From Gammaproteobacteria bacterium (GTDB lineage: Bacteria; Pseudomonadota; Gammaproteobacteria; JAJPIJ01): a DNA stretch of 47,032 nucleotides. The notes below the pieces were generated by a model that was not told the DNA's origin, did not search any database, and saw only the letters and a list, made by a program, of their open reading frames with translations. A program made the translations under genes and the position numbers. Location: the NCBI GenBank assembly GCA_021324815.1, contig JAJPIJ010000039.1:1-47032 (forward strand). Reading direction: 5' to 3'. Below, piece by piece: positions 1-47,032 of this stretch. Every line of letters begins with the position of its first letter. The stretch's first letter is position 1.

Positions 1-1383
1 AAACAGCAGTCCCGTCATCACGTACATGGTGATGTTATAGGCCTGGGCATTGGGCACGCCGTGTGCGATCTGGAATTCACGGATGTAATTGACCAGCACC
101 GGCCCCAGGATGCCGGCCGCCGACCAGGCGGTGATGAGGCGGCCGTGGATGGCGCCGACGAACTGCGTGCCGAACATGTCGGCGAGGTACGCCGGGATGG
201 TGGCGAAGCCGCCGCCGTACATGGTGAGGATGATGCAAAAGATGGCGACAAACAGCCCAATGCTGCCGAGCTGACCCGCATGCGGCGCCGAGGCATAAAG
301 CACCATGCCCAGAATGAAGAAGGTGTAATAGGTGAGCTTGCGGCCGATGTAGTCCGACAACGAAGCCCAGAAGAAGCGGCCCAGAATGTTGAACAGGCTC
401 AGCAAACCTGCGAAGCCGGCGCCGATGGCCGCCACCGCCCCCTTCTGCTCCATGGAGAGATCGGCCAGCGTGCCGCTGACGCCGATGAGCTTGCCGCCGA
501 ACACCTCCTGCAGCATCGGCGAGGCCATGCCGATCACGCCGATGCCGGCGCTCACGTTCAGGCACAGCACGCCCCACAGCAGCCAGAACTGCGGCGTCCT
601 GTGGGCGTTTTTGAGGTGCACGTTTTTGGTGGTGATCATGCCGTGCGTGGCCTTGGCGGGCGGCGGCGTCCAACCGGCGGGCTTCCAGCCCGTCGGCGGC
701 ACGCGATAGCCGAACGCGCCGCACAGCATGGCGATGAAATAGAGAACGCCCATGGTGACGAAGGTCTGCCACACGCCGACGGAGGTCGGCGTGGCGAAAT
801 GCTTCATCAGCAGATCCGCCAGCGGCGCGCCGATCATCGCCCCGCCGCCGAAACCCATGATGGCCATGCCGGTGGCCATGCCGCGCTTGTCCGGGAACCA
901 CTTGATGAGCGTGGAGACCGGCGAGATGTAGCCCAGGCCCAGCCCACAACCGCCGATGACGCCCGAGCCGATCCACATGAGCAGGATTTGATGCGTATAG
1001 ACGCCGACCGCCGAGATGAGCAATCCCCCGCCCCAGCAAAACGCCGCGACCACGCCGGCCTTGCGCGGTCCCTCCCGCTCCAGCCAGTGGCCGAAAACGG
1101 CGGCCGAGGATCCCAGAAAAACAAAGAACAGCGTGAACATCCAGCCCAGCGTGCTGATCTTCCAGTCGCAATTCGTCGCGAACAGGCTGGAAATAAAGCC
1201 CATGTCCGCCGGGCATGGAATGGGCTTGTCGATGCCGATGGCGCGGTTGAGCGGCTTCCAGAACACGCTGAAGCCGTAGGCCATGCCGATGGACAGATGG
1301 ATCGCCAGCGCGGCGGGCGGCACCAGCCAGCGGTTGTAGCCCGGATGGGCAATAATGCGCTCCTTGGATAACAGACCGGCCAT
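1..1383 (-). CDS. OFA-family MFS transporter (oxalate/formate antiporter-like), 3' end cut by window edge
   Basis: A major facilitator superfamily permease of the inner membrane. The frame reads from ATG at 1383, behind a good GGGAGGG ribosome site, to position 1 without a stop, giving 461 codons, so the C-terminus is missing. It begins MAGLLSKERIIAHPGYNRWL, followed by many hydrophobic segments. The N-terminal half carries FPDKRGMATGMAIMGFGGGA, which is typical of the OFA (oxalate:formate antiporter-like) subfamily, and a long hydrophilic loop lies mid-protein. OFA members carry oxalate, formate, lactate or other small carboxylates; the substrate cannot be read from sequence. It is divergent from moaA, and fdhD follows moaA, so formate is an attractive but unproven substrate. 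Longer open frames on both strands here are GC-driven mirrors of this gene. Confidence 0.85.
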   Translation of the reverse strand, partial: MAGLLSKERIIAHPGYNRWLVPPAALAIHLSIGMAYGFSVFWKPLNRAIGIDKPIPCPADMGFISSLFATNCDWKISTLGWMFTLFFVFLGSSAAVFGHWLEREGPRKAGVVAAFCWGGGLLISAVGVYTHQILLMWIGSGVIGGCGLGLGYISPVSTLIKWFPDKRGMATGMAIMGFGGGAMIGAPLADLLMKHFATPTSVGVWQTFVTMGVLYFIAMLCGAFGYRVPPTGWKPAGWTPPPAKATHGMITTKNVHLKNAHRTPQFWLLWGVLCLNVSAGIGVIGMASPMLQEVFGGKLIGVSGTLADLSMEQKGAVAAIGAGFAGLLSLFNILGRFFWASLSDYIGRKLTYYTFFILGMVLYASAPHAGQLGSIGLFVAIFCIILTMYGGGFATIPAYLADMFGTQFVGAIHGRLITAWSAAGILGPVLVNYIREFQIAHGVPNAQAYNITMYVMTGLLF

Positions 1384-1524
1384 GTGACCCTCCCAGTAAA
1401 TTTGTTGTTTTTTTGATTGATGTTTGATTTCCAAGAGTGTCCAAAGCAATGCGACAAGTCAAGCCGCGGCGGGTGTATAATCATTAAAATTAATCAATTT
1501 GTAATGAATGGCGGGTTGATCGGC
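1384..1524. promoter_or_regulatory. Divergent promoter region between the OFA transporter and moaA
   Basis: This 141 bp gap is much more AT-rich than its neighbours. A perfect TATAAT at 1476-1481 points toward moaA; the best -35 candidate, GCGACA at 1451-1456, is weak and gives a long 19 bp spacer. The implied leader to the moaA ATG is only about 35-40 nt, too short for a molybdenum cofactor riboswitch. The transporter ribosome site GGGAGGG lies on the other strand just upstream of 1383. Confidence 0.45.
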
Positions 1525-2526
1525 ATGACCGCATACACCACACCGCAATTGATCGACCGGTTCGGCCGCACGGTCAACTACCTGCGCATCTCGGTGACGG
1601 ATCGGTGCGACTTACGCTGCGTGTATTGCATGGAGGAGGAGATGCAGTTCCTGCCGCGAGCCCAGGTGCTGACGCTGGAGGAAATCGGCTTCATTGCCCG
1701 CGCCTTCGTGGAACTCGGCGTGCAGAAAATACGCGTCACCGGCGGCGAGCCATTGGTGCGCCGCAACATCATGAAGCTCATGCATGAACTGGGCGCCCTG
1801 CCCCTGCGCGAACTCGTCCTCACCACCAATGGCTCGCAGCTCGCCCGTTATGCCGCCGAGTTGAAGGCGGCGAACGTCAAACGCATCAACGTCAGCCTCG
1901 ATTCGCTGAAACCGGATCGCTTCCGGCAGATCACGCGCGTCGGCGACCTCAAGGTCGTGCTGGCGGGCATCGAGGCGGCGCGGGAAGCCGGCTTCGAGCG
2001 GATCAAGATCAACGCCGTGATCCTGAAGAACCGCAATCATGACGAGGTGCTGGATTTGACGCGTTTCGCCGGCGACCGCGGCATGGACATCAGCTTCATC
2101 GAGGAGATGCCGCTCGGTGTCAATTCCGATCATGATCGCGCCGAGGCGTACTACTCCAGCGACGACATCCGCCGCGATCTCGAACGGCACTGCACGCTCA
2201 TCCCCACCGCCGAGACCACCGGCGGGCCGTCGCGCTATTTCCGCATTCAGGAGACCGGCACGCGCGTCGGCTTCATCTCGCCGCACAGCCACAACTTCTG
2301 TCACTTGTGCAACCGCGTCCGGCTGACCGCCGAGGGCCGGCTGCTGCTCTGCCTCGGCCAGGAGCATTCGGTGGACCTGCGCCACGTCGTGCGCGCCCAT
2401 CCCGGCGCCATGGAGATCCTGAAGCAGGCCATCCGCGACTCCATGGCCATCAAACCCAGGGGACACGATTTCAATCTGGCGGCGCAGCCGGTCATATTTC
2501 GCCACATGAACATGACCGGCGGCTGA
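1525..2526 (+). CDS. moaA: GTP 3',8-cyclase MoaA (molybdenum cofactor step 1)
   Basis: Radical SAM enzyme that with MoaC converts GTP to cyclic pyranopterin monophosphate. At 333 aa from the chosen start it has normal family length. The N-terminal cluster motif CDLRCVYC gives Cys28, Cys32 and Cys35, followed by the GGEP motif. The C-terminal cluster ligands are Cys259, Cys262 and Cys276 in CHLCNRVRL and LLLCLG. The protein ends in the Gly-Gly tail typical of MoaA. ATG 1525 gives the usual start just before IDRFGR; in-frame starts at 1417 and 1504 would add a tail that reads through the AT-rich promoter. It is followed after a repeat by fdhD; moaC, moaD and moaE are about 15 kb away in this window. 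Confidence 0.97.
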
Positions 2527-2534
2527 CATAAATT

Positions 2535-2590
2535 CCGTTCGTGCCGGGCCTGTCGAAGCCTGTCCTGAGCACAGTCGAAGGGTACGAACG
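2535..2590. repeat. Dispersed palindromic repeat, family A, copy 1
   Basis: Lies between moaA and fdhD. Outer arms CGTTCGTGCC (2536-2545) and GGTACGAACG (2581-2590) pair with one mismatch and enclose internal copies of the motif TGTCGAAG/AGTCGAAG. The same arm type and TCGAAG core recur at about 6.8, 18.2 and 20.5 kb. The transcript could fold into a hairpin, but no T-run follows, so it is not a standard terminator. Confidence 0.7.
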
Positions 2591-2614
2591 CCCGTTGCCT
2601 TCACCCGCCATAGC

Positions 2615-3451
2615 ATGAGCACCGCTGCCATTCGTTACAGACCCGAAATGTCGCGCTCCGGCCTGCCGCCGACGTACGCGGTGACGGTTGTGGATGAGCA
2701 GGGCAGGACGGAGGAGGGCCGCATCGCCGGCGAATTCCCGCTCACGCTTTACGTCGACAGGCTCGAAATCGTCACGCTGATGACGCTCGGCACACATCCC
2801 GAGGCGCTGACGCTCGGCTATCTCAAAAACCAGGGGCTGGTGCGGAGCATCGAGGACATCGTTTCGATCCAGGTGGACTGGGACGTGCAGTCGGTCGCGG
2901 TCACCACCCGCAGCGGCACCGAGGGATGGGAGGAGAAACTGGCCAGGCGCACGGTCACCACCGGCTGCGGACAGGGCACGGTCTTCGGCCGCATCATGGA
3001 GGAACTCGATCAACTCCAGCTTCCACAGAAGCCGATCAGGCAATCGACGATCTACGGCCTGCTCAAGAATCTGAACGAGTACAACGACGTCTACAAGAGC
3101 GCCGGCGCCGTTCACGGCTGCGCGCTGTGCAAAGACAGCGAAATTTTGATTTTCATCGAGGACGTCGGCCGTCACAACGCGGTAGACGCGATTGCCGGTC
3201 TCATGTGGCTGGAGGACATCGGCGGCGAAGACAAGATGTTCTACACCACGGGGCGGCTGACCTCCGAGATGGTCATCAAGGTCGCGCAGATGCGCGTCCC
3301 CGCCCTGCTCTCCCGCTCCGGCGTCACCAAGATGGGTCTCGATCTGGCGCGGAAGGTCGGCGTCACGCTGATTGCGCGCGCCAAGGGCCGTCATTTCCTC
3401 GTCTATCACGGCGCCGACAATCTGCTTTACGACGCCAGACCCTCCTTTTGA
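2615..3451 (+). CDS. fdhD: Formate dehydrogenase accessory sulfurtransferase FdhD
   Basis: FdhD passes sulfur from the cysteine desulfurase IscS to the Mo/W-bis-MGD cofactor of formate dehydrogenase. The 278 aa length is usual. The conserved CxxC loop is Cys169-Ala-Leu-Cys172 in GAVHGCALC, and the family signature DVGRHNAVD follows about 15 residues later. No formate dehydrogenase structural gene is in this window, so the client enzyme must be encoded elsewhere. Start ATG 2615 has no clear Shine-Dalgarno sequence. The moaA-repeat-fdhD arrangement suggests co-transcription, and the OFA transporter next door fits formate metabolism. Confidence 0.95.
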   Translation: MSTAAIRYRPEMSRSGLPPTYAVTVVDEQGRTEEGRIAGEFPLTLYVDRLEIVTLMTLGTHPEALTLGYLKNQGLVRSIEDIVSIQVDWDVQSVAVTTRSGTEGWEEKLARRTVTTGCGQGTVFGRIMEELDQLQLPQKPIRQSTIYGLLKNLNEYNDVYKSAGAVHGCALCKDSEILIFIEDVGRHNAVDAIAGLMWLEDIGGEDKMFYTTGRLTSEMVIKVAQMRVPALLSRSGVTKMGLDLARKVGVTLIARAKGRHFLVYHGADNLLYDARPSF

Positions 3452-3492
3452 CAACATCTTTTCTTGTCGCTTTTCAACCGGCCCCTCGTCTC

Positions 3493-3518
3493 AATTTGCA
3501 ACGTGACTGTTGCAAATT
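3493..3518. promoter_or_regulatory. Perfect 10 bp inverted repeat upstream of aldehyde dehydrogenase gene
   Basis: Arms AATTTGCAAC (3493-3502) and GTTGCAAATT (3509-3518) are perfect inverted repeats separated by six bases. No T-run follows, so it looks like an operator for a dimeric regulator rather than a terminator. TTGCAAC-type dyads of this layout resemble enhancer sites of sigma54-dependent activators of alcohol and aldehyde genes. However, I found no convincing -24/-12 element with the required GG-N10-GC spacing between here and 3692. Confidence 0.5.
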
Positions 3519-3580
3519 GCGGCAACTTTTCATATGCAATTCTTTTCTTATTTCTCCGCAACCCGTGACGTGATAATTGG

Positions 3581-3594
3581 TTGACCGGGATCAA
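3581..3594. promoter_or_regulatory. FNR/ANR/DNR-like operator
   Basis: TTGACCGGGATCAA fits the CRP/FNR-family consensus TTGAY-N4-RTCAA, and the dyad extends by one base on each side. It is centred about 104 bp upstream of the aldehyde dehydrogenase start, a plausible position for oxygen- or NO-responsive activation. A better match lies at 30255-30268, which makes an FNR-type regulator in this organism more credible. Confidence 0.5.
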
Positions 3595-3691
3595 CATCTG
3601 ATCCACGGCGACGTCTATACCTCGCCGACAGGCGGCTTCTTCAAAATTCTACAGCCGCTCCACCACTGAACAGGTTGCAGGAGGTTTTAAC

Positions 3692-5206
3692 ATGACAGCT
3701 GCATTGAAGGCTCTGAGTTCCATCATTTCCAAATCCAACATCGATTTTCTGAAGGCGCCGAAAAAGTTGCTGATCGACGGCAAGTGGGTACCCGCCGCTT
3801 CCGGCAGCACCTTTGGCGTCACCAACCCGGCCACGGGCGAGGTGATCGCCCAGGTGGCCGAAGGCGACAGGGAGGACGTGGACCGCGCGGTCAAGGCCGC
3901 CCGCCGGGCGCTCGAGGACGGCGACTGGTCGCGGATGACGCCGTCCGAGCGGGGCAAGCTGATCTGGCGCATCGGCGATCTGATTTCCAAATACAAGGAG
4001 GAACTGGCCGAACTGGAGGCGCTGGACAACGGCAAGCCCATCAGCGTCGCCAGGGCGGCCGACGTGCCGCTGTCCGCCGACATGTTCCATTACATGGCGG
4101 GCTGGGCGACCAAGAACGAAGGCAAGACCATTCCGCTTTCGGTGCTGTATACGCCGGGCGCGCGGTATCACTCCTACACGCGGCCGGAGCCCGTCGGCGT
4201 CGTCGGCCAGATCATCCCGTGGAATTTCCCGCTGCTGATGGCGGCGTGGAAACTGGCGCCGGTGCTGGCCACGGGTTGCACCGTGGTGCTGAAGGTCGCC
4301 GAGGAAACGCCGTTGTCCGCGCTGCGGCTGGGCGAAATCCTGCTGGAGGCGGGACTGCCGGACGGCGTCGTCAACATCATCACCGGCTTCGGCGAGACCG
4401 CCGGCGCCGCGCTGGCCTCGCATCCGGGCGTCGAGAAGGTGGCGTTCACCGGCTCGACCGAGGTGGGCAAGCTCATCGTCAAGGCCGCCGCCAACGACCT
4501 GAAAAAAGTCACGCTGGAACTGGGCGGCAAGTCTCCCAACATCGTTCTCGCGGATGCCGATCTCGACGTCGCCATTCCCGGCGCCGCCAGCGCCATCTTT
4601 TTCAACCACGGCCAGTGCTGCTGCGCGGGTTCGCGCCTGTACGTTGAGAAGAAGGTCTTCGACAGGGTGGTCGAGGGCGTGGCGGAATACGCCAAGAAGA
4701 TCAAGGTGGGTCCGGGCCTGGAACCCGGCACGGAGATGGGACCCATGGTCTCCCCCGTGCAGCACGAGCGCGTCGGCAGCTACCTGGAATCGGGTCTGAA
4801 GGAAGGCGCCAAGGCCGTCGCGGGCGGCAAGAAGCGCGAGGGCAAGGGATATTTCATCGATCCCACCGTGCTGGTCGACACCAAGCCCGCCATGAAGGTC
4901 ATCAGGGAGGAGATCTTCGGGCCGGTGGTCTGCGCCATGCCGTTCAACGGCCTCGATGCGGACATCGTCCGGCAGGCCAACGACACCATTTACGGCCTGG
5001 CGGCGGGCGTATGGACGCGCGATCTCAGCAAGGCGCACACGCTGGCGGCACAGTTGAAGGCCGGCACCGTCTGGATCAATTGCTACAACATCTTCGACTC
5101 GGCGCTGCCCTTCGGCGGCTACAAGCAATCCGGCTGGGGCCGGGAAATGGGCGAGGCGGTGCTCAACAACTACCCCGAAACCAAGCCCGTCACCGTGCGC
5201 TTGTAA
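3692..5206 (+). CDS. NAD-dependent aldehyde dehydrogenase (ALDH1/2-like)
   Basis: Oxidises an aldehyde to the carboxylate with NAD(P)+, probably as a cytoplasmic tetramer. The 504 aa protein shows the full ALDH fold markers: IPWNFP with Asn178, the cofactor loop around VLKVAEETPLSALRLGE, the catalytic base Glu276 in LELGGKSPN, and the catalytic cysteine, the middle residue (Cys310) of GQCCCAGSR. The GQCCCAGSR and KVAEETPL motifs are closest to class 1/2 aldehyde dehydrogenases. ATG 3692 follows a strong AGGAGG site. The gene stands alone between a regulated-looking 240 bp upstream region and a strong terminator. The substrate is unknown; acetaldehyde or another short aldehyde from alcohol oxidation is a reasonable inference. 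Confidence 0.93.
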   Translation: MTAALKALSSIISKSNIDFLKAPKKLLIDGKWVPAASGSTFGVTNPATGEVIAQVAEGDREDVDRAVKAARRALEDGDWSRMTPSERGKLIWRIGDLISKYKEELAELEALDNGKPISVARAADVPLSADMFHYMAGWATKNEGKTIPLSVLYTPGARYHSYTRPEPVGVVGQIIPWNFPLLMAAWKLAPVLATGCTVVLKVAEETPLSALRLGEILLEAGLPDGVVNIITGFGETAGAALASHPGVEKVAFTGSTEVGKLIVKAAANDLKKVTLELGGKSPNIVLADADLDVAIPGAASAIFFNHGQCCCAGSRLYVEKKVFDRVVEGVAEYAKKIKVGPGLEPGTEMGPMVSPVQHERVGSYLESGLKEGAKAVAGGKKREGKGYFIDPTVLVDTKPAMKVIREEIFGPVVCAMPFNGLDADIVRQANDTIYGLAAGVWTRDLSKAHTLAAQLKAGTVWINCYNIFDSALPFGGYKQSGWGREMGEAVLNNYPETKPVTVRL

Positions 5207-5231
5207 CCGCTCTTTATACAACGGCAAGTTC

Positions 5232-5267
5232 AAAGGCGGGCTTGTTCACACGGCCCGCCTTTGTTTT
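5232..5267 (+). terminator. Intrinsic terminator after the aldehyde dehydrogenase gene
   Basis: Perfect 10 bp stem AAAGGCGGGC (5232-5241) and GCCCGCCTTT (5253-5262), an 11 nt loop, then GTTTT. Because the stem begins with A's, it can also terminate transcription from the small gene on the other strand that ends at 5290. Confidence 0.85.
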
Positions 5268-5289
5268 CCCATCATCTGCACCCCCTGAA

Positions 5290-5496
5290 TCAGTCGAGCT
5301 TGAGGTCTTCCCTGACTTCGTGATGCAGCCCCAGCGCCGCGATGTTCAGCGTCATGGTCGCGGAAATGGAATTCATCCCCTTGAGCCTGCCGGCGGCGGC
5401 CGCATTCCGCACCGCCATCTCGATTTCGCGCTGCGAGGTGACGCCGACCTGCTTCAGGAACTTGCGGATGCTCATGTTCAGCGTATCTTCGTTCAT
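5290..5496 (-). CDS. Small conserved protein, DUF6494-like
   Basis: A 68 aa cytoplasmic protein with no signal peptide or membrane segment. It begins MNEDTLNMSIRKFLKQVGVT and contains a helical SQREIEMAVRNA segment. The pattern MNEDT..NMSIRKFLK.VGVTSQREIE matches my recollection of the DUF6494 family of short proteobacterial proteins of unknown function. A GGAGG site sits four bases before the ATG. It is convergent with the aldehyde dehydrogenase gene across the terminator at 5232-5267. No function can be assigned. Confidence 0.75.
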   Translation of the reverse strand: MNEDTLNMSIRKFLKQVGVTSQREIEMAVRNAAAAGRLKGMNSISATMTLNIAALGLHHEVREDLKLD

Positions 5497-5583
5497 AAAA
5501 CCTCCAGAATCGGCCCATGATCACCAAGTTTAGCCGCAGTTGCGCCGTCGGTTAGAATATGTCCATCAAATGCGGGTGTTTTT

Positions 5584-6216
5584 ATGGCACTTTCGCAGCA
5601 AATCCGCAGTCAGATTGGCGGCCTGGTGCTGGCCGGCGGGCGCGCCACGCGCATGGGCGGCGTGGACAAGGGGCTGCTGACGCTGGCGGGCAAAGCGATG
5701 GCGTGGCATGTCGTGCAGGCGTTGCGCCCGCAGGTCTCCGATTTGTTCATCAACGCCAACCGCAACCTGGAACAATACCGGGAATTGGGTCATCCGGTGG
5801 TGACCGATCTGATGGGGGATTTCCCCGGTCCGCTCGCGGGCATGGCCAGCGGCATGCGCGTCGCCAAAACACCCTACCTGTTGACCGCCCCCTGCGATTC
5901 CCCCTTTGTGCCCGCGGATCTCGCCGAGCGCCTGCATTCCGCATTGGCGGGGAAAAACGCGGAAATCAGCGTCGCCGGGAACCAGGGACGGCTGGAGCCG
6001 GTGTTCGCGCTGCTCGACTGCCGGTTGCTGCCGTCGCTGCTGGAATACCTGAACAGCGGCGGGCGCAAGATCGACCGCTGGTACGCGCAGCATCGCATGG
6101 CGGCCGTGGACTTCTCCGACAACCCACGCGCCTTTTTAAATCTCAACACGCCGGAGGAACTGGCCGCCGTGGAGCTGGAATTGAAATGCGCGCAGGCGAT
6201 GAGGCAGGCCGTATGA
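5584..6216 (+). CDS. mobA: Molybdenum cofactor guanylyltransferase MobA
   Basis: Transfers GMP from GTP to Mo-molybdopterin to form the MGD cofactor needed by formate dehydrogenases and other DMSO-reductase-family enzymes. The 210 aa protein has the nucleotidyltransferase signature LAGGRATRMGGVDKG near residues 15-29, the GPLAGM loop, and the metal-binding PCDSP motif around residue 102. The stop overlaps the mobB start in ATGA, so the two are translationally coupled. ATG 5584 lacks a strong ribosome site. Presence of mobA implies bis-MGD enzymes; the AOR enzyme in this window normally carries an un-nucleotided pterin. Confidence 0.95.
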   Translation: MALSQQIRSQIGGLVLAGGRATRMGGVDKGLLTLAGKAMAWHVVQALRPQVSDLFINANRNLEQYRELGHPVVTDLMGDFPGPLAGMASGMRVAKTPYLLTAPCDSPFVPADLAERLHSALAGKNAEISVAGNQGRLEPVFALLDCRLLPSLLEYLNSGGRKIDRWYAQHRMAAVDFSDNPRAFLNLNTPEELAAVELELKCAQAMRQAV

Positions 6217-6761
6217 AACCGACTCCACTTCTGGGCTTCGCGGCGTGGAGCGGCGCCGGCAAGACCACGCTGCTCAAGGCGCTGCTGCCATTGCTGCGCG
6301 CGCGGGACTTGAACGTCGCCGTCATCAAGCACGCCCACCACGAATTCGACACCGACCTGCCCGGCAAGGACAGCTACGAATTGCGCAAGGCCGGCGCCAA
6401 CCTGGTGCTGGTTTGCTCGCGCAGGCGCCGGGCGCTGGTGGTGGAGACCGATTTGAAATGCGATCCGAGGCTCGCCGACATGCTGCGCCATCTGCCGCGG
6501 GAAGGCGCGGATTTGATCCTGGTCGAGGGATTCAAGGACGAGGCCATCGACAAAATTGAAATCCACCGCCCGGCGCTGAACCGGCCGCTGCTGTGCGCCA
6601 CCGATCCATATGTCATTGCGGTGGCCACTGATGCGCCGGTCACGCTGCCGCGTCAATTGCCCCCGCTGCCGCTCAACGACCCCGCCGTGATCGCGGATTT
6701 CATCCTGCGCCGGTTCAAACTCGGCGACCATGCTGCAAAAACCACCTTGAAACCGGTATGA
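6213..6761 (+). CDS. mobB: Molybdopterin-guanine dinucleotide biosynthesis adapter MobB
   Basis: GTP-binding partner of MobA, thought to supply or channel GTP during MGD formation. At 182 aa it is normal for the stand-alone family. The Walker A loop AAWSGAGKTTLL lies near residues 10-21, followed by the MobB signature VAVIKHAHHEFDTD and DSYELRKAGA, then LILVEGFKDE. ATG 6213 overlaps the mobA stop. A longer upstream frame exists but would run through mobA in another phase. It is followed by two palindromic repeats and then moeA on the same strand. Confidence 0.94.
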   Translation: MKPTPLLGFAAWSGAGKTTLLKALLPLLRARDLNVAVIKHAHHEFDTDLPGKDSYELRKAGANLVLVCSRRRRALVVETDLKCDPRLADMLRHLPREGADLILVEGFKDEAIDKIEIHRPALNRPLLCATDPYVIAVATDAPVTLPRQLPPLPLNDPAVIADFILRRFKLGDHAAKTTLKPV

Positions 6762-6792
6762 GTTGGAATATTACTGCAGTTCATTTTGAAAA

Positions 6793-6830
6793 TGCCGTTC
6801 GCACCGAGGTATCGAAGTGCGAACGGCATA
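6793..6830. repeat. Dispersed palindromic repeat, family A, copy 2
   Basis: Perfect 13 bp arms ATGCCGTTCGCAC (6793-6805) and GTGCGAACGGCAT (6818-6830) around a 12 nt loop that contains TATCGAAG... core bases. It lies between mobB and moeA. There is no following T-run. Confidence 0.75.
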
Positions 6831-6848
6831 CATCACGCGATATTGTCA

Positions 6849-6897
6849 TGCCCTTCGATGAAACTCAGGACATGCTTCGATACCTCAGCATGAACGG
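6849..6897. repeat. Dispersed palindromic repeat, family A, copy 3
   Basis: Contains CATGCT (6871-6876) and AGCATG (6887-6892) around TCGATACCTC, flanked by GAACGG and an outer CCTTCGATGAAACTCAGGAC stretch. Read on the minus strand it has the same order of elements (GTTCATGCTGAGGTATCGAAG) as the copy at 18203-18234. It sits immediately upstream of moeA and may form part of the mobB-moeA leader. Confidence 0.65.
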
Positions 6898-6923
6898 CTT
6901 TAACACTCCGGGGCGTTTTTGAA

Positions 6924-8180
6924 ATGATTGCTACTCTGCCCAGTTGCGAGGACGATTTCGATCGGGATTCGCTCACTTGCGACGAGGCGCTGCGCCGCCT
7001 GCTGGCCGCCGTTTCGCCGGTCGAAGGTATCGAGAAAGTCCCGCTGCGCGCCAGCCTGGATCGCGTTCTGGCGGAGGATGTCATCTCCACCGTCAACGTG
7101 CCGGCGCACACCAATTCGGCGATGGATGGCTATGCCGTGCGCGGCGATGATCTGCCGGCGCAAGGGACGGTGGAGTTGCGCGTTGTCGGCAGTTCCTTCG
7201 CGGGCCAGCCCTACCCTGCCGCCGTGAAATCAGGCGAATGCGTGCGCATCATGACCGGCGCGGTCATGCCGGAAGGCACCGACACCGTCGTCATTCAGGA
7301 GCGCGTCGAGCGGCGGGAGGACATGATTCGCGTTGGCAGTGGGCACAAGGCCGGCGACAACGTCCGCGCCGCCGGCGAGGACATCGCCGCGGGACATACC
7401 GTGCTCAAGGCGGGCCGGCGGCTGACGCCCGCCGATCTGGGTCTGCTGGCCTCGCTCGGCATCGGCACCGTGCCGGTGCGGCGGCGGCTGCGCGTGGCGT
7501 TCCTGTCCACCGGCGATGAATTGAAACCCATCGGCGAGGAACTCGCGCCTGGCGAAATCCATGACAGCAACCGCTACACGCTGCACGCCATGTTGACGCG
7601 CATGGGCGCTGAGGTCACCGATCTTGGCATCGTGCGCGACGACCGCGCCGCCACCCTAAGCGCCTTCGAGCGCGCCGCGCAGGGACACGACGCCGTCATC
7701 AGCAGCGGCGGCGTCTCCGTCGGCGAGGCCGATTACGTCAAGGAAACCTTGCAGGCGCTGGGCCAGGTGCAATTCTGGAAGGTGGCGATGAAGCCGGGCC
7801 GGCCGCTGACCTTCGGGCGCATCGGCGATGCCATGTTCTTTGGCCTGCCGGGCAATCCGGTGTCGGTGATGGTGACGTTCTACCAGTTCGTGCAACCCAC
7901 CCTGCGCAAGATGATGGGCGAGACGCCGCGCAAGCCGCTGCTGCTCAAGGCCGTCACGCGCTCGCGGCTCAGGAAAAAACCGGGGCGGATGGAATTCCAG
8001 CGCGCCATACTGGAGTGCGATGAAAACGGGAAGCTCACGGTCAGCAAGACCGGCATGCAGGGCTCCGGCATCCTCACCTCCATGTCGCAGGCCAACTGCT
8101 TCATCATCCTGCCCATGGACAGCGGCGCCGTCGAACCCGGCACGCTGGTCGATGTGCAGCCCTTCGACGGCCTGATTTAA
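6924..8180 (+). CDS. moeA: Molybdopterin molybdenumtransferase MoeA
   Basis: Inserts molybdate (or possibly tungstate) into adenylated molybdopterin. The 418 aa length is standard. Visible marks are the N-terminal VPAHTNSAMDGYAVR segment (domain I), IMTGAVMPEGTDTVV, the MoCF fold with FLSTGDEL and ISSGGVSVGEADYV, and the GLPGNPVSVMVTF motif in the catalytic domain, followed by the C-terminal domain IV. It lies on the same strand as mobAB, separated by about 160 bp containing two palindromes. Only one moeA is visible, although the window encodes an AOR enzyme that probably uses tungsten; a separate tungsten-specific MoeA may lie elsewhere. Confidence 0.96.
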   Translation: MIATLPSCEDDFDRDSLTCDEALRRLLAAVSPVEGIEKVPLRASLDRVLAEDVISTVNVPAHTNSAMDGYAVRGDDLPAQGTVELRVVGSSFAGQPYPAAVKSGECVRIMTGAVMPEGTDTVVIQERVERREDMIRVGSGHKAGDNVRAAGEDIAAGHTVLKAGRRLTPADLGLLASLGIGTVPVRRRLRVAFLSTGDELKPIGEELAPGEIHDSNRYTLHAMLTRMGAEVTDLGIVRDDRAATLSAFERAAQGHDAVISSGGVSVGEADYVKETLQALGQVQFWKVAMKPGRPLTFGRIGDAMFFGLPGNPVSVMVTFYQFVQPTLRKMMGETPRKPLLLKAVTRSRLRKKPGRMEFQRAILECDENGKLTVSKTGMQGSGILTSMSQANCFIILPMDSGAVEPGTLVDVQPFDGLI

Positions 8181-8214
8181 TTCATCCCGTCATCAGACGC
8201 AACACTCTAAACGC

Positions 8215-9309
8215 TCAAGACCCAGCTTCGCGTTTGAGGAGGGCGCGCTTGCGCTCGACGCCCCAGCGGTAGCCGGACAATGCGCCGTCGCTTCTCACCA
8301 CGCGGTGGCAGGGGATGGCCACTGCCAGTGCATTCGCCGCGCAGGCCCGGGCCACGGCCCGGACTGATTTCGGCGCGCCGATCCGTTTCGCGATTTCTGA
8401 ATAGCTTGCCGTTTTGCCAGACGGGATTTTTCCGAGCGCCTGCCAGACGCGCTGCTGAAACGCCGTGCCGCGCACGTCGAGCGGCAGATCGAGTCCCTTC
8501 TTCGGCGATTCGACAAAGCCCACGACCTTGGCGACCAGTCGCTCGAAGTTTTTGTCGCCGCCGATCAGGTTGGCGCGCGGAAATTGATCCTGCAAGTCGC
8601 GCGCCAGCCTGTCCGGGTCATCACCCAGAAAAATGGCGCAGACGCCGCGCACGCTCCGGGCCACGAGTATTGAGCCCAGCGAGCATTCGCCGACGGCAAA
8701 CCGTATCACCGTGTTTGCGCCGCCAGCACGGAAATTAGCCGGCTTCATTCCCAAGACTTGCGAAGAGGTTGCATAGAAACGGCCGCTGGAAGCGAAGCCG
8801 GCGTCATAGATTGCCGCGGTCACCGTTGCACTTCCCCCAAGTTTGTCGCGGATGCGTTTCCGGCGATGGGCGGCTGCATAGGCCCTGGGCGTCACGCCCG
8901 TGACGCTTTTGAATATCCGATGAAAATGATAAGGACTGAGGCCGACAGCCTTGGCGAGCCTGACCAGTTTCGGCGCTTCCGACGAACTTTCAATGAGGCG
9001 ACAAACCTTGGCCACCTTTGCGGCGTGTTGCTGATCGAGCGCGGGCTGATCCGGCTTGCAGCGCTTGCAGGGCCGGAAACCCGCAGCCTCCGCATCGGCG
9101 CGGGTGGCGAAAAACCGGACGTTCTCCGGCTTCGCCAGGCGCGACCCGCAGGAGGGCCGGCAATACACGCCCGTGGTCCTGACCGCATAGTAAAACCTGC
9201 CGTCGGCCTCGCGGTCGCGCGCCACCGCCGCCGCCCAACGCGCGCCTTCTTCAGTTGCGGATTTCGGCGCTGCGCGCATGGCGGCAGATGCAGCCTGAGT
9301 GGTCATCAT
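8215..9309 (-). CDS. ada: Bifunctional Ada: methylated-DNA repair methyltransferase and transcriptional regulator
   Basis: Repairs O6-alkylguanine and methylphosphotriesters and, once methylated, activates alkylation-response genes. Domains run in the classic order: an N-terminal zinc domain with GVYCRPSC and the RPCKRCKPD zinc ligands, an AraC-type helix-turn-helix with LSPYHFHRIFKSVTG, and a C-terminal AGT domain with the active cysteine in IPCHRV. The length is about 364 aa from ATG 9309; a further ATG at 9327 would add six residues. It is convergent with moeA, with only 34 bp between them. The active-site flank reads ACAANALAVAIPCHRVV rather than the common ACGANPLA, a conservative change. 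Confidence 0.95.
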   Translation of the reverse strand: MMTTQAASAAMRAAPKSATEEGARWAAAVARDREADGRFYYAVRTTGVYCRPSCGSRLAKPENVRFFATRADAEAAGFRPCKRCKPDQPALDQQHAAKVAKVCRLIESSSEAPKLVRLAKAVGLSPYHFHRIFKSVTGVTPRAYAAAHRRKRIRDKLGGSATVTAAIYDAGFASSGRFYATSSQVLGMKPANFRAGGANTVIRFAVGECSLGSILVARSVRGVCAIFLGDDPDRLARDLQDQFPRANLIGGDKNFERLVAKVVGFVESPKKGLDLPLDVRGTAFQQRVWQALGKIPSGKTASYSEIAKRIGAPKSVRAVARACAANALAVAIPCHRVVRSDGALSGYRWGVERKRALLKREAGS

Positions 9310-9575
9310 GGCGGCCCAGCATAGCAATTGCGCGATGTGCCCACACTCCGGGTCTTGCTGTTGAATTTATCAACTCCATGCGGCGGTGCAGCATGTGGCA
9401 TTCTGCAACGCCTAACTCTTCGATACCCATCAAAAAATTCTCATCAAGTGACCAAGCCCTTTTGCTGTCATTTTTTGAGGTATATAGTTGCCCTTGTGCA
9501 AGTCATTGCATATTAGGTTTTCAGCCGCTGCGACGGCAAGACAACCAAAGTCATAGACCTTAAAGGGGAATGACC

Positions 9576-10055
9576 ATGCTGAGAGCCTTGAAGATCGAAC
9601 CAGAAAAATGCACGGGCTGCCTGCAATGCGAGATGGCCTGCTCCTACGAGAACGAGCAAGTCTTCAATCCCTCCAAGTCGCGCATCCGGATTTTCAATTT
9701 TCATGACGAGGGCCGTTTCGCGCCCTACACCTGCACGCAATGCGCCGAGGCCTGGTGCCTGCATTCCTGCCCGGTCGAGGCCATCGTCATCAATCCCAAG
9801 ACCGGCGCCAAGGAAGTGATCGAAGACGTGTGCGTCGGCTGCAAGGTCTGCACCATCGCCTGCCCCTTCGGCACCGTCAACTACAACCACGACAGCGGCA
9901 AGGTCATCAAGTGCGACCTGTGCGGCGGCAATCCCGCCTGCGCCGAGGCCTGCCCGACGGCGGCGATTACTTATGTCGACATCGACCAGACCGGGCTGGA
10001 TCGCATGCGCGCGCACGCGCAGAAGACCCTGCCGCAGAGCGCCCAGGCGGCGTAA
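9576..10055 (+). CDS. aorA: Four-cluster ferredoxin-type electron transfer subunit (AorA-like)
   Basis: A 159 aa cytoplasmic iron-sulfur protein with four Cys-rich motifs: CTGCLQCEMAC, CTQCAEAWCLHSC, CVGCKVCTIAC and CDLCGGNPACAEAC. This predicts four [4Fe-4S] clusters, as in HycB/AorA-type electron carriers. It directly precedes AOR and the FAD subunit, the order described for the tungsten AOR of Aromatoleum, so it probably wires electrons between the W site and FAD. ATG 9576 is preferred over 9570 because AAAGGGG at 9562-9568 is properly spaced only for 9576. The 266 bp upstream is AT-rich near 9430-9530 and presumably holds the operon promoter; I found no clear sigma54 or 14 bp FNR element there. 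Confidence 0.85.
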   Translation: MLRALKIEPEKCTGCLQCEMACSYENEQVFNPSKSRIRIFNFHDEGRFAPYTCTQCAEAWCLHSCPVEAIVINPKTGAKEVIEDVCVGCKVCTIACPFGTVNYNHDSGKVIKCDLCGGNPACAEACPTAAITYVDIDQTGLDRMRAHAQKTLPQSAQAA

Positions 10056-10065
10056 AGGAGGGACC

Positions 10066-11916
10066 ATGGCCTGGACAAGAAATGTCATGCGCGTGAACCT
10101 CACCAAGGGCACGATCAAGCGCGAACCGTTGAACATGGAATGGGCGATGGAATACCTGGGCCAGCGCGGGCTGGCCACCAAGTATTTCGTCGAGGAGGTC
10201 GACCCCAAGGTCGATCCGCTGTCGCCGGAAAACAAGATGATCATGACCACGGGGCCGCTCACAGGCACCATGGCCTCCACCGGCGGCCGCTACTCGGTGG
10301 TCACCAAGGGGCCGCTGACCGGCGCGATCGCCTGCTCCAACTCCGGCGGCTTCATCGGCGCGGAAATCAAGAGCGCCGGCTGGGACATGATCATCTTCGA
10401 GGGCAGATCCAAAAAGCCCGTGTACCTGTACGTCGAGAACGATCGCGCCGAGTTGCTGGACGCCCGTGATCTGTGGGGCAAGTCGGTGTGGGACACCGAC
10501 CACGAATTGCACAAGAGGCATCAGGACCCGCTGATCCGCGTCGCCGCCGTGGGCCGCGCCGCCGAGAAGGGCTGCCTGTACGCCGCCATCGTCAACGACC
10601 TGCATCGCGCCGCCGGCCGCTCCGGCGTCGGCACCGTGATGGCGTCGAAGAATCTCAAGGCCGTGGTCGTGCGCGGCACCAGGGGCGTCGGCAACATCAG
10701 GGATCCGAAGGCCTTCATGAAGGCGGTCAACGCCGGCAAGAAGGTGCTGCACGACAACGCCGTCACCGGCGCCGGCCTGCCCAAGTACGGCACCCAGGTG
10801 CTGATGAACGTGATCAACGAAATCGGCGCCTCGCCGACCCGCAACATGCGCGAGGTGCAGTTCGAGGGCGCAAGCAAGATCTCGGGCGAGGCGATGCACG
10901 AGATACGCAAGAGCGACGGGAAGGCCAATCTTGTCACCAACGCCGCCTGTTTCGGCTGCACCATCGCCTGCGGCCGCATCTCCGTCATCGACAAGAACCA
11001 CTACACCGTGGTCAACAGTCCCAAATACTGGGGCGCCTCCGGCGGCCTGGAATACGAGGCGGCCTGGGCCCTGGGCAACGACACCGGCGTCGATGATCTG
11101 GACGCGCTGACTTACGCCAATTTCCTCTGCAACGAGGACGGCATCGATCCCATCTCCTTCGGCTCCACCGTCGCCGCGGCCATGGAACTGTATGAAACCG
11201 GCGCCATCACGAAGAAGGATACCGGCGGCATCGATCTCAAGTTCGGCTCCGCCGAGGCGTTGACGAAAATCACCGAGCTGACCTGCCGCGGCGAGGGCTT
11301 CGGCAAGATCATCGGGCTCGGCTCCCGGCGGTTGTGCGAGAAGTACGGCCACCCGGAACTGTCGATGACGGTGAAAAGCCAGGAATTTCCCGCCTACGAT
11401 CCGCGCGGCATCCAGGGCATGGGCCTGGCGTACGCGACCTCCAACCGCGGCGCCTGCCACCTGCGCGGCTACACGGTGGCCTCCGAGGTGATGGGCATCC
11501 CGGAGAAGACCGATCCGCTCACCACCGACGGCAAGCCGGCGCTGGTGAAGGCGTTTCAGGATGCCACCGCGGTCGTCGATTCCACGGGCCTGTGTGTGTT
11601 CACGACCTTTGCATGGACATTGAACGACATCCAGCCGCAGATCGCGGCGGCCTGCGAGGGCGACTGGTCGATGGAAAAACTGCATGAGGTCGGCGAACGC
11701 ATTTGGAACATGGAACGCATGTTCAACAACGCCGCCGGCTTCACCGCCAGGGATGACACGCTGCCCAGGCGCCTGCTCACCGAGCCGGCGCGGACCGGCC
11801 CGGCCAGGGGCAAGGCCAACATGCTCGACAAAATGCTGCCGGAATATTACCGGCTGCGCGGCTGGACGCCGGAGGGCACGCCCACGAAGGAAACCCGCGC
11901 GCGCCTTGGGCTTTGA
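10066..11916 (+). CDS. aorB: Aldehyde:ferredoxin oxidoreductase, tungsten pterin enzyme (AorB-like)
   Basis: Oxidises aldehydes to carboxylates, or reduces acids with low-potential electrons, at a W-bis-pyranopterin centre. The 616 aa length fits the AOR family. The [4Fe-4S] ligands are Cys295, Cys298 and Cys302 in CFGCTIACGR, with the distant fourth ligand Cys510 in STGLCVF, closely matching the spacing of the Pyrococcus enzyme. N-terminal MRVNLTKGTIKREPL and TGPLTGTMASTGGRY are typical. The start ATG 10066 follows AAAGGAGGGACC. It lies between AorA- and AorC-like genes, suggesting an NAD-linked complex. Metal choice (W rather than Mo) is inferred from family knowledge. Confidence 0.93.
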   Translation: MAWTRNVMRVNLTKGTIKREPLNMEWAMEYLGQRGLATKYFVEEVDPKVDPLSPENKMIMTTGPLTGTMASTGGRYSVVTKGPLTGAIACSNSGGFIGAEIKSAGWDMIIFEGRSKKPVYLYVENDRAELLDARDLWGKSVWDTDHELHKRHQDPLIRVAAVGRAAEKGCLYAAIVNDLHRAAGRSGVGTVMASKNLKAVVVRGTRGVGNIRDPKAFMKAVNAGKKVLHDNAVTGAGLPKYGTQVLMNVINEIGASPTRNMREVQFEGASKISGEAMHEIRKSDGKANLVTNAACFGCTIACGRISVIDKNHYTVVNSPKYWGASGGLEYEAAWALGNDTGVDDLDALTYANFLCNEDGIDPISFGSTVAAAMELYETGAITKKDTGGIDLKFGSAEALTKITELTCRGEGFGKIIGLGSRRLCEKYGHPELSMTVKSQEFPAYDPRGIQGMGLAYATSNRGACHLRGYTVASEVMGIPEKTDPLTTDGKPALVKAFQDATAVVDSTGLCVFTTFAWTLNDIQPQIAAACEGDWSMEKLHEVGERIWNMERMFNNAAGFTARDDTLPRRLLTEPARTGPARGKANMLDKMLPEYYRLRGWTPEGTPTKETRARLGL

Positions 11917-11941
11917 AGACCACCACGCCTGATTGAGCGCC

Positions 11942-13375
11942 ATGGCGGCACGCAGGAAAAAGAAGAAAAAAGCGGCGGCGGGATCAGAGAGACGACCGGC
12001 GCGTCGCCGGCCGGCTGCACGTACAAAAGCGTCCGCCGCCCGCCGTCGCATGGCCGCCGCGAAGAAAAAACCGGCCGCGCGGCGGCTCGCGCGTCCCGCC
12101 AGGATGCGCCACATCATCATTGGCGCGGGACCGGCGGGGGTGATCGCGGCGGAGACGTTGCGCAAACTCGATCCGAACGCCGGCGTCACCATCATCGGCG
12201 ATGAGAGGGAGCCGCCCTACTCGCGCATGGCCCTGCCCTATTATCTCAGCCGCAAGATCAACGAGGCCGGCACCCACCTGCGCAAGACGCCGCGGCATTT
12301 CAAAAAACTGGGCATCGACGTGCGGCGCGATCGGGTGACCGCCGTGGATGCCCGAAACAGGCAGGTGAAACTTGCGGGTGGCGGCAGTCTGACCTACGAC
12401 AAGCTGCTCATCGCCACCGGTTCCAGTCCCGTGTCGCCGCCCATCCCCGGCATGGACCTCCCCGGCATCCACCCGTGCTGGACGCTGGCGGACGCGCGCC
12501 ACATCGCAAAACATGCCAGGCCGGGCGCGAAGGTGGTGTTGATGGGCGCCGGCTTCATCGGCTGCATCATCCTCGAGGCGCTGGCGCGGCGCGGCGTGCA
12601 GCTCACCGTGGTCGAGATGGCCAATCGCATGGTGCCGCGCATGATGAACACCACCGCCGGCGGGCTCATCAAGCAATGGTGCCTCGACAAGGGCGTGAGG
12701 GTGCACACCTCCACCAAGGTCACCGCCATAGAGAAGGGCCCGGACGGCAGGGGCCTCAGGGTCAGGCTGGACAACGGCACCGTGCTGCCGGCGGATTTGA
12801 TCATTTCCGCCACCGGTGTGCGTCCCAACATCGGCTTCCTCAAGGGCAGCGGCATCAAGACTGATCACGGCGTGCTCATCAACCGGAACATGCAAACCAG
12901 CAATCCCCACGTGTTCGCCGCCGGCGACGTGGCGCAGGGGCTGGACTTCTCCACCGGCGAGTACAGCGTACAGGCGATCCAGCCGACGGCCGCGGATCAC
13001 GGGCTGCTCGCGGCGCGCAACATGGCGGGGCACAAGGGCGCCGTGCACCGCGGCAGCGTCAACATGAACGTGCTCGACACCATCGGACTCGTCTCCAGCT
13101 CCTTCGGCCAGTGGATGGGCGCCACGGGCGGCGATTCCGCGGAGTTGTGCGACCGCAACCGCTTCAAATACCTCAACCTGCAATTCAAGGACGACGTGCT
13201 GGTCGGCGCCACCAGCCTGGGCCTCACGGATCACATCGGCGTGCTGCGCGGATTGATCCAGACCAGGACGCGGCTCGGGGAGTGGAAGGAGAAGCTCAAG
13301 CACGATCCCACCCGCATCATGGAGGCCTATCTCGCCAACACGCAGGCCGTGGGCTTCAATGCCGGAATGATATGA
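11942..13375 (+). CDS. aorC: FAD/NAD(P)-dependent oxidoreductase with basic N-terminal tail (AorC-like)
   Basis: Pyridine nucleotide-disulfide-type flavoprotein, inferred to link NAD(P) to the adjacent ferredoxin and AOR subunits. The FAD-binding GAGPAGVIAAE follows MRHIII at about residue 55, the NAD-binding GAGFIG starts at residue 202, and the ATG...FAAGDVAQ motif closes the FAD site. Odd feature: residues 1-54 are almost entirely Ala, Arg, Lys and Pro (ARRKKKKKAAAG, RRPARRRPAART), resembling histone H1-like tails. Starts at 11942, TTG 11933 or, without the tail, ATG 12104 are in frame; none has a convincing ribosome site, so translation of the tail is uncertain. The stop overlaps the next gene in ATGA. 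Confidence 0.85.
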   Translation: MAARRKKKKKAAAGSERRPARRRPAARTKASAARRRMAAAKKKPAARRLARPARMRHIIIGAGPAGVIAAETLRKLDPNAGVTIIGDEREPPYSRMALPYYLSRKINEAGTHLRKTPRHFKKLGIDVRRDRVTAVDARNRQVKLAGGGSLTYDKLLIATGSSPVSPPIPGMDLPGIHPCWTLADARHIAKHARPGAKVVLMGAGFIGCIILEALARRGVQLTVVEMANRMVPRMMNTTAGGLIKQWCLDKGVRVHTSTKVTAIEKGPDGRGLRVRLDNGTVLPADLIISATGVRPNIGFLKGSGIKTDHGVLINRNMQTSNPHVFAAGDVAQGLDFSTGEYSVQAIQPTAADHGLLAARNMAGHKGAVHRGSVNMNVLDTIGLVSSSFGQWMGATGGDSAELCDRNRFKYLNLQFKDDVLVGATSLGLTDHIGVLRGLIQTRTRLGEWKEKLKHDPTRIMEAYLANTQAVGFNAGMI

Positions 13376-13623
13376 GGATTACGCTGAAGCTGTTCGCCTC
13401 GCTACAGGAACATCTTCCCGCCGACGCCAGGAACCAGGGCACCGAGGTCGTGATCGGCGAAAACGACACGCCGTATCAACTGCTGGATCGTTTCCACGTG
13501 CCGCGCAAGATGGCGCATCTGGTGATATTGAACGGCGTCTATCTCAATCCACCGGAGCGCGAGAAACCCGTCTTCAAGGAAGGCGACGTACTGGCGGTCT
13601 GGCCGCCCGTGGCCGGCGGTTGA
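13372..13623 (+). CDS. MoaD/ThiS-family sulfur carrier linked to AOR
   Basis: An 83 aa ubiquitin-fold protein (MRITLKLFASLQEHLP...) ending in WPPVAGG, whose C-terminal Gly-Gly would be thiocarboxylated. It overlaps the stop of the AorC-like gene, so it is part of the AOR operon. A separate canonical MoaD is at 17365-17598, so this second copy probably serves the pterin of the tungsten enzyme, or another sulfur-transfer job. AOR operons with a MoaD-like partner are known. It differs from the other MoaD in most positions outside the LKLFASL and C-terminal PPV.GG segments. Confidence 0.88.
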   Translation: MRITLKLFASLQEHLPADARNQGTEVVIGENDTPYQLLDRFHVPRKMAHLVILNGVYLNPPEREKPVFKEGDVLAVWPPVAGG

Positions 13624-13665
13624 GCGGGGTCCTGGCGCTTGGATGTCGTTCGTTTCAGCCGTGAG

Positions 13666-13929
13666 ATGAGCATCAGTCGCGCCGACTTCCTGCGCACCCT
13701 CCCCGCCGCACTTGGCCCTCGCCAGTGCCGAATCAATCAAGACATCGTCATCGTTGAGGCGGAGAATTTCCGCCTCACACTTCTATTGTCGGATGAGGGC
13801 GTGCGACGCATCGCCGCCATGACGCTGCCCGTCCTGAAGGTGGATTTCACGTTCGAGGGCGGCTCGCGCGCGCAAATCGGGAAGTTCATGACGCATTTCG
13901 ATCGTTGCTACCAGCGCGGCGGCGGCTGA
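13666..13929 (+). CDS. Small conserved-looking protein of unknown function downstream of the AOR operon
   Basis: An 87 aa soluble protein starting MSISRADFLRTLPAALG from ATG 13666; an upstream TTG at 13639 would add nine residues. There is no signal peptide, metal motif or membrane segment. The C-terminal half (LPVLKVDFTFEGGSRAQIG ... HFDRCYQRGGG) alternates beta-like and helical stretches and ends in RGGG. It follows the MoaD-like gene by about 40 bp and ends 23 bp before the SpoIIE phosphatase. Its place in the operon suggests an accessory of AOR or its cofactor. I do not recognise a named family. Confidence 0.65.
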   Translation: MSISRADFLRTLPAALGPRQCRINQDIVIVEAENFRLTLLLSDEGVRRIAAMTLPVLKVDFTFEGGSRAQIGKFMTHFDRCYQRGGG

Positions 13930-13952
13930 CCCCGCCTGATAGACTATTGCGG

Positions 13953-16085
13953 ATGAAACTGCGCATCCGCACCAAATTATTATTGCTGCTGCTTGCGATT
14001 GCGCTGGCGCCGCTGGTCACCGTGGGCTGGCTGGATTACCGCGCGCTGCGCTCGCTCGGCATCGATCTGGCCGCCCAGGGCCGCAAGGCGATGACCGATC
14101 GCGCCCGCCAGGAGCTGGCGCAGATCACGGCCAACGACGCCCTGCTCATCCAGCGCCAGCGCGAGATCCTGGAATTGCTGCTGCGGCAGCAGGCGCGCGA
14201 GGTGGAAATACGGCTGGCCTATTCACCGCCGAGGATTTCCTCGCCCGTCATTTTTGACACGGACCTCGATGCCGGCAGGGTGGCGACCGGGGATGGGCCG
14301 CCGCCGTCGCCCGATGGCGGTGTTCCGATGCACGTCACCTACGAGGAACAGGCCTTCCGCATCCCCCCGGGCATGCCCGTCGCGGAGTTCGAGGCCGACA
14401 TCGGCCGCCTGTCATCGATGACCGAGGTTTACCGCCGCATCCACGCGGCGCATGAAAACGTGATCCTGCGCCACTACACCACGCTGCGGTCGGGATTGCA
14501 CTCGGTGTATCCCGGACGCGGCGGCTATCCGCCGCAGTATGACCCACGCACGCGCCCCTGGTACCGGCGCCAGATTCAATCGCCCGGACTGGCATGGAGC
14601 GCGCCGCTGGTCGACGTCGTGACGAAGGAGGTCGCGCTGGGCATCTCCATGCCGGTCTACGGGCCGGACGGGGCGCTTGCCGGCGTGACGGGCGTCGATG
14701 TGCCGCTGACCGCGCTGTTCTCCTCGCTGCCCCTGCCCTCCGGCTGGGCCGCCGAGAGCCGCACCTTCGCCGTGGTGGCGGAATCGACGCCGGGAAGCCC
14801 GGAGCCTGCGCTGCGCGTGCTGGCCCGGCAAAGCTATGACGCCGCCAGCCTCGACTGGCGCGCGCCGCTCTCGGCCGAATGGCTGCCGGTGGAGCCTCCG
14901 CCGGCCCGCGCACAAATCATGGCGGACGTGGCCGCACATCGCGCCGGCATGATCACGGCGCCTTACCGCGGCGTCGAGTCGCTGTGGGCCTATCGCCCGC
15001 TGGGCAAGGATCAAAGCACGCTGCTGTTGATCGTGCCCTACGCCCGCGCCATCGAACATGCCGAGGCAACGCACGCGATGGCGCTTGCGACCACGACACA
15101 ACAACTGCAGGTCATCGCCGCCATCGCCGTGGTGGCGGCGGGGCTGGTCGTGCTGGTGGCGTTGCTGAGCGCCCGCACGGTGACCCGGCCGGTGCATCAC
15201 CTCGTCGAGGCCATCACCCGCGTCACGCGCGGCGATCTCGATGCGCGGGCGCACCTGGACACGGGGGACGAATTGCAGCATCTCGCGGAGGGCTTCAACG
15301 CCATGGTGCCGCAACTCCGCGAACGCCTGCAATTAAGCCAGTCGCTGCAACTTGCGCGCGAGGTGCAGCAGAATCTCATCCCGCAGTCACCACCGAAGTC
15401 GGAATATTTCGACATTGCCGGACGCACGATCTACTGCGAGGAGACCGGCGGCGATTATTACGACTTTCTCGAACTCGGCGCGTCGCGGATTGGCATCGTC
15501 ATAGGCGACGTCTCCGGCCACGGCGTCAGCTCCGCCCTGCTGATGACCGCCATCCGCGCCCTCTTGCACGGTTACACCCACCAGGGGCTGGCGCCGGCGG
15601 CGATCATGAACGCCATCAACACACAACTCGCCAGGGACATGCCGGCCGGCCGCTTCATGACGCTGTTTTATCTGGTCGCGGACGCCTGGGAGCGATCTTT
15701 CCGCTGGGCCAGCGCCGGTCATGACCCGGCGATATTCCATTGCGCGGCCACCGGCAGTTTTCATGAATTCTCGGGCCAGGACATCCCCATCGGCGTGGAA
15801 CAGAAGTGGAACTACCGGGAGTCCGTGCACGAGGAGATTGCCGCCGGCAGCCTGCTGTTCTTCGGCACCGACGGCGTCTGGGAGACGCGCAACAGCGCCG
15901 GCGCCGCGTATGGCAAGGAGCGCATCCAGCACCTGCTGCGTTACCATGCCGGCGGCAGCGCGGCAGAGATCTGCGACGCGATCATTGCCGATCTTCGGGC
16001 GTTTCGCAGCGATCAGAAGCAGCAGGACGATCTCACCGTCGTCGTGCTGAAGGTAAAATCCCTTCCCCCGTCAACCAACAACTGA
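13953..16085 (+). CDS. Membrane-bound SpoIIE/RsbU-type PP2C phosphatase with extracytoplasmic sensor and HAMP
   Basis: A 710 aa signalling protein. It has an N-terminal membrane helix (LLLLLLAIALAPLVTVGW, residues ~8-26), a long periplasmic region resembling a double Cache sensor (about 40-380, with YDPRTRPWYRR and a GVDVPLTAL segment), a second helix (~395-418), HAMP (TRPVHHLVEAITRVTRGDLDA) and a C-terminal PP2C SpoIIE domain with metal-binding GGDYYDF and GDVSGHGVSSALLM and the late DD of QQDDLTVVVLKV. Such proteins dephosphorylate anti-sigma-factor antagonists in partner-switching pathways; no such partner is encoded nearby. The ligand is unknown. It is probably co-transcribed with the 87 aa gene. 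Confidence 0.9.
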   Translation: MKLRIRTKLLLLLLAIALAPLVTVGWLDYRALRSLGIDLAAQGRKAMTDRARQELAQITANDALLIQRQREILELLLRQQAREVEIRLAYSPPRISSPVIFDTDLDAGRVATGDGPPPSPDGGVPMHVTYEEQAFRIPPGMPVAEFEADIGRLSSMTEVYRRIHAAHENVILRHYTTLRSGLHSVYPGRGGYPPQYDPRTRPWYRRQIQSPGLAWSAPLVDVVTKEVALGISMPVYGPDGALAGVTGVDVPLTALFSSLPLPSGWAAESRTFAVVAESTPGSPEPALRVLARQSYDAASLDWRAPLSAEWLPVEPPPARAQIMADVAAHRAGMITAPYRGVESLWAYRPLGKDQSTLLLIVPYARAIEHAEATHAMALATTTQQLQVIAAIAVVAAGLVVLVALLSARTVTRPVHHLVEAITRVTRGDLDARAHLDTGDELQHLAEGFNAMVPQLRERLQLSQSLQLAREVQQNLIPQSPPKSEYFDIAGRTIYCEETGGDYYDFLELGASRIGIVIGDVSGHGVSSALLMTAIRALLHGYTHQGLAPAAIMNAINTQLARDMPAGRFMTLFYLVADAWERSFRWASAGHDPAIFHCAATGSFHEFSGQDIPIGVEQKWNYRESVHEEIAAGSLLFFGTDGVWETRNSAGAAYGKERIQHLLRYHAGGSAAEICDAIIADLRAFRSDQKQQDDLTVVVLKVKSLPPSTNN

Positions 16086-16103
16086 CGAAAAACGTCATGA
16101 GGA

Positions 16104-16193
16104 GGCCGGCTGCTAGGCGCCGCGAGCGAGGAAGCGAGACAGTACAGAGCAGTACGGCGAACTTCCGAGTGAGCCGCAACAACGCAGACGGCC
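16104..16193. repeat. Imperfect long palindrome between convergent genes
   Basis: Outer arms GGCCGGCTGC (16104-16113) and GCAGACGGCC (16184-16193) pair with one mismatch. In the centre GTAC is repeated in palindromic form (GTACAGAGCAGTAC). The segment resembles a repeat I associate with dispersed intergenic elements of Gammaproteobacteria, but this is recollection only. It separates the SpoIIE gene from the convergent lipoprotein gene. Confidence 0.45.
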
Positions 16194-16212
16194 TACGCAA
16201 TAGTTTTTCACA

Positions 16213-16920
16213 CTAAAACTGGATGCCGAGGGGTTGGTAGCCGAAGATGGCATTCAAATGATGCAGGAACGCGTGTCCACCCTCGTTCTGCCAGGTCTCG
16301 GTGACGCGCTGGTCCACGCGCTCGTATTCCTGCAACAACTCCGGGATGCTGCGCCCCGAATCAGGACCGGGCGCATAGCGGTCAACGAGTGAAAGCCAGG
16401 TCTGGCTTGCGCCCATCGCGAAGTACGGCCAGCTTTCATTGAGGTCATGACTCCAGGCGGGATCGCCGGTCGCCCCGATGTCCGTCTTGAGCGGGCCGTG
16501 CACGTCGTCCACCACCAACTCCTTCAACACGCCCGCCCGCTCCAGCTCCGCCACCAGCGGCTGTGCCCGCAGGTCGCGGAAGACAGCGGCGGCCACCGGT
16601 GCCGGCGCATAAAACAAAAACCGGAAGCGATGCCCGGTCTCGTCACGTGCCGCGCGCCGGTGGATGCGCCACAAGGCGATTGCGGCATGAAAGCGGTTCA
16701 ACTCGGGCTCGACAAACCGGTGGGCAAGCAGGGTGTCGATGTACAGCCGCGGCGGCGTGTCCTGCGGCCAGTTCACGGTGAAATATGCGGTCCACCAGCC
16801 CGGCGTCTGGCCCCCCGCTGCTGCCGTCATGCCCTCCTCCGGCACCGCGGGCCTGACGCCCCGGCTGCAACCGGCTGCCAGCAGGCAGAATACGAACAGC
16901 AGACATGGCGCATGACGCAT
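16213..16920 (-). CDS. Predicted lipoprotein of unknown function
   Basis: A 235 aa protein with a type II signal peptide: hydrophobic CLLFVFCLLAAGC, lipobox LAAGC and acylated Cys18. The mature part is soluble, with a Trp-rich start (PGWWTAYFTVNWPQDTPP), an HRFRFLFYAP strand and a GIQF C-terminus. I do not recognise a named family. It begins six bases after the moaE stop, so moaD-moaE-lipoprotein is probably one transcript. The link to Moco may be incidental. Confidence 0.75.
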   Translation of the reverse strand: MRHAPCLLFVFCLLAAGCSRGVRPAVPEEGMTAAAGGQTPGWWTAYFTVNWPQDTPPRLYIDTLLAHRFVEPELNRFHAAIALWRIHRRAARDETGHRFRFLFYAPAPVAAAVFRDLRAQPLVAELERAGVLKELVVDDVHGPLKTDIGATGDPAWSHDLNESWPYFAMGASQTWLSLVDRYAPGPDSGRSIPELLQEYERVDQRVTETWQNEGGHAFLHHLNAIFGYQPLGIQF

Positions 16921-16926
16921 TCCCGC

Positions 16927-17361
16927 TCAACCCGGCGTGTTTTCTTCCACCCAGCGGACACCGGCCTCCAGTTGTTCCTTTTTCCAGAACGGCGCGCGCG
17001 ACTTGAGGTCTTCGATCAAGAAGCGGCAGGCGGCGAAGGCGTCGGCGCGGTGCGCCGACCACGCGGCCACCAGCACGATCGGATCGCCGGGCTTCAGATC
17101 GCCCACGCGGTGCAGGATCAGGGCGTCGTTGACCGGCCAGCGCCGCATCGCCTCCTCGGCGATGCGCGCGAGATGCTTCTCCGTCATGCCGGCATAATGC
17201 TCCAGGCGCATCGCCTGCACGCGATCATCGCCGCTCATGTCGCGCATCGTGCCCACGAACACGGCGGCGGCGCCGCAGGCGCCCGGCTTGAGCGCCTTTC
17301 GCTCATAGGCCGCCACTTCCGTCCAGGGTTCGAAAGGCTGCTCGCGCACCTCGATTTTCAT
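16927..17361 (-). CDS. moaE: Molybdopterin synthase catalytic subunit MoaE
   Basis: With MoaD it inserts two sulfurs into cyclic pyranopterin monophosphate to make molybdopterin. The 144 aa length is normal. Diagnostic stretches are GACGAAAVFVGTMRD, LEHYAGMTEKHLARIAEEA, LILHRVGDLKPGD and the catalytic C-terminal SAHRADAFAACRFLIEDLKSRAPFWKKE (quoted in parts: SAHRADAF, FLIEDLKSRAPFWKKE). It starts three bases after the moaD stop, so the synthase subunits are made together. Confidence 0.96.
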   Translation of the reverse strand: MKIEVREQPFEPWTEVAAYERKALKPGACGAAAVFVGTMRDMSGDDRVQAMRLEHYAGMTEKHLARIAEEAMRRWPVNDALILHRVGDLKPGDPIVLVAAWSAHRADAFAACRFLIEDLKSRAPFWKKEQLEAGVRWVEENTPG

Positions 17362-17364
17362 GGC

Positions 17365-17598
17365 TCAGCCACCCGTCACCGGCGGGAAAAAGGCGACTTC
17401 ATCGCCGTCCGCGAGCGATTTACCGCGCCCGGCGTATTCCTTGTTGATCGCGACCAGCGTATTCGGCGGCATCGCCGCGCCGCCGGTCACCTGCGCCCAC
17501 ACCTGCTCGGCGGTGACGCCCGCGGCGGCGTTCACGTCGACCTCCCGCCGGCCGAACCGCTCGGCCAGGCTCGCCAAGAACTTCACCTTCACTCTCAT
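17365..17598 (-). CDS. moaD: Molybdopterin synthase sulfur carrier subunit MoaD
   Basis: A 77 aa ubiquitin-fold protein, [17 protein letters not shown] at the N-terminus and FFPPVTGG at the C-terminus, whose terminal glycine is thiocarboxylated by MoeB. It is directly coupled to moaE and is therefore the standard molybdopterin synthase small subunit, in contrast to the AOR-linked MoaD-like protein at 13372-13623. It is transcribed divergently from moaC across 71 bp. Confidence 0.95.
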
Positions 17599-17669
17599 GC
17601 GCCTATTCTACGCCCCTGCCACTTTTCGTGAGAAAGCTCTATTCTAAACAAACCCTGAAGAACCATCTC

Positions 17670-18152
17670 ATGGCCAGACTGACCCATCTCAATAAAAAAG
17701 GCGAGGCGCGCATGGTGGACGTGTCCGCCAAGGCCATTACCCACCGCGTGGCCGTGGCCGCGGGCCGCATCCGCATGAAGGCCGCGACCTTGCGCCGCAT
17801 CCAGACCGCCGGCCACAAGAAAGGCGACGTGCTGGCGGTGGCGCGCGTGGCCGGCATCATGGCGGCCAAGCAGACCCCGGAGTTGATTCCCTTGTGCCAC
17901 CCACTGTCGATCACGCGCGTGGAAATCGAATTGACGCCGGAGAAGGAAAAGAGCGCCGTGCACTGCCGCGCCACCGTCGAGACGGACGGCAAGACCGGCG
18001 TGGAGATGGAGGCGCTGCTGGCCGTGGAAATCGCGCTGCTCACGATTTACGACATGTGCAAGGCAGTCGATCGCGGCATGACGATCGAGGGCGTGCGCCT
18101 CATGGAGAAGTCCGGCGGCCGCAGCGGCACCTGGCAACGCCGGAAAAATTGA
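17670..18152 (+). CDS. moaC: Cyclic pyranopterin monophosphate synthase MoaC
   Basis: Converts the MoaA product 3',8-cH2GTP to cyclic pyranopterin monophosphate. The 160 aa from ATG 17670 match the usual 160-161. Recognised motifs are [36 protein letters not shown] and [20 protein letters not shown] with the final [10 protein letters not shown]. An upstream GTG at 17628 would add an unsupported 14 residues. It is divergent from moaDE and followed by two family A palindromes. Confidence 0.96.
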
Positions 18153-18202
18153 TCGGTGCCACATATTCACAGTTCATCTTGTTAATATCAAAAAATTAGG
18201 GA

Positions 18203-18234
18203 CCGTTCGTGCTGAGGTATCGAAGCATGAACGG
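18203..18234. repeat. Dispersed palindromic repeat, family A, copy 4
   Basis: Arms CCGTTCGTGC (18203-18212) and GCATGAACGG (18225-18234) pair with a single G-T type mismatch, loop core TGAGGTATCGAA. It is the clearest example of the family and lies between convergent moaC and the cupin gene. Confidence 0.75.
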
Positions 18235-18250
18235 AATCATATGGACGTGG

Positions 18251-18280
18251 CGTTCGCCCTTCTATACATCAGGGCGAACG
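18251..18280. repeat. Dispersed palindromic repeat, family A, copy 5 (variant loop)
   Basis: Perfect 10 bp arms CGTTCGCCCT (18251-18260) and AGGGCGAACG (18271-18280) with loop TCTATACATC. It sits directly after copy 4, so the two form a pair, as copies 2 and 3 do upstream of moeA. Confidence 0.7.
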
Positions 18281-18296
18281 GTTGTTTGAAACAAAT

Positions 18297-18737
18297 TTAA
18301 GGCTTGAAAATATTAGTGGCCGTCGGCCCGACACCCGATTCCTGGTAAACCACCTCGCCATCGCGCGCCCACAAATAATGCGGCACGTTGGCCGGCGCGA
18401 CGTAGACCGAGCCCGCCGGCACCGCGACCATCTTGTCCTCGGCAAAACTTTCACCGAAGCCGACGTACAAAGTGCCGGACAGCACCGTGGTGTTGCGCTC
18501 ATCCGGATGTGTATGCAATGGAACGTGCGTGCCCCTGGCCAGTTTGACGCGCAGCAAATAAAGTCCGGCGCCCTTCTCCGAACCCAGCATCCAGGTTGCT
18601 CGTAACCCCGGCACGGCCGGCGGACTGATCCATTGCTGCTTTTCCGGTGAAATCGGCTTGGGTGCGTCATTCTGCGCAACTGCCAGATTCACGCCCAAGC
18701 CGGCGGTCAACAAAACAACTTCGAGAAACCGCCTCAC
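18297..18737 (-). CDS. Secreted cupin-domain protein
   Basis: A 146 aa protein with a cleavable signal peptide (FLEVVLLTAGLGVNLAVAQ, cleavage near residue 21) and a single cupin barrel. The cupin metal-site motif HVPLHTHPDERNTTVLSGTL is present, with the second motif around PANVPHYLW providing the later histidine. It therefore probably binds a divalent metal in the periplasm; substrate and activity are unknown. The GTG start overlaps the glycosyltransferase stop in GTGA, so the pair is translationally coupled. Confidence 0.8.
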   Translation of the reverse strand: MRRFLEVVLLTAGLGVNLAVAQNDAPKPISPEKQQWISPPAVPGLRATWMLGSEKGAGLYLLRVKLARGTHVPLHTHPDERNTTVLSGTLYVGFGESFAEDKMVAVPAGSVYVAPANVPHYLWARDGEVVYQESGVGPTATNIFKP

Positions 18738-19480
18738 GATCCGCCGGCCTGTGGCCTGGATGGCTGGTCGTTCGATTGTGGCGGTTCCCGGCGTCCGCCA
18801 TACCAGAAGCTGAGCACGTCACGGCGTTTGAAGGAATTCAGGCCGCCGGCGGCGAGATCAAGAAATTGTTTGAGAAATTCCCGGCCTGAATACATTTGAA
18901 ACTTGCGGCTGGAGGTGATGACGGACTGTGGCAATATCACGAAACGTCCATGCTTCTGCAAAGCGAAGCTCAAATGTATTTCCTCGCTGGCATAGTACTG
19001 CTCGTCATACCCGCCCACCGCCTCGAAGGCGTCGCGCCTTGCAAACGTGAAGCAGCCACAGGCCAGATTGAACTGGCGCATGGTGCCGGCGATAAACCCC
19101 GCCAGCGTCCTGCCCCACAACGGCGCCTCTTGATCCATTTCCAATCGCGCCCCGCCGCCGACCGCGCCCTGACGCAGAGCTGCAAGAGCAGCCTTCAATG
19201 TTGCAGCGGGCAATAAAGTGTCGGCATCGACAAAGATCAGGACATCTCCATGCGCAGCCCGCGCGCCGGCATTGCGCACTGCTGAAATCTTCCGCAAATT
19301 GACAGGAACTATCGCGGCGCCGAATGAGCGGGCTATTTCATCTGTCCGATCCGTCGAGGCATCATCGACGACGATCACCTCATGCGGTTCGCCTGCCGCA
19401 TCCGCCGATGCCCGCACCGTACGCAGGCACTGCCCGATCTGGGCCTCCTCATTGTGCGCCGGAATTACGAACGACAGCAT
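18734..19480 (-). CDS. Family 2 glycosyltransferase
   Basis: A 248 aa GT-A fold enzyme. It starts MLSFVIPAHNEEAQIGQCL, with nucleotide-sugar residues in VIVVDDASTDRTDEIA, the metal-binding DADT motif near residue 90, and a late GGYDEQYYASEEIHLSFAL acceptor-loop segment. No strong membrane helices are seen except a hydrophobic LAGFIAGTM stretch. The start has an AGGAGG site four bases upstream. Donor and acceptor sugars are not predictable. It is coupled to the downstream cupin gene. Confidence 0.88.
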   Translation of the reverse strand: MLSFVIPAHNEEAQIGQCLRTVRASADAAGEPHEVIVVDDASTDRTDEIARSFGAAIVPVNLRKISAVRNAGARAAHGDVLIFVDADTLLPAATLKAALAALRQGAVGGGARLEMDQEAPLWGRTLAGFIAGTMRQFNLACGCFTFARRDAFEAVGGYDEQYYASEEIHLSFALQKHGRFVILPQSVITSSRKFQMYSGREFLKQFLDLAAGGLNSFKRRDVLSFWYGGRREPPQSNDQPSRPQAGGS

Positions 19481-19514
19481 GAGTCCTCCTGCAAAATCAG
19501 GCGAGAAGGGTTAC

Positions 19515-19802
19515 TCACGCAACCCGCAGCACGAGGCGCTTGCCGCATGCCTTGACATAGCGTCGCAGCGTCGCAATGGACGGCGAGTGTTTCCCCGTGG
19601 CCAGCGAGCGCTCGAGGCGCGCCACCGCGGGAGCATGGGTTCCCATCCTCTGGGCGACCTGCGCTTGCGTGAGCCCGGCTTCCTGGCGCGCTTTCAACAA
19701 CGCATCGAGAAGCATGGCTTCCTCCCGCTCAATGCGTTCAACCTCCGCCCGGACACCGGGGCGGCGCATCAACTTTCTGACAATCTGATCATGCGTTCGC
19801 AC
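19515..19802 (-). CDS. XRE-family DNA-binding protein, HigA-like orphan antitoxin
   Basis: A 95 aa protein with a helical N-terminus (IEREEAMLLDALLKARQEAG) and a helix-turn-helix in LTQAQVAQRMGTHAPAVARLE, followed by SPSIATLRRYVKACGKRLVLRV. This layout is typical of HigA/XRE antitoxins that work with a RelE/HigB toxin encoded just upstream. No toxin is there: the upstream position holds a 50-codon ORF unlike RelE. Start is GTG 19802; an in-frame ATG lies at M12 (19769). Confidence 0.8.
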   Translation of the reverse strand: MRTHDQIVRKLMRRPGVRAEVERIEREEAMLLDALLKARQEAGLTQAQVAQRMGTHAPAVARLERSLATGKHSPSIATLRRYVKACGKRLVLRVA

Positions 19803-19941
19803 GTTTGATCTCCTTCATTCGCGCCGCGGCAAGCGAGATGATTGAGCATGGCTCACCACCGGCAAGAAACAAGGTGATGGCCGTATCAAGTTGGCGCTTG
19901 GCCACATCAATCTTATGCAATCTCACCGTGATGTCTTGCAC
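19789..19941 (-). pseudogene. Short ORF, probable truncated remnant of a small conserved protein
   Basis: A 50-codon frame from GTG 19941 to TGA 19789, overlapping the start of the XRE gene by 14 bases. The peptide segment HKIDVAKRQLDTAITLFLAG, then GEPCSIISLAAA, resembles the N-terminus of a family of small bacterial proteins of about 90-100 aa that I recall only by pattern (…AKRQLE.AI.LFF…DPVSIHTLAAAA). The family continues well beyond this point, whereas here the frame ends, which suggests truncation. No start with a clear ribosome site is visible, so it may not be translated. Confidence 0.35.
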
Positions 19942-20016
19942 TACAGCCTAACTTGTTATAGAGCGCGGATTTGCTGCATAACATGACTCATTGCTGTTGA
20001 TCACGGCACGGCTCCC

Positions 20017-20406
20017 TTAGTCGTACTTGAGGTATTTGAAGCGCGGATCATCGGGCGTGCCTTCGAGCGCCGTGCCCTCCTCCTTGCCCGGCTGCCAATG
20101 GATCACTTCCTCGATCTTCTTCGCCAGTTGGAAGTCCTTTTCGGTCACGCCCTTGGCGGCGTGGTTCATCAGCTTCACGATCACGAAGGCGTACGAGACC
20201 GTCAGATCGGGATGATGGAAGGCCGCCTCGGCGAGATGGCCGACGGTGTTGACAACCATCAACGTGCCCTTCCAACTGTGGGTCTTGTATTTGCGACGGA
20301 TCCAGCCGTCCTCGAAATACCAATGCGGCAATTCCTCCTTGAGCCGCGCCTCGATTTCCTCCTTGCTGTACACCTCGTCCGCTGTTTTCTTGCGCCACTG
20401 TGCCAT
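20017..20406 (-). CDS. 4a-hydroxytetrahydrobiopterin dehydratase (pterin carbinolamine dehydratase)-like protein
   Basis: A 129 aa soluble PCD/DCoH-fold protein. The active-site region HLAEAAFHHPDLTVSYAFVIVKL (quoted around HLAEAAFHHPDLTVSY) has the paired histidines and proline of the family, followed by TEKDFQLAKKIEEVI. Classical PCDs recycle the pterin cofactor of aromatic amino acid hydroxylases; none is present here. Placement next to Moco and methanopterin-type genes fits proposed roles in pterin cofactor metabolism. ATG 20406 is preceded by GGAGGAGG. The C-terminal 20 residues (GTPDDPRFKYLKYD) are longer than in minimal PCDs. Confidence 0.85.
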   Translation of the reverse strand: MAQWRKKTADEVYSKEEIEARLKEELPHWYFEDGWIRRKYKTHSWKGTLMVVNTVGHLAEAAFHHPDLTVSYAFVIVKLMNHAAKGVTEKDFQLAKKIEEVIHWQPGKEEGTALEGTPDDPRFKYLKYD

Positions 20407-20488
20407 ATCAATAACCTCCTCCCGCCAGTCGTCGCGGGATCTGCGTACAACCTATCTCAAAATGCCGCCAGAACATGAAAGCCGCTAC

Positions 20489-21217
20489 TTAGGTAACATT
20501 CGCCCTTCGATACCCCGGGGCGAACGGTATTTTGAGATGGGTTCTATTCATATGCATGCGGCTGCGCACCTGCCTCAATCGTTCAACGTCCAGGGTTTCG
20601 GTCCTGCGCCCGCTGCCGCACAGCGCGCCGCGAAAACCCAGATAATCCGGCGTCAGGGCCAGCAACGGCTCAATGTCCTCCAGCCGCAAACTGCCCGCCA
20701 GGCCACAATATAATCCCGCCTGCCGCGCCTGCGCCACAAAGCCGGACAGCGCGTGATCGGACACGAGCTGCCGCAGGCTGCCGCGATTCTTGGCGGCGGT
20801 GTCCACCATCACGCCGTGCAGGCCTGCCGTGGCAACGTCACTGATCTCAAGCATGGGATAGACATCCGCGAACAGCACCGCCACCAGCCGCCTGCCGGAG
20901 CGCGACAATTCACGCAGCACGGGCAGCAGTTGCGCGCGCTGCTGCGCATTGAATAATCCGACCTTGATGAAGTCCACGCCCAGCTCGGAGAGATGATTCA
21001 CCGCCGCAACGGTATCCTCCGCATCCAATTCATCGCCGATGGTGGCGCTGACCGGCGCGCGCCCGTCGATGAATTTGACGACCGAGCGCGCGACTTCCGC
21101 GGACACCGCGCCCAGCGCGCCGGCCTCCGGCTCCTTCAGATCGATGATGTCGGCGCCATGTTCAAGCGCGAGGCGCGCCTCGAACAATGAACGCACGCTG
21201 GCGAGCAGTGCGGTCAT
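20489..21217 (-). CDS. mfnB: (5-formylfuran-3-yl)methyl phosphate synthase, MfnB-like (DUF556)
   Basis: Builds the furan phosphate precursor of methanofuran from glyceraldehyde-3-phosphate; in bacteria it occurs with tetrahydromethanopterin-linked C1 genes. The 242 aa TIM-barrel-type protein shows the family residues: DIIDLKEPEAGALGA with the Asp and Lys pair, DFIKVGLF, and GVMVDTAAKNRGSL. ATG 21217 overlaps the DUF447 stop in ATGA. The last residues (FAPGYRRANVT) are coded by a family A palindrome at 20499-20524, so the native C-terminus may have been altered by repeat insertion. Confidence 0.88.
   Translation of the reverse strand: MTALLASVRSLFEARLALEHGADIIDLKEPEAGALGAVSAEVARSVVKFIDGRAPVSATIGDELDAEDTVAAVNHLSELGVDFIKVGLFNAQQRAQLLPVLRELSRSGRRLVAVLFADVYPMLEISDVATAGLHGVMVDTAAKNRGSLRQLVSDHALSGFVAQARQAGLYCGLAGSLRLEDIEPLLALTPDYLGFRGALCGSGRRTETLDVERLRQVRSRMHMNRTHLKIPFAPGYRRANVT
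20499..20524. repeat. Dispersed palindromic repeat, family A, copy 6, inside the mfnB 3' end
   Basis: Arms TTCGCCC (20499-20505) and GGGCGAA (20518-20524), with TTCGATACCCC between, followed by CGG. It matches the copy at 18251 in its CGCCC arms and provides the last codons of mfnB. Confidence 0.6.
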
Positions 21218-21795
21218 GCCGTGGCCTCCCGCGTGCCGCCGGTTTTGCCGCGATGCGCCTCGATGGCCTCCATCAGCCAGCCCCACGCCAGTTTTTCCCG
21301 TTCACCGGCGGTCTTGTCGATGGCGATGGAGAGATATTGCAGCTCGTCATCAATCTTCTCCCGTGGCAGCATGTGCAGGCGGCTCACCAGGATGGCCGCC
21401 TCCAGCACCGCCGCCTGCGCGCGGTTGAAGCCCTTGAAGGGCGCGTGCGTCTGCCGGTGCACCACGCGGCAGAAAAATTTCGGCCGCACCGGATCGTCCT
21501 CAATTTTTTCCACCTCACACTCCAGATGCGCCAGCGCACCGGCCAGCCGCGCACCATGAATGTGTTTGACGGGCACCACGGGCCAGTCGCGCCGGCCGGT
21601 GAGGCAGCCGGCGATGATGGAGACGTCATCCGTCATGTTGACGACGACGCAGCGCGTGGCTTCGAGATTGTCCAGCGTCGCGGAGGGACGGAAGGGCGCG
21701 AGCACCACGAGGTCCCGCTCCTCGCGCATGCCCATCGGCGCGATGTGCGGCGCGCCCTGCGCGTTGCGGGTCACCAGCACGGTTTCGTAGATCAT
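21214..21795 (-). CDS. DUF447-family protein of the methanopterin/C1 gene group
   Basis: A 193 aa protein with a flavin-reductase-like split barrel pattern: MIYETVLVTRNAQGAPHIAPMGM, LVVLAPFRPSATLDNL, CVVVNMTDDVSIIAG and RLHMLPREKID. DUF447 proteins recur beside tetrahydromethanopterin and methanofuran genes in methylotrophs and archaea, but their reaction is unknown. It overlaps the upstream DUF6513 gene and the downstream mfnB by ATGA junctions, so all three are co-translated. An FMN or pterin ligand is possible but not shown. Confidence 0.82.
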   Translation of the reverse strand: MIYETVLVTRNAQGAPHIAPMGMREERDLVVLAPFRPSATLDNLEATRCVVVNMTDDVSIIAGCLTGRRDWPVVPVKHIHGARLAGALAHLECEVEKIEDDPVRPKFFCRVVHRQTHAPFKGFNRAQAAVLEAAILVSRLHMLPREKIDDELQYLSIAIDKTAGEREKLAWGWLMEAIEAHRGKTGGTREATA

Positions 21796-23228
21796 TTGGC
21801 CGCGCCCTTTTTGCCATGCGGTTTTTTGACGCGCTTCTTCAAGGTTTCTCCTTGCGGTTTGTAGGCATGCAGATCGCCGGGCGCGGCCTTCCTGTCCGGC
21901 GGCACCGCGCAGCCCCAGGACAGCTCCTCGTCCTGCGTGTAGCGCTTGCCGAGCTGCCAGGCGATCTGCGCCTTCGCCAGTTCCACGCCCATGTAAAACG
22001 CATGCGGGGCGTCGTCCTTCAGCAGCCGCAGCCGCGGAAACAAGTCGAACGGATCGCCGCCCCGCTCCAGCCCGTCGCGATTATATACGTGGATGCCCTC
22101 CGCCGTGACCTGCACGCGGTAGCTGGGGTCGCGCACCAGCGCCGCCAGCTCGGCGATTTCCTCCGCGCTGTAGGGAAACGGCTTGCGCTCGTGCAACGCC
22201 AGCAGCGCGCCGTCGTAGCCGCGCGGCAGGCTGCTGTCCTCGCGCGCGGCGTACAGCACGCGGCGCAGGTGATCGAGCTCGCGCACGCAGGCGCGGGCGT
22301 GCGGGCTCACCTGCGTGGTCAAAAGATGGGTGATGCGCAGCTCGGACATGATCCCGAGCAGCACGGCGTTGATGCCGGCGGTGTCGGCGTCGGTGAGTTC
22401 CGACAGATTGCCCACCCCCATCATGATCTCGGCGTCGGGATGGCGCAGGCGCAGATCGTGATAGCGCACGATGGACGCGGTCAGCCCGAAATGGATGGGA
22501 TCGAGGACGCTGTCGGCGATGAACCGCCGCCCCTCGCGGGCCAGCGCGTCCATCGCGCGATACAGCGAATCCATGTCGCCCGCCTGCTCCGGGATGACGA
22601 CGGGCACGGACGCCACCTCCCGCGCCACGTGCAGCGTGCTTTCCTTCAGGCTCAGCAGGTAATCCGCGCCCGCCCGGCCGCCGCGGATCAACTCCTGCGG
22701 CTCCACGGAATCGACGCTCACCCGGTGGCCGGCCTCCTCCAGCGCCTGCACCGCCTCCTCGAGGTGCGGGAAGGGCGTGCCGGGCAGGCAGCCGACGTCG
22801 ATGACGTCGGCGCCGTCGCGCGCATAGTCCGCCGCGCGCGCGAGGATCTCCTCCACGCTGATGCTGGGGGCATCGACGATCTCGGCGAAGATTTGCATGT
22901 CGTGTCGGCTCAGGTCGCGCGTCTGGGCGCCCCTCCCAAAATACGCCGGCAGGTCCTTCAAATCCACCGGCCCCCGCTCCACCGGCACGCCGAGCGCGGC
23001 GCTGACCCTGCCGAGATCGCCGGTGCACAGGCCCGGCACCACGATCCTGGTGGCGCCGCGGACGTCGGTGAGGCGGCGCAGGATCATGTCCGCCGTCATC
23101 AGCGCCGCCACGCTCACGCCGATATTGAGGATTTCATACGTGAACGGCGCGGGCGACAGGCCCTGCATCACCCGCCGCAGGCTGTTCTCGGCAAGCTTGC
23201 CGGTCAGTAACAATAGGTGTTCGGCCAT
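21792..23228 (-). CDS. DUF6513 / dihydropteroate synthase-related protein of the H4MPT gene group
   Basis: A 478 aa protein. The N-terminal ~120 residues (EHLLLLTGKLAENSLRRVMQ) are characteristic of DUF6513, followed by a pterin-binding TIM barrel related to dihydropteroate synthase (SISVEEILARAADYARDGAD with VIDVGCLPG, then SVDSVEP, IADSVLDPIHFG and MMGVGNLSEL). The C-terminus (from about 400) is specific, ending in a Lys-rich tail. In methylotrophs such genes lie in tetrahydromethanopterin clusters and are thought to act in its biosynthesis. M5 (23228) is preferred over 23240. A normal folP is separate at 32545-33375. Confidence 0.87.
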   Translation of the reverse strand: MAEHLLLLTGKLAENSLRRVMQGLSPAPFTYEILNIGVSVAALMTADMILRRLTDVRGATRIVVPGLCTGDLGRVSAALGVPVERGPVDLKDLPAYFGRGAQTRDLSRHDMQIFAEIVDAPSISVEEILARAADYARDGADVIDVGCLPGTPFPHLEEAVQALEEAGHRVSVDSVEPQELIRGGRAGADYLLSLKESTLHVAREVASVPVVIPEQAGDMDSLYRAMDALAREGRRFIADSVLDPIHFGLTASIVRYHDLRLRHPDAEIMMGVGNLSELTDADTAGINAVLLGIMSELRITHLLTTQVSPHARACVRELDHLRRVLYAAREDSSLPRGYDGALLALHERKPFPYSAEEIAELAALVRDPSYRVQVTAEGIHVYNRDGLERGGDPFDLFPRLRLLKDDAPHAFYMGVELAKAQIAWQLGKRYTQDEELSWGCAVPPDRKAAPGDLHAYKPQGETLKKRVKKPHGKKGAAK

Positions 23229-23268
23229 GTTTCGACACACGTTAGCACAGGTCCGCGCGTGCCCGCCG

Positions 23269-24192
23269 CTACCTGGCGGCTGGCCGGATGCCGGCGAGGG
23301 TTTGGGCCGAGATGGCGCGGGCCTGCGTAATGAAATCCTGCACGTAGGGCGCCGCCGCGTCCTCCCGCCGGCAGCCGGCGTGGAGCGTCGCCCACACCCC
23401 CTTGCGGCCGAGCCGGCAGCCGCTGACGTATCCGGCGTCGAGATACTTGCTCACCGCCCAATTCGGCAGCGCCGCCACGCCGCGGCCGCTCGCGACCAGT
23501 TGCACGATGACCGAGGTGAGCTCGGCCGTGCGCCGCGCCGCCGGCCGCACCCGCGCCGGGTTCAGGAAAGCACGGTAGAGATCGAGCCGCTCTTCGCCCA
23601 CGGGATAGGTGATGACCGTTTCATCGCGCAGGTCGGCGGGCTGCACCGATTTGCGCCCCGCCAGCGGGTGGTTGTTGGCCGTGATCAACACCGACTCATA
23701 GCGGAACAGGCGGAAGAAACGCAGGCGCGGATGATCCTCGGGATCGGAGGTGAAGACGAGATCGACGCTACCGTCGAGCAGCGCGGGCAGCGGATCGAAA
23801 CTGTGCGACAGCGACAGGTCCAGCTCGACCTCCGGCCAGCGCTCGCGGTAGGCGTCCATCGACGGCAGCAGCCAGTCGATGCAACTGTGGCAATCGATGG
23901 CGATGTACAGGCGACCGGCGGCGCCGGCCGCGAGGCGCCTGCCTTCGCGCTCGGCGCGCTCCACCTCCGGCAGGACGCGCGCCGCCAGCGCCAGGAAATG
24001 CCGGCCCAGCGGCGTGAACACCAGCGGCCGGCTTTTGCGCACGAAGAGCGCCCCGCCGCAGCGCTCCTCCAGCGCCTTGATCTGATGCGACAGCGCCGAC
24101 GGAGTGAGATGCAGCCGCTCGGCGGCCGGCGCCACCCCGCCGCTGTCGCGGATGGCGGCGAGGCTTTGCAGGTGGCGGATTTCCAGAAACAT
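23269..24192 (-). CDS. metR: LysR-type transcriptional regulator MetR
   Basis: Homocysteine-responsive activator of methionine genes. From ATG 24192 it is 307 aa: N-terminal helix-turn-helix MFLEIRHLQSLAAI...GVAPAAERLHLTPSALSHQI (quoted in two parts) and a LysR substrate domain with AIDCHSCIDWLLPSMD, a hallmark of MetR. It is divergent from metE, with a MetR-type site between. An upstream start at 24243 would extend through the operator and is less likely. Confidence 0.92.
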   Translation of the reverse strand: MFLEIRHLQSLAAIRDSGGVAPAAERLHLTPSALSHQIKALEERCGGALFVRKSRPLVFTPLGRHFLALAARVLPEVERAEREGRRLAAGAAGRLYIAIDCHSCIDWLLPSMDAYRERWPEVELDLSLSHSFDPLPALLDGSVDLVFTSDPEDHPRLRFFRLFRYESVLITANNHPLAGRKSVQPADLRDETVITYPVGEERLDLYRAFLNPARVRPAARRTAELTSVIVQLVASGRGVAALPNWAVSKYLDAGYVSGCRLGRKGVWATLHAGCRREDAAAPYVQDFITQARAISAQTLAGIRPAAR

Positions 24193-24198
24193 GGGACA

Positions 24199-24211
24199 TG
24201 AAAATAATTCA
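24199..24211. promoter_or_regulatory. MetR binding site
   Basis: TGAAAATAATTCA is an exact match to the MetR consensus TGAA-N5-TTCA. It lies seven bases upstream of the metR start and 87 bp upstream of metE, so it can serve both autorepression of metR and activation of metE. Confidence 0.8.
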
Positions 24212-24298
24212 AGTAAGTCAAAAATACAAATCATTTGATTCATGTCCGTGACCGCCCGATACTAGCCGTCCCAATCCTCGAAAACCGGAGCAACGGAC

Positions 24299-26611
24299 AT
24301 GAGCATGGCGCATATCCTCGGATTTCCCCGCATCGGGGCCGGACGGGAACTCAAATGGGCCTTGGAATCCTACTGGCGCGGCGGGATTGGCATGGATGAA
24401 CTGCTCGCCGCGGGCCGCGATGTGCGCCGCCGGTCATGGCAATGGCAGCGGGAGGCGGGGCTGGATTTCGTCTGCGTCGGCGATTTCTCCTACTACGACC
24501 ATGTCCTCGATCTCTCCGCCCTGCTCGGCGTGGTGCCGGAGCGCTTCGGCGTTGACACCGGCGAGGTCAGCCTGGACACGGTGTACCGCATGGCGCGCGG
24601 CCGGGCGCCGGACGGGCCCGACGTCGCCGCCTGCGAGATGACCAAGTGGTTCGACACCAACTACCACTACATCGTCCCGGAACTCCGCGCCGACCAGACC
24701 TTCCGCATCAGCCATGCGCGATTGTTCGACGAGGTGCGCGAGGCCCGCGGGCTGGGGCATCGTCCCAAGCCGGTGCTGGTCGGGCCGCTGACCTACCTTT
24801 GGCTTGGCAAGATGGACGCGGGCGGCGACAAGCTGCGGCTGCTGGAGAACCTGGTGCCCGCGTACCGGGAAATCCTCCAGCGCCTGGCCGCGGCCGGCGC
24901 CGAGTGGGTGCAGCTGGACGAGCCCATCCTGGCGCTGGACCTGCCGCCGGCGTGGCTCAATGCCTTCGAGCATGCCTATCACGCCCTGCGCGCGACGCCG
25001 GTCAGGATTCTGGTGGCGACATATTTTGACGCGCTGGACGACAACACCAGCGTCGCCGCCGCCCTGCCGGTCGACGGGCTGCACGTCGATCTGGCGCGCG
25101 CGCCGCGACAATTGATTCCGGTCATCGACCGCATCGGCGATTACAAAATCCTCTCGCTGGGTCTGGTGGACGGGCGCAACGTCTGGCGCAGCGATCTCAA
25201 TGCGGCGCTGGCGACCGCCCGGGAGGCGCGGGAGCGGCTGGGGGATCGCCTGTGGCTGGCGCCAAGCTGCTCGCTGCTGCATGTGCCGCTGGACGTGAAC
25301 CTGGAAACCGGACTTGATCCCGAAATTCGATCCTGGCTGGCCTTCGCGCGCCAGAAACTCGATGAGATTGTGACCGTCAAGCGCGCCCTGGATGAAGGCG
25401 AACAGGCGGTCGCAACGCGGATGGCGGATTCCGCGCGTGCCATCCAATCGCGGCATGAATCGAACAAAACCCGCCATCCGGAAACACGGGCGAAAACTGC
25501 GCGGGTGGATGCCGCGTATGCGCGGCGCCGCAGTGAATACGCCGTGCGGCGCAAGCGCCAGCAGGCAAGATTGCGGCTGCCGCTGTTCCCGACGACGACG
25601 ATAGGCTCGTTCCCGCAGACCGCTGAAATCCGCGGCTGGCGCCGTCGATACCGCGACGGCTCGATAAGCAGGGATGAATACCATGGGCATTTGCGCGAAG
25701 AGATACGCAAAGTCGTGGCCGCACAGGAGCGGATCGGCCTCGACGTGCTGGTGCACGGTGAGCCCGAGCGCGGCGACATGGTGGAATACTTCGCGGCCGA
25801 GCTCGACGGCGTCGCCGTGACCGCGCAGGGTTGGGTGCAGAGCTACGGCTCGCGCTGCGTCCGGCCGCCGATCATTTACGGCGATGTCAGCCGGCCGCGG
25901 CCCATGACCGTGGACTGGTCGGCCTACGCGCAGTCGCTCACCTCAAAGCCCATGAAGGGCATGCTGACCGGCCCGGTGACGCTGCTGCAATGGTCGTTCG
26001 CGCGCGACGATCAGCCGCGCGCGCAGACGGCGCTGCAACTGGCGCTGGCGCTGCGCGACGAGGTGCGCGACCTCGAGGCGGCGGGACTGCCCGTCATTCA
26101 GATCGACGAGCCGGCGTTCCGGGAGGGGCTGCCGCTGCGGCGGCGTGCACAGGATGAGTACCTGGCGTGGGCCGCCTTTGCCTTCCGCGTGGCCGCCGGC
26201 GGCGCCGGCGACGACACGCAAATCCACACTCACATGTGCTACAGCGAGTTCAACGACATTCTGCCGGCGATTGCTGATCTCGACGCCGATGTCATCACCA
26301 TCGAAACGGCGCGCTCGCGCATGGAACTGCTCAATGCCTTCGTCGGTCATCGCTACGGGCGTGGCATCGGACCGGGCGTCTACGACATCCATTCGCCGCG
26401 CGCGGCGCCGGCCGCCGAGATGCGGGCGCTGGCGGAACGGGCGCTCGAACACATCGCTGCGGAGGATTTGTGGATCAATCCGGACTGCGGTCTCAAGACG
26501 CGAACCTGGGAGGAGGTGGAGCCCGCCCTTGCCGGCATGGTCCAATGCGCGCGGGAACTGCGCCGGTCGTGGGAGCTGAAAAACCGGAAATTGCAGGGCA
26601 GCGCTTGTTAG
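24299..26611 (+). CDS. metE: Cobalamin-independent methionine synthase MetE
   Basis: Transfers the methyl group of 5-methyltetrahydropteroyltriglutamate to homocysteine. The 770 aa protein has both duplicated barrels. The N-terminal half starts with AHILGFPRIGAGRELKWALE; the C-terminal half has FPTTTIGSFPQTAEIR. Zinc ligands are His645 and Cys647 in HTHMCYSEFND and Cys730 in NPDCGLKTR, at the E. coli positions plus four. GGAG lies eight bases before ATG 24299. It is controlled by the divergent metR and ends at a small AT-rich terminator. Confidence 0.97.
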   Translation: MSMAHILGFPRIGAGRELKWALESYWRGGIGMDELLAAGRDVRRRSWQWQREAGLDFVCVGDFSYYDHVLDLSALLGVVPERFGVDTGEVSLDTVYRMARGRAPDGPDVAACEMTKWFDTNYHYIVPELRADQTFRISHARLFDEVREARGLGHRPKPVLVGPLTYLWLGKMDAGGDKLRLLENLVPAYREILQRLAAAGAEWVQLDEPILALDLPPAWLNAFEHAYHALRATPVRILVATYFDALDDNTSVAAALPVDGLHVDLARAPRQLIPVIDRIGDYKILSLGLVDGRNVWRSDLNAALATAREARERLGDRLWLAPSCSLLHVPLDVNLETGLDPEIRSWLAFARQKLDEIVTVKRALDEGEQAVATRMADSARAIQSRHESNKTRHPETRAKTARVDAAYARRRSEYAVRRKRQQARLRLPLFPTTTIGSFPQTAEIRGWRRRYRDGSISRDEYHGHLREEIRKVVAAQERIGLDVLVHGEPERGDMVEYFAAELDGVAVTAQGWVQSYGSRCVRPPIIYGDVSRPRPMTVDWSAYAQSLTSKPMKGMLTGPVTLLQWSFARDDQPRAQTALQLALALRDEVRDLEAAGLPVIQIDEPAFREGLPLRRRAQDEYLAWAAFAFRVAAGGAGDDTQIHTHMCYSEFNDILPAIADLDADVITIETARSRMELLNAFVGHRYGRGIGPGVYDIHSPRAAPAAEMRALAERALEHIAAEDLWINPDCGLKTRTWEEVEPALAGMVQCARELRRSWELKNRKLQGSAC

Positions 26612-26617
26612 AAATGC

Positions 26618-26639
26618 TGGTTATTTATAACCATTTTTA
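26618..26639 (+). terminator. Probable intrinsic terminator after metE
   Basis: A 6 bp stem TGGTTA (26618-26623) and TAACCA (26628-26633) with loop TTTA, followed by TTTTTAT, seven bases after the stop. The stem is short and AT-rich, so efficiency is uncertain. Confidence 0.5.
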
Positions 26640-26869
26640 TGCTTCTCAGCATCCATAGCTCCTCGTTTATATATGCATGAAATTTAAACTTTTTATTTAA
26701 CATATTGATATCTATATTATTTTAAATAATGTTCTAGGTTGGCATAAGCGATGCTTAATTTAGAGTGTGTCCAAAGTCCATGACCGCGGACACGACGGTG
26801 GAAACAAGCTGTCTCACTCGACCAGCCTTGTTTCCGATGATATCAACCACCCAACCAAGGAGACAGATC
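26640..26869 (+). promoter_or_regulatory. AT-rich pqqA promoter and structured leader
   Basis: About 230 bp. The first half (26640-26760) is unusually AT-rich for the window. The second half can fold: GTGTCC (26767-26772) pairs with GGACAC (26788-26793), and GGAAACAAG (26800-26808) with CTTGTTTCC (26827-26835), perfect 9 bp arms and an 18 nt loop. The pqqA ribosome site follows at about 26857-26863. This may be an mRNA leader structure or overlapping operators; no -35/-10 pair stands out. Confidence 0.5.
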
Positions 26870-26944
26870 ATGAAGTGGGAAACCCCTGCTTTCAGCGATG
26901 TCCGCTTCGGCTTCGAAGTGACGATGTACATCAGCAACCGTTAA
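26870..26944 (+). CDS. pqqA: PQQ precursor peptide PqqA
   Basis: A 24-residue peptide beginning MKWETPAFSDVRFGFEVTMY and ending ISNR. The Glu and Tyr separated by three residues (EVTMY) are the two residues that PqqE crosslinks to form pyrroloquinoline quinone. AAGGAG is well placed upstream of ATG 26870. The gene is too short for usual ORF cut-offs. It is separated from pqqB by two strong hairpins, so it can be transcribed in excess over the enzymes. Confidence 0.95.
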   Translation: MKWETPAFSDVRFGFEVTMYISNR

Positions 26945-26956
26945 GCGGTCGCAATC

Positions 26957-26980
26957 GGGGACCGTCGGTTGACGGTCCCC
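26957..26980 (+). terminator. Strong hairpin after pqqA (attenuator-like)
   Basis: Perfect 10 bp GC-rich stem GGGGACCGTC (26957-26966) and GACGGTCCCC (26971-26980) with loop GGTT, 12 bp after the pqqA stop. No T-run follows (AATCC), so it more likely stabilises the pqqA transcript 3' end or causes pausing than full termination. Confidence 0.65.
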
Positions 26981-26991
26981 AATCCTAAACG

Positions 26992-27045
26992 CAAGCCCTG
27001 TAAGGGTGGTGTCGCCCGGCCGCCGTTACAGGGCTTGAGTTTTGG
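26992..27045 (+). terminator. Second pqqA-pqqB hairpin, leaky terminator candidate
   Basis: Perfect 12 bp arms CAAGCCCTGTAA (26992-27003) and TTACAGGGCTTG (27026-27037) around a GC-rich 22 nt loop, followed by AGTTTT. With the preceding hairpin it makes a tandem attenuator that would lower pqqBCDE expression relative to pqqA. Confidence 0.6.
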
Positions 27046-27089
27046 GCATGGAGTAAGATCACACCGACGATCACGATCCAGAACACATC

Positions 27090-28025
27090 ATGCACATACA
27101 CGTACTCGGCTCCGGCGCCGGCGGCGGATTTCCGCAGTGGAACTGCAATCACCCCATCAGCCGCCGCGCCCGCAACAAGGAGGCCAGCGCCCGGCCGCGC
27201 ACGCAGTCGTCGATCGCGGTCAGCGCCGACGGCCGCGACTGGTTCCTGTTCAACGCCTCGCCCGATCTGCGCCAGCAGATCAACGACAACGCCGTCCTGC
27301 ATCCCGATCCCAACCAGGGTCTGAGACACAGCCCGATCAAGGGCGTGGTGGTCACCAACGCCGACGTCGATCACATCACCGGCCTCCTCACCCTGCGTGA
27401 ATCGCAGCCGTTGCGCATTTACGGCACCCGCCGGGTGCTCGGCATTCTCGGCACCAACACGATCTTCAACGTCCTCAATCCCGAATTCGTCAAACGCGAA
27501 CCCATCACGCTGAACCAGCCCACGGAGCTCCAGCATCCGGACGGCAAGGTCTCCGGCATCGTGGTCGTACCCTTCGCCGTGCCCGGCAAGATTGCATTGT
27601 GGCTGGAGGACGCCACCAAGGGCGCCGGCTTCGGCTCGGTGGAGGAGGATACCATCGGACTCGAGGTGCGCGACAGCCGGGGGAAAACCGCCTTCTTTTA
27701 CATCCCCGGCTGCGCCTCCATGCCGCCGGAACTCGCCAGCCGCCTGCGCGGCGCGCCACTCGTGTTCTTCGACGGCACCCTGTGGACCGACGATGAGATG
27801 ATCAAGGGCGGGGTCGGCACCAAGACCGGCAGGCGCATGGGCCACATGAGCGTGAACGAGCCCGACGGCACCATCGCCGCCTTCAAGGACCTCGGCGTCA
27901 AGCGTAAGATTTTCATCCACATCAACACGACCAACCCCATCCTGATCGAGGACAGCGCCGAGCGAAAGGCCTGCGCCGCGGCCGGCTGGGAGGTCGCCTA
28001 CGACGGAATGGACATCAAAATATGA
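27090..28025 (+). CDS. pqqB: PQQ biosynthesis protein PqqB
   Basis: Metallo-beta-lactamase-fold protein of PQQ synthesis, proposed to hydroxylate the crosslinked Glu-Tyr intermediate. The 311 aa length is normal. It begins [20 protein letters not shown], and has the metal region [15 protein letters not shown] and the late [10 protein letters not shown]. The pqqC ATG overlaps its stop by four bases. Confidence 0.96.
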
Positions 28026-28789
28026 CGGTCATGACTTACAAGCCGGCCTACCTGCTGCCCAAACCCGGGGACAACAAGCCCTGGACACGCGCGGAATTCG
28101 AACAGAAGCTGCGCGACAAGGAGAAGTACTACCACATCAACCATGAGTTCCATCTGTTGATGAACTCGGGGAAGCTCGACAAGTCGGCCATACAGGGCTG
28201 GGTCGCCAATCGCTTTTATTACCAGATCATCATTCCGGTGAAGGACGCCGCGATCATGGCCAATTGTCCGCACCGCGACGTGCGCCGCTCCTGGGTCCAG
28301 CGCATCATCGATCACGACGGCACGCAGGGCGAGGAAGGCGGCATCGAGGCCTGGCTGCAACTGGGCGAGGCGGTGGGGCTCACCCGCGGGGAGCTGTATT
28401 CGCAGGAGCACGTGCTCCCGGGCGTGCGGTTCGCCATCGACGCCTACATCAACTTCGCCCGCCAGGCGTCGTGGCAGGAGGCGGCCTGTTCCTCGCTCAC
28501 GGAACTGTTCGCGCCGAAGATACATCAAAAAAGACTGGACAAGTGGCCCGAGTATTACCCCTGGATCGAGCCCAAGGGCTACGCCTATTTCCGCAAGCGC
28601 CTGTCGGAGGCCCGCCGCGATGTCGAGCACGGCCTGCAAATCACGCTGGATTACTTCAACACCCGCGAATTGCAGGAAAAGGCGTTGAACATCCTGCAGT
28701 TGAAACTGGACGTGCTGTGGACCATGCTCGATTGCATGTGGATGGCGTATATTGAAAAGAAGCCGCCCTACCACAATGTAAAGGATTAG
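28022..28789 (+). CDS. pqqC: Pyrroloquinoline-quinone synthase PqqC
   Basis: Cofactor-free oxidase that performs the last ring closure and eight-electron oxidation to PQQ. At 255 aa it is full length. Family segments include [53 protein letters not shown] and GLQITLDYF. Its start overlaps pqqB, and pqqD starts six bases after its stop. Confidence 0.96.
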
Positions 28790-28795
28790 CAGCGG

Positions 28796-29098
28796 ATGGA
28801 AATCAAGGCCACCACCAGGGTTTACAGTGCCGCCACCGTCCCGCAGATTGCGCCGACGAAGCGCTTTCAATGGGAGGAGGCACAGAATTGCTGGGTCATT
28901 CTCTACCCGGAGGGGATGATCAAGCTGAATAGCAGCTCCGCCGAAATCATGAAACGCATCGACGGCAGGCGCAGCGTCGCCGAGATCATCGCCGATCTGA
29001 AGCAGGCCTACCCCGGCGCCGAGCTCGACAACGATGTGTACGCCTTTATGGAGGTTGCCCATGAGCAACAGTGGATACGTCCCAAACCTGGTCAATAA
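28796..29098 (+). CDS. pqqD: PQQ biosynthesis chaperone PqqD
   Basis: RiPP recognition element that binds PqqA and presents it to PqqE. The 100 aa protein has the family core [20 protein letters not shown] with [19 protein letters not shown]. The reading frame overlaps pqqE by 38 bases, which supports a tight PqqD-PqqE pairing. Confidence 0.95.
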
Positions 29099-30236
29099 AC
29101 CGCTCTGGCTGCTGGCCGAGCTGACCTACGCCTGTCCCTTGCAGTGCCCGTATTGCTCGAACCCAATCGAGTTCGCCAAGATCAAAAACGAACTCTCGAC
29201 GGAGGACTGGAAACGCGTGCTGCGCGAGGCGCGCAAGATGGGCGCCGCCCAACTCGGTCTTTCCGGCGGCGAGCCGCTGGTGCGCCAGGACCTGGAGGAA
29301 ATCATCGCCGAGGCGCGGCAACTGGGCTTCTACACCAACCTCATCACCTCCGGCGTCGGCATGGACGAGAAGCGCATCAAGGCCTTTCGCGACGCCGGCC
29401 TCGACCACATCCAGGTGAGCTTCCAGGCCAGCAGCGAGGAATTGAACAATTACATCGCCGGCACCGACGCCTTCCGGCACAAGATTGAAATGGCGAAGCT
29501 GGTGAAGAAATACGAATACCCGATGGTGCTGTGCTTCGTGCTGCACCGGCAGAACATCGATCAGATCGGCGACGTGCTGGAGCTCGCCATCAAGCTCGAC
29601 GCCGACTACGTCGAACTGGCCACCACGCAGTACTACGGCTGGGCCTATCACAACCGCGAGCAGTTGCTGCCGACGCGCGAGCAACTGGCCCGCGCCGAGC
29701 CGATCGCGCATCAGTACCAGGAAAAAATGAAGGGCAAGATGCGCATCTTCTACGTCGTGCCCGATTACTACGAGGTGCGGCCGAAGGCCTGCATGAACGG
29801 CTGGGGCGCGGTGTTTCTCACCATCGCCCCGGACGGCACCGCCCTGCCCTGCCACGCCGCGCGGCAACTGCCCGGCCTGGAGTTCCCCAACGTGCGCAAC
29901 CACAGCATCGAATGGATCTGGAGCCAGTCGCCGGATTTCAACAAGTTCCGCGGCTTCGAGTGGATGAAGGAGCCCTGCCGCTCCTGCCCGGAGAAGACCA
30001 GGGACTTCGGCGGCTGCCGCTGCCAGGCCTACATGCTGACGGGCGACGCCGCCAACGCCGACCCGGTGTGCGACAAGTCCTACCACCATCACCTGATCAC
30101 CGAGGTCATCGACAGGGTGGGCCGCATCGCCGCCAAGAAAGAAGACGCACCAAAACCGATTGTCTTCCGCAACCCCAGGACTTCCAAGGCGCTTGCGGAC
30201 GCCAGGCCGGCGGTCAAACCCGCCGTTCCGGCCTGA
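29061..30236 (+). CDS. pqqE: PqqA peptide cyclase PqqE (radical SAM/SPASM)
   Basis: Forms the carbon-carbon bond between Glu and Tyr of PqqA. From ATG 29061 it is 391 aa. The radical SAM motif CPLQCPYC gives Cys25, Cys29 and Cys32, followed by SGGEPLVR. The SPASM auxiliary cluster cysteines lie in [19 protein letters not shown] and FGGCRCQAY. The tail ([20 protein letters not shown]) is a little longer than usual. It overlaps pqqD and ends the pqq operon; an FNR-box palindrome follows. Confidence 0.96.
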
Positions 30237-30254
30237 CGGCATTGCGGCCATATA

Positions 30255-30268
30255 TTGATTCGAATCAA
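30255..30268. promoter_or_regulatory. Perfect FNR/ANR-box upstream of the cyclopropane synthase gene
   Basis: TTGATTCGAATCAA matches the FNR consensus TTGAT-N4-ATCAA exactly, and the palindrome extends to 16 bp (30254-30269). It lies 66 bp upstream of the likely ATG 30335, an appropriate distance for class II or I activation. The TACTTTAGC stretch 20 bp downstream is a possible -10 area. Confidence 0.65.
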
Positions 30269-30334
30269 TCGCGGCGGGATACTTTAGCGGCTGTAAAGAA
30301 CCCATAACCCGGCATCCCCGTGATGGAGGCGCTC

Positions 30335-31540
30335 ATGCTGGCAGCCCACACAGGAAAGCGGTTGTTGTGGCGACTGGCGAATCAGATTAGAGCGCCGGTG
30401 CTTCTCGAGCTCTGGGACGGCGAGCGCATCCCCCTCTCCGAAAATCCCGCCGTCGTATTCAGGCTCACCTCCCCCACGGCGCTGCGCTATGTGCTCAAGC
30501 CCAGCATGAGTTCGCTGGGCGAGGCCTTCGTGGAGGGTTATATAGACATCGAGGGCGCGCTGCGCGAAATCATCCGCGCCGGCGAGCAGATGGCGCGCAG
30601 CGCCGGCAACCAGCCGTGGCGGAGCATGCTGCGCCGGCTGCATGCACATACCCGCGTCTCCGACAGCGAGGCCATACGCTATCACTACGACGTCTCCAAT
30701 GACTTCTATGCGTTGTGGCTGGATCGCAACATGGTCTATTCCTGCGCCTACTATCAAACCGGCGGGGAGGACATTCACACCGCCCAGGAACAAAAGCTCG
30801 AATACATTTGCCGCAAGCTGCGGCTCAAACCGGGCGAGCGGCTGCTCGACATCGGCTGCGGCTGGGGCGGGCTGATCCGCTGGGCGGCGAAACACCATGG
30901 CGTGCGCGCCACCGGCATCACCCTGAGCGAGAACCAGTTTGCCTACGCCCGTGAGCGCATCGCACGGGAGGGCCTCGCCAACCGCTGCGAGGTGCGGCTG
31001 CAGGATTACCGCGACGTGCCGGGGGAGAAATGTTTCGACAAGATCGTCAGCGTCGGCATGTTCGAGCACGTGGGGCTGAAGAACCTGCCGCTGTATTTCG
31101 CCACCGCCCACCGCCTGCTGGCCGATGACGGCGTCTTCCTCAATCACGGCATCACCGCCATGGACCCGGACAACCGCTCCGTGGGCCTCGGCGCCGGTGA
31201 GTTCATCGAACGCTACGTCTTTCCCGACGGCGAACTGCCGCACCTGACGCTCGCCGTCGACACCATGTCGCGGCAGGGCTTCGAGGTCGTGGACGTGGAA
31301 TCACTGCGCCGCCACTACGCGCGCACCCTCGGCCAGTGGAGCGAGCGGCTCGAGGCGCAGCGCGAGACGGCGCTGTCCCTCGCCGGCCGCAAACGCTACC
31401 GCATCTGGCAGCTCTACCTCGCCGGCTGCGCGCACGCCTTCGAGCGCGGCTGGGTCTCCATCCATCAAATCCTGGCGGTGAAGGGTCTGAACAACGGCAG
31501 GTTCATCCTGCCATGGACGCGCGCCGACCTGTACCGCTGA
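30335..31540 (+). CDS. cfa: Cyclopropane-fatty-acyl-phospholipid synthase family methyltransferase
   Basis: SAM-dependent enzyme that methylenates or methylates unsaturated acyl chains of membrane phospholipids. The 401 aa protein has an N-terminal lipid-binding domain and the Rossmann SAM site LLDIGCGWGGLIRW, then GITLSENQFAYA and FDKIVSVGMFEHVGLKN, all typical of CFA synthases. ATG 30335 is preferred, as GGAGG at 30325-30329 is spaced for it; GTG 30320 and ATG 30323 are alternatives. The FNR box upstream suggests induction under low oxygen. Confidence 0.9.
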   Translation: MLAAHTGKRLLWRLANQIRAPVLLELWDGERIPLSENPAVVFRLTSPTALRYVLKPSMSSLGEAFVEGYIDIEGALREIIRAGEQMARSAGNQPWRSMLRRLHAHTRVSDSEAIRYHYDVSNDFYALWLDRNMVYSCAYYQTGGEDIHTAQEQKLEYICRKLRLKPGERLLDIGCGWGGLIRWAAKHHGVRATGITLSENQFAYARERIAREGLANRCEVRLQDYRDVPGEKCFDKIVSVGMFEHVGLKNLPLYFATAHRLLADDGVFLNHGITAMDPDNRSVGLGAGEFIERYVFPDGELPHLTLAVDTMSRQGFEVVDVESLRRHYARTLGQWSERLEAQRETALSLAGRKRYRIWQLYLAGCAHAFERGWVSIHQILAVKGLNNGRFILPWTRADLYR

Positions 31541-31620
31541 CATCAGGCCCGGCGGACATTGCGATCCCGACGCCGTTGTCCCGGCAATGACGACATGGAG
31601 CGTGGGGGGATGATCTGAAC

Positions 31621-32073
31621 GTGCCGGCGGCGTGTCCCAAATGCGGCCACGTGCGCACGGCCGCCGATCACGCCCCGGACTGGCAGTGCCCGAAGTGCGG
31701 TGTCGCCTACGCGAAAGTCCTGGCGCGCGGGGAGTCCGCGCCGCCCGCCGCGCCGGTGGAGGCGAAACCCGCGGCGCGCCTGACCTTGAATGACGTCATG
31801 CTGATCTGCGTCGGGATCATGCTGGGAATGCTGGTGATCCTGGGCATGCGCAGATACATTTCATTCGCCAATGCCGCGATGCTGGTGCCATTCTTCTTCT
31901 GCCTGGTCCCCGCGCTCACCAGCACCTTCGGCGACGGGCTTTACTATTGGAACCGCAACCGGGCGGCCTTTGATCTGTATGACAAAGAGGCGCATCCGCT
32001 GCTGTTCAGATTGCAACAGGTGTTTTATTTCATCTGCGCCATCGTATTCGCAATATTCTTTTTCAGATTTTGA
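31621..32073 (+). CDS. Zinc-ribbon membrane protein of unknown function
   Basis: A 150 aa protein from GTG 31621. The N-terminus has two CxxC knuckles, ACPKCGH and QCPKCGVAYAKV, forming a zinc ribbon, then an Ala/Pro linker. Three hydrophobic segments follow: VMLICVGIMLGMLVIL (about 60-76), AAMLVPFFFCLVPAL and VFYFICAIVFAIFFF at the C-terminus. It is probably an inner-membrane protein with a cytoplasmic ribbon. I do not recognise a named family. Confidence 0.75.
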   Translation: MPAACPKCGHVRTAADHAPDWQCPKCGVAYAKVLARGESAPPAAPVEAKPAARLTLNDVMLICVGIMLGMLVILGMRRYISFANAAMLVPFFFCLVPALTSTFGDGLYYWNRNRAAFDLYDKEAHPLLFRLQQVFYFICAIVFAIFFFRF

Positions 32074-32249
32074 CCGCCCGGCCCGCTTCGTCCCCCCCCT
32101 TTGCAACCGTCCGCCGGCGCCGTTTGCAAATGTTGCAGCGAACCAGATATTTCAACGTCGAATCCCATTTATCCGGCAACGAACGGCTGCGGTGCGCCTA
32201 TCCCGGACTTGGCTGCGCGGCGGCGATATGTTGCGCGCCGATCGTGTTC

Positions 32250-32440
32250 CAGCAGGATGATGACCAGCGGGTTCCGGAAGCGGATGAAAAACTGCACCGG
32301 CAGGGACTGCGCCCGGCGCGCGCGGAACAGGTTCGGGCCGAACGCGGAAAGCCGCGAAGCGGCCTGGATGCTGGACAAACCGGTAGCGGTCGCGCCAAGG
32401 TCCGCCTGGCATTCCGTCAGGGACAGGAGCCACCATGCCT
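32250..32440 (-). pseudogene. Fragment of a P-type cation ATPase (MgtA-like N-terminus)
   Basis: On the minus strand about 63 codons read WWLLSLTECQADLGATATGL, RLSAFGPNLFRARR and FFIRFRNPLVIILL, matching the cation-ATPase N-terminal domain and the start of membrane helix 1 of MgtA/SERCA-type pumps. The homology stops at ILL; the phosphorylation domain is absent and the frame continues into unrelated sequence. It is therefore a decayed or translocated remnant in an otherwise gene-free stretch (32074-32544). No other gene is seen in that stretch. Confidence 0.6.
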
Positions 32441-32544
32441 TCCCGCTCACGGTCCGGGGCGCCGGGCGGCCCCGCACTCCGCTTGAGGGCGCGCCCGGAC
32501 GCGTCATGGCGCCGGCAGGCGGCCGAAAGGGAATGCCGTCCGCA

Positions 32545-33375
32545 TCACGCGGATGCCTGCAACGTCGCCCAGGTCACGTCGGCGGCCTGGCGGTTGGCCC
32601 TGACGTCGTGGACGCGGAAGATGCGCACGCCGGCGATGACGCCAAGCGCGGTCGTGGCGCAGGTCGCGGCCACCAGCTCGTCCGGCTTCGCGTCGCCGCA
32701 AATGGCGCCCATGAAGCGCTTGCGGCTGGCGCCGAGCAGAATGGGATGGCCCGTGGCGGTGAGGCGATCGAGATTTTTCAGCAGCGTCAGGTTGTGATCT
32801 TTGGTTTTGCCGAAGCCGATGCCCGGATCGAGGATGATCATGTCCTTGGGCACGCCAAGCCGTTTCGCCTCCGCCGCCCGCTCCAGCAGGATGATCCGCA
32901 CCTCCTCGACGACGTTGCCATAGCGCGGATTGTCCTGCATGGTCGCGGGCGTGCCCTGCATGTGCATGAGCACGATGGGCACGCGCCGCGCGGCCGCCAG
33001 CTCCAGCATGCCGGGCGCCGCGCCCGCCTCAATGTCGTTGATCATCCCGGCGCCGGCATCGAGCGCCGCGCGCGCGACCTCGGGCAGCGTGGTGTCGATG
33101 CTGATCGCCATCGCCGGCAATTCCCCGCGAATGCGGCGGATGACCTCCCGCGTGCGGCGGATCTGCTCCTCCGCGCTCACGCGCTGCGCGCCCGGCCGCG
33201 TGGACTCCCCGCCCACGTCGATGATGTCCGCCCCCTCCTCCGCCATCCGCCGCGCCTGCGCCAGCGCGCTGTCCGGCGTGTCGTAGCGGCCGCCGTCGGA
33301 GAAACTGTCCGGCGTGACGTTCAATATCCCCATGATGAGCGGGCGGGGATTGCGCAGCAACTCGGCCGGCGTCAT
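32545..33375 (-). CDS. folP: Dihydropteroate synthase FolP
   Basis: Condenses 6-hydroxymethyl-dihydropterin pyrophosphate with p-aminobenzoate in folate synthesis. The 276 aa protein has IMGILNVTPDSFSDGG, GADIIDVGGESTRPGA, ISIDTT, ILDPGIGFGKT and the C-terminal IFRVHDV of the pterin site. ATG 33375 overlaps the upstream pip stop in ATGA. The longer frame from 33504 runs through pip. It shows that folate and methanopterin-type pterin pathways coexist here. Confidence 0.96.
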   Translation of the reverse strand: MTPAELLRNPRPLIMGILNVTPDSFSDGGRYDTPDSALAQARRMAEEGADIIDVGGESTRPGAQRVSAEEQIRRTREVIRRIRGELPAMAISIDTTLPEVARAALDAGAGMINDIEAGAAPGMLELAAARRVPIVLMHMQGTPATMQDNPRYGNVVEEVRIILLERAAEAKRLGVPKDMIILDPGIGFGKTKDHNLTLLKNLDRLTATGHPILLGASRKRFMGAICGDAKPDELVAATCATTALGVIAGVRIFRVHDVRANRQAADVTWATLQASA

Positions 33376-34328
33376 GACAGTTTGTCCGCCAGCGCGTCGG
33401 TGGCGGTCACCAGCGCGTCGATCACCGGCGGCTCGCTGGCCAGATGACCGGCGTCGCGCAGGATCACCAGTTCGGAATGCGGCAGCGCCTGATGCAGCGA
33501 CCAAGAACCCTCCACCGTGCAGGTGAGATCGGCGCGGCCGTGAACCAGCGTCGTCGGGACGCGCGGCAGCCCGTCCACGTCGCGCAATATCTGATTGGGT
33601 TCAAGGAAGTAGCGGTGCCGCGCGTAATGACTTTCGATCAGCACGTCGTTCAGCATGCGCCGCTCCTCCTCCGGCGTCTTCGGCAGGGTCGGGCCTTCCG
33701 GCAGGCGGTAGGTCACGATCCGCCCCGTCCATTCCGACCACGCGCGCGCCGCGGCCAGCCGCACGGCGGGATCGCTGCTGCGCACGCGCTGGTAGCAGGC
33801 CTCGATCACGTCCCCACCCTCCTTGCCGGGAAAGGCGCGCATCACGTCCTGCCAGTAATCCGGGAAAATGTGATTGACGCCGATCTTGAAGAACCAGTCC
33901 AGATCAGCCTGCCGCGCGAGAAAGGTTCCGCGCAGGATCATGCCCAGCACCCGATCGGGGTGCGTCTGCGCATAGATCAAGGCCAGCGTGGAGCCCCAGG
34001 ACCCGCCGAACAGCACCCAGCGATCGATGCCCAGATGGATGCGTATGCGTTCCATGTCGGCCACCAGATCCCGGGTGGTGTTGGCCTGCGTGCGGCCCTG
34101 CGGCCTGGAGCGACCGCTGCCGCGCTGATCGAACAGCACGATGCGGTAGCGGGCCGGATTGAAGAACTGGCGGTGATACGGCTTGCAGCCGGAGCCGGGG
34201 CCGCCGTGCAGGAACACCACCGGCAGGCCGCTGCGCGTGCCGCACTCCTCGACATACAAAACGTGTTCATCGCCCACCGGCAGCGAATACACCTGCGGGG
34301 CGGTGATTTCGGGGTACAGCGTGCGCAT
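33372..34328 (-). CDS. pip: Prolyl iminopeptidase
   Basis: Alpha/beta-hydrolase releasing N-terminal proline from peptides. From ATG 34328 (MRTLYPEITAP) it is 318 aa; ATG 34352 adds eight residues. It has the oxyanion HGGPGSG, FDQRGSGRS, nucleophile Ser in GGSWGST at about residue 110, WSEWTG, and the C-terminal HGRADLTC (Asp) and DAGHLAS (His). The GGSWGSTL and DQRGSGRS motifs separate it from general hydrolases. It is coupled to folP. Confidence 0.93.
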   Translation of the reverse strand: MRTLYPEITAPQVYSLPVGDEHVLYVEECGTRSGLPVVFLHGGPGSGCKPYHRQFFNPARYRIVLFDQRGSGRSRPQGRTQANTTRDLVADMERIRIHLGIDRWVLFGGSWGSTLALIYAQTHPDRVLGMILRGTFLARQADLDWFFKIGVNHIFPDYWQDVMRAFPGKEGGDVIEACYQRVRSSDPAVRLAAARAWSEWTGRIVTYRLPEGPTLPKTPEEERRMLNDVLIESHYARHRYFLEPNQILRDVDGLPRVPTTLVHGRADLTCTVEGSWSLHQALPHSELVILRDAGHLASEPPVIDALVTATDALADKLS

Positions 34329-34476
34329 TTCCCTTTCCCGTTGGCAATCCACGGGCCCGCGGGTGCGGCCCGTGGCGCGATTATAAACGGCTTGGTGAAC
34401 CTGCCAATGGACGAAAAAACATCCTTCTCGTCTCCAAGGTGAAATTTACTGTCTGCCGGCTGCGATCAATCGCGGA

Positions 34477-34521
34477 AAATCCCCCCGCGCTTGTGCGCCG
34501 CCCCCTTTGACAAAGGAGGGC
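34477..34521. repeat. Palindromic repeat, family B, outlying copy
   Basis: Runs AAATCCCCCC, GCGCTTGTGCGCC, then the hairpin GCCCCCTTT/GACAAAGGAGGGC. It has the same order of parts as the 44 bp units around the DUF559 gene 11-12 kb away, but with GAC in the loop. It lies in the gap between the pip and FecR-like genes (34353-34557), where no gene is seen. Confidence 0.65.
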
Positions 34522-34557
34522 CGACGGGACGCGTGGCGGCTTGCGGGGTAATTTTGC

Positions 34558-35439
34558 TTACGGCGGGGTATTCTCGATGACGCCGATGTCGGTGAAACGG
34601 AAGATCTCCCTCAGCCGGCCGGCCGTCTGTTCCGCGTCCGCGCGGGAGACAAAGCCCGGCACGATGACCTCACTCCACTCCACGCCGCCGCGGCGTCGCG
34701 ATTGCACGTTTGCGGGGTAGCCCGCCGCCGCCAGCTGCCTGGCGATGTTTTCCGCCGGGGCGGCGTAACGGTATTGCGCCACGTGCAATGCATAATGGCC
34801 ATCCGCCCGCACCATGCCTTGGCCCTCCTGCAACTCGGTCTCCTGCGACCATCTCTTCAAGTCATCGGGATTGACCGGCGCGATGGGCATCGTCGGCCGG
34901 CCACGGGGCGCCATGAACAATGTCATCGGTTCGGCCATGGTCTGCGCCGCCTCGCCCCGGCGCTGGATGCTGATCCTGCCCTCAAGCAGCACGACGAAGT
35001 CGCGATCCGGCTGGGCCTTGCCCCACACGTCCGTGCCGCGGATGCCGATGGTGACCGTGGCGATGCGGGCGGTGACGTCGCGCTGGCGCTGCTTGCCCAG
35101 CACCGAGGTGGTGAAGCGAAAGGCGCCCTTGAGCACCTCCAGCACGCCCTTGTAAACGCCCCGCGCGTCGGCGGGCGGTTCCAGCGTGCTCAATTGCAGA
35201 TCGGCGCTCTCGCCCAGCTTGACGTGGCTGTCCTCCTCCAGCAGCAGCAGGACGCGCGCGCCGGCGCCGGTGTGCAGTTGATCACCGCTTTTCAATTCCA
35301 TGCCGGGCCGCAGGGGCGTGCGCGCGCCGTCCCGCTCCAGCCACGCCGGCATTTGCAGTCCCTCGACCACGGCCGCAGGCGCCGCCATCAGCATCGACGG
35401 CAACAGACCGAGCAACACGAACGCCAGCCGGCGCTTCAT
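34558..35439 (-). CDS. FecR-domain protein with C-terminal SPOR domain
   Basis: A 293 aa exported protein: signal peptide (LAFVLLGLLPSMLMAAPA), then a FecR-like region (GMELKSGDQLHTGAGARVLL, FRFTTSV, VTIGIRGTDVWGK), and a C-terminal SPOR-like repeat (DGHYALHVAQYRY ... WSEVIVPGFVSRADAEQTAG) expected to bind denuded peptidoglycan. FecR-type periplasmic domains bind or sense, but this one lacks the N-terminal cytoplasmic part that regulates a sigma factor. It follows the TonB-TPR cluster by about 100 bp, suggesting a role at the cell envelope in the same system. Confidence 0.82.
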   Translation of the reverse strand: MKRRLAFVLLGLLPSMLMAAPAAVVEGLQMPAWLERDGARTPLRPGMELKSGDQLHTGAGARVLLLLEEDSHVKLGESADLQLSTLEPPADARGVYKGVLEVLKGAFRFTTSVLGKQRQRDVTARIATVTIGIRGTDVWGKAQPDRDFVVLLEGRISIQRRGEAAQTMAEPMTLFMAPRGRPTMPIAPVNPDDLKRWSQETELQEGQGMVRADGHYALHVAQYRYAAPAENIARQLAAAGYPANVQSRRRGGVEWSEVIVPGFVSRADAEQTAGRLREIFRFTDIGVIENTPP

Positions 35440-35535
35440 GATTTCCTCCCTTCCACAGTTGGAGCCTGTTGGATGCCTTCAACGGGTGGCGGGGATACGG
35501 CCGCTGCCGCCGGAATTCTCAATCCGTGAAACCCG

Positions 35536-36744
35536 TCACATCGGCGCGCGTTTGTCATTGCCAGCGCCGGCGGCGCGCAACCTGTCCAGCCACCATTGCG
35601 CCTGATCGCGGCTGCCCTTGTCCTTCAACGCCAGCCCCAGTGCGCGCTCCGCCGCCGCCTGATCATGGGCGTGAACGGCGGCGATGCCCCACAGCAGATA
35701 GGCCGTGCCGGTTTCCTTCAGGCCGGGCGAACGCGTCGCCTGCTCCAGCATCGCCGCGGCCCGGGGCCATTGCTCCAGATCGAAATAAATCCGCCCCAGA
35801 CGGAAATACGTCTCGGCGCCGGCGTTCAGCGCGAGCAGCCTTTGCAGCGCCTCCGCCGCCTTGGTCTTGTCCCGTGCCAGCAGCCAGCTGTCCGCCAGCA
35901 GATCCAGCCGCTCGGCGTTCTGCGTCAAATGGCCGGCGGCCATCTCCTGCTCCAGCAGCGCGGCGGCGCGCTGCGGAAGCTGTCGCGCCAGATACAGCCG
36001 CGCGAGATTCTCGATGCCGGCCTCATCCAGCCCGCCGCGCGCGTGCAGGAGTTCCAGGATCACGACGGCCCTGTCCTCCTGCCGCGCCTGCTGATACGCG
36101 GCCGCCAGTTGCAGCCAGTAATCGTTCCTGCCGGGGAAGCGGCGGACCAGCTGCTCCAGCACGCGCGCGGCGGCGGCGTAATCCTTGAGCTCGATGTGAC
36201 AGGCCGCCAGCAGTTGCAGCCATTGTTCGGCGGCATTGCCGGCGTCCCCGGCCAGCGATTCGGCGTGCGGGATCGCCGATTTGCAGTCGCCGGCGTGGTA
36301 ATACGCCGCGGCCGCCAGCGCCCGCGCGCTTTGCGACGGCGCCGGTTCGGTTTTGAGCCAGGTCTCGAGGTAACCCAGCCCGTCCCGGTATTTGCCCTCG
36401 TGGATCAGAATCTGCGCCAGGTTGTAATCGAGATCGTGCGTCACGGCTGCCGGCAGCGCATTGCGCCGCAACGCCTCCTTGAAGGCCTGCGCCGCGTGGT
36501 CGTAATCCTCCGCCGCGCTGTAGGCGTAACCCAGCAGTTGATAACTCACCGCCGCGTCGTAGGACTTGTCCTGCACCGAGGGCAGCAGCGCCTCGATCTT
36601 GTCGATGGCGGCCGCGGGTTTTTTCTCCTTGATCAGGCCCTGCGCCTCACCCAGCACCGCGTAGGCATCCGGCGACAGCCTGGGGGCGTCTTCCGCCGCC
36701 AGCGCGACGGCGCACCAGAGCATGCCGAAAATCACCCGGCGCAT
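35536..36744 (-). CDS. TPR-repeat protein of the TonB2-type cluster
   Basis: A 402 aa periplasmic protein with a signal peptide (VIFGMLWCAVALAAE) and about eight tetratricopeptide repeats (for instance AAVSYQLLGYAYSAAEDYDH, AETYFRLGRIYFDLEQWPRA). In Vibrio and Shewanella TonB2 clusters a TPR protein of this type is encoded right after TonB and needed for substrate uptake. Here it follows tonB with a nine-base gap. The C-terminal residues are not conserved in any motif I recognise. Confidence 0.85.
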   Translation of the reverse strand: MRRVIFGMLWCAVALAAEDAPRLSPDAYAVLGEAQGLIKEKKPAAAIDKIEALLPSVQDKSYDAAVSYQLLGYAYSAAEDYDHAAQAFKEALRRNALPAAVTHDLDYNLAQILIHEGKYRDGLGYLETWLKTEPAPSQSARALAAAAYYHAGDCKSAIPHAESLAGDAGNAAEQWLQLLAACHIELKDYAAAARVLEQLVRRFPGRNDYWLQLAAAYQQARQEDRAVVILELLHARGGLDEAGIENLARLYLARQLPQRAAALLEQEMAAGHLTQNAERLDLLADSWLLARDKTKAAEALQRLLALNAGAETYFRLGRIYFDLEQWPRAAAMLEQATRSPGLKETGTAYLLWGIAAVHAHDQAAAERALGLALKDKGSRDQAQWWLDRLRAAGAGNDKRAPM

Positions 36745-36753
36745 GTGGAATAC

Positions 36754-37455
36754 TCAATGCCCGCGCAGGGTGAATTTCACGACCTGACGGGCGCGGCGCT
36801 CGACCGGCCTGCCGTCCACGACCTTCGGGTTGAACTTCCATTTCAAAATGGCGTTCAGCACCGCTTCATCGAAAACCTCCGGCGGATCGGATGACACGAT
36901 GCGCGGCTCCCGGACGCCGCCGTCGGCGGTGATGGTGAATTCCACGGTCACGCTGCCCTCGATGCCGGCGCGCTGGGCGCGCGGCGGATAGAGGGGCGGT
37001 GAACGGTAGGTGGGCACGGCGTTGACGTCCAGCTCCAGCGCGCCCGTGCCGGCGGCGGGCGCGGGCACGGACGCCCGCCCCTCGGGCGCGGCCGCCGGCG
37101 CGCCGGCCACGCCGATCTGCGGCACGCCGGTGATCTGCAGCGGCAGGTCGCCCAGCACCGGCTGCGGGACCGGCAGCGCCGGCGCCGGGGGCGCCGCCGG
37201 TTTTTGCGCGGCGCTTTGCGGTGGTGGCGGTGGCTCCCGGGGCGGGGGATGCTCCGGCAATTGCTGCGGGCGCGTGGCGGCCAGCGGCTCCGGCGCGCGC
37301 TCCAGGCGGATGAATTCGATCTGGCTGATGTCGTCCACCGGCTTTGGGACCGGGCGCCCGCCGCCCACCAGGCGGATGACGAACATGAACAGCAGCACGT
37401 TGACGGCCATCGCCAGCAGCACGCTCAGGGGATAGCGTGCGCCGGCGGGGTTCAA
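36754..37455 (-). CDS. tonB: TonB energy-transducing protein
   Basis: A 233 aa protein. It has an N-terminal signal anchor (LSVLLAMAVNVLLFMFVIRL), a Pro-rich periplasm-spanning segment (LPEHPPPREPPPPPQSA), and the C-terminal TonB fold with YPPRAQRAGIEGSVTVEFTI and AILKWKFNPKVVDGRPV. It starts with TTG at 37455, overlapping the exbD stop in TTGA, behind GGAGG. It transfers proton-motive energy from ExbBD to outer-membrane receptors, a likely target being the receptor at 42808. Confidence 0.92.
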   Translation of the reverse strand: MNPAGARYPLSVLLAMAVNVLLFMFVIRLVGGGRPVPKPVDDISQIEFIRLERAPEPLAATRPQQLPEHPPPREPPPPPQSAAQKPAAPPAPALPVPQPVLGDLPLQITGVPQIGVAGAPAAAPEGRASVPAPAAGTGALELDVNAVPTYRSPPLYPPRAQRAGIEGSVTVEFTITADGGVREPRIVSSDPPEVFDEAVLNAILKWKFNPKVVDGRPVERRARQVVKFTLRGH

Positions 37456-37868
37456 CGTGTCGCCTCCGGCCGGGTGGCGGCGATGGAGACGTTGGTGACG
37501 CCCGCGAGCCGCACCTGGTCCAGCACCTGCACGGTCGCGCCGGTGCTGGCGTCGCGATCGGCGAGGATGATCACCGCGCCCTCCGGGTTCTCGGCGTGCA
37601 GGCGCTCAATCTGCGGACGCACCATGCGGATGTCCAGCCGGCGCTTTTCCATCCAGATCTCGCCCTCCTTGCTGATGGCGATGATGATGTTGTCCTTTTC
37701 CTTCTTCGTCACCGTCTGGGCGTTGGGGCGGTTGATCTCGATGCCGGATTCCTTGACGAAGGAGGCGGTGGCGACAAAAAAGATCAGCAGGAACACCATG
37801 ACGTCCACCATCGGCGTGACGTTGATGCGGGCCATGACGTCCTGATGCTGCAGATGCCGGCGGCGCAT
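37452..37868 (-). CDS. exbD: ExbD/TolR-family biopolymer transport protein
   Basis: A 138 aa inner-membrane protein with one N-terminal helix (VDVMVFLLIFFVATASF) preceded by INVTPMVD, whose Asp is the conserved proton-coupling residue of ExbD/TolR. The periplasmic domain (IIIAISKEGEIWMEKRRL and VIILADRDASTG) is typical. ATG 37868 follows GAGGGACAAGGAC. It overlaps tonB and lies 11 bp after the exbB stop. Confidence 0.93.
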   Translation of the reverse strand: MRRRHLQHQDVMARINVTPMVDVMVFLLIFFVATASFVKESGIEINRPNAQTVTKKEKDNIIIAISKEGEIWMEKRRLDIRMVRPQIERLHAENPEGAVIILADRDASTGATVQVLDQVRLAGVTNVSIAATRPEATR

Positions 37869-37879
37869 GTCCTTGTCCC

Positions 37880-38404
37880 TCAGATCGCGGGCAGGGCCTG
37901 CTCCGCCTCGTGCACGGCGGCGCGCGTGCGCCGTTGCAGGTGCAGGCTGAAATACAGCCCCGAGAGCGCCGTCAGCAATCCCGCCAGCGTGGTGAACAGC
38001 GCCTGCGAAATGCCGGCGGTCAAGCCGCGGGCGTTGCCGGTGCCGAACACGCGCAGCACCTCGAAGCTGGTCACCATGCCCGTCACCGTGCCGAGCAGTC
38101 CGAGCAGCGGCAGCACCGTGGTGAGGCTGCGGATCAGGATCAAATGCCGTCGCAGCAGCACGGTCAGCTCCGAGAGCATCTGATCGCGGATTTGGCGGGC
38201 ATGCCACGAGCGGTGATCCGCGCGCGCTCGCCAGGCGCGGACCGCGGCCCGCAAGTGTTCCGGATAGACGCGATGCAGGAAATAGTAACGCTCGATGATC
38301 AAGGTCCACATCAGCGTCGAGGCGATCAGGATGGCCCACACCACCGGCCCGCCGCGATCCATGAAACGGAGGAATTGCTCGTAGTAGGCCAGCAGCGTGT
38401 TCAT
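37880..38404 (-). CDS. exbB: ExbB/TolQ-family proton channel (ExbB2)
   Basis: A 174 aa MotA/TolQ/ExbB protein with three membrane helices: VVWAILIASTLMWTLIIE, LTTVLPLLGLLGTVTGMVTS with the channel signature, and ISQALFTTLAGLLTALSGLY. The usual GLL-GTVxGM motif is intact. It is the short, canonical partner of the larger fused ExbB-like protein encoded upstream, and the start codon overlaps its stop. Confidence 0.93.
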   Translation of the reverse strand: MNTLLAYYEQFLRFMDRGGPVVWAILIASTLMWTLIIERYYFLHRVYPEHLRAAVRAWRARADHRSWHARQIRDQMLSELTVLLRRHLILIRSLTTVLPLLGLLGTVTGMVTSFEVLRVFGTGNARGLTAGISQALFTTLAGLLTALSGLYFSLHLQRRTRAAVHEAEQALPAI

Positions 38405-39765
38405 GGCTTGCCCGGACTTTGGGAGGCCTGCTCGGCCACGCGCGCCACGATGCCGGCGCTCTGCTCGTCGAGCACCTGGATGAGCTGCTCGCTGCGCCCC
38501 CGCAGCACGCTGTGGATCAAGAGGCAGGGGATGGCGACGCTCATGCCGATGACCGTGGTGACCAGCGCCTCGGAGATGCCGCCGGCCACCACCTTGGCGT
38601 CGCCGGCGCCGAACAGGCTCAACGCCTGGAAGGTCGAGATCATGCCGCTCACGGTGCCGAGCAGGCCGAGCAAAGGCGAGGCCTCAGCGATGATCACGAG
38701 CGCCCCCAGCCCGCGCTGGAGGGCTGGAAGCTCGCGCAGGATGGCCTCCTCCAATTGCAGGCCCAGCGCCTCCACGTCAAGATGCGGATGATCGAAGTAC
38801 ACCTTCATCACGCGGCCGAGCGGGTTGTCCGGATTGGGCCGGGGATTCTTCAGTTGGCGTTCCATGCCTTGTTGTATCCGGGTCAGCACCCAGAACCGCC
38901 GCGCGGCGATCACCAGCGCCAGCAGGCCGAGGCCGATGGTGAACATGCCGATGGCGCGGCCCTGCTCGATGCGCTGCCAGAAGCCGGGCGTCTGCGCCAG
39001 CAGCGCCAGCATGGCGCCGCGGGTGGGATCGAAGGCCACCGCCGTCAAGCCTTCTTTGCTGTGTTCGAGATTGCGCGCCATGTGCTGGTAGATGGACTCC
39101 GGCTGCTCGGCGGGCTCGACCAGGCGCTGGATGTCGTTCGCGTAGCGGAGAAAATGCCCGTCGTCGGTCGCGTTGAACACGCCGATGCGCGTCACCGTGC
39201 GCTCCCTTTCCTTGCCGTTGACCCCGATGACCTTGGCCTGGAAGCGCACGACCTTGCCGGACTCGACGATCTCCTGCAGCAGCAGTTGCCAGAGATTTTC
39301 GATGTCCCCGACGGCGGGCAACTCCTCCGATCGGGCCAGCCTGGCCGGCAACGCGTCGCGTCCCGGCAGTTGCGCGGACACCAGCGAGGCGTCGAGCAGC
39401 GATTTGACGTCGCCCGCCACCTGCCGCACCACGCCCTGCAATTCCCCGAGTTCGCAGGTGGCGGCCTTGAGCGCCTCGCGCTGCCGGGCGATGGTCTGCT
39501 CGTTTTTATCGTAGGTCGCCTTGAGCGCGGCGCTGCGCGCCTCCTCGGCGGCGAGCGCGGCCCTGGCCTGCGCCAGCAGGGCCTGCTGCTGATCGCGCTC
39601 CTTCAGGAAACGCTGCTCGCGCTCGGCGTCCTCCTGTTTTTGCCGATCATGCTGCTGCAGCACCGCTTGCAGCAGCTCGTCGAGACTGCGCGGCGCCGGC
39701 GGCAGCGTTTCCGCCCGCGCCGGCAGCGGCAGCAGTGCCAGCACCATCAGCATCCAGCGGCTCAT
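38401..39765 (-). CDS. TtpC-like ExbB protein with periplasmic coiled-coil domain
   Basis: A 454 aa protein: signal peptide (LMVLALLPLPARAE), a long coiled-coil region rich in Glu, Gln and Arg (QKQEDAEREQRFLKERDQQQ), a globular part with ERERTVTRIGVFNA, and a C-terminal ExbB/TolQ domain with LGALVIIAEASPLLGLLGTV and SEALVTTVIGMSVAIPCLL. This domain order is that of TtpC in Vibrio TonB2 systems. It is the third component required for TonB2 activity there. Confidence 0.9.
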   Translation of the reverse strand: MSRWMLMVLALLPLPARAETLPPAPRSLDELLQAVLQQHDRQKQEDAEREQRFLKERDQQQALLAQARAALAAEEARSAALKATYDKNEQTIARQREALKAATCELGELQGVVRQVAGDVKSLLDASLVSAQLPGRDALPARLARSEELPAVGDIENLWQLLLQEIVESGKVVRFQAKVIGVNGKERERTVTRIGVFNATDDGHFLRYANDIQRLVEPAEQPESIYQHMARNLEHSKEGLTAVAFDPTRGAMLALLAQTPGFWQRIEQGRAIGMFTIGLGLLALVIAARRFWVLTRIQQGMERQLKNPRPNPDNPLGRVMKVYFDHPHLDVEALGLQLEEAILRELPALQRGLGALVIIAEASPLLGLLGTVSGMISTFQALSLFGAGDAKVVAGGISEALVTTVIGMSVAIPCLLIHSVLRGRSEQLIQVLDEQSAGIVARVAEQASQSPGKP

Positions 39766-40538
39766 GGCGCGGTCTCCGGCGGCGGCAGCGGAATTTTGAT
39801 CAGATCAGGCGTGATCTCCTTGCGGGCGATGCGCAGTCCCTGGGCGATGGAATCGCGATATTCCCCCGGCAGCGGCTGCAGGCGCCTGGCCGTTCGATCC
39901 CAGTAGCCCACTTCGCCGCCGTCGAGCGTCATGTAAAACAACGCCACGCGGCCGACGCGCAGAAAATTCACCGTGCGATCCTGCGGATCCTCCGTCAAGT
40001 CCTGATCCAGCGCGCTGGTGTAGGCCTCGATGGTGCGCCCGTATTCGGCCTCGACCTGGTAGGCCTCCATCACCCGCCGGTATTTCTCCGGCACGCCGAC
40101 ATCCGGCCGGTCAAGCAGCGCCTGCAGGCTTTGCAGCCGCGCCTCGCGCTCGGCCTTCAGAAACGGCGTGTCGAGCTTGATAAAGCTGTCCAGCGTGTCG
40201 ACCATCTTCTTCAGCAGCGGCACAATCTGCTGCTGCAGGACCTGGGCGCTCGCGGTCTGCCGCGCCAGCGATTCCAGTTCATGCTGCTGCTCCCCGGCCA
40301 GCCGCTCGATTTGATCGTTGTAGGCGCGGAGGTCCTCGGTCCTGGCGAGGGTTTGACGATAGTCATTGAGCGCGGCGTCGGCCTCGCCGGCGAGCGTGTC
40401 GATGCGCTGCTGAACCTGCGCCGCCTCTCGGTTCTGCTGCACGGCGGCGTCGAGCGCGGCGTCGCCGCCGACGGCGGCGGTTCCGGCGCAAAACAGCAAT
40501 CCGGCGGCCAGCGCCAGTCCCCGACAGGATTTCTTCAT
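39762..40538 (-). CDS. DUF3450 periplasmic protein of the TonB2-type cluster
   Basis: A 258 aa protein with a signal peptide (GLALAAGLLFCAGTAAVGG) and mostly coiled-coil helical content. The DUF3450 hallmarks are LDSFIKLDTPFLKAERE, VPEKYRRVMEAYQVEAEYGR and VNFLRVGRVALFYMTLDGG. In TonB2 clusters it precedes TtpC, as here, with a four-base overlap (ATGA type). It probably works in the periplasm with the TtpC coiled coil. It opens the minus-strand operon running to 35536 or 34558. Confidence 0.9.
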   Translation of the reverse strand: MKKSCRGLALAAGLLFCAGTAAVGGDAALDAAVQQNREAAQVQQRIDTLAGEADAALNDYRQTLARTEDLRAYNDQIERLAGEQQHELESLARQTASAQVLQQQIVPLLKKMVDTLDSFIKLDTPFLKAEREARLQSLQALLDRPDVGVPEKYRRVMEAYQVEAEYGRTIEAYTSALDQDLTEDPQDRTVNFLRVGRVALFYMTLDGGEVGYWDRTARRLQPLPGEYRDSIAQGLRIARKEITPDLIKIPLPPPETAP

Positions 40539-40679
40539 GGCTTGTCCCGGGAAATATTCCTGATGTTCGTCGATCGCGCGGTGCGCGTGTCCCCGCACGA
40601 CACCGTATCGAAAATTCAAAAAGCGTGGCATGGTATGCGCAGACGAAACAGTGTTCAAGTCACCCGGGCAAGGAATTTC

Positions 40680-42017
40680 GTGAGTCTTCGATTTCGTTTG
40701 AACCTGCTCATCACGCTGAGTTTCGTGATCATGCTGATCGCGGGGACCGCGCTCATCATCCAGAACGCCCGCAGCTCCGTGGCCGAGGAGACGCAATCCA
40801 CCGCGCAACTGACCCTGCGGCTCCTGCAGGTGGCCTTCAACAACATCCCCCCCGGCATCGATCCGCTGCAGCAGATCCTCATTCATCTCGCGCAGTTTGA
40901 GAAAACGCGGCATCTGCACATCGACTTTGAGTCGCCGACCGGCGGCCTCGACGTCGGTCTGCCGCAGGCGCAGCTCCATCATGAATCCGGCGCGCCGGAC
41001 TGGTTCGTGCGCATGGTGGAGCCGCCGCCGCTGCAACTTGAGCGCACCGTGTTGCGCACCGGCGGTGACGTGACGCGCATCATCATCACCGCCGATCCCG
41101 CGGACGAGATACGCGAAGCCTGGCGGACGGCACGCACGCTGCTCGGCCTGCTGCTGATCCTGTGCCTGCTCTCCAACGGCATGGTGTATGTCTTCCTGGG
41201 GCGCGCGCTGAAGCCCATCGACGGCATCCTGCGCGCGATCGAGAGCGTCGAGCGCGGCAACTTCCACGCCCGCCTTCCGGACACCGGCCTGCCGGAGCTC
41301 GACGTCATCGCGCGCAAGTTCAATCTCATGGCCGGGGCGCTGGAGCGCAGCCGCGAACAGAACCGCCTGCTCACGCAAAAGTCGCTGGCGATCCAGGAGC
41401 AGGAGCGGCGTTATCTGGCGCAGGAACTGCACGATGAGCTGGGACAATCCATCAGCGCCATCAAGGCGCTGGCCGTCTCCATATTGCAGGCGGGCGGCGA
41501 GCCGCGACGGGCAAACGACAGCGCCCGCACCATCACCGAGGTGTCGCAGCGCATCTACGACACCGTGCGCGGGTTGATGAGCCGGCTGCGGCCGGTGATA
41601 CTTGACGAACTGGGCCTGCTGCCGGCGCTGCAAAACCTGGTGGACGAGTGGAATGAGCACCACGGCGACGCCTTCTGCCGGCTGGAGGCCCCGGCCGAAC
41701 TGCCCCCGCTCAAGGAGGAGGTTAAAATCAACCTCTACCGCATCGTGCAGGAGGCGCTGACGAACGTCGCCAAGCACGCGCGGGCGGGCGAGGTGGCGGT
41801 CACCCTGAATCCCGGCACCGCCCAGGACCACGGCATGCTGGAATTGCAGATCAAGGACAACGGCATCGGCATGACCGGCACGGCGGCCGGCGGGCTCGGT
41901 CTGCGCGGCATGCGCGAGCGCGCGGAGGCGCTCGGCGGGACCTTCGAGCTGGTCAGCGCGTCCGCCGGCGGCGTGTGCGTGCGGGTAAAGATTCCCATCG
42001 CGGGGGGGACGGCATGA
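40680..42017 (+). CDS. NarX/LiaS-type sensor histidine kinase (HisKA_3)
   Basis: A 445 aa membrane kinase from GTG 40680 (AAGGA six bases upstream); an in-frame ATG at 40635 would add 15 residues. Order: membrane helix (LNLLITLSFVIMLIAGTALI), a periplasmic sensor of about 125 aa, second helix (LLGLLLILCLLSNGMVYVFL), HAMP, HisKA_3 with phosphoacceptor His251 in LAQELHDELGQSISA, and HATPase with NLYRIVQEALTNVAKHA and GLGLRGMRERAEALGG. The periplasmic part shows no cofactor motif. It overlaps its response regulator by ATGA and is divergent from the TonB operon. Confidence 0.92.
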   Translation: MSLRFRLNLLITLSFVIMLIAGTALIIQNARSSVAEETQSTAQLTLRLLQVAFNNIPPGIDPLQQILIHLAQFEKTRHLHIDFESPTGGLDVGLPQAQLHHESGAPDWFVRMVEPPPLQLERTVLRTGGDVTRIIITADPADEIREAWRTARTLLGLLLILCLLSNGMVYVFLGRALKPIDGILRAIESVERGNFHARLPDTGLPELDVIARKFNLMAGALERSREQNRLLTQKSLAIQEQERRYLAQELHDELGQSISAIKALAVSILQAGGEPRRANDSARTITEVSQRIYDTVRGLMSRLRPVILDELGLLPALQNLVDEWNEHHGDAFCRLEAPAELPPLKEEVKINLYRIVQEALTNVAKHARAGEVAVTLNPGTAQDHGMLELQIKDNGIGMTGTAAGGLGLRGMRERAEALGGTFELVSASAGGVCVRVKIPIAGGTA

Positions 42018-42676
42018 TCGCTTTCGACGACGGCGATGACAGGAAGATCCGCGTCCTGCTGGTGGACGATCACGCCGTGGTGCGCGCCGGCTATTCCGCG
42101 CTGCTGAAAAACACCGACTGCATCGAGGTCGTCGCCGAGGCGGAAAACGGCAACTCGGCGATCAAGATTTTCACCGACACGCAGCCGGACGTGGTCATCA
42201 TGGATTTGTCGCTGCCCGGCATCGGCGGCCTCGACGCCATGCGCCGCATCCTGGCCCGCGATCCGCGCGCCCGCATCCTGGTGTTCAGCATGCACGAGGA
42301 CATCGCCTTCGTGGAGCAGGCGCTCCAGGCCGGCGCCTGCGGCTACATCACCAAGAGCAGCGCGCCGCACGTGCTGGTGGAGGCGGTGCGACGCATCGCC
42401 GCGGGTGACATATACATGGACGGCGAAATCGCCCAGCGCATGGCGTTTCAGAAGGTCCGCGGCCGCGACACGCCGTTCGCCCATCTGTCCACGCGCGAGT
42501 TTGAGATCTTCTGCCTGCTCGCCGAGGGTTTGAGCGCGCAGGACATCTCCAGGCGTCTGTCATTGAGCTACAAGACGGTGGCCAATTACAGCACCCAGAT
42601 CAGGAACAAGCTCAACGTCGACACCAACGCGGAGCTCACAAGACTCGCCATACGCCACGGCCTGGTGAAGGCATAA
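42014..42676 (+). CDS. LuxR/NarL-family response regulator
   Basis: A 220 aa regulator with a receiver domain (LLVDDHAVVRAGYSALL; phosphoacceptor Asp64 in VVIMDLSLPG; Lys near residue 115 in GYITKSSAP) and a C-terminal LuxR helix-turn-helix (LSTREFEIFCLLAEGLSAQD ... SYKTVANYSTQIRNKLNVD). It pairs with the upstream kinase. The neighbouring TonB receptor and divergent TonB operon are its likely targets, which is inference only. Confidence 0.94.
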   Translation: MIAFDDGDDRKIRVLLVDDHAVVRAGYSALLKNTDCIEVVAEAENGNSAIKIFTDTQPDVVIMDLSLPGIGGLDAMRRILARDPRARILVFSMHEDIAFVEQALQAGACGYITKSSAPHVLVEAVRRIAAGDIYMDGEIAQRMAFQKVRGRDTPFAHLSTREFEIFCLLAEGLSAQDISRRLSLSYKTVANYSTQIRNKLNVDTNAELTRLAIRHGLVKA

Positions 42677-42690
42677 TCGACTTGGGATGC

Positions 42691-42711
42691 TTTCCCGCCA
42701 ACTGCGGGAAA
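42691..42711. other. Hairpin between the two-component operon and the receptor gene
   Basis: Perfect 8 bp arms TTTCCCGC (42691-42698) and GCGGGAAA (42704-42711), loop CAACT, 15 bp after the response regulator stop. There is no T-run, so it could be a weak terminator or an operator for the receptor gene starting at 42808. Confidence 0.45.
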
Positions 42712-42807
42712 CATCTTGTTCCACAAAAATTGGAATTGCCCGCATAATTGCGCGGCCGTATTACAACAATACACCATTGAAATTTTTCACTCCGGGGGGA
42801 ACGCATC

Positions 42808-45090
42808 GTGGCACGGCGAGGGGATGTTCTTTTCATGTCCTGTCTCATGCTGGCGCTGCCGGCGGCGGCCGGGGCGGCGGACGCCGGGCAACCGGCCACG
42901 GAAACCCTGCAGGAGATGGAAGTCGTCGGCGTCACGCCCACCCACGGCGTCGGCCTGCCCAAGGCGAAGATCCCGGTCAACGTCCAGTCCGCGACCAGCG
43001 ATGACCTGGAGCGTTCCCGCAACCTCGATCTGACGGGCTATCTCAACAGCAACCTCGGCAGCGTCAGCATCAACGAAGGCACGGGCAACACCCTGCAGCC
43101 CGACGTGCAATTCCGCGGTTTCACCGCCTCGCCGCTGCTGGGCACGCCGCAGGGACTGGCGGTTTACGTCGACGGCGTCCGCGTCAACGAGGTGTTCGGC
43201 GACATCGTCAACTGGGATTTGATCCCGGACTCGATCATCTCCAGCATCAACCTGATCGGCGGCGCCAACCCGCTGTTCGGGCAAAACACGCTGGGCGGCG
43301 CGCTGTCCGTGCAGACCAAAAACGGCTTCACCAATCCCGGGTTCAGCAACGAGACCTACGGCGGCTCCTTCGGCCGCGTCGTCAACTCGTTCGACGCCGG
43401 CGGCAACAACGGCGCGCTGGGTTATTTCCTGAACGTGCGCCATTTCGACGAGGACGGCTGGCGCAAGGCCTCCCCCTCCAACGCCCTCAATCTTTACGGC
43501 AGCCTGGGCTGGCACACGCAGGAGAGCACGCTGGACCTGCACGTCTACAGCGGCGACACGTCATTGACGGGGCTGCAGCCCGTTCCCGTCGAACTGCTGG
43601 CGCAGGACCGCCGGGCCTTCTTCACCGCCACCGACACCACCGACAACCATCTCGCGATGGTGAATCTGGAGGGCGCGCACTGGTTCAACGAAAAAACGGA
43701 GCTGTCCGGCAACATCTATTACCGTTCGGTCGATACCGACGGCTTCAACAGCAACGTCGCGCCGTTCACTCCGGGCGGCGGCGGCTTCCTCGTGGACGAC
43801 AACGGCAATCCCGTGCTCGATCAGAACGGCAATCCGGTGCCCAACGCCTTCGACGCCAGCAATGTCATCACCCGGACCCGGCAGCAAAGCTACGGCGGGG
43901 CGCTGCAACTCACCTTCCTGCAGGCGCTGTTCCAGCACAACAATCAATTCATCGCCGGCTTGAGCTGGAATCAGGGCCTGGTCGGGTTTAATTCGCAATC
44001 CCAGGCCGCGCAGCTGCTGCCCACCCGCTTCACCACCACCGATTCAAGCCTCTTCTTTCCCGACCTGGCCACGGGCTTGAGCGGCCGCAGCCGCACCGCC
44101 TCGGCCTATTTCACCGATACATTCTCGCTGTTGGACAAACTCAATCTGACCGTCTCCGGCCGCTACAACGACACCCGCATCCTGCTGACGGATGCCCTGG
44201 GCAACGACCCGCAGATCACCGGCACCAGCGAGTATCACCGCTTCAATCCGGCGGTGGGGCTGACGTGGCAGGCGCTGCCGTCGGTGAACGTGTACGGCGG
44301 CTACAGCGAATCCTCGCGCGCGCCGACGCAGGTGGAACTGGAATGCGCCGACGCCACCGCGCCCTGCCTGCTGCCGAACAGCTTTCTCTCCGACCCGCCG
44401 CTCAAGCAGGTGGTCGCGAGAAGCTTCGAGGGCGGCCTGCGCGGCCGGCTCATGAACGCCGTGGATTGGAACGTCGGCGCGTTCAGCACCACCAACAGCA
44501 ACGACATCATCTTCCAGACCACCGGCGGGGCCAACGCCAGCCAGGGATTCTTCGCCAACGTCGGCGACACGCGCCGTCAGGGCGCGGAACTCAACCTGGG
44601 CGGCAAATACCGGCAACTGCGCTGGTTCGCGAATTACAGCTTCGTGGAGGCGACCTTCGAAACGCCGTTCGTGGAAAGCAGCCCGTTCCATCCCAATGCC
44701 GACGCCAGCGGCAAAATCCAGGTCAAAAGCGGGGACCGCATCCCCGGCATCCCGGAGCATTCGCTCAAGATCGGCGGCGATTATTCGTTCACGCCGCAAC
44801 TGTCGCTGGGCGCGGATTTGATTTACAACTCCGGCCAGTTTCTGCGCGGCGACGAGGCCAATCTGCTCAATCCCACCGACGGCTACGCGATCGTCAATCT
44901 GCGCGGCCAGTATGAATTCAACAAGCATCTGACCGCATTCGCGAGCATCGAGAACCTGCTCGACACCGACTACGAAACCTTCGGCATTCTGGGCGATCCC
45001 ACGCCCGTTTTCCCCAATTTCTCCAATCCGCGTTTCCTTGCCCCCGGCGCCCCCATTGGCGGTTGGATCGGCATTAAAATAAGCCTGTAG
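42808..45090 (+). CDS. TonB-dependent outer-membrane receptor
   Basis: A 760 aa receptor. It has a signal peptide (FMSCLMLALPAAAGAADA), a TonB-box-like ETLQEMEVVGV just after it, a plug domain (VQFRGFTASPLLGTPQGLAV, INLIGGANPLFGQNTLGGAL), then a 22-strand barrel with typical repeated aromatic strands. The C-terminus reads GGWIGIKISL, lacking a terminal Phe. GTG 42808 sits eight bases after GGGGGG; ATG 42835 is the alternative. The ligand is not predictable. Its position with a PQQ-linked propeller and the TonB2 cluster makes a metal chelate plausible. Confidence 0.92.
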   Translation: MARRGDVLFMSCLMLALPAAAGAADAGQPATETLQEMEVVGVTPTHGVGLPKAKIPVNVQSATSDDLERSRNLDLTGYLNSNLGSVSINEGTGNTLQPDVQFRGFTASPLLGTPQGLAVYVDGVRVNEVFGDIVNWDLIPDSIISSINLIGGANPLFGQNTLGGALSVQTKNGFTNPGFSNETYGGSFGRVVNSFDAGGNNGALGYFLNVRHFDEDGWRKASPSNALNLYGSLGWHTQESTLDLHVYSGDTSLTGLQPVPVELLAQDRRAFFTATDTTDNHLAMVNLEGAHWFNEKTELSGNIYYRSVDTDGFNSNVAPFTPGGGGFLVDDNGNPVLDQNGNPVPNAFDASNVITRTRQQSYGGALQLTFLQALFQHNNQFIAGLSWNQGLVGFNSQSQAAQLLPTRFTTTDSSLFFPDLATGLSGRSRTASAYFTDTFSLLDKLNLTVSGRYNDTRILLTDALGNDPQITGTSEYHRFNPAVGLTWQALPSVNVYGGYSESSRAPTQVELECADATAPCLLPNSFLSDPPLKQVVARSFEGGLRGRLMNAVDWNVGAFSTTNSNDIIFQTTGGANASQGFFANVGDTRRQGAELNLGGKYRQLRWFANYSFVEATFETPFVESSPFHPNADASGKIQVKSGDRIPGIPEHSLKIGGDYSFTPQLSLGADLIYNSGQFLRGDEANLLNPTDGYAIVNLRGQYEFNKHLTAFASIENLLDTDYETFGILGDPTPVFPNFSNPRFLAPGAPIGGWIGIKISL

Positions 45091-45147
45091 CAGGCTGATA
45101 AATAATATCTTTATTTTACAAGCTAAAGTTGTTTCGCAAATGGTATG

Positions 45148-45191
45148 AAATCTCCCGGCACCGACGCGCCGCCCCCTTTATCAAAGGGGGC
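45148..45191. repeat. Palindromic repeat, family B, 44 bp unit (left flank of DUF559 gene)
   Basis: Starts AAATCTCCCGGC, passes GACGCGCC and ends in the perfect hairpin GCCCCCTTT (45171-45179) with AAAGGGGGC (45183-45191). It is in the same orientation as the units at 46029 and 46228. Confidence 0.75.
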
Positions 45192-45282
45192 AAAAAATCC
45201 ATTCACGGCACCACGGTAGTTCCTGTACACCTTCTCCTTCAAGAGATGGGGAGCCGATACTTGCCTCGGTGGCTTCTCTCAA

Positions 45283-45304
45283 CCCCCTTTGTCAAAGGAG
45301 GGGC
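45283..45304. repeat. Palindromic repeat, family B, hairpin-only copy
   Basis: CCCCCTTTGTCAAAGGAGGG: one mismatch from a perfect hairpin. It overlaps the 3' end of the DUF559 frame and supplies its last codons. Confidence 0.6.
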
Positions 45305-45957
45305 GCGCGCGTCATCGCTCGGTATCGCCCAAACACCTGCAAAGATATCTCGTGGAGGCCGACTTCAAGCATTGACCTTCCCGAAGACACTGACTTCATT
45401 GCGCTTATGCTCCACCGTTTGCTGGCACCAGATGCGGATTTACCCGGACACCAGGACGTTGAAAAAAGGTCGCGCGCAGCGCGGCAGTCGGCTGAGTGTT
45501 TTACCCCCTTTGACAAAGGGGGTCGCGCGCAGCGCGGCAATCGGCTGAGCGTTTTACCCCCTTTGACAAAGGGGGTCGCGCGCAGCGCGGGGGATTTTCG
45601 CAGGTGTGTCTCGACTGCGGCAAAAATCACGGCCAGTACCGCATCCATTTCCTGTAACACCTGTCGATTATTAAATCGAAGTACACGTAATCCCTGCTGT
45701 TCAAGATAGTTTGTCCTCTCTGCGTCTAGTTCTTGCATCTGCGAATCGAGATGCTGGGCACCGTCAACTTCGACAACAAGTTTTGCCATCGGCGCGTAAA
45801 AATCCACCACAAACCGGCCAATAGGCTTCTGTCGATAGAACTGTATGCCCAGAATTTGTTTGCGCCGCACCCTCGACCACAAAACTTGTTCACAATCCGT
45901 TGGTTTGCTGCGCAGGTTCCGCGCGGTGAATTTCAGCCGTCTGTTGTATTTCAGCAT
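45292..45957 (-). CDS. DUF559 (PD-(D/E)xK, Vsr-like) endonuclease-like protein with repeat-coded tail
   Basis: From ATG 45957 the first ~118 residues are a full DUF559 domain: LRSKPTDCEQVLWSRVRRKQ, GIQFYRQKPIGRFVVDFYAP, the nuclease core Asp in VVDFYAP and ExD in VVEVDGAQH, and GLRVLRFNNRQVL. The remaining ~100 residues are low-quality sequence coded by family B repeats (ATPFVKGGKTLSRLPRCARP), so the native stop has probably been lost. DUF559 proteins are related to very-short-patch-repair endonucleases; activity is unproven. It lies in a 0.9 kb segment between direct 44 bp repeats, with repeats also inside its tail. Confidence 0.82.
   Translation of the reverse strand: MLKYNRRLKFTARNLRSKPTDCEQVLWSRVRRKQILGIQFYRQKPIGRFVVDFYAPMAKLVVEVDGAQHLDSQMQELDAERTNYLEQQGLRVLRFNNRQVLQEMDAVLAVIFAAVETHLRKSPALRATPFVKGGKTLSRLPRCARPPLSKGVKHSADCRAARDLFSTSWCPGKSASGASKRWSISAMKSVSSGRSMLEVGLHEISLQVFGRYRAMTRAPLL
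45471..45590. repeat. Two and a fraction tandem 53 bp repeats, family B
   Basis: Units begin CGCGCGCAGCGCGGC at 45471 and 45524 and contain CGGCTGAG, GTTTTA and the hairpin CCCCCTTTGACAAAGGGGG (ends near 45522 and 45575); a third unit starts at 45577 and stops after GCGCGG. The two full units differ at only two positions, suggesting recent duplication. They encode part of the DUF559 tail on the minus strand. Confidence 0.8.
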
Positions 45958-46028
45958 GATCAAAATCTGGCGTGACTTGAAATCGCTCGGTACCTAAACG
46001 CCCCCCCTTTTTATTTCCAAGGATGGCA

Positions 46029-46072
46029 AAATCCCCCGGCGCTGACGCGCCGCCCCCTTTATCAAAGGGGGC
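46029..46072. repeat. Palindromic repeat, family B, 44 bp unit (right flank of DUF559 gene)
   Basis: AAATCCCCCGGC, GCTGACGCGCC and the perfect hairpin GCCCCCTTT/AAAGGGGGC with loop ATC. It differs from the unit at 45148 at three positions and is the same length and orientation, so the DUF559 region is bounded by direct repeats. Confidence 0.75.
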
Positions 46073-46150
46073 AAGTAAAAACTCGCGGCACTTTACACTC
46101 CCCCTTTGGAAATGGCGGCGCCTTAGATGAAGCCCCGTTCCCTCTTCCAG

Positions 46151-46187
46151 CTTCCCCCTTTGGAAAAGGGGGATTGAGGGGGATTTG
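46151..46187. repeat. Palindromic repeat, family B, inverted variant
   Basis: Contains CCCCCTTTGGAAAAGGGGG followed by ATTGAGGGGGATTTG. Read on the minus strand it is AAATCCCCCTCAAT then the hairpin, so it is a family member in the opposite orientation with a TTCC-type loop. A degenerate partner, CCCCCTTTGGAAATGG, lies at about 46100-46115. Confidence 0.65.
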
Positions 46188-46227
46188 CCGCTTGCTGTAG
46201 ATCAGGCCCCCGCGCGGGATCACAGTC

Positions 46228-46271
46228 AAATCCCCCGGCGCCGACACGCCGCCCCCTTTATCAAAGGGGGC
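46228..46271. repeat. Palindromic repeat, family B, third 44 bp unit
   Basis: AAATCCCCCGGCG, CCGACACGCC and GCCCCCTTT/AAAGGGGGC with loop ATC. It ends 44 bp from the 3' end of the beta-propeller gene. Apart from repeats, no gene is seen between 45964 and 46314. Confidence 0.75.
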
Positions 46272-46314
46272 GAACTTCAACGCAACGGTGTATTGAAATG
46301 ATAGGCGATGTTCT

Positions 46315-47032
46315 TCAGTCGAGGACGATGACACCCCAGGGGCCCTTGCCCACCTCGACGTTGGTGATGACCTCGCCCTTGGCGGTGTCGATCACGGACA
46401 CGGTGTTGTTGACGCCGTTGGTGGTGTACAGCCGGCTGCCGTCGCGGTTCAGCGCCAGTCCCCACACCCGCGGCCCCACCGGGATTTCACCCTTGACCTG
46501 CAATGTCTCCGCGTCCAGCACGAAGACCTTGTTGGCGCGGCCGCCGGCCACGTACAGCAGTTTCTGATCGCGGCTCAGCAGCACGTCCTTGGGCTTGGCC
46601 TCCTTTTCGCCGGTATTGCCGGTCTTGTCCACCTTGAGCGTGCTCATGTCCACGCGCTTGATCTCGCCGCCGACCTCGGTGGAGGCGTAGGCGTATTTGC
46701 CGTCGGCGGAGAAAGTGACCGAGCGCGGCCGCGCGCCCACGAGAATATTGGCCAGGATTTTGTGCTCCGGCACGGCGATGACGTGCAGCATGTTGGTCGA
46801 TTCACTGGTCACGATCACCCGGCTGCCGTCGGGCGAGACCGCGACGCCCTCCGGCTCCAGCCCCACCGGCACCAGCGCCTTGCGCCTGCCGGTCCTCGGA
46901 TCATAAACGGCGGCCTTGCTGTCGTTCTCCATGGAGATGTACATGTTGCCGTTCGGATGGATGGCGAACGCCTCCGGATCGGGCCCGGAACTGAACTTGC
47001 GAACGACCTTCATTTTTTTGGCGTCGATGACC
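46315..47032 (-). CDS. YVTN-type beta-propeller protein, PQQ-associated (5' end outside window)
   Basis: The 3' 239 codons of a beta-propeller protein; the frame is open to the right edge (reading VIDAKK before the first ATG at 47013), so the N-terminus is missing. Repeats of about 42 residues are seen: SSGPDPEAFAIHPNGNMYIS, VGLEPEGVAVSPDGSRVIVT, ILVGARPRSVTFSADGKYAY, VGPRVWGLALNRDGSRLYTT and VGKGPWGVIVLD. The order of motifs, such as GPDPE, EPEGVAVSPDG and RVWGLAL.TNGVNN, matches PQQ-dependent catabolism-associated propellers (recalled family TIGR03866). It is probably periplasmic; its partner dehydrogenase may lie to the right. Confidence 0.85.
   Translation of the reverse strand, partial: VIDAKKMKVVRKFSSGPDPEAFAIHPNGNMYISMENDSKAAVYDPRTGRRKALVPVGLEPEGVAVSPDGSRVIVTSESTNMLHVIAVPEHKILANILVGARPRSVTFSADGKYAYASTEVGGEIKRVDMSTLKVDKTGNTGEKEAKPKDVLLSRDQKLLYVAGGRANKVFVLDAETLQVKGEIPVGPRVWGLALNRDGSRLYTTNGVNNTVSVIDTAKGEVITNVEVGKGPWGVIVLD

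Follow-up and report, generated by a model that had tools for sequence, protein, structure and literature searches.

DUF559 nuclease genes set between inverted triplex-type palindromes: a candidate minimal selfish element of bacteria

Contig JAJPIJ010000039.1 of a Gammaproteobacteria bacterium (GenBank assembly GCA_021324815.1) carries a gene for a DUF559 nuclease lying amid a dense cluster of palindromic repeats, raising the question of whether the nuclease and the palindromes belong together and, if so, what kind of entity they form. We analyzed the whole stretch of 47,032 nucleotides, hereafter the window. An initial sequence-only reading of this DNA had likened the layout to that of RAYT proteins and the REP palindromes they spread. 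Our analysis leads us to place a probability of about 70% on the locus representing a minimal selfish element, namely a lone DUF559 nuclease gene with triplex-motif ends, which resembles the REP/RAYT systems and has a homing-type nuclease as its partner.

The locus and its empty counterpart

The features of the locus, by position in the window and with the strand where one applies, are the following:

34476-34519: solo copy of the motif without a gene
45140-46314: whole block, 1,175 bp, missing in the same-genus genome G299, where the orthologous site has 26 bp
45148-45193: extra solo end motif, tail leftward
45282-45301: imperfect hairpin copy
45292-45963, minus strand: free-standing DUF559 (Vsr/EDxHD-type) nuclease ORF, 223 aa
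45468-45590: 3' end hairpin and spacer in a 53-bp tandem duplication (2.3 copies, 97%, score 232)
about 45556-46072: minimal element, the DUF559 gene between inverted compound ends
45556-45576: hairpin at the gene 3' end (ACCCCCTTTGACAAAGGGGGT)
45577-45588: GC spacer, itself a small hairpin, separating hairpin from tail, 3' side
45589-45598: mirror tail GGGGGATTTT, gene-facing, 3' side
45613-45939, minus strand: DUF559 domain proper, residues 9-117 (profile match, E 1.7e-34 to 4e-34)
46028-46037: mirror tail AAAATCCCCC (on the minus strand GGGGGATTTT), gene-facing, 5' side
46038-46051: GC spacer hairpin, 5' side
46052-46072: hairpin at the gene 5' end (GCCCCCTTTATCAAAGGGGGC)
46099-46118: decayed hairpin copy
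46153-46272: gene-less inverted pair, REPIN-like, with inward tails (members 46153-46186 and 46228-46272)

The sequence-only reading had described a Vsr-like nuclease gene surrounded by three near-identical units in one orientation, with tandem 53 bp repeats in its tail, an inverted variant to its right and a related gene-less copy about 11 kb away, and each of these features was recovered. The direct units are 46 nt each and 91-93% identical, one lying to the left of the gene (45148-45193) and two to the right (46029-46074 and 46228-46273), while the inverted variant at 46153-46186 reads TCCCCCTTTGGAAAAGGGGGATTGAGGGGGATTT. The gene product matches DUF559 with E = 4e-34 and combines a Vsr/I-Bth0305I fold with an intact active site. 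That reading placed the repeats correctly but drew the unit too small, as the natural unit extends to the block at 45140-46314, with the minimal element at its core. The 53-bp array is the strongest tandem repeat of the window and falls within the C-terminal part of the ORF, which past about residue 118 is largely a translation of the (duplicated) palindromic repeat region. Many other DUF559 proteins (L018-L034) end in a PPxPPFSKGG-like sequence; since this is the translated palindrome, the predicted C-termini of these proteins are repeat-derived.

The host genome (2.37 Mb) contains 27 distinct CCCCCTTTNNNAAAGGRGG palindromes and none of the reversed control pattern, and therefore those of the window are not a product of chance; seven of the 27 fall in a stretch of about 1.1 kb surrounding the sole DUF559 gene of the genome. 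The same genome also has 34 CCCTCTCCC-type hairpins, none of them in the window, even though the ends of its single DUF559 gene are of the CCCCCTTT type. A search of the window against Rfam gave zero matches, and searches with PADLOC and PHROGs gave weak partial matches at most, so that a role in defence or a phage origin was set aside.

In G299, which has neither DUF559 matches nor CCCCCTTT palindromes, the two genes flanking the block are kept in synteny, at 81% and 88% identity, and lie only 26 bp apart, versus 1,175 bp in the window. These 26 bp (CCCTCTTTAACAAGGAGCCAAAAGCG) resemble a palindrome that has decayed, with 13 matches (shuffle p = 0.007). Both insertion at a palindrome and decay following a loss could account for this likeness, so that the change may have run in either direction, and the empty site might in principle have arisen by deletion. 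A complete element with outward tails was also seen within the paa operon of Deinococcus psychrotolerans (L156), in the paaD-paaZ interval; in most other elements the tails do not point outward. A related Deinococcus lacks the DUF559 gene at the paa site, where the intergenic DNA is not alignable for exact borders, and a comparison of Azospirillum plasmids recovered no element-free strain among the matches listed.

Identity to the DUF559 protein of the window is 52-61% for its CCCCCTTT-type relatives and 31-48% for nearly all other aligned members. As most of these CCCCCTTT-type relatives are found in other phyla, the protein identities suggest horizontal spread.

Association of DUF559 genes with hairpins across bacteria

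We collected a first set of 21 relatives on protein sequence only, with sources including Myxococcota, Desulfobacterota, NC10 and Nitrospirota among others. In 20 of the 21 a CCCCTT..AAGGGG palindrome occurs at most 250 bp from the gene, the palindromes mostly lying about 30-50 bp away and on both sides; the sole exception, from Caulobacteraceae, has CCCTCTCCC and CCTTCTCCC hairpins in an unchanged layout. Within the phylum of the window DUF559 was detected in 108 of 299 genomes, and a main set, again chosen by protein alone, comprised 135 DUF559 domains at 132 loci, these being the higher-scoring matches, such that the weakest members are under-sampled. A pyrimidine-first hairpin of at least 8 bp was found within 300 bp of 126 of the 135 domains, and on both sides of 84. 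The 290 hairpins within this distance amount to 3.6/kb versus 0.109/kb past 1 kb, a 33-fold difference. Control hairpins of the opposite, purine-first type were absent near all 135 domains, and hairpins were likewise absent near DUF559-like domains within large proteins (0/9) and near Y1-transposase matches in palindrome-rich genomes (0/28). Terminal inverted repeats exceeded the 99th percentile of controls in 103 of 135. The statistical link that the sequence-only reading had named as its own test thus exists in other genomes, and it is close to certain that the DUF559 gene and its triplex-motif ends form one unit.

Beyond the main set, further class-level relatives displayed the two-sided pattern in six of nine cases, and it was also encountered, with variations, in cyanobacterial records, Deinococcus plasmid records (with the tails pointing outward) and Neisseria gonorrhoeae; a divergent DUF559 protein of Thermoactinomyces is without such hairpins. 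At the level of genomes, the CCCTCTCCC hairpin is present in 57 of the 80 with a strong DUF559 match and in 32 of the remaining 219 (odds ratio 14.5, Fisher p = 3e-20, kinship ignored), a count that is conservative because stem types besides CCCTCTCCC were left out. Copies average 32 in the former and about two in the latter, while the reversed pattern gave a single match in each of two of the 299 genomes. Four genomes have 32-107 CCCTCTCCC hairpins without a strong DUF559 match, two of them complete (G054 and G199) and two incomplete assemblies (G140 and G161).

Stem similarity also rises with protein identity across genomes (r = 0.38, with free permutations reaching at most about 0.1), and several stem types can occur in one genome beside different DUF559 copies; permuting stems within genomes did not significantly weaken this protein-stem covariation (p about 0.07-0.08).

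The likeness to RAYT and REP sequences proposed at the outset holds in layout, i.e. a gene amid inverted palindromes together with dispersed gene-less inverted pairs of fixed length. The clearest instance is G167, where such a pair is dispersed at about 40 sites, with exactly 145 bp between anchors in 27 of 29 measured units and independent flanks in 27; G143 and G028 have a common spacing of 168 bp at one locus each. Gene-less units that are dispersed yet of fixed length are a signature of copying in trans. No Y1/RAYT transposase was detected in three palindrome-rich genomes, that of the window (G000), G062 and G167. A comparison of the best inverted-repeat borders, which are themselves uncertain, and of the 27 independent G167 insertions yielded no convincing target-site duplications and no sharp insertion rule. 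That the unit is, or formerly was, mobile is well supported.

These observations also bear on the most serious of the rival explanations, under which the palindromes are MITE-like sequences moved by another transposase or by replication slippage, with DUF559 as a frequent passenger. We consider this unlikely. The hairpin-rich genomes without a strong DUF559 match would be at home under it, as would the failure to find a target-site rule or catalytic transfer activity for DUF559 and a Legionella study in which recombination hotspots have DUF559 adjoining a transposase (PMC12308824), but it sits poorly with DUF559 being, in several phyla, the only gene inside the unit (and, for most of the first set, lying 30-50 bp away from the ends), with Y1 transposases being undetected in several palindrome-rich genomes and without flanking hairpins, and with target-site duplications not being seen at the borders as tentatively drawn.

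Architecture of the end motif and its E. coli counterpart

A full end consists of a pyrimidine arm, a loop, a purine arm, a short spacer at the foot of the stem (TT, TTA, CCG, TCA or a GC hairpin) and a G-rich tail, and the two ends of an element are inverted with the tails facing the gene. Examination of the tails revealed that they mirror the purine arm rather than copying it directly, with A or T opposite A. For the 195 hairpins whose arms are asymmetric, the mirror alignment was better than the direct one in 122 versus 9, with 64 ties, and among the 58 informative distinct arms it was ahead in 55 versus 3 (p = 2e-13). When tails were aligned on the G/non-G pattern only, a tail G stood opposite an arm G in 1056 of 1076 positions, while the bases opposite an arm A were A (178), T (152), C (15) and G (8). 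A mirror score of at least 8 was reached by 160 of 211 hairpins (76%) versus 3.5% of composition-shuffled tails.

In a class II purine triplex the third strand mirrors the purine arm with G:G, A:A or A:T matches, and the tail rule, as read from these base patterns, is the code of such a purine-motif triplex. By its sequence architecture the end motif is accordingly classified as an intrastrand triplex motif of the class II purine type (PIT/BoxC/TM), and the membership of the repeats in this known class is the most important point that the sequence-only reading overlooked. Intrastrand triplex motifs, formerly termed PIT or BoxC, have been reported to fold as triplexes in vitro, for TM_ECO only, and to mark unstable, rearrangement-prone loci; their origin has been called unclear, with no associated mobile gene known, and PIT elements reportedly act as neither promoters nor terminators (PMC4666352, Holder et al. 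2015). The elements described here share the architecture of the published motifs (PIT/BoxC/TM_ECO; PMC4666352 and earlier work), including the occurrence of inverted pairs, and differ in that the motif forms the end of a DUF559 element; that of the window is of a CCCCCTTT variant, in which a GC hairpin serves as spacer.

In E. coli K-12 MG1655 the DUF559 gene is ycjD (NC_000913.3, 1351407-1351760), and a TM copy lies about 170-190 bp past its stop codon. Table 1 of PMC4666352 gives it as copy no. 9 of 23, with no other copy in the interval 0.62-3.05 Mb; five inverted TM pairs are present in MG1655. We searched complete E. coli genomes, 60 of which were sampled at even steps, with a combined ycjD and TM query. 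The median number of places matched was 17 in the 37 ycjD-positive genomes versus 8 in the 23 ycjD-negative ones (p = 7e-10, kinship ignored), where the ycjD place itself adds one and the difference follows phylogroup to some degree.

In MG1655 (L149), part of the 3' end of ycjD is duplicated within the spacer that separates the gene from TM copy 9, where it adjoins a decayed palindrome, an arrangement resembling the 53-bp tandem duplication of the window. In the ycjD-negative E. coli CU532-9, CFSAN061763 and F7386 (L162-L164), genes for a TetR regulator and RND efflux components adjoin fabI, and in K-12 ycjD occupies this fabI-adjacent spot.

The nuclease and a proposed cycle

The predicted structure of the protein (pLDDT 92) matches 3hrl (Z 16.1), the homing endonuclease I-Bth0305I (3r3p; Z 11.5) and Vsr (Z 9.8), and I-Bth0305I also gives a profile match (E 2e-4). 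In 101 sequences E25, D54, D67 and D80 are invariant and H71 is at least 90% conserved, such that a Vsr-like fold is found together with an EDxHD-type active site. By alignment position, E25/D54/D67/H71/D80 map to the active site of Caulobacter VsrA, itself a DUF559 protein. VsrA is needed for the SOS response in cells without the methyltransferase ScmA and has been interpreted as a VSP repair enzyme, in a paper from which palindromes are absent (PMC12907096). From this Caulobacter report, a DUF559 protein is capable of damaging DNA in vivo; action on palindromes is a separate matter.

One might hence read DUF559 as a Vsr-type mismatch repair nuclease, with palindromes that are regulatory or insulating, or that accumulate through being tolerated or repaired by the enzyme, and with no mobility involved. 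The Vsr fold and the interpretation given to VsrA (PMC12907096) speak for such a role, but we regard it as improbable given that the end motifs are also dispersed as fixed-length gene-less units, that the syntenic site without the DUF559 gene is also without palindromes, and that PIT elements are reportedly devoid of promoter or terminator activity (PMC4666352). An indirect link, whereby small nuclease genes and palindromes both gather in recombination-prone intergenic sites, would agree with TM loci being reported as rearrangement-prone (PMC4666352) but is very improbable in light of the matched inverted ends around the gene (103/135), the tracking of protein relatedness by stem type and the Y1 transposase genes of palindrome-rich genomes (0/28).

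Returning to the selfish-element reading, its most economical version has the nuclease itself driving the mobility of the unit. Most likely, the DUF559 nuclease would recognize its own end motif, either as a folded or extruded hairpin/triplex, with the folded triplex as the presumptive substrate, or as sequence. It would then nick or break DNA at the end motif or at palindrome-like target sites, and host repair, probably of a recombination type, would complete the transfer by copying the element, or a gene-less inverted end pair, into the break. Such a cycle would be homing-like in its chemistry and REP/RAYT-like in its outcome.

With the REPtrons and REPINs of REP/RAYT (TnpA_REP) the unit shares a low-copy gene amid inverted palindromes and dispersed gene-less pairs of fixed length; however, its enzyme is a PD-(D/E)xK/Vsr-type nuclease and not a Y1 HUH transposase, and the GTAG/CGTC tag at the stem foot is absent from its ends, which have a mirror tail instead. 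With the EDxHD homing endonuclease I-Bth0305I it shares the fold of the catalytic domain and the selfish context of a lone nuclease gene, whereas its ends are triplex-motif palindromes with high-copy gene-less derivatives; no intron, intein or self-splicing host was seen around DUF559, the gene being free-standing amid hairpins at intergenic sites. Vsr and Caulobacter VsrA have the common fold and equivalent active-site residues, but have been studied as repair enzymes. The unit works like a REPtron with a homing-nuclease-like enzyme and is, by the tests applied, a member of neither group. We lean towards viewing it as a separate class of minimal mobile elements present in several phyla, in which a homing-type nuclease and triplex-folding ends take the place of the HUH transposase and the REP hairpin, and of which the PIT/BoxC/TM sequences of E. 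coli, Neisseria and cyanobacteria would be non-autonomous offspring.

In the open-access literature, with preprints and subscription literature lying outside the scope of the search, we found no report of a link between DUF559 and triplex motifs. Our results suggest that a long-known family of bacterial repeats is the mark left by a minimal selfish element: the BoxC/PIT/triplex motifs, known for decades without an agreed origin, gain a candidate source in one small nuclease, and the mobility of a repeat family becomes directly testable in E. coli K-12 through removal of ycjD. If true, a triplex-forming DNA sequence of bacteria would have an identified protein partner, and an unrelated enzyme family would join the short list of those thought to spread REP-like palindromes.

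Two minor observations concern the window and its relatives. Its last 107 bp (46926-47032) are 100% identical to positions 16222-16328 of another contig (C42) of the same assembly, likely representing a contig-end overlap or a repeat. An outer inverted repeat, GCATAAGCGCTAACTTAA / TTAAGTTAGCGCTTATGC, is seen in five elements (L020, L023, L027, L030 and L034) and is possibly an extra end module or a nested insertion; a trace of it (TGCGCTTATGC) is present in the window at 45408-45418.
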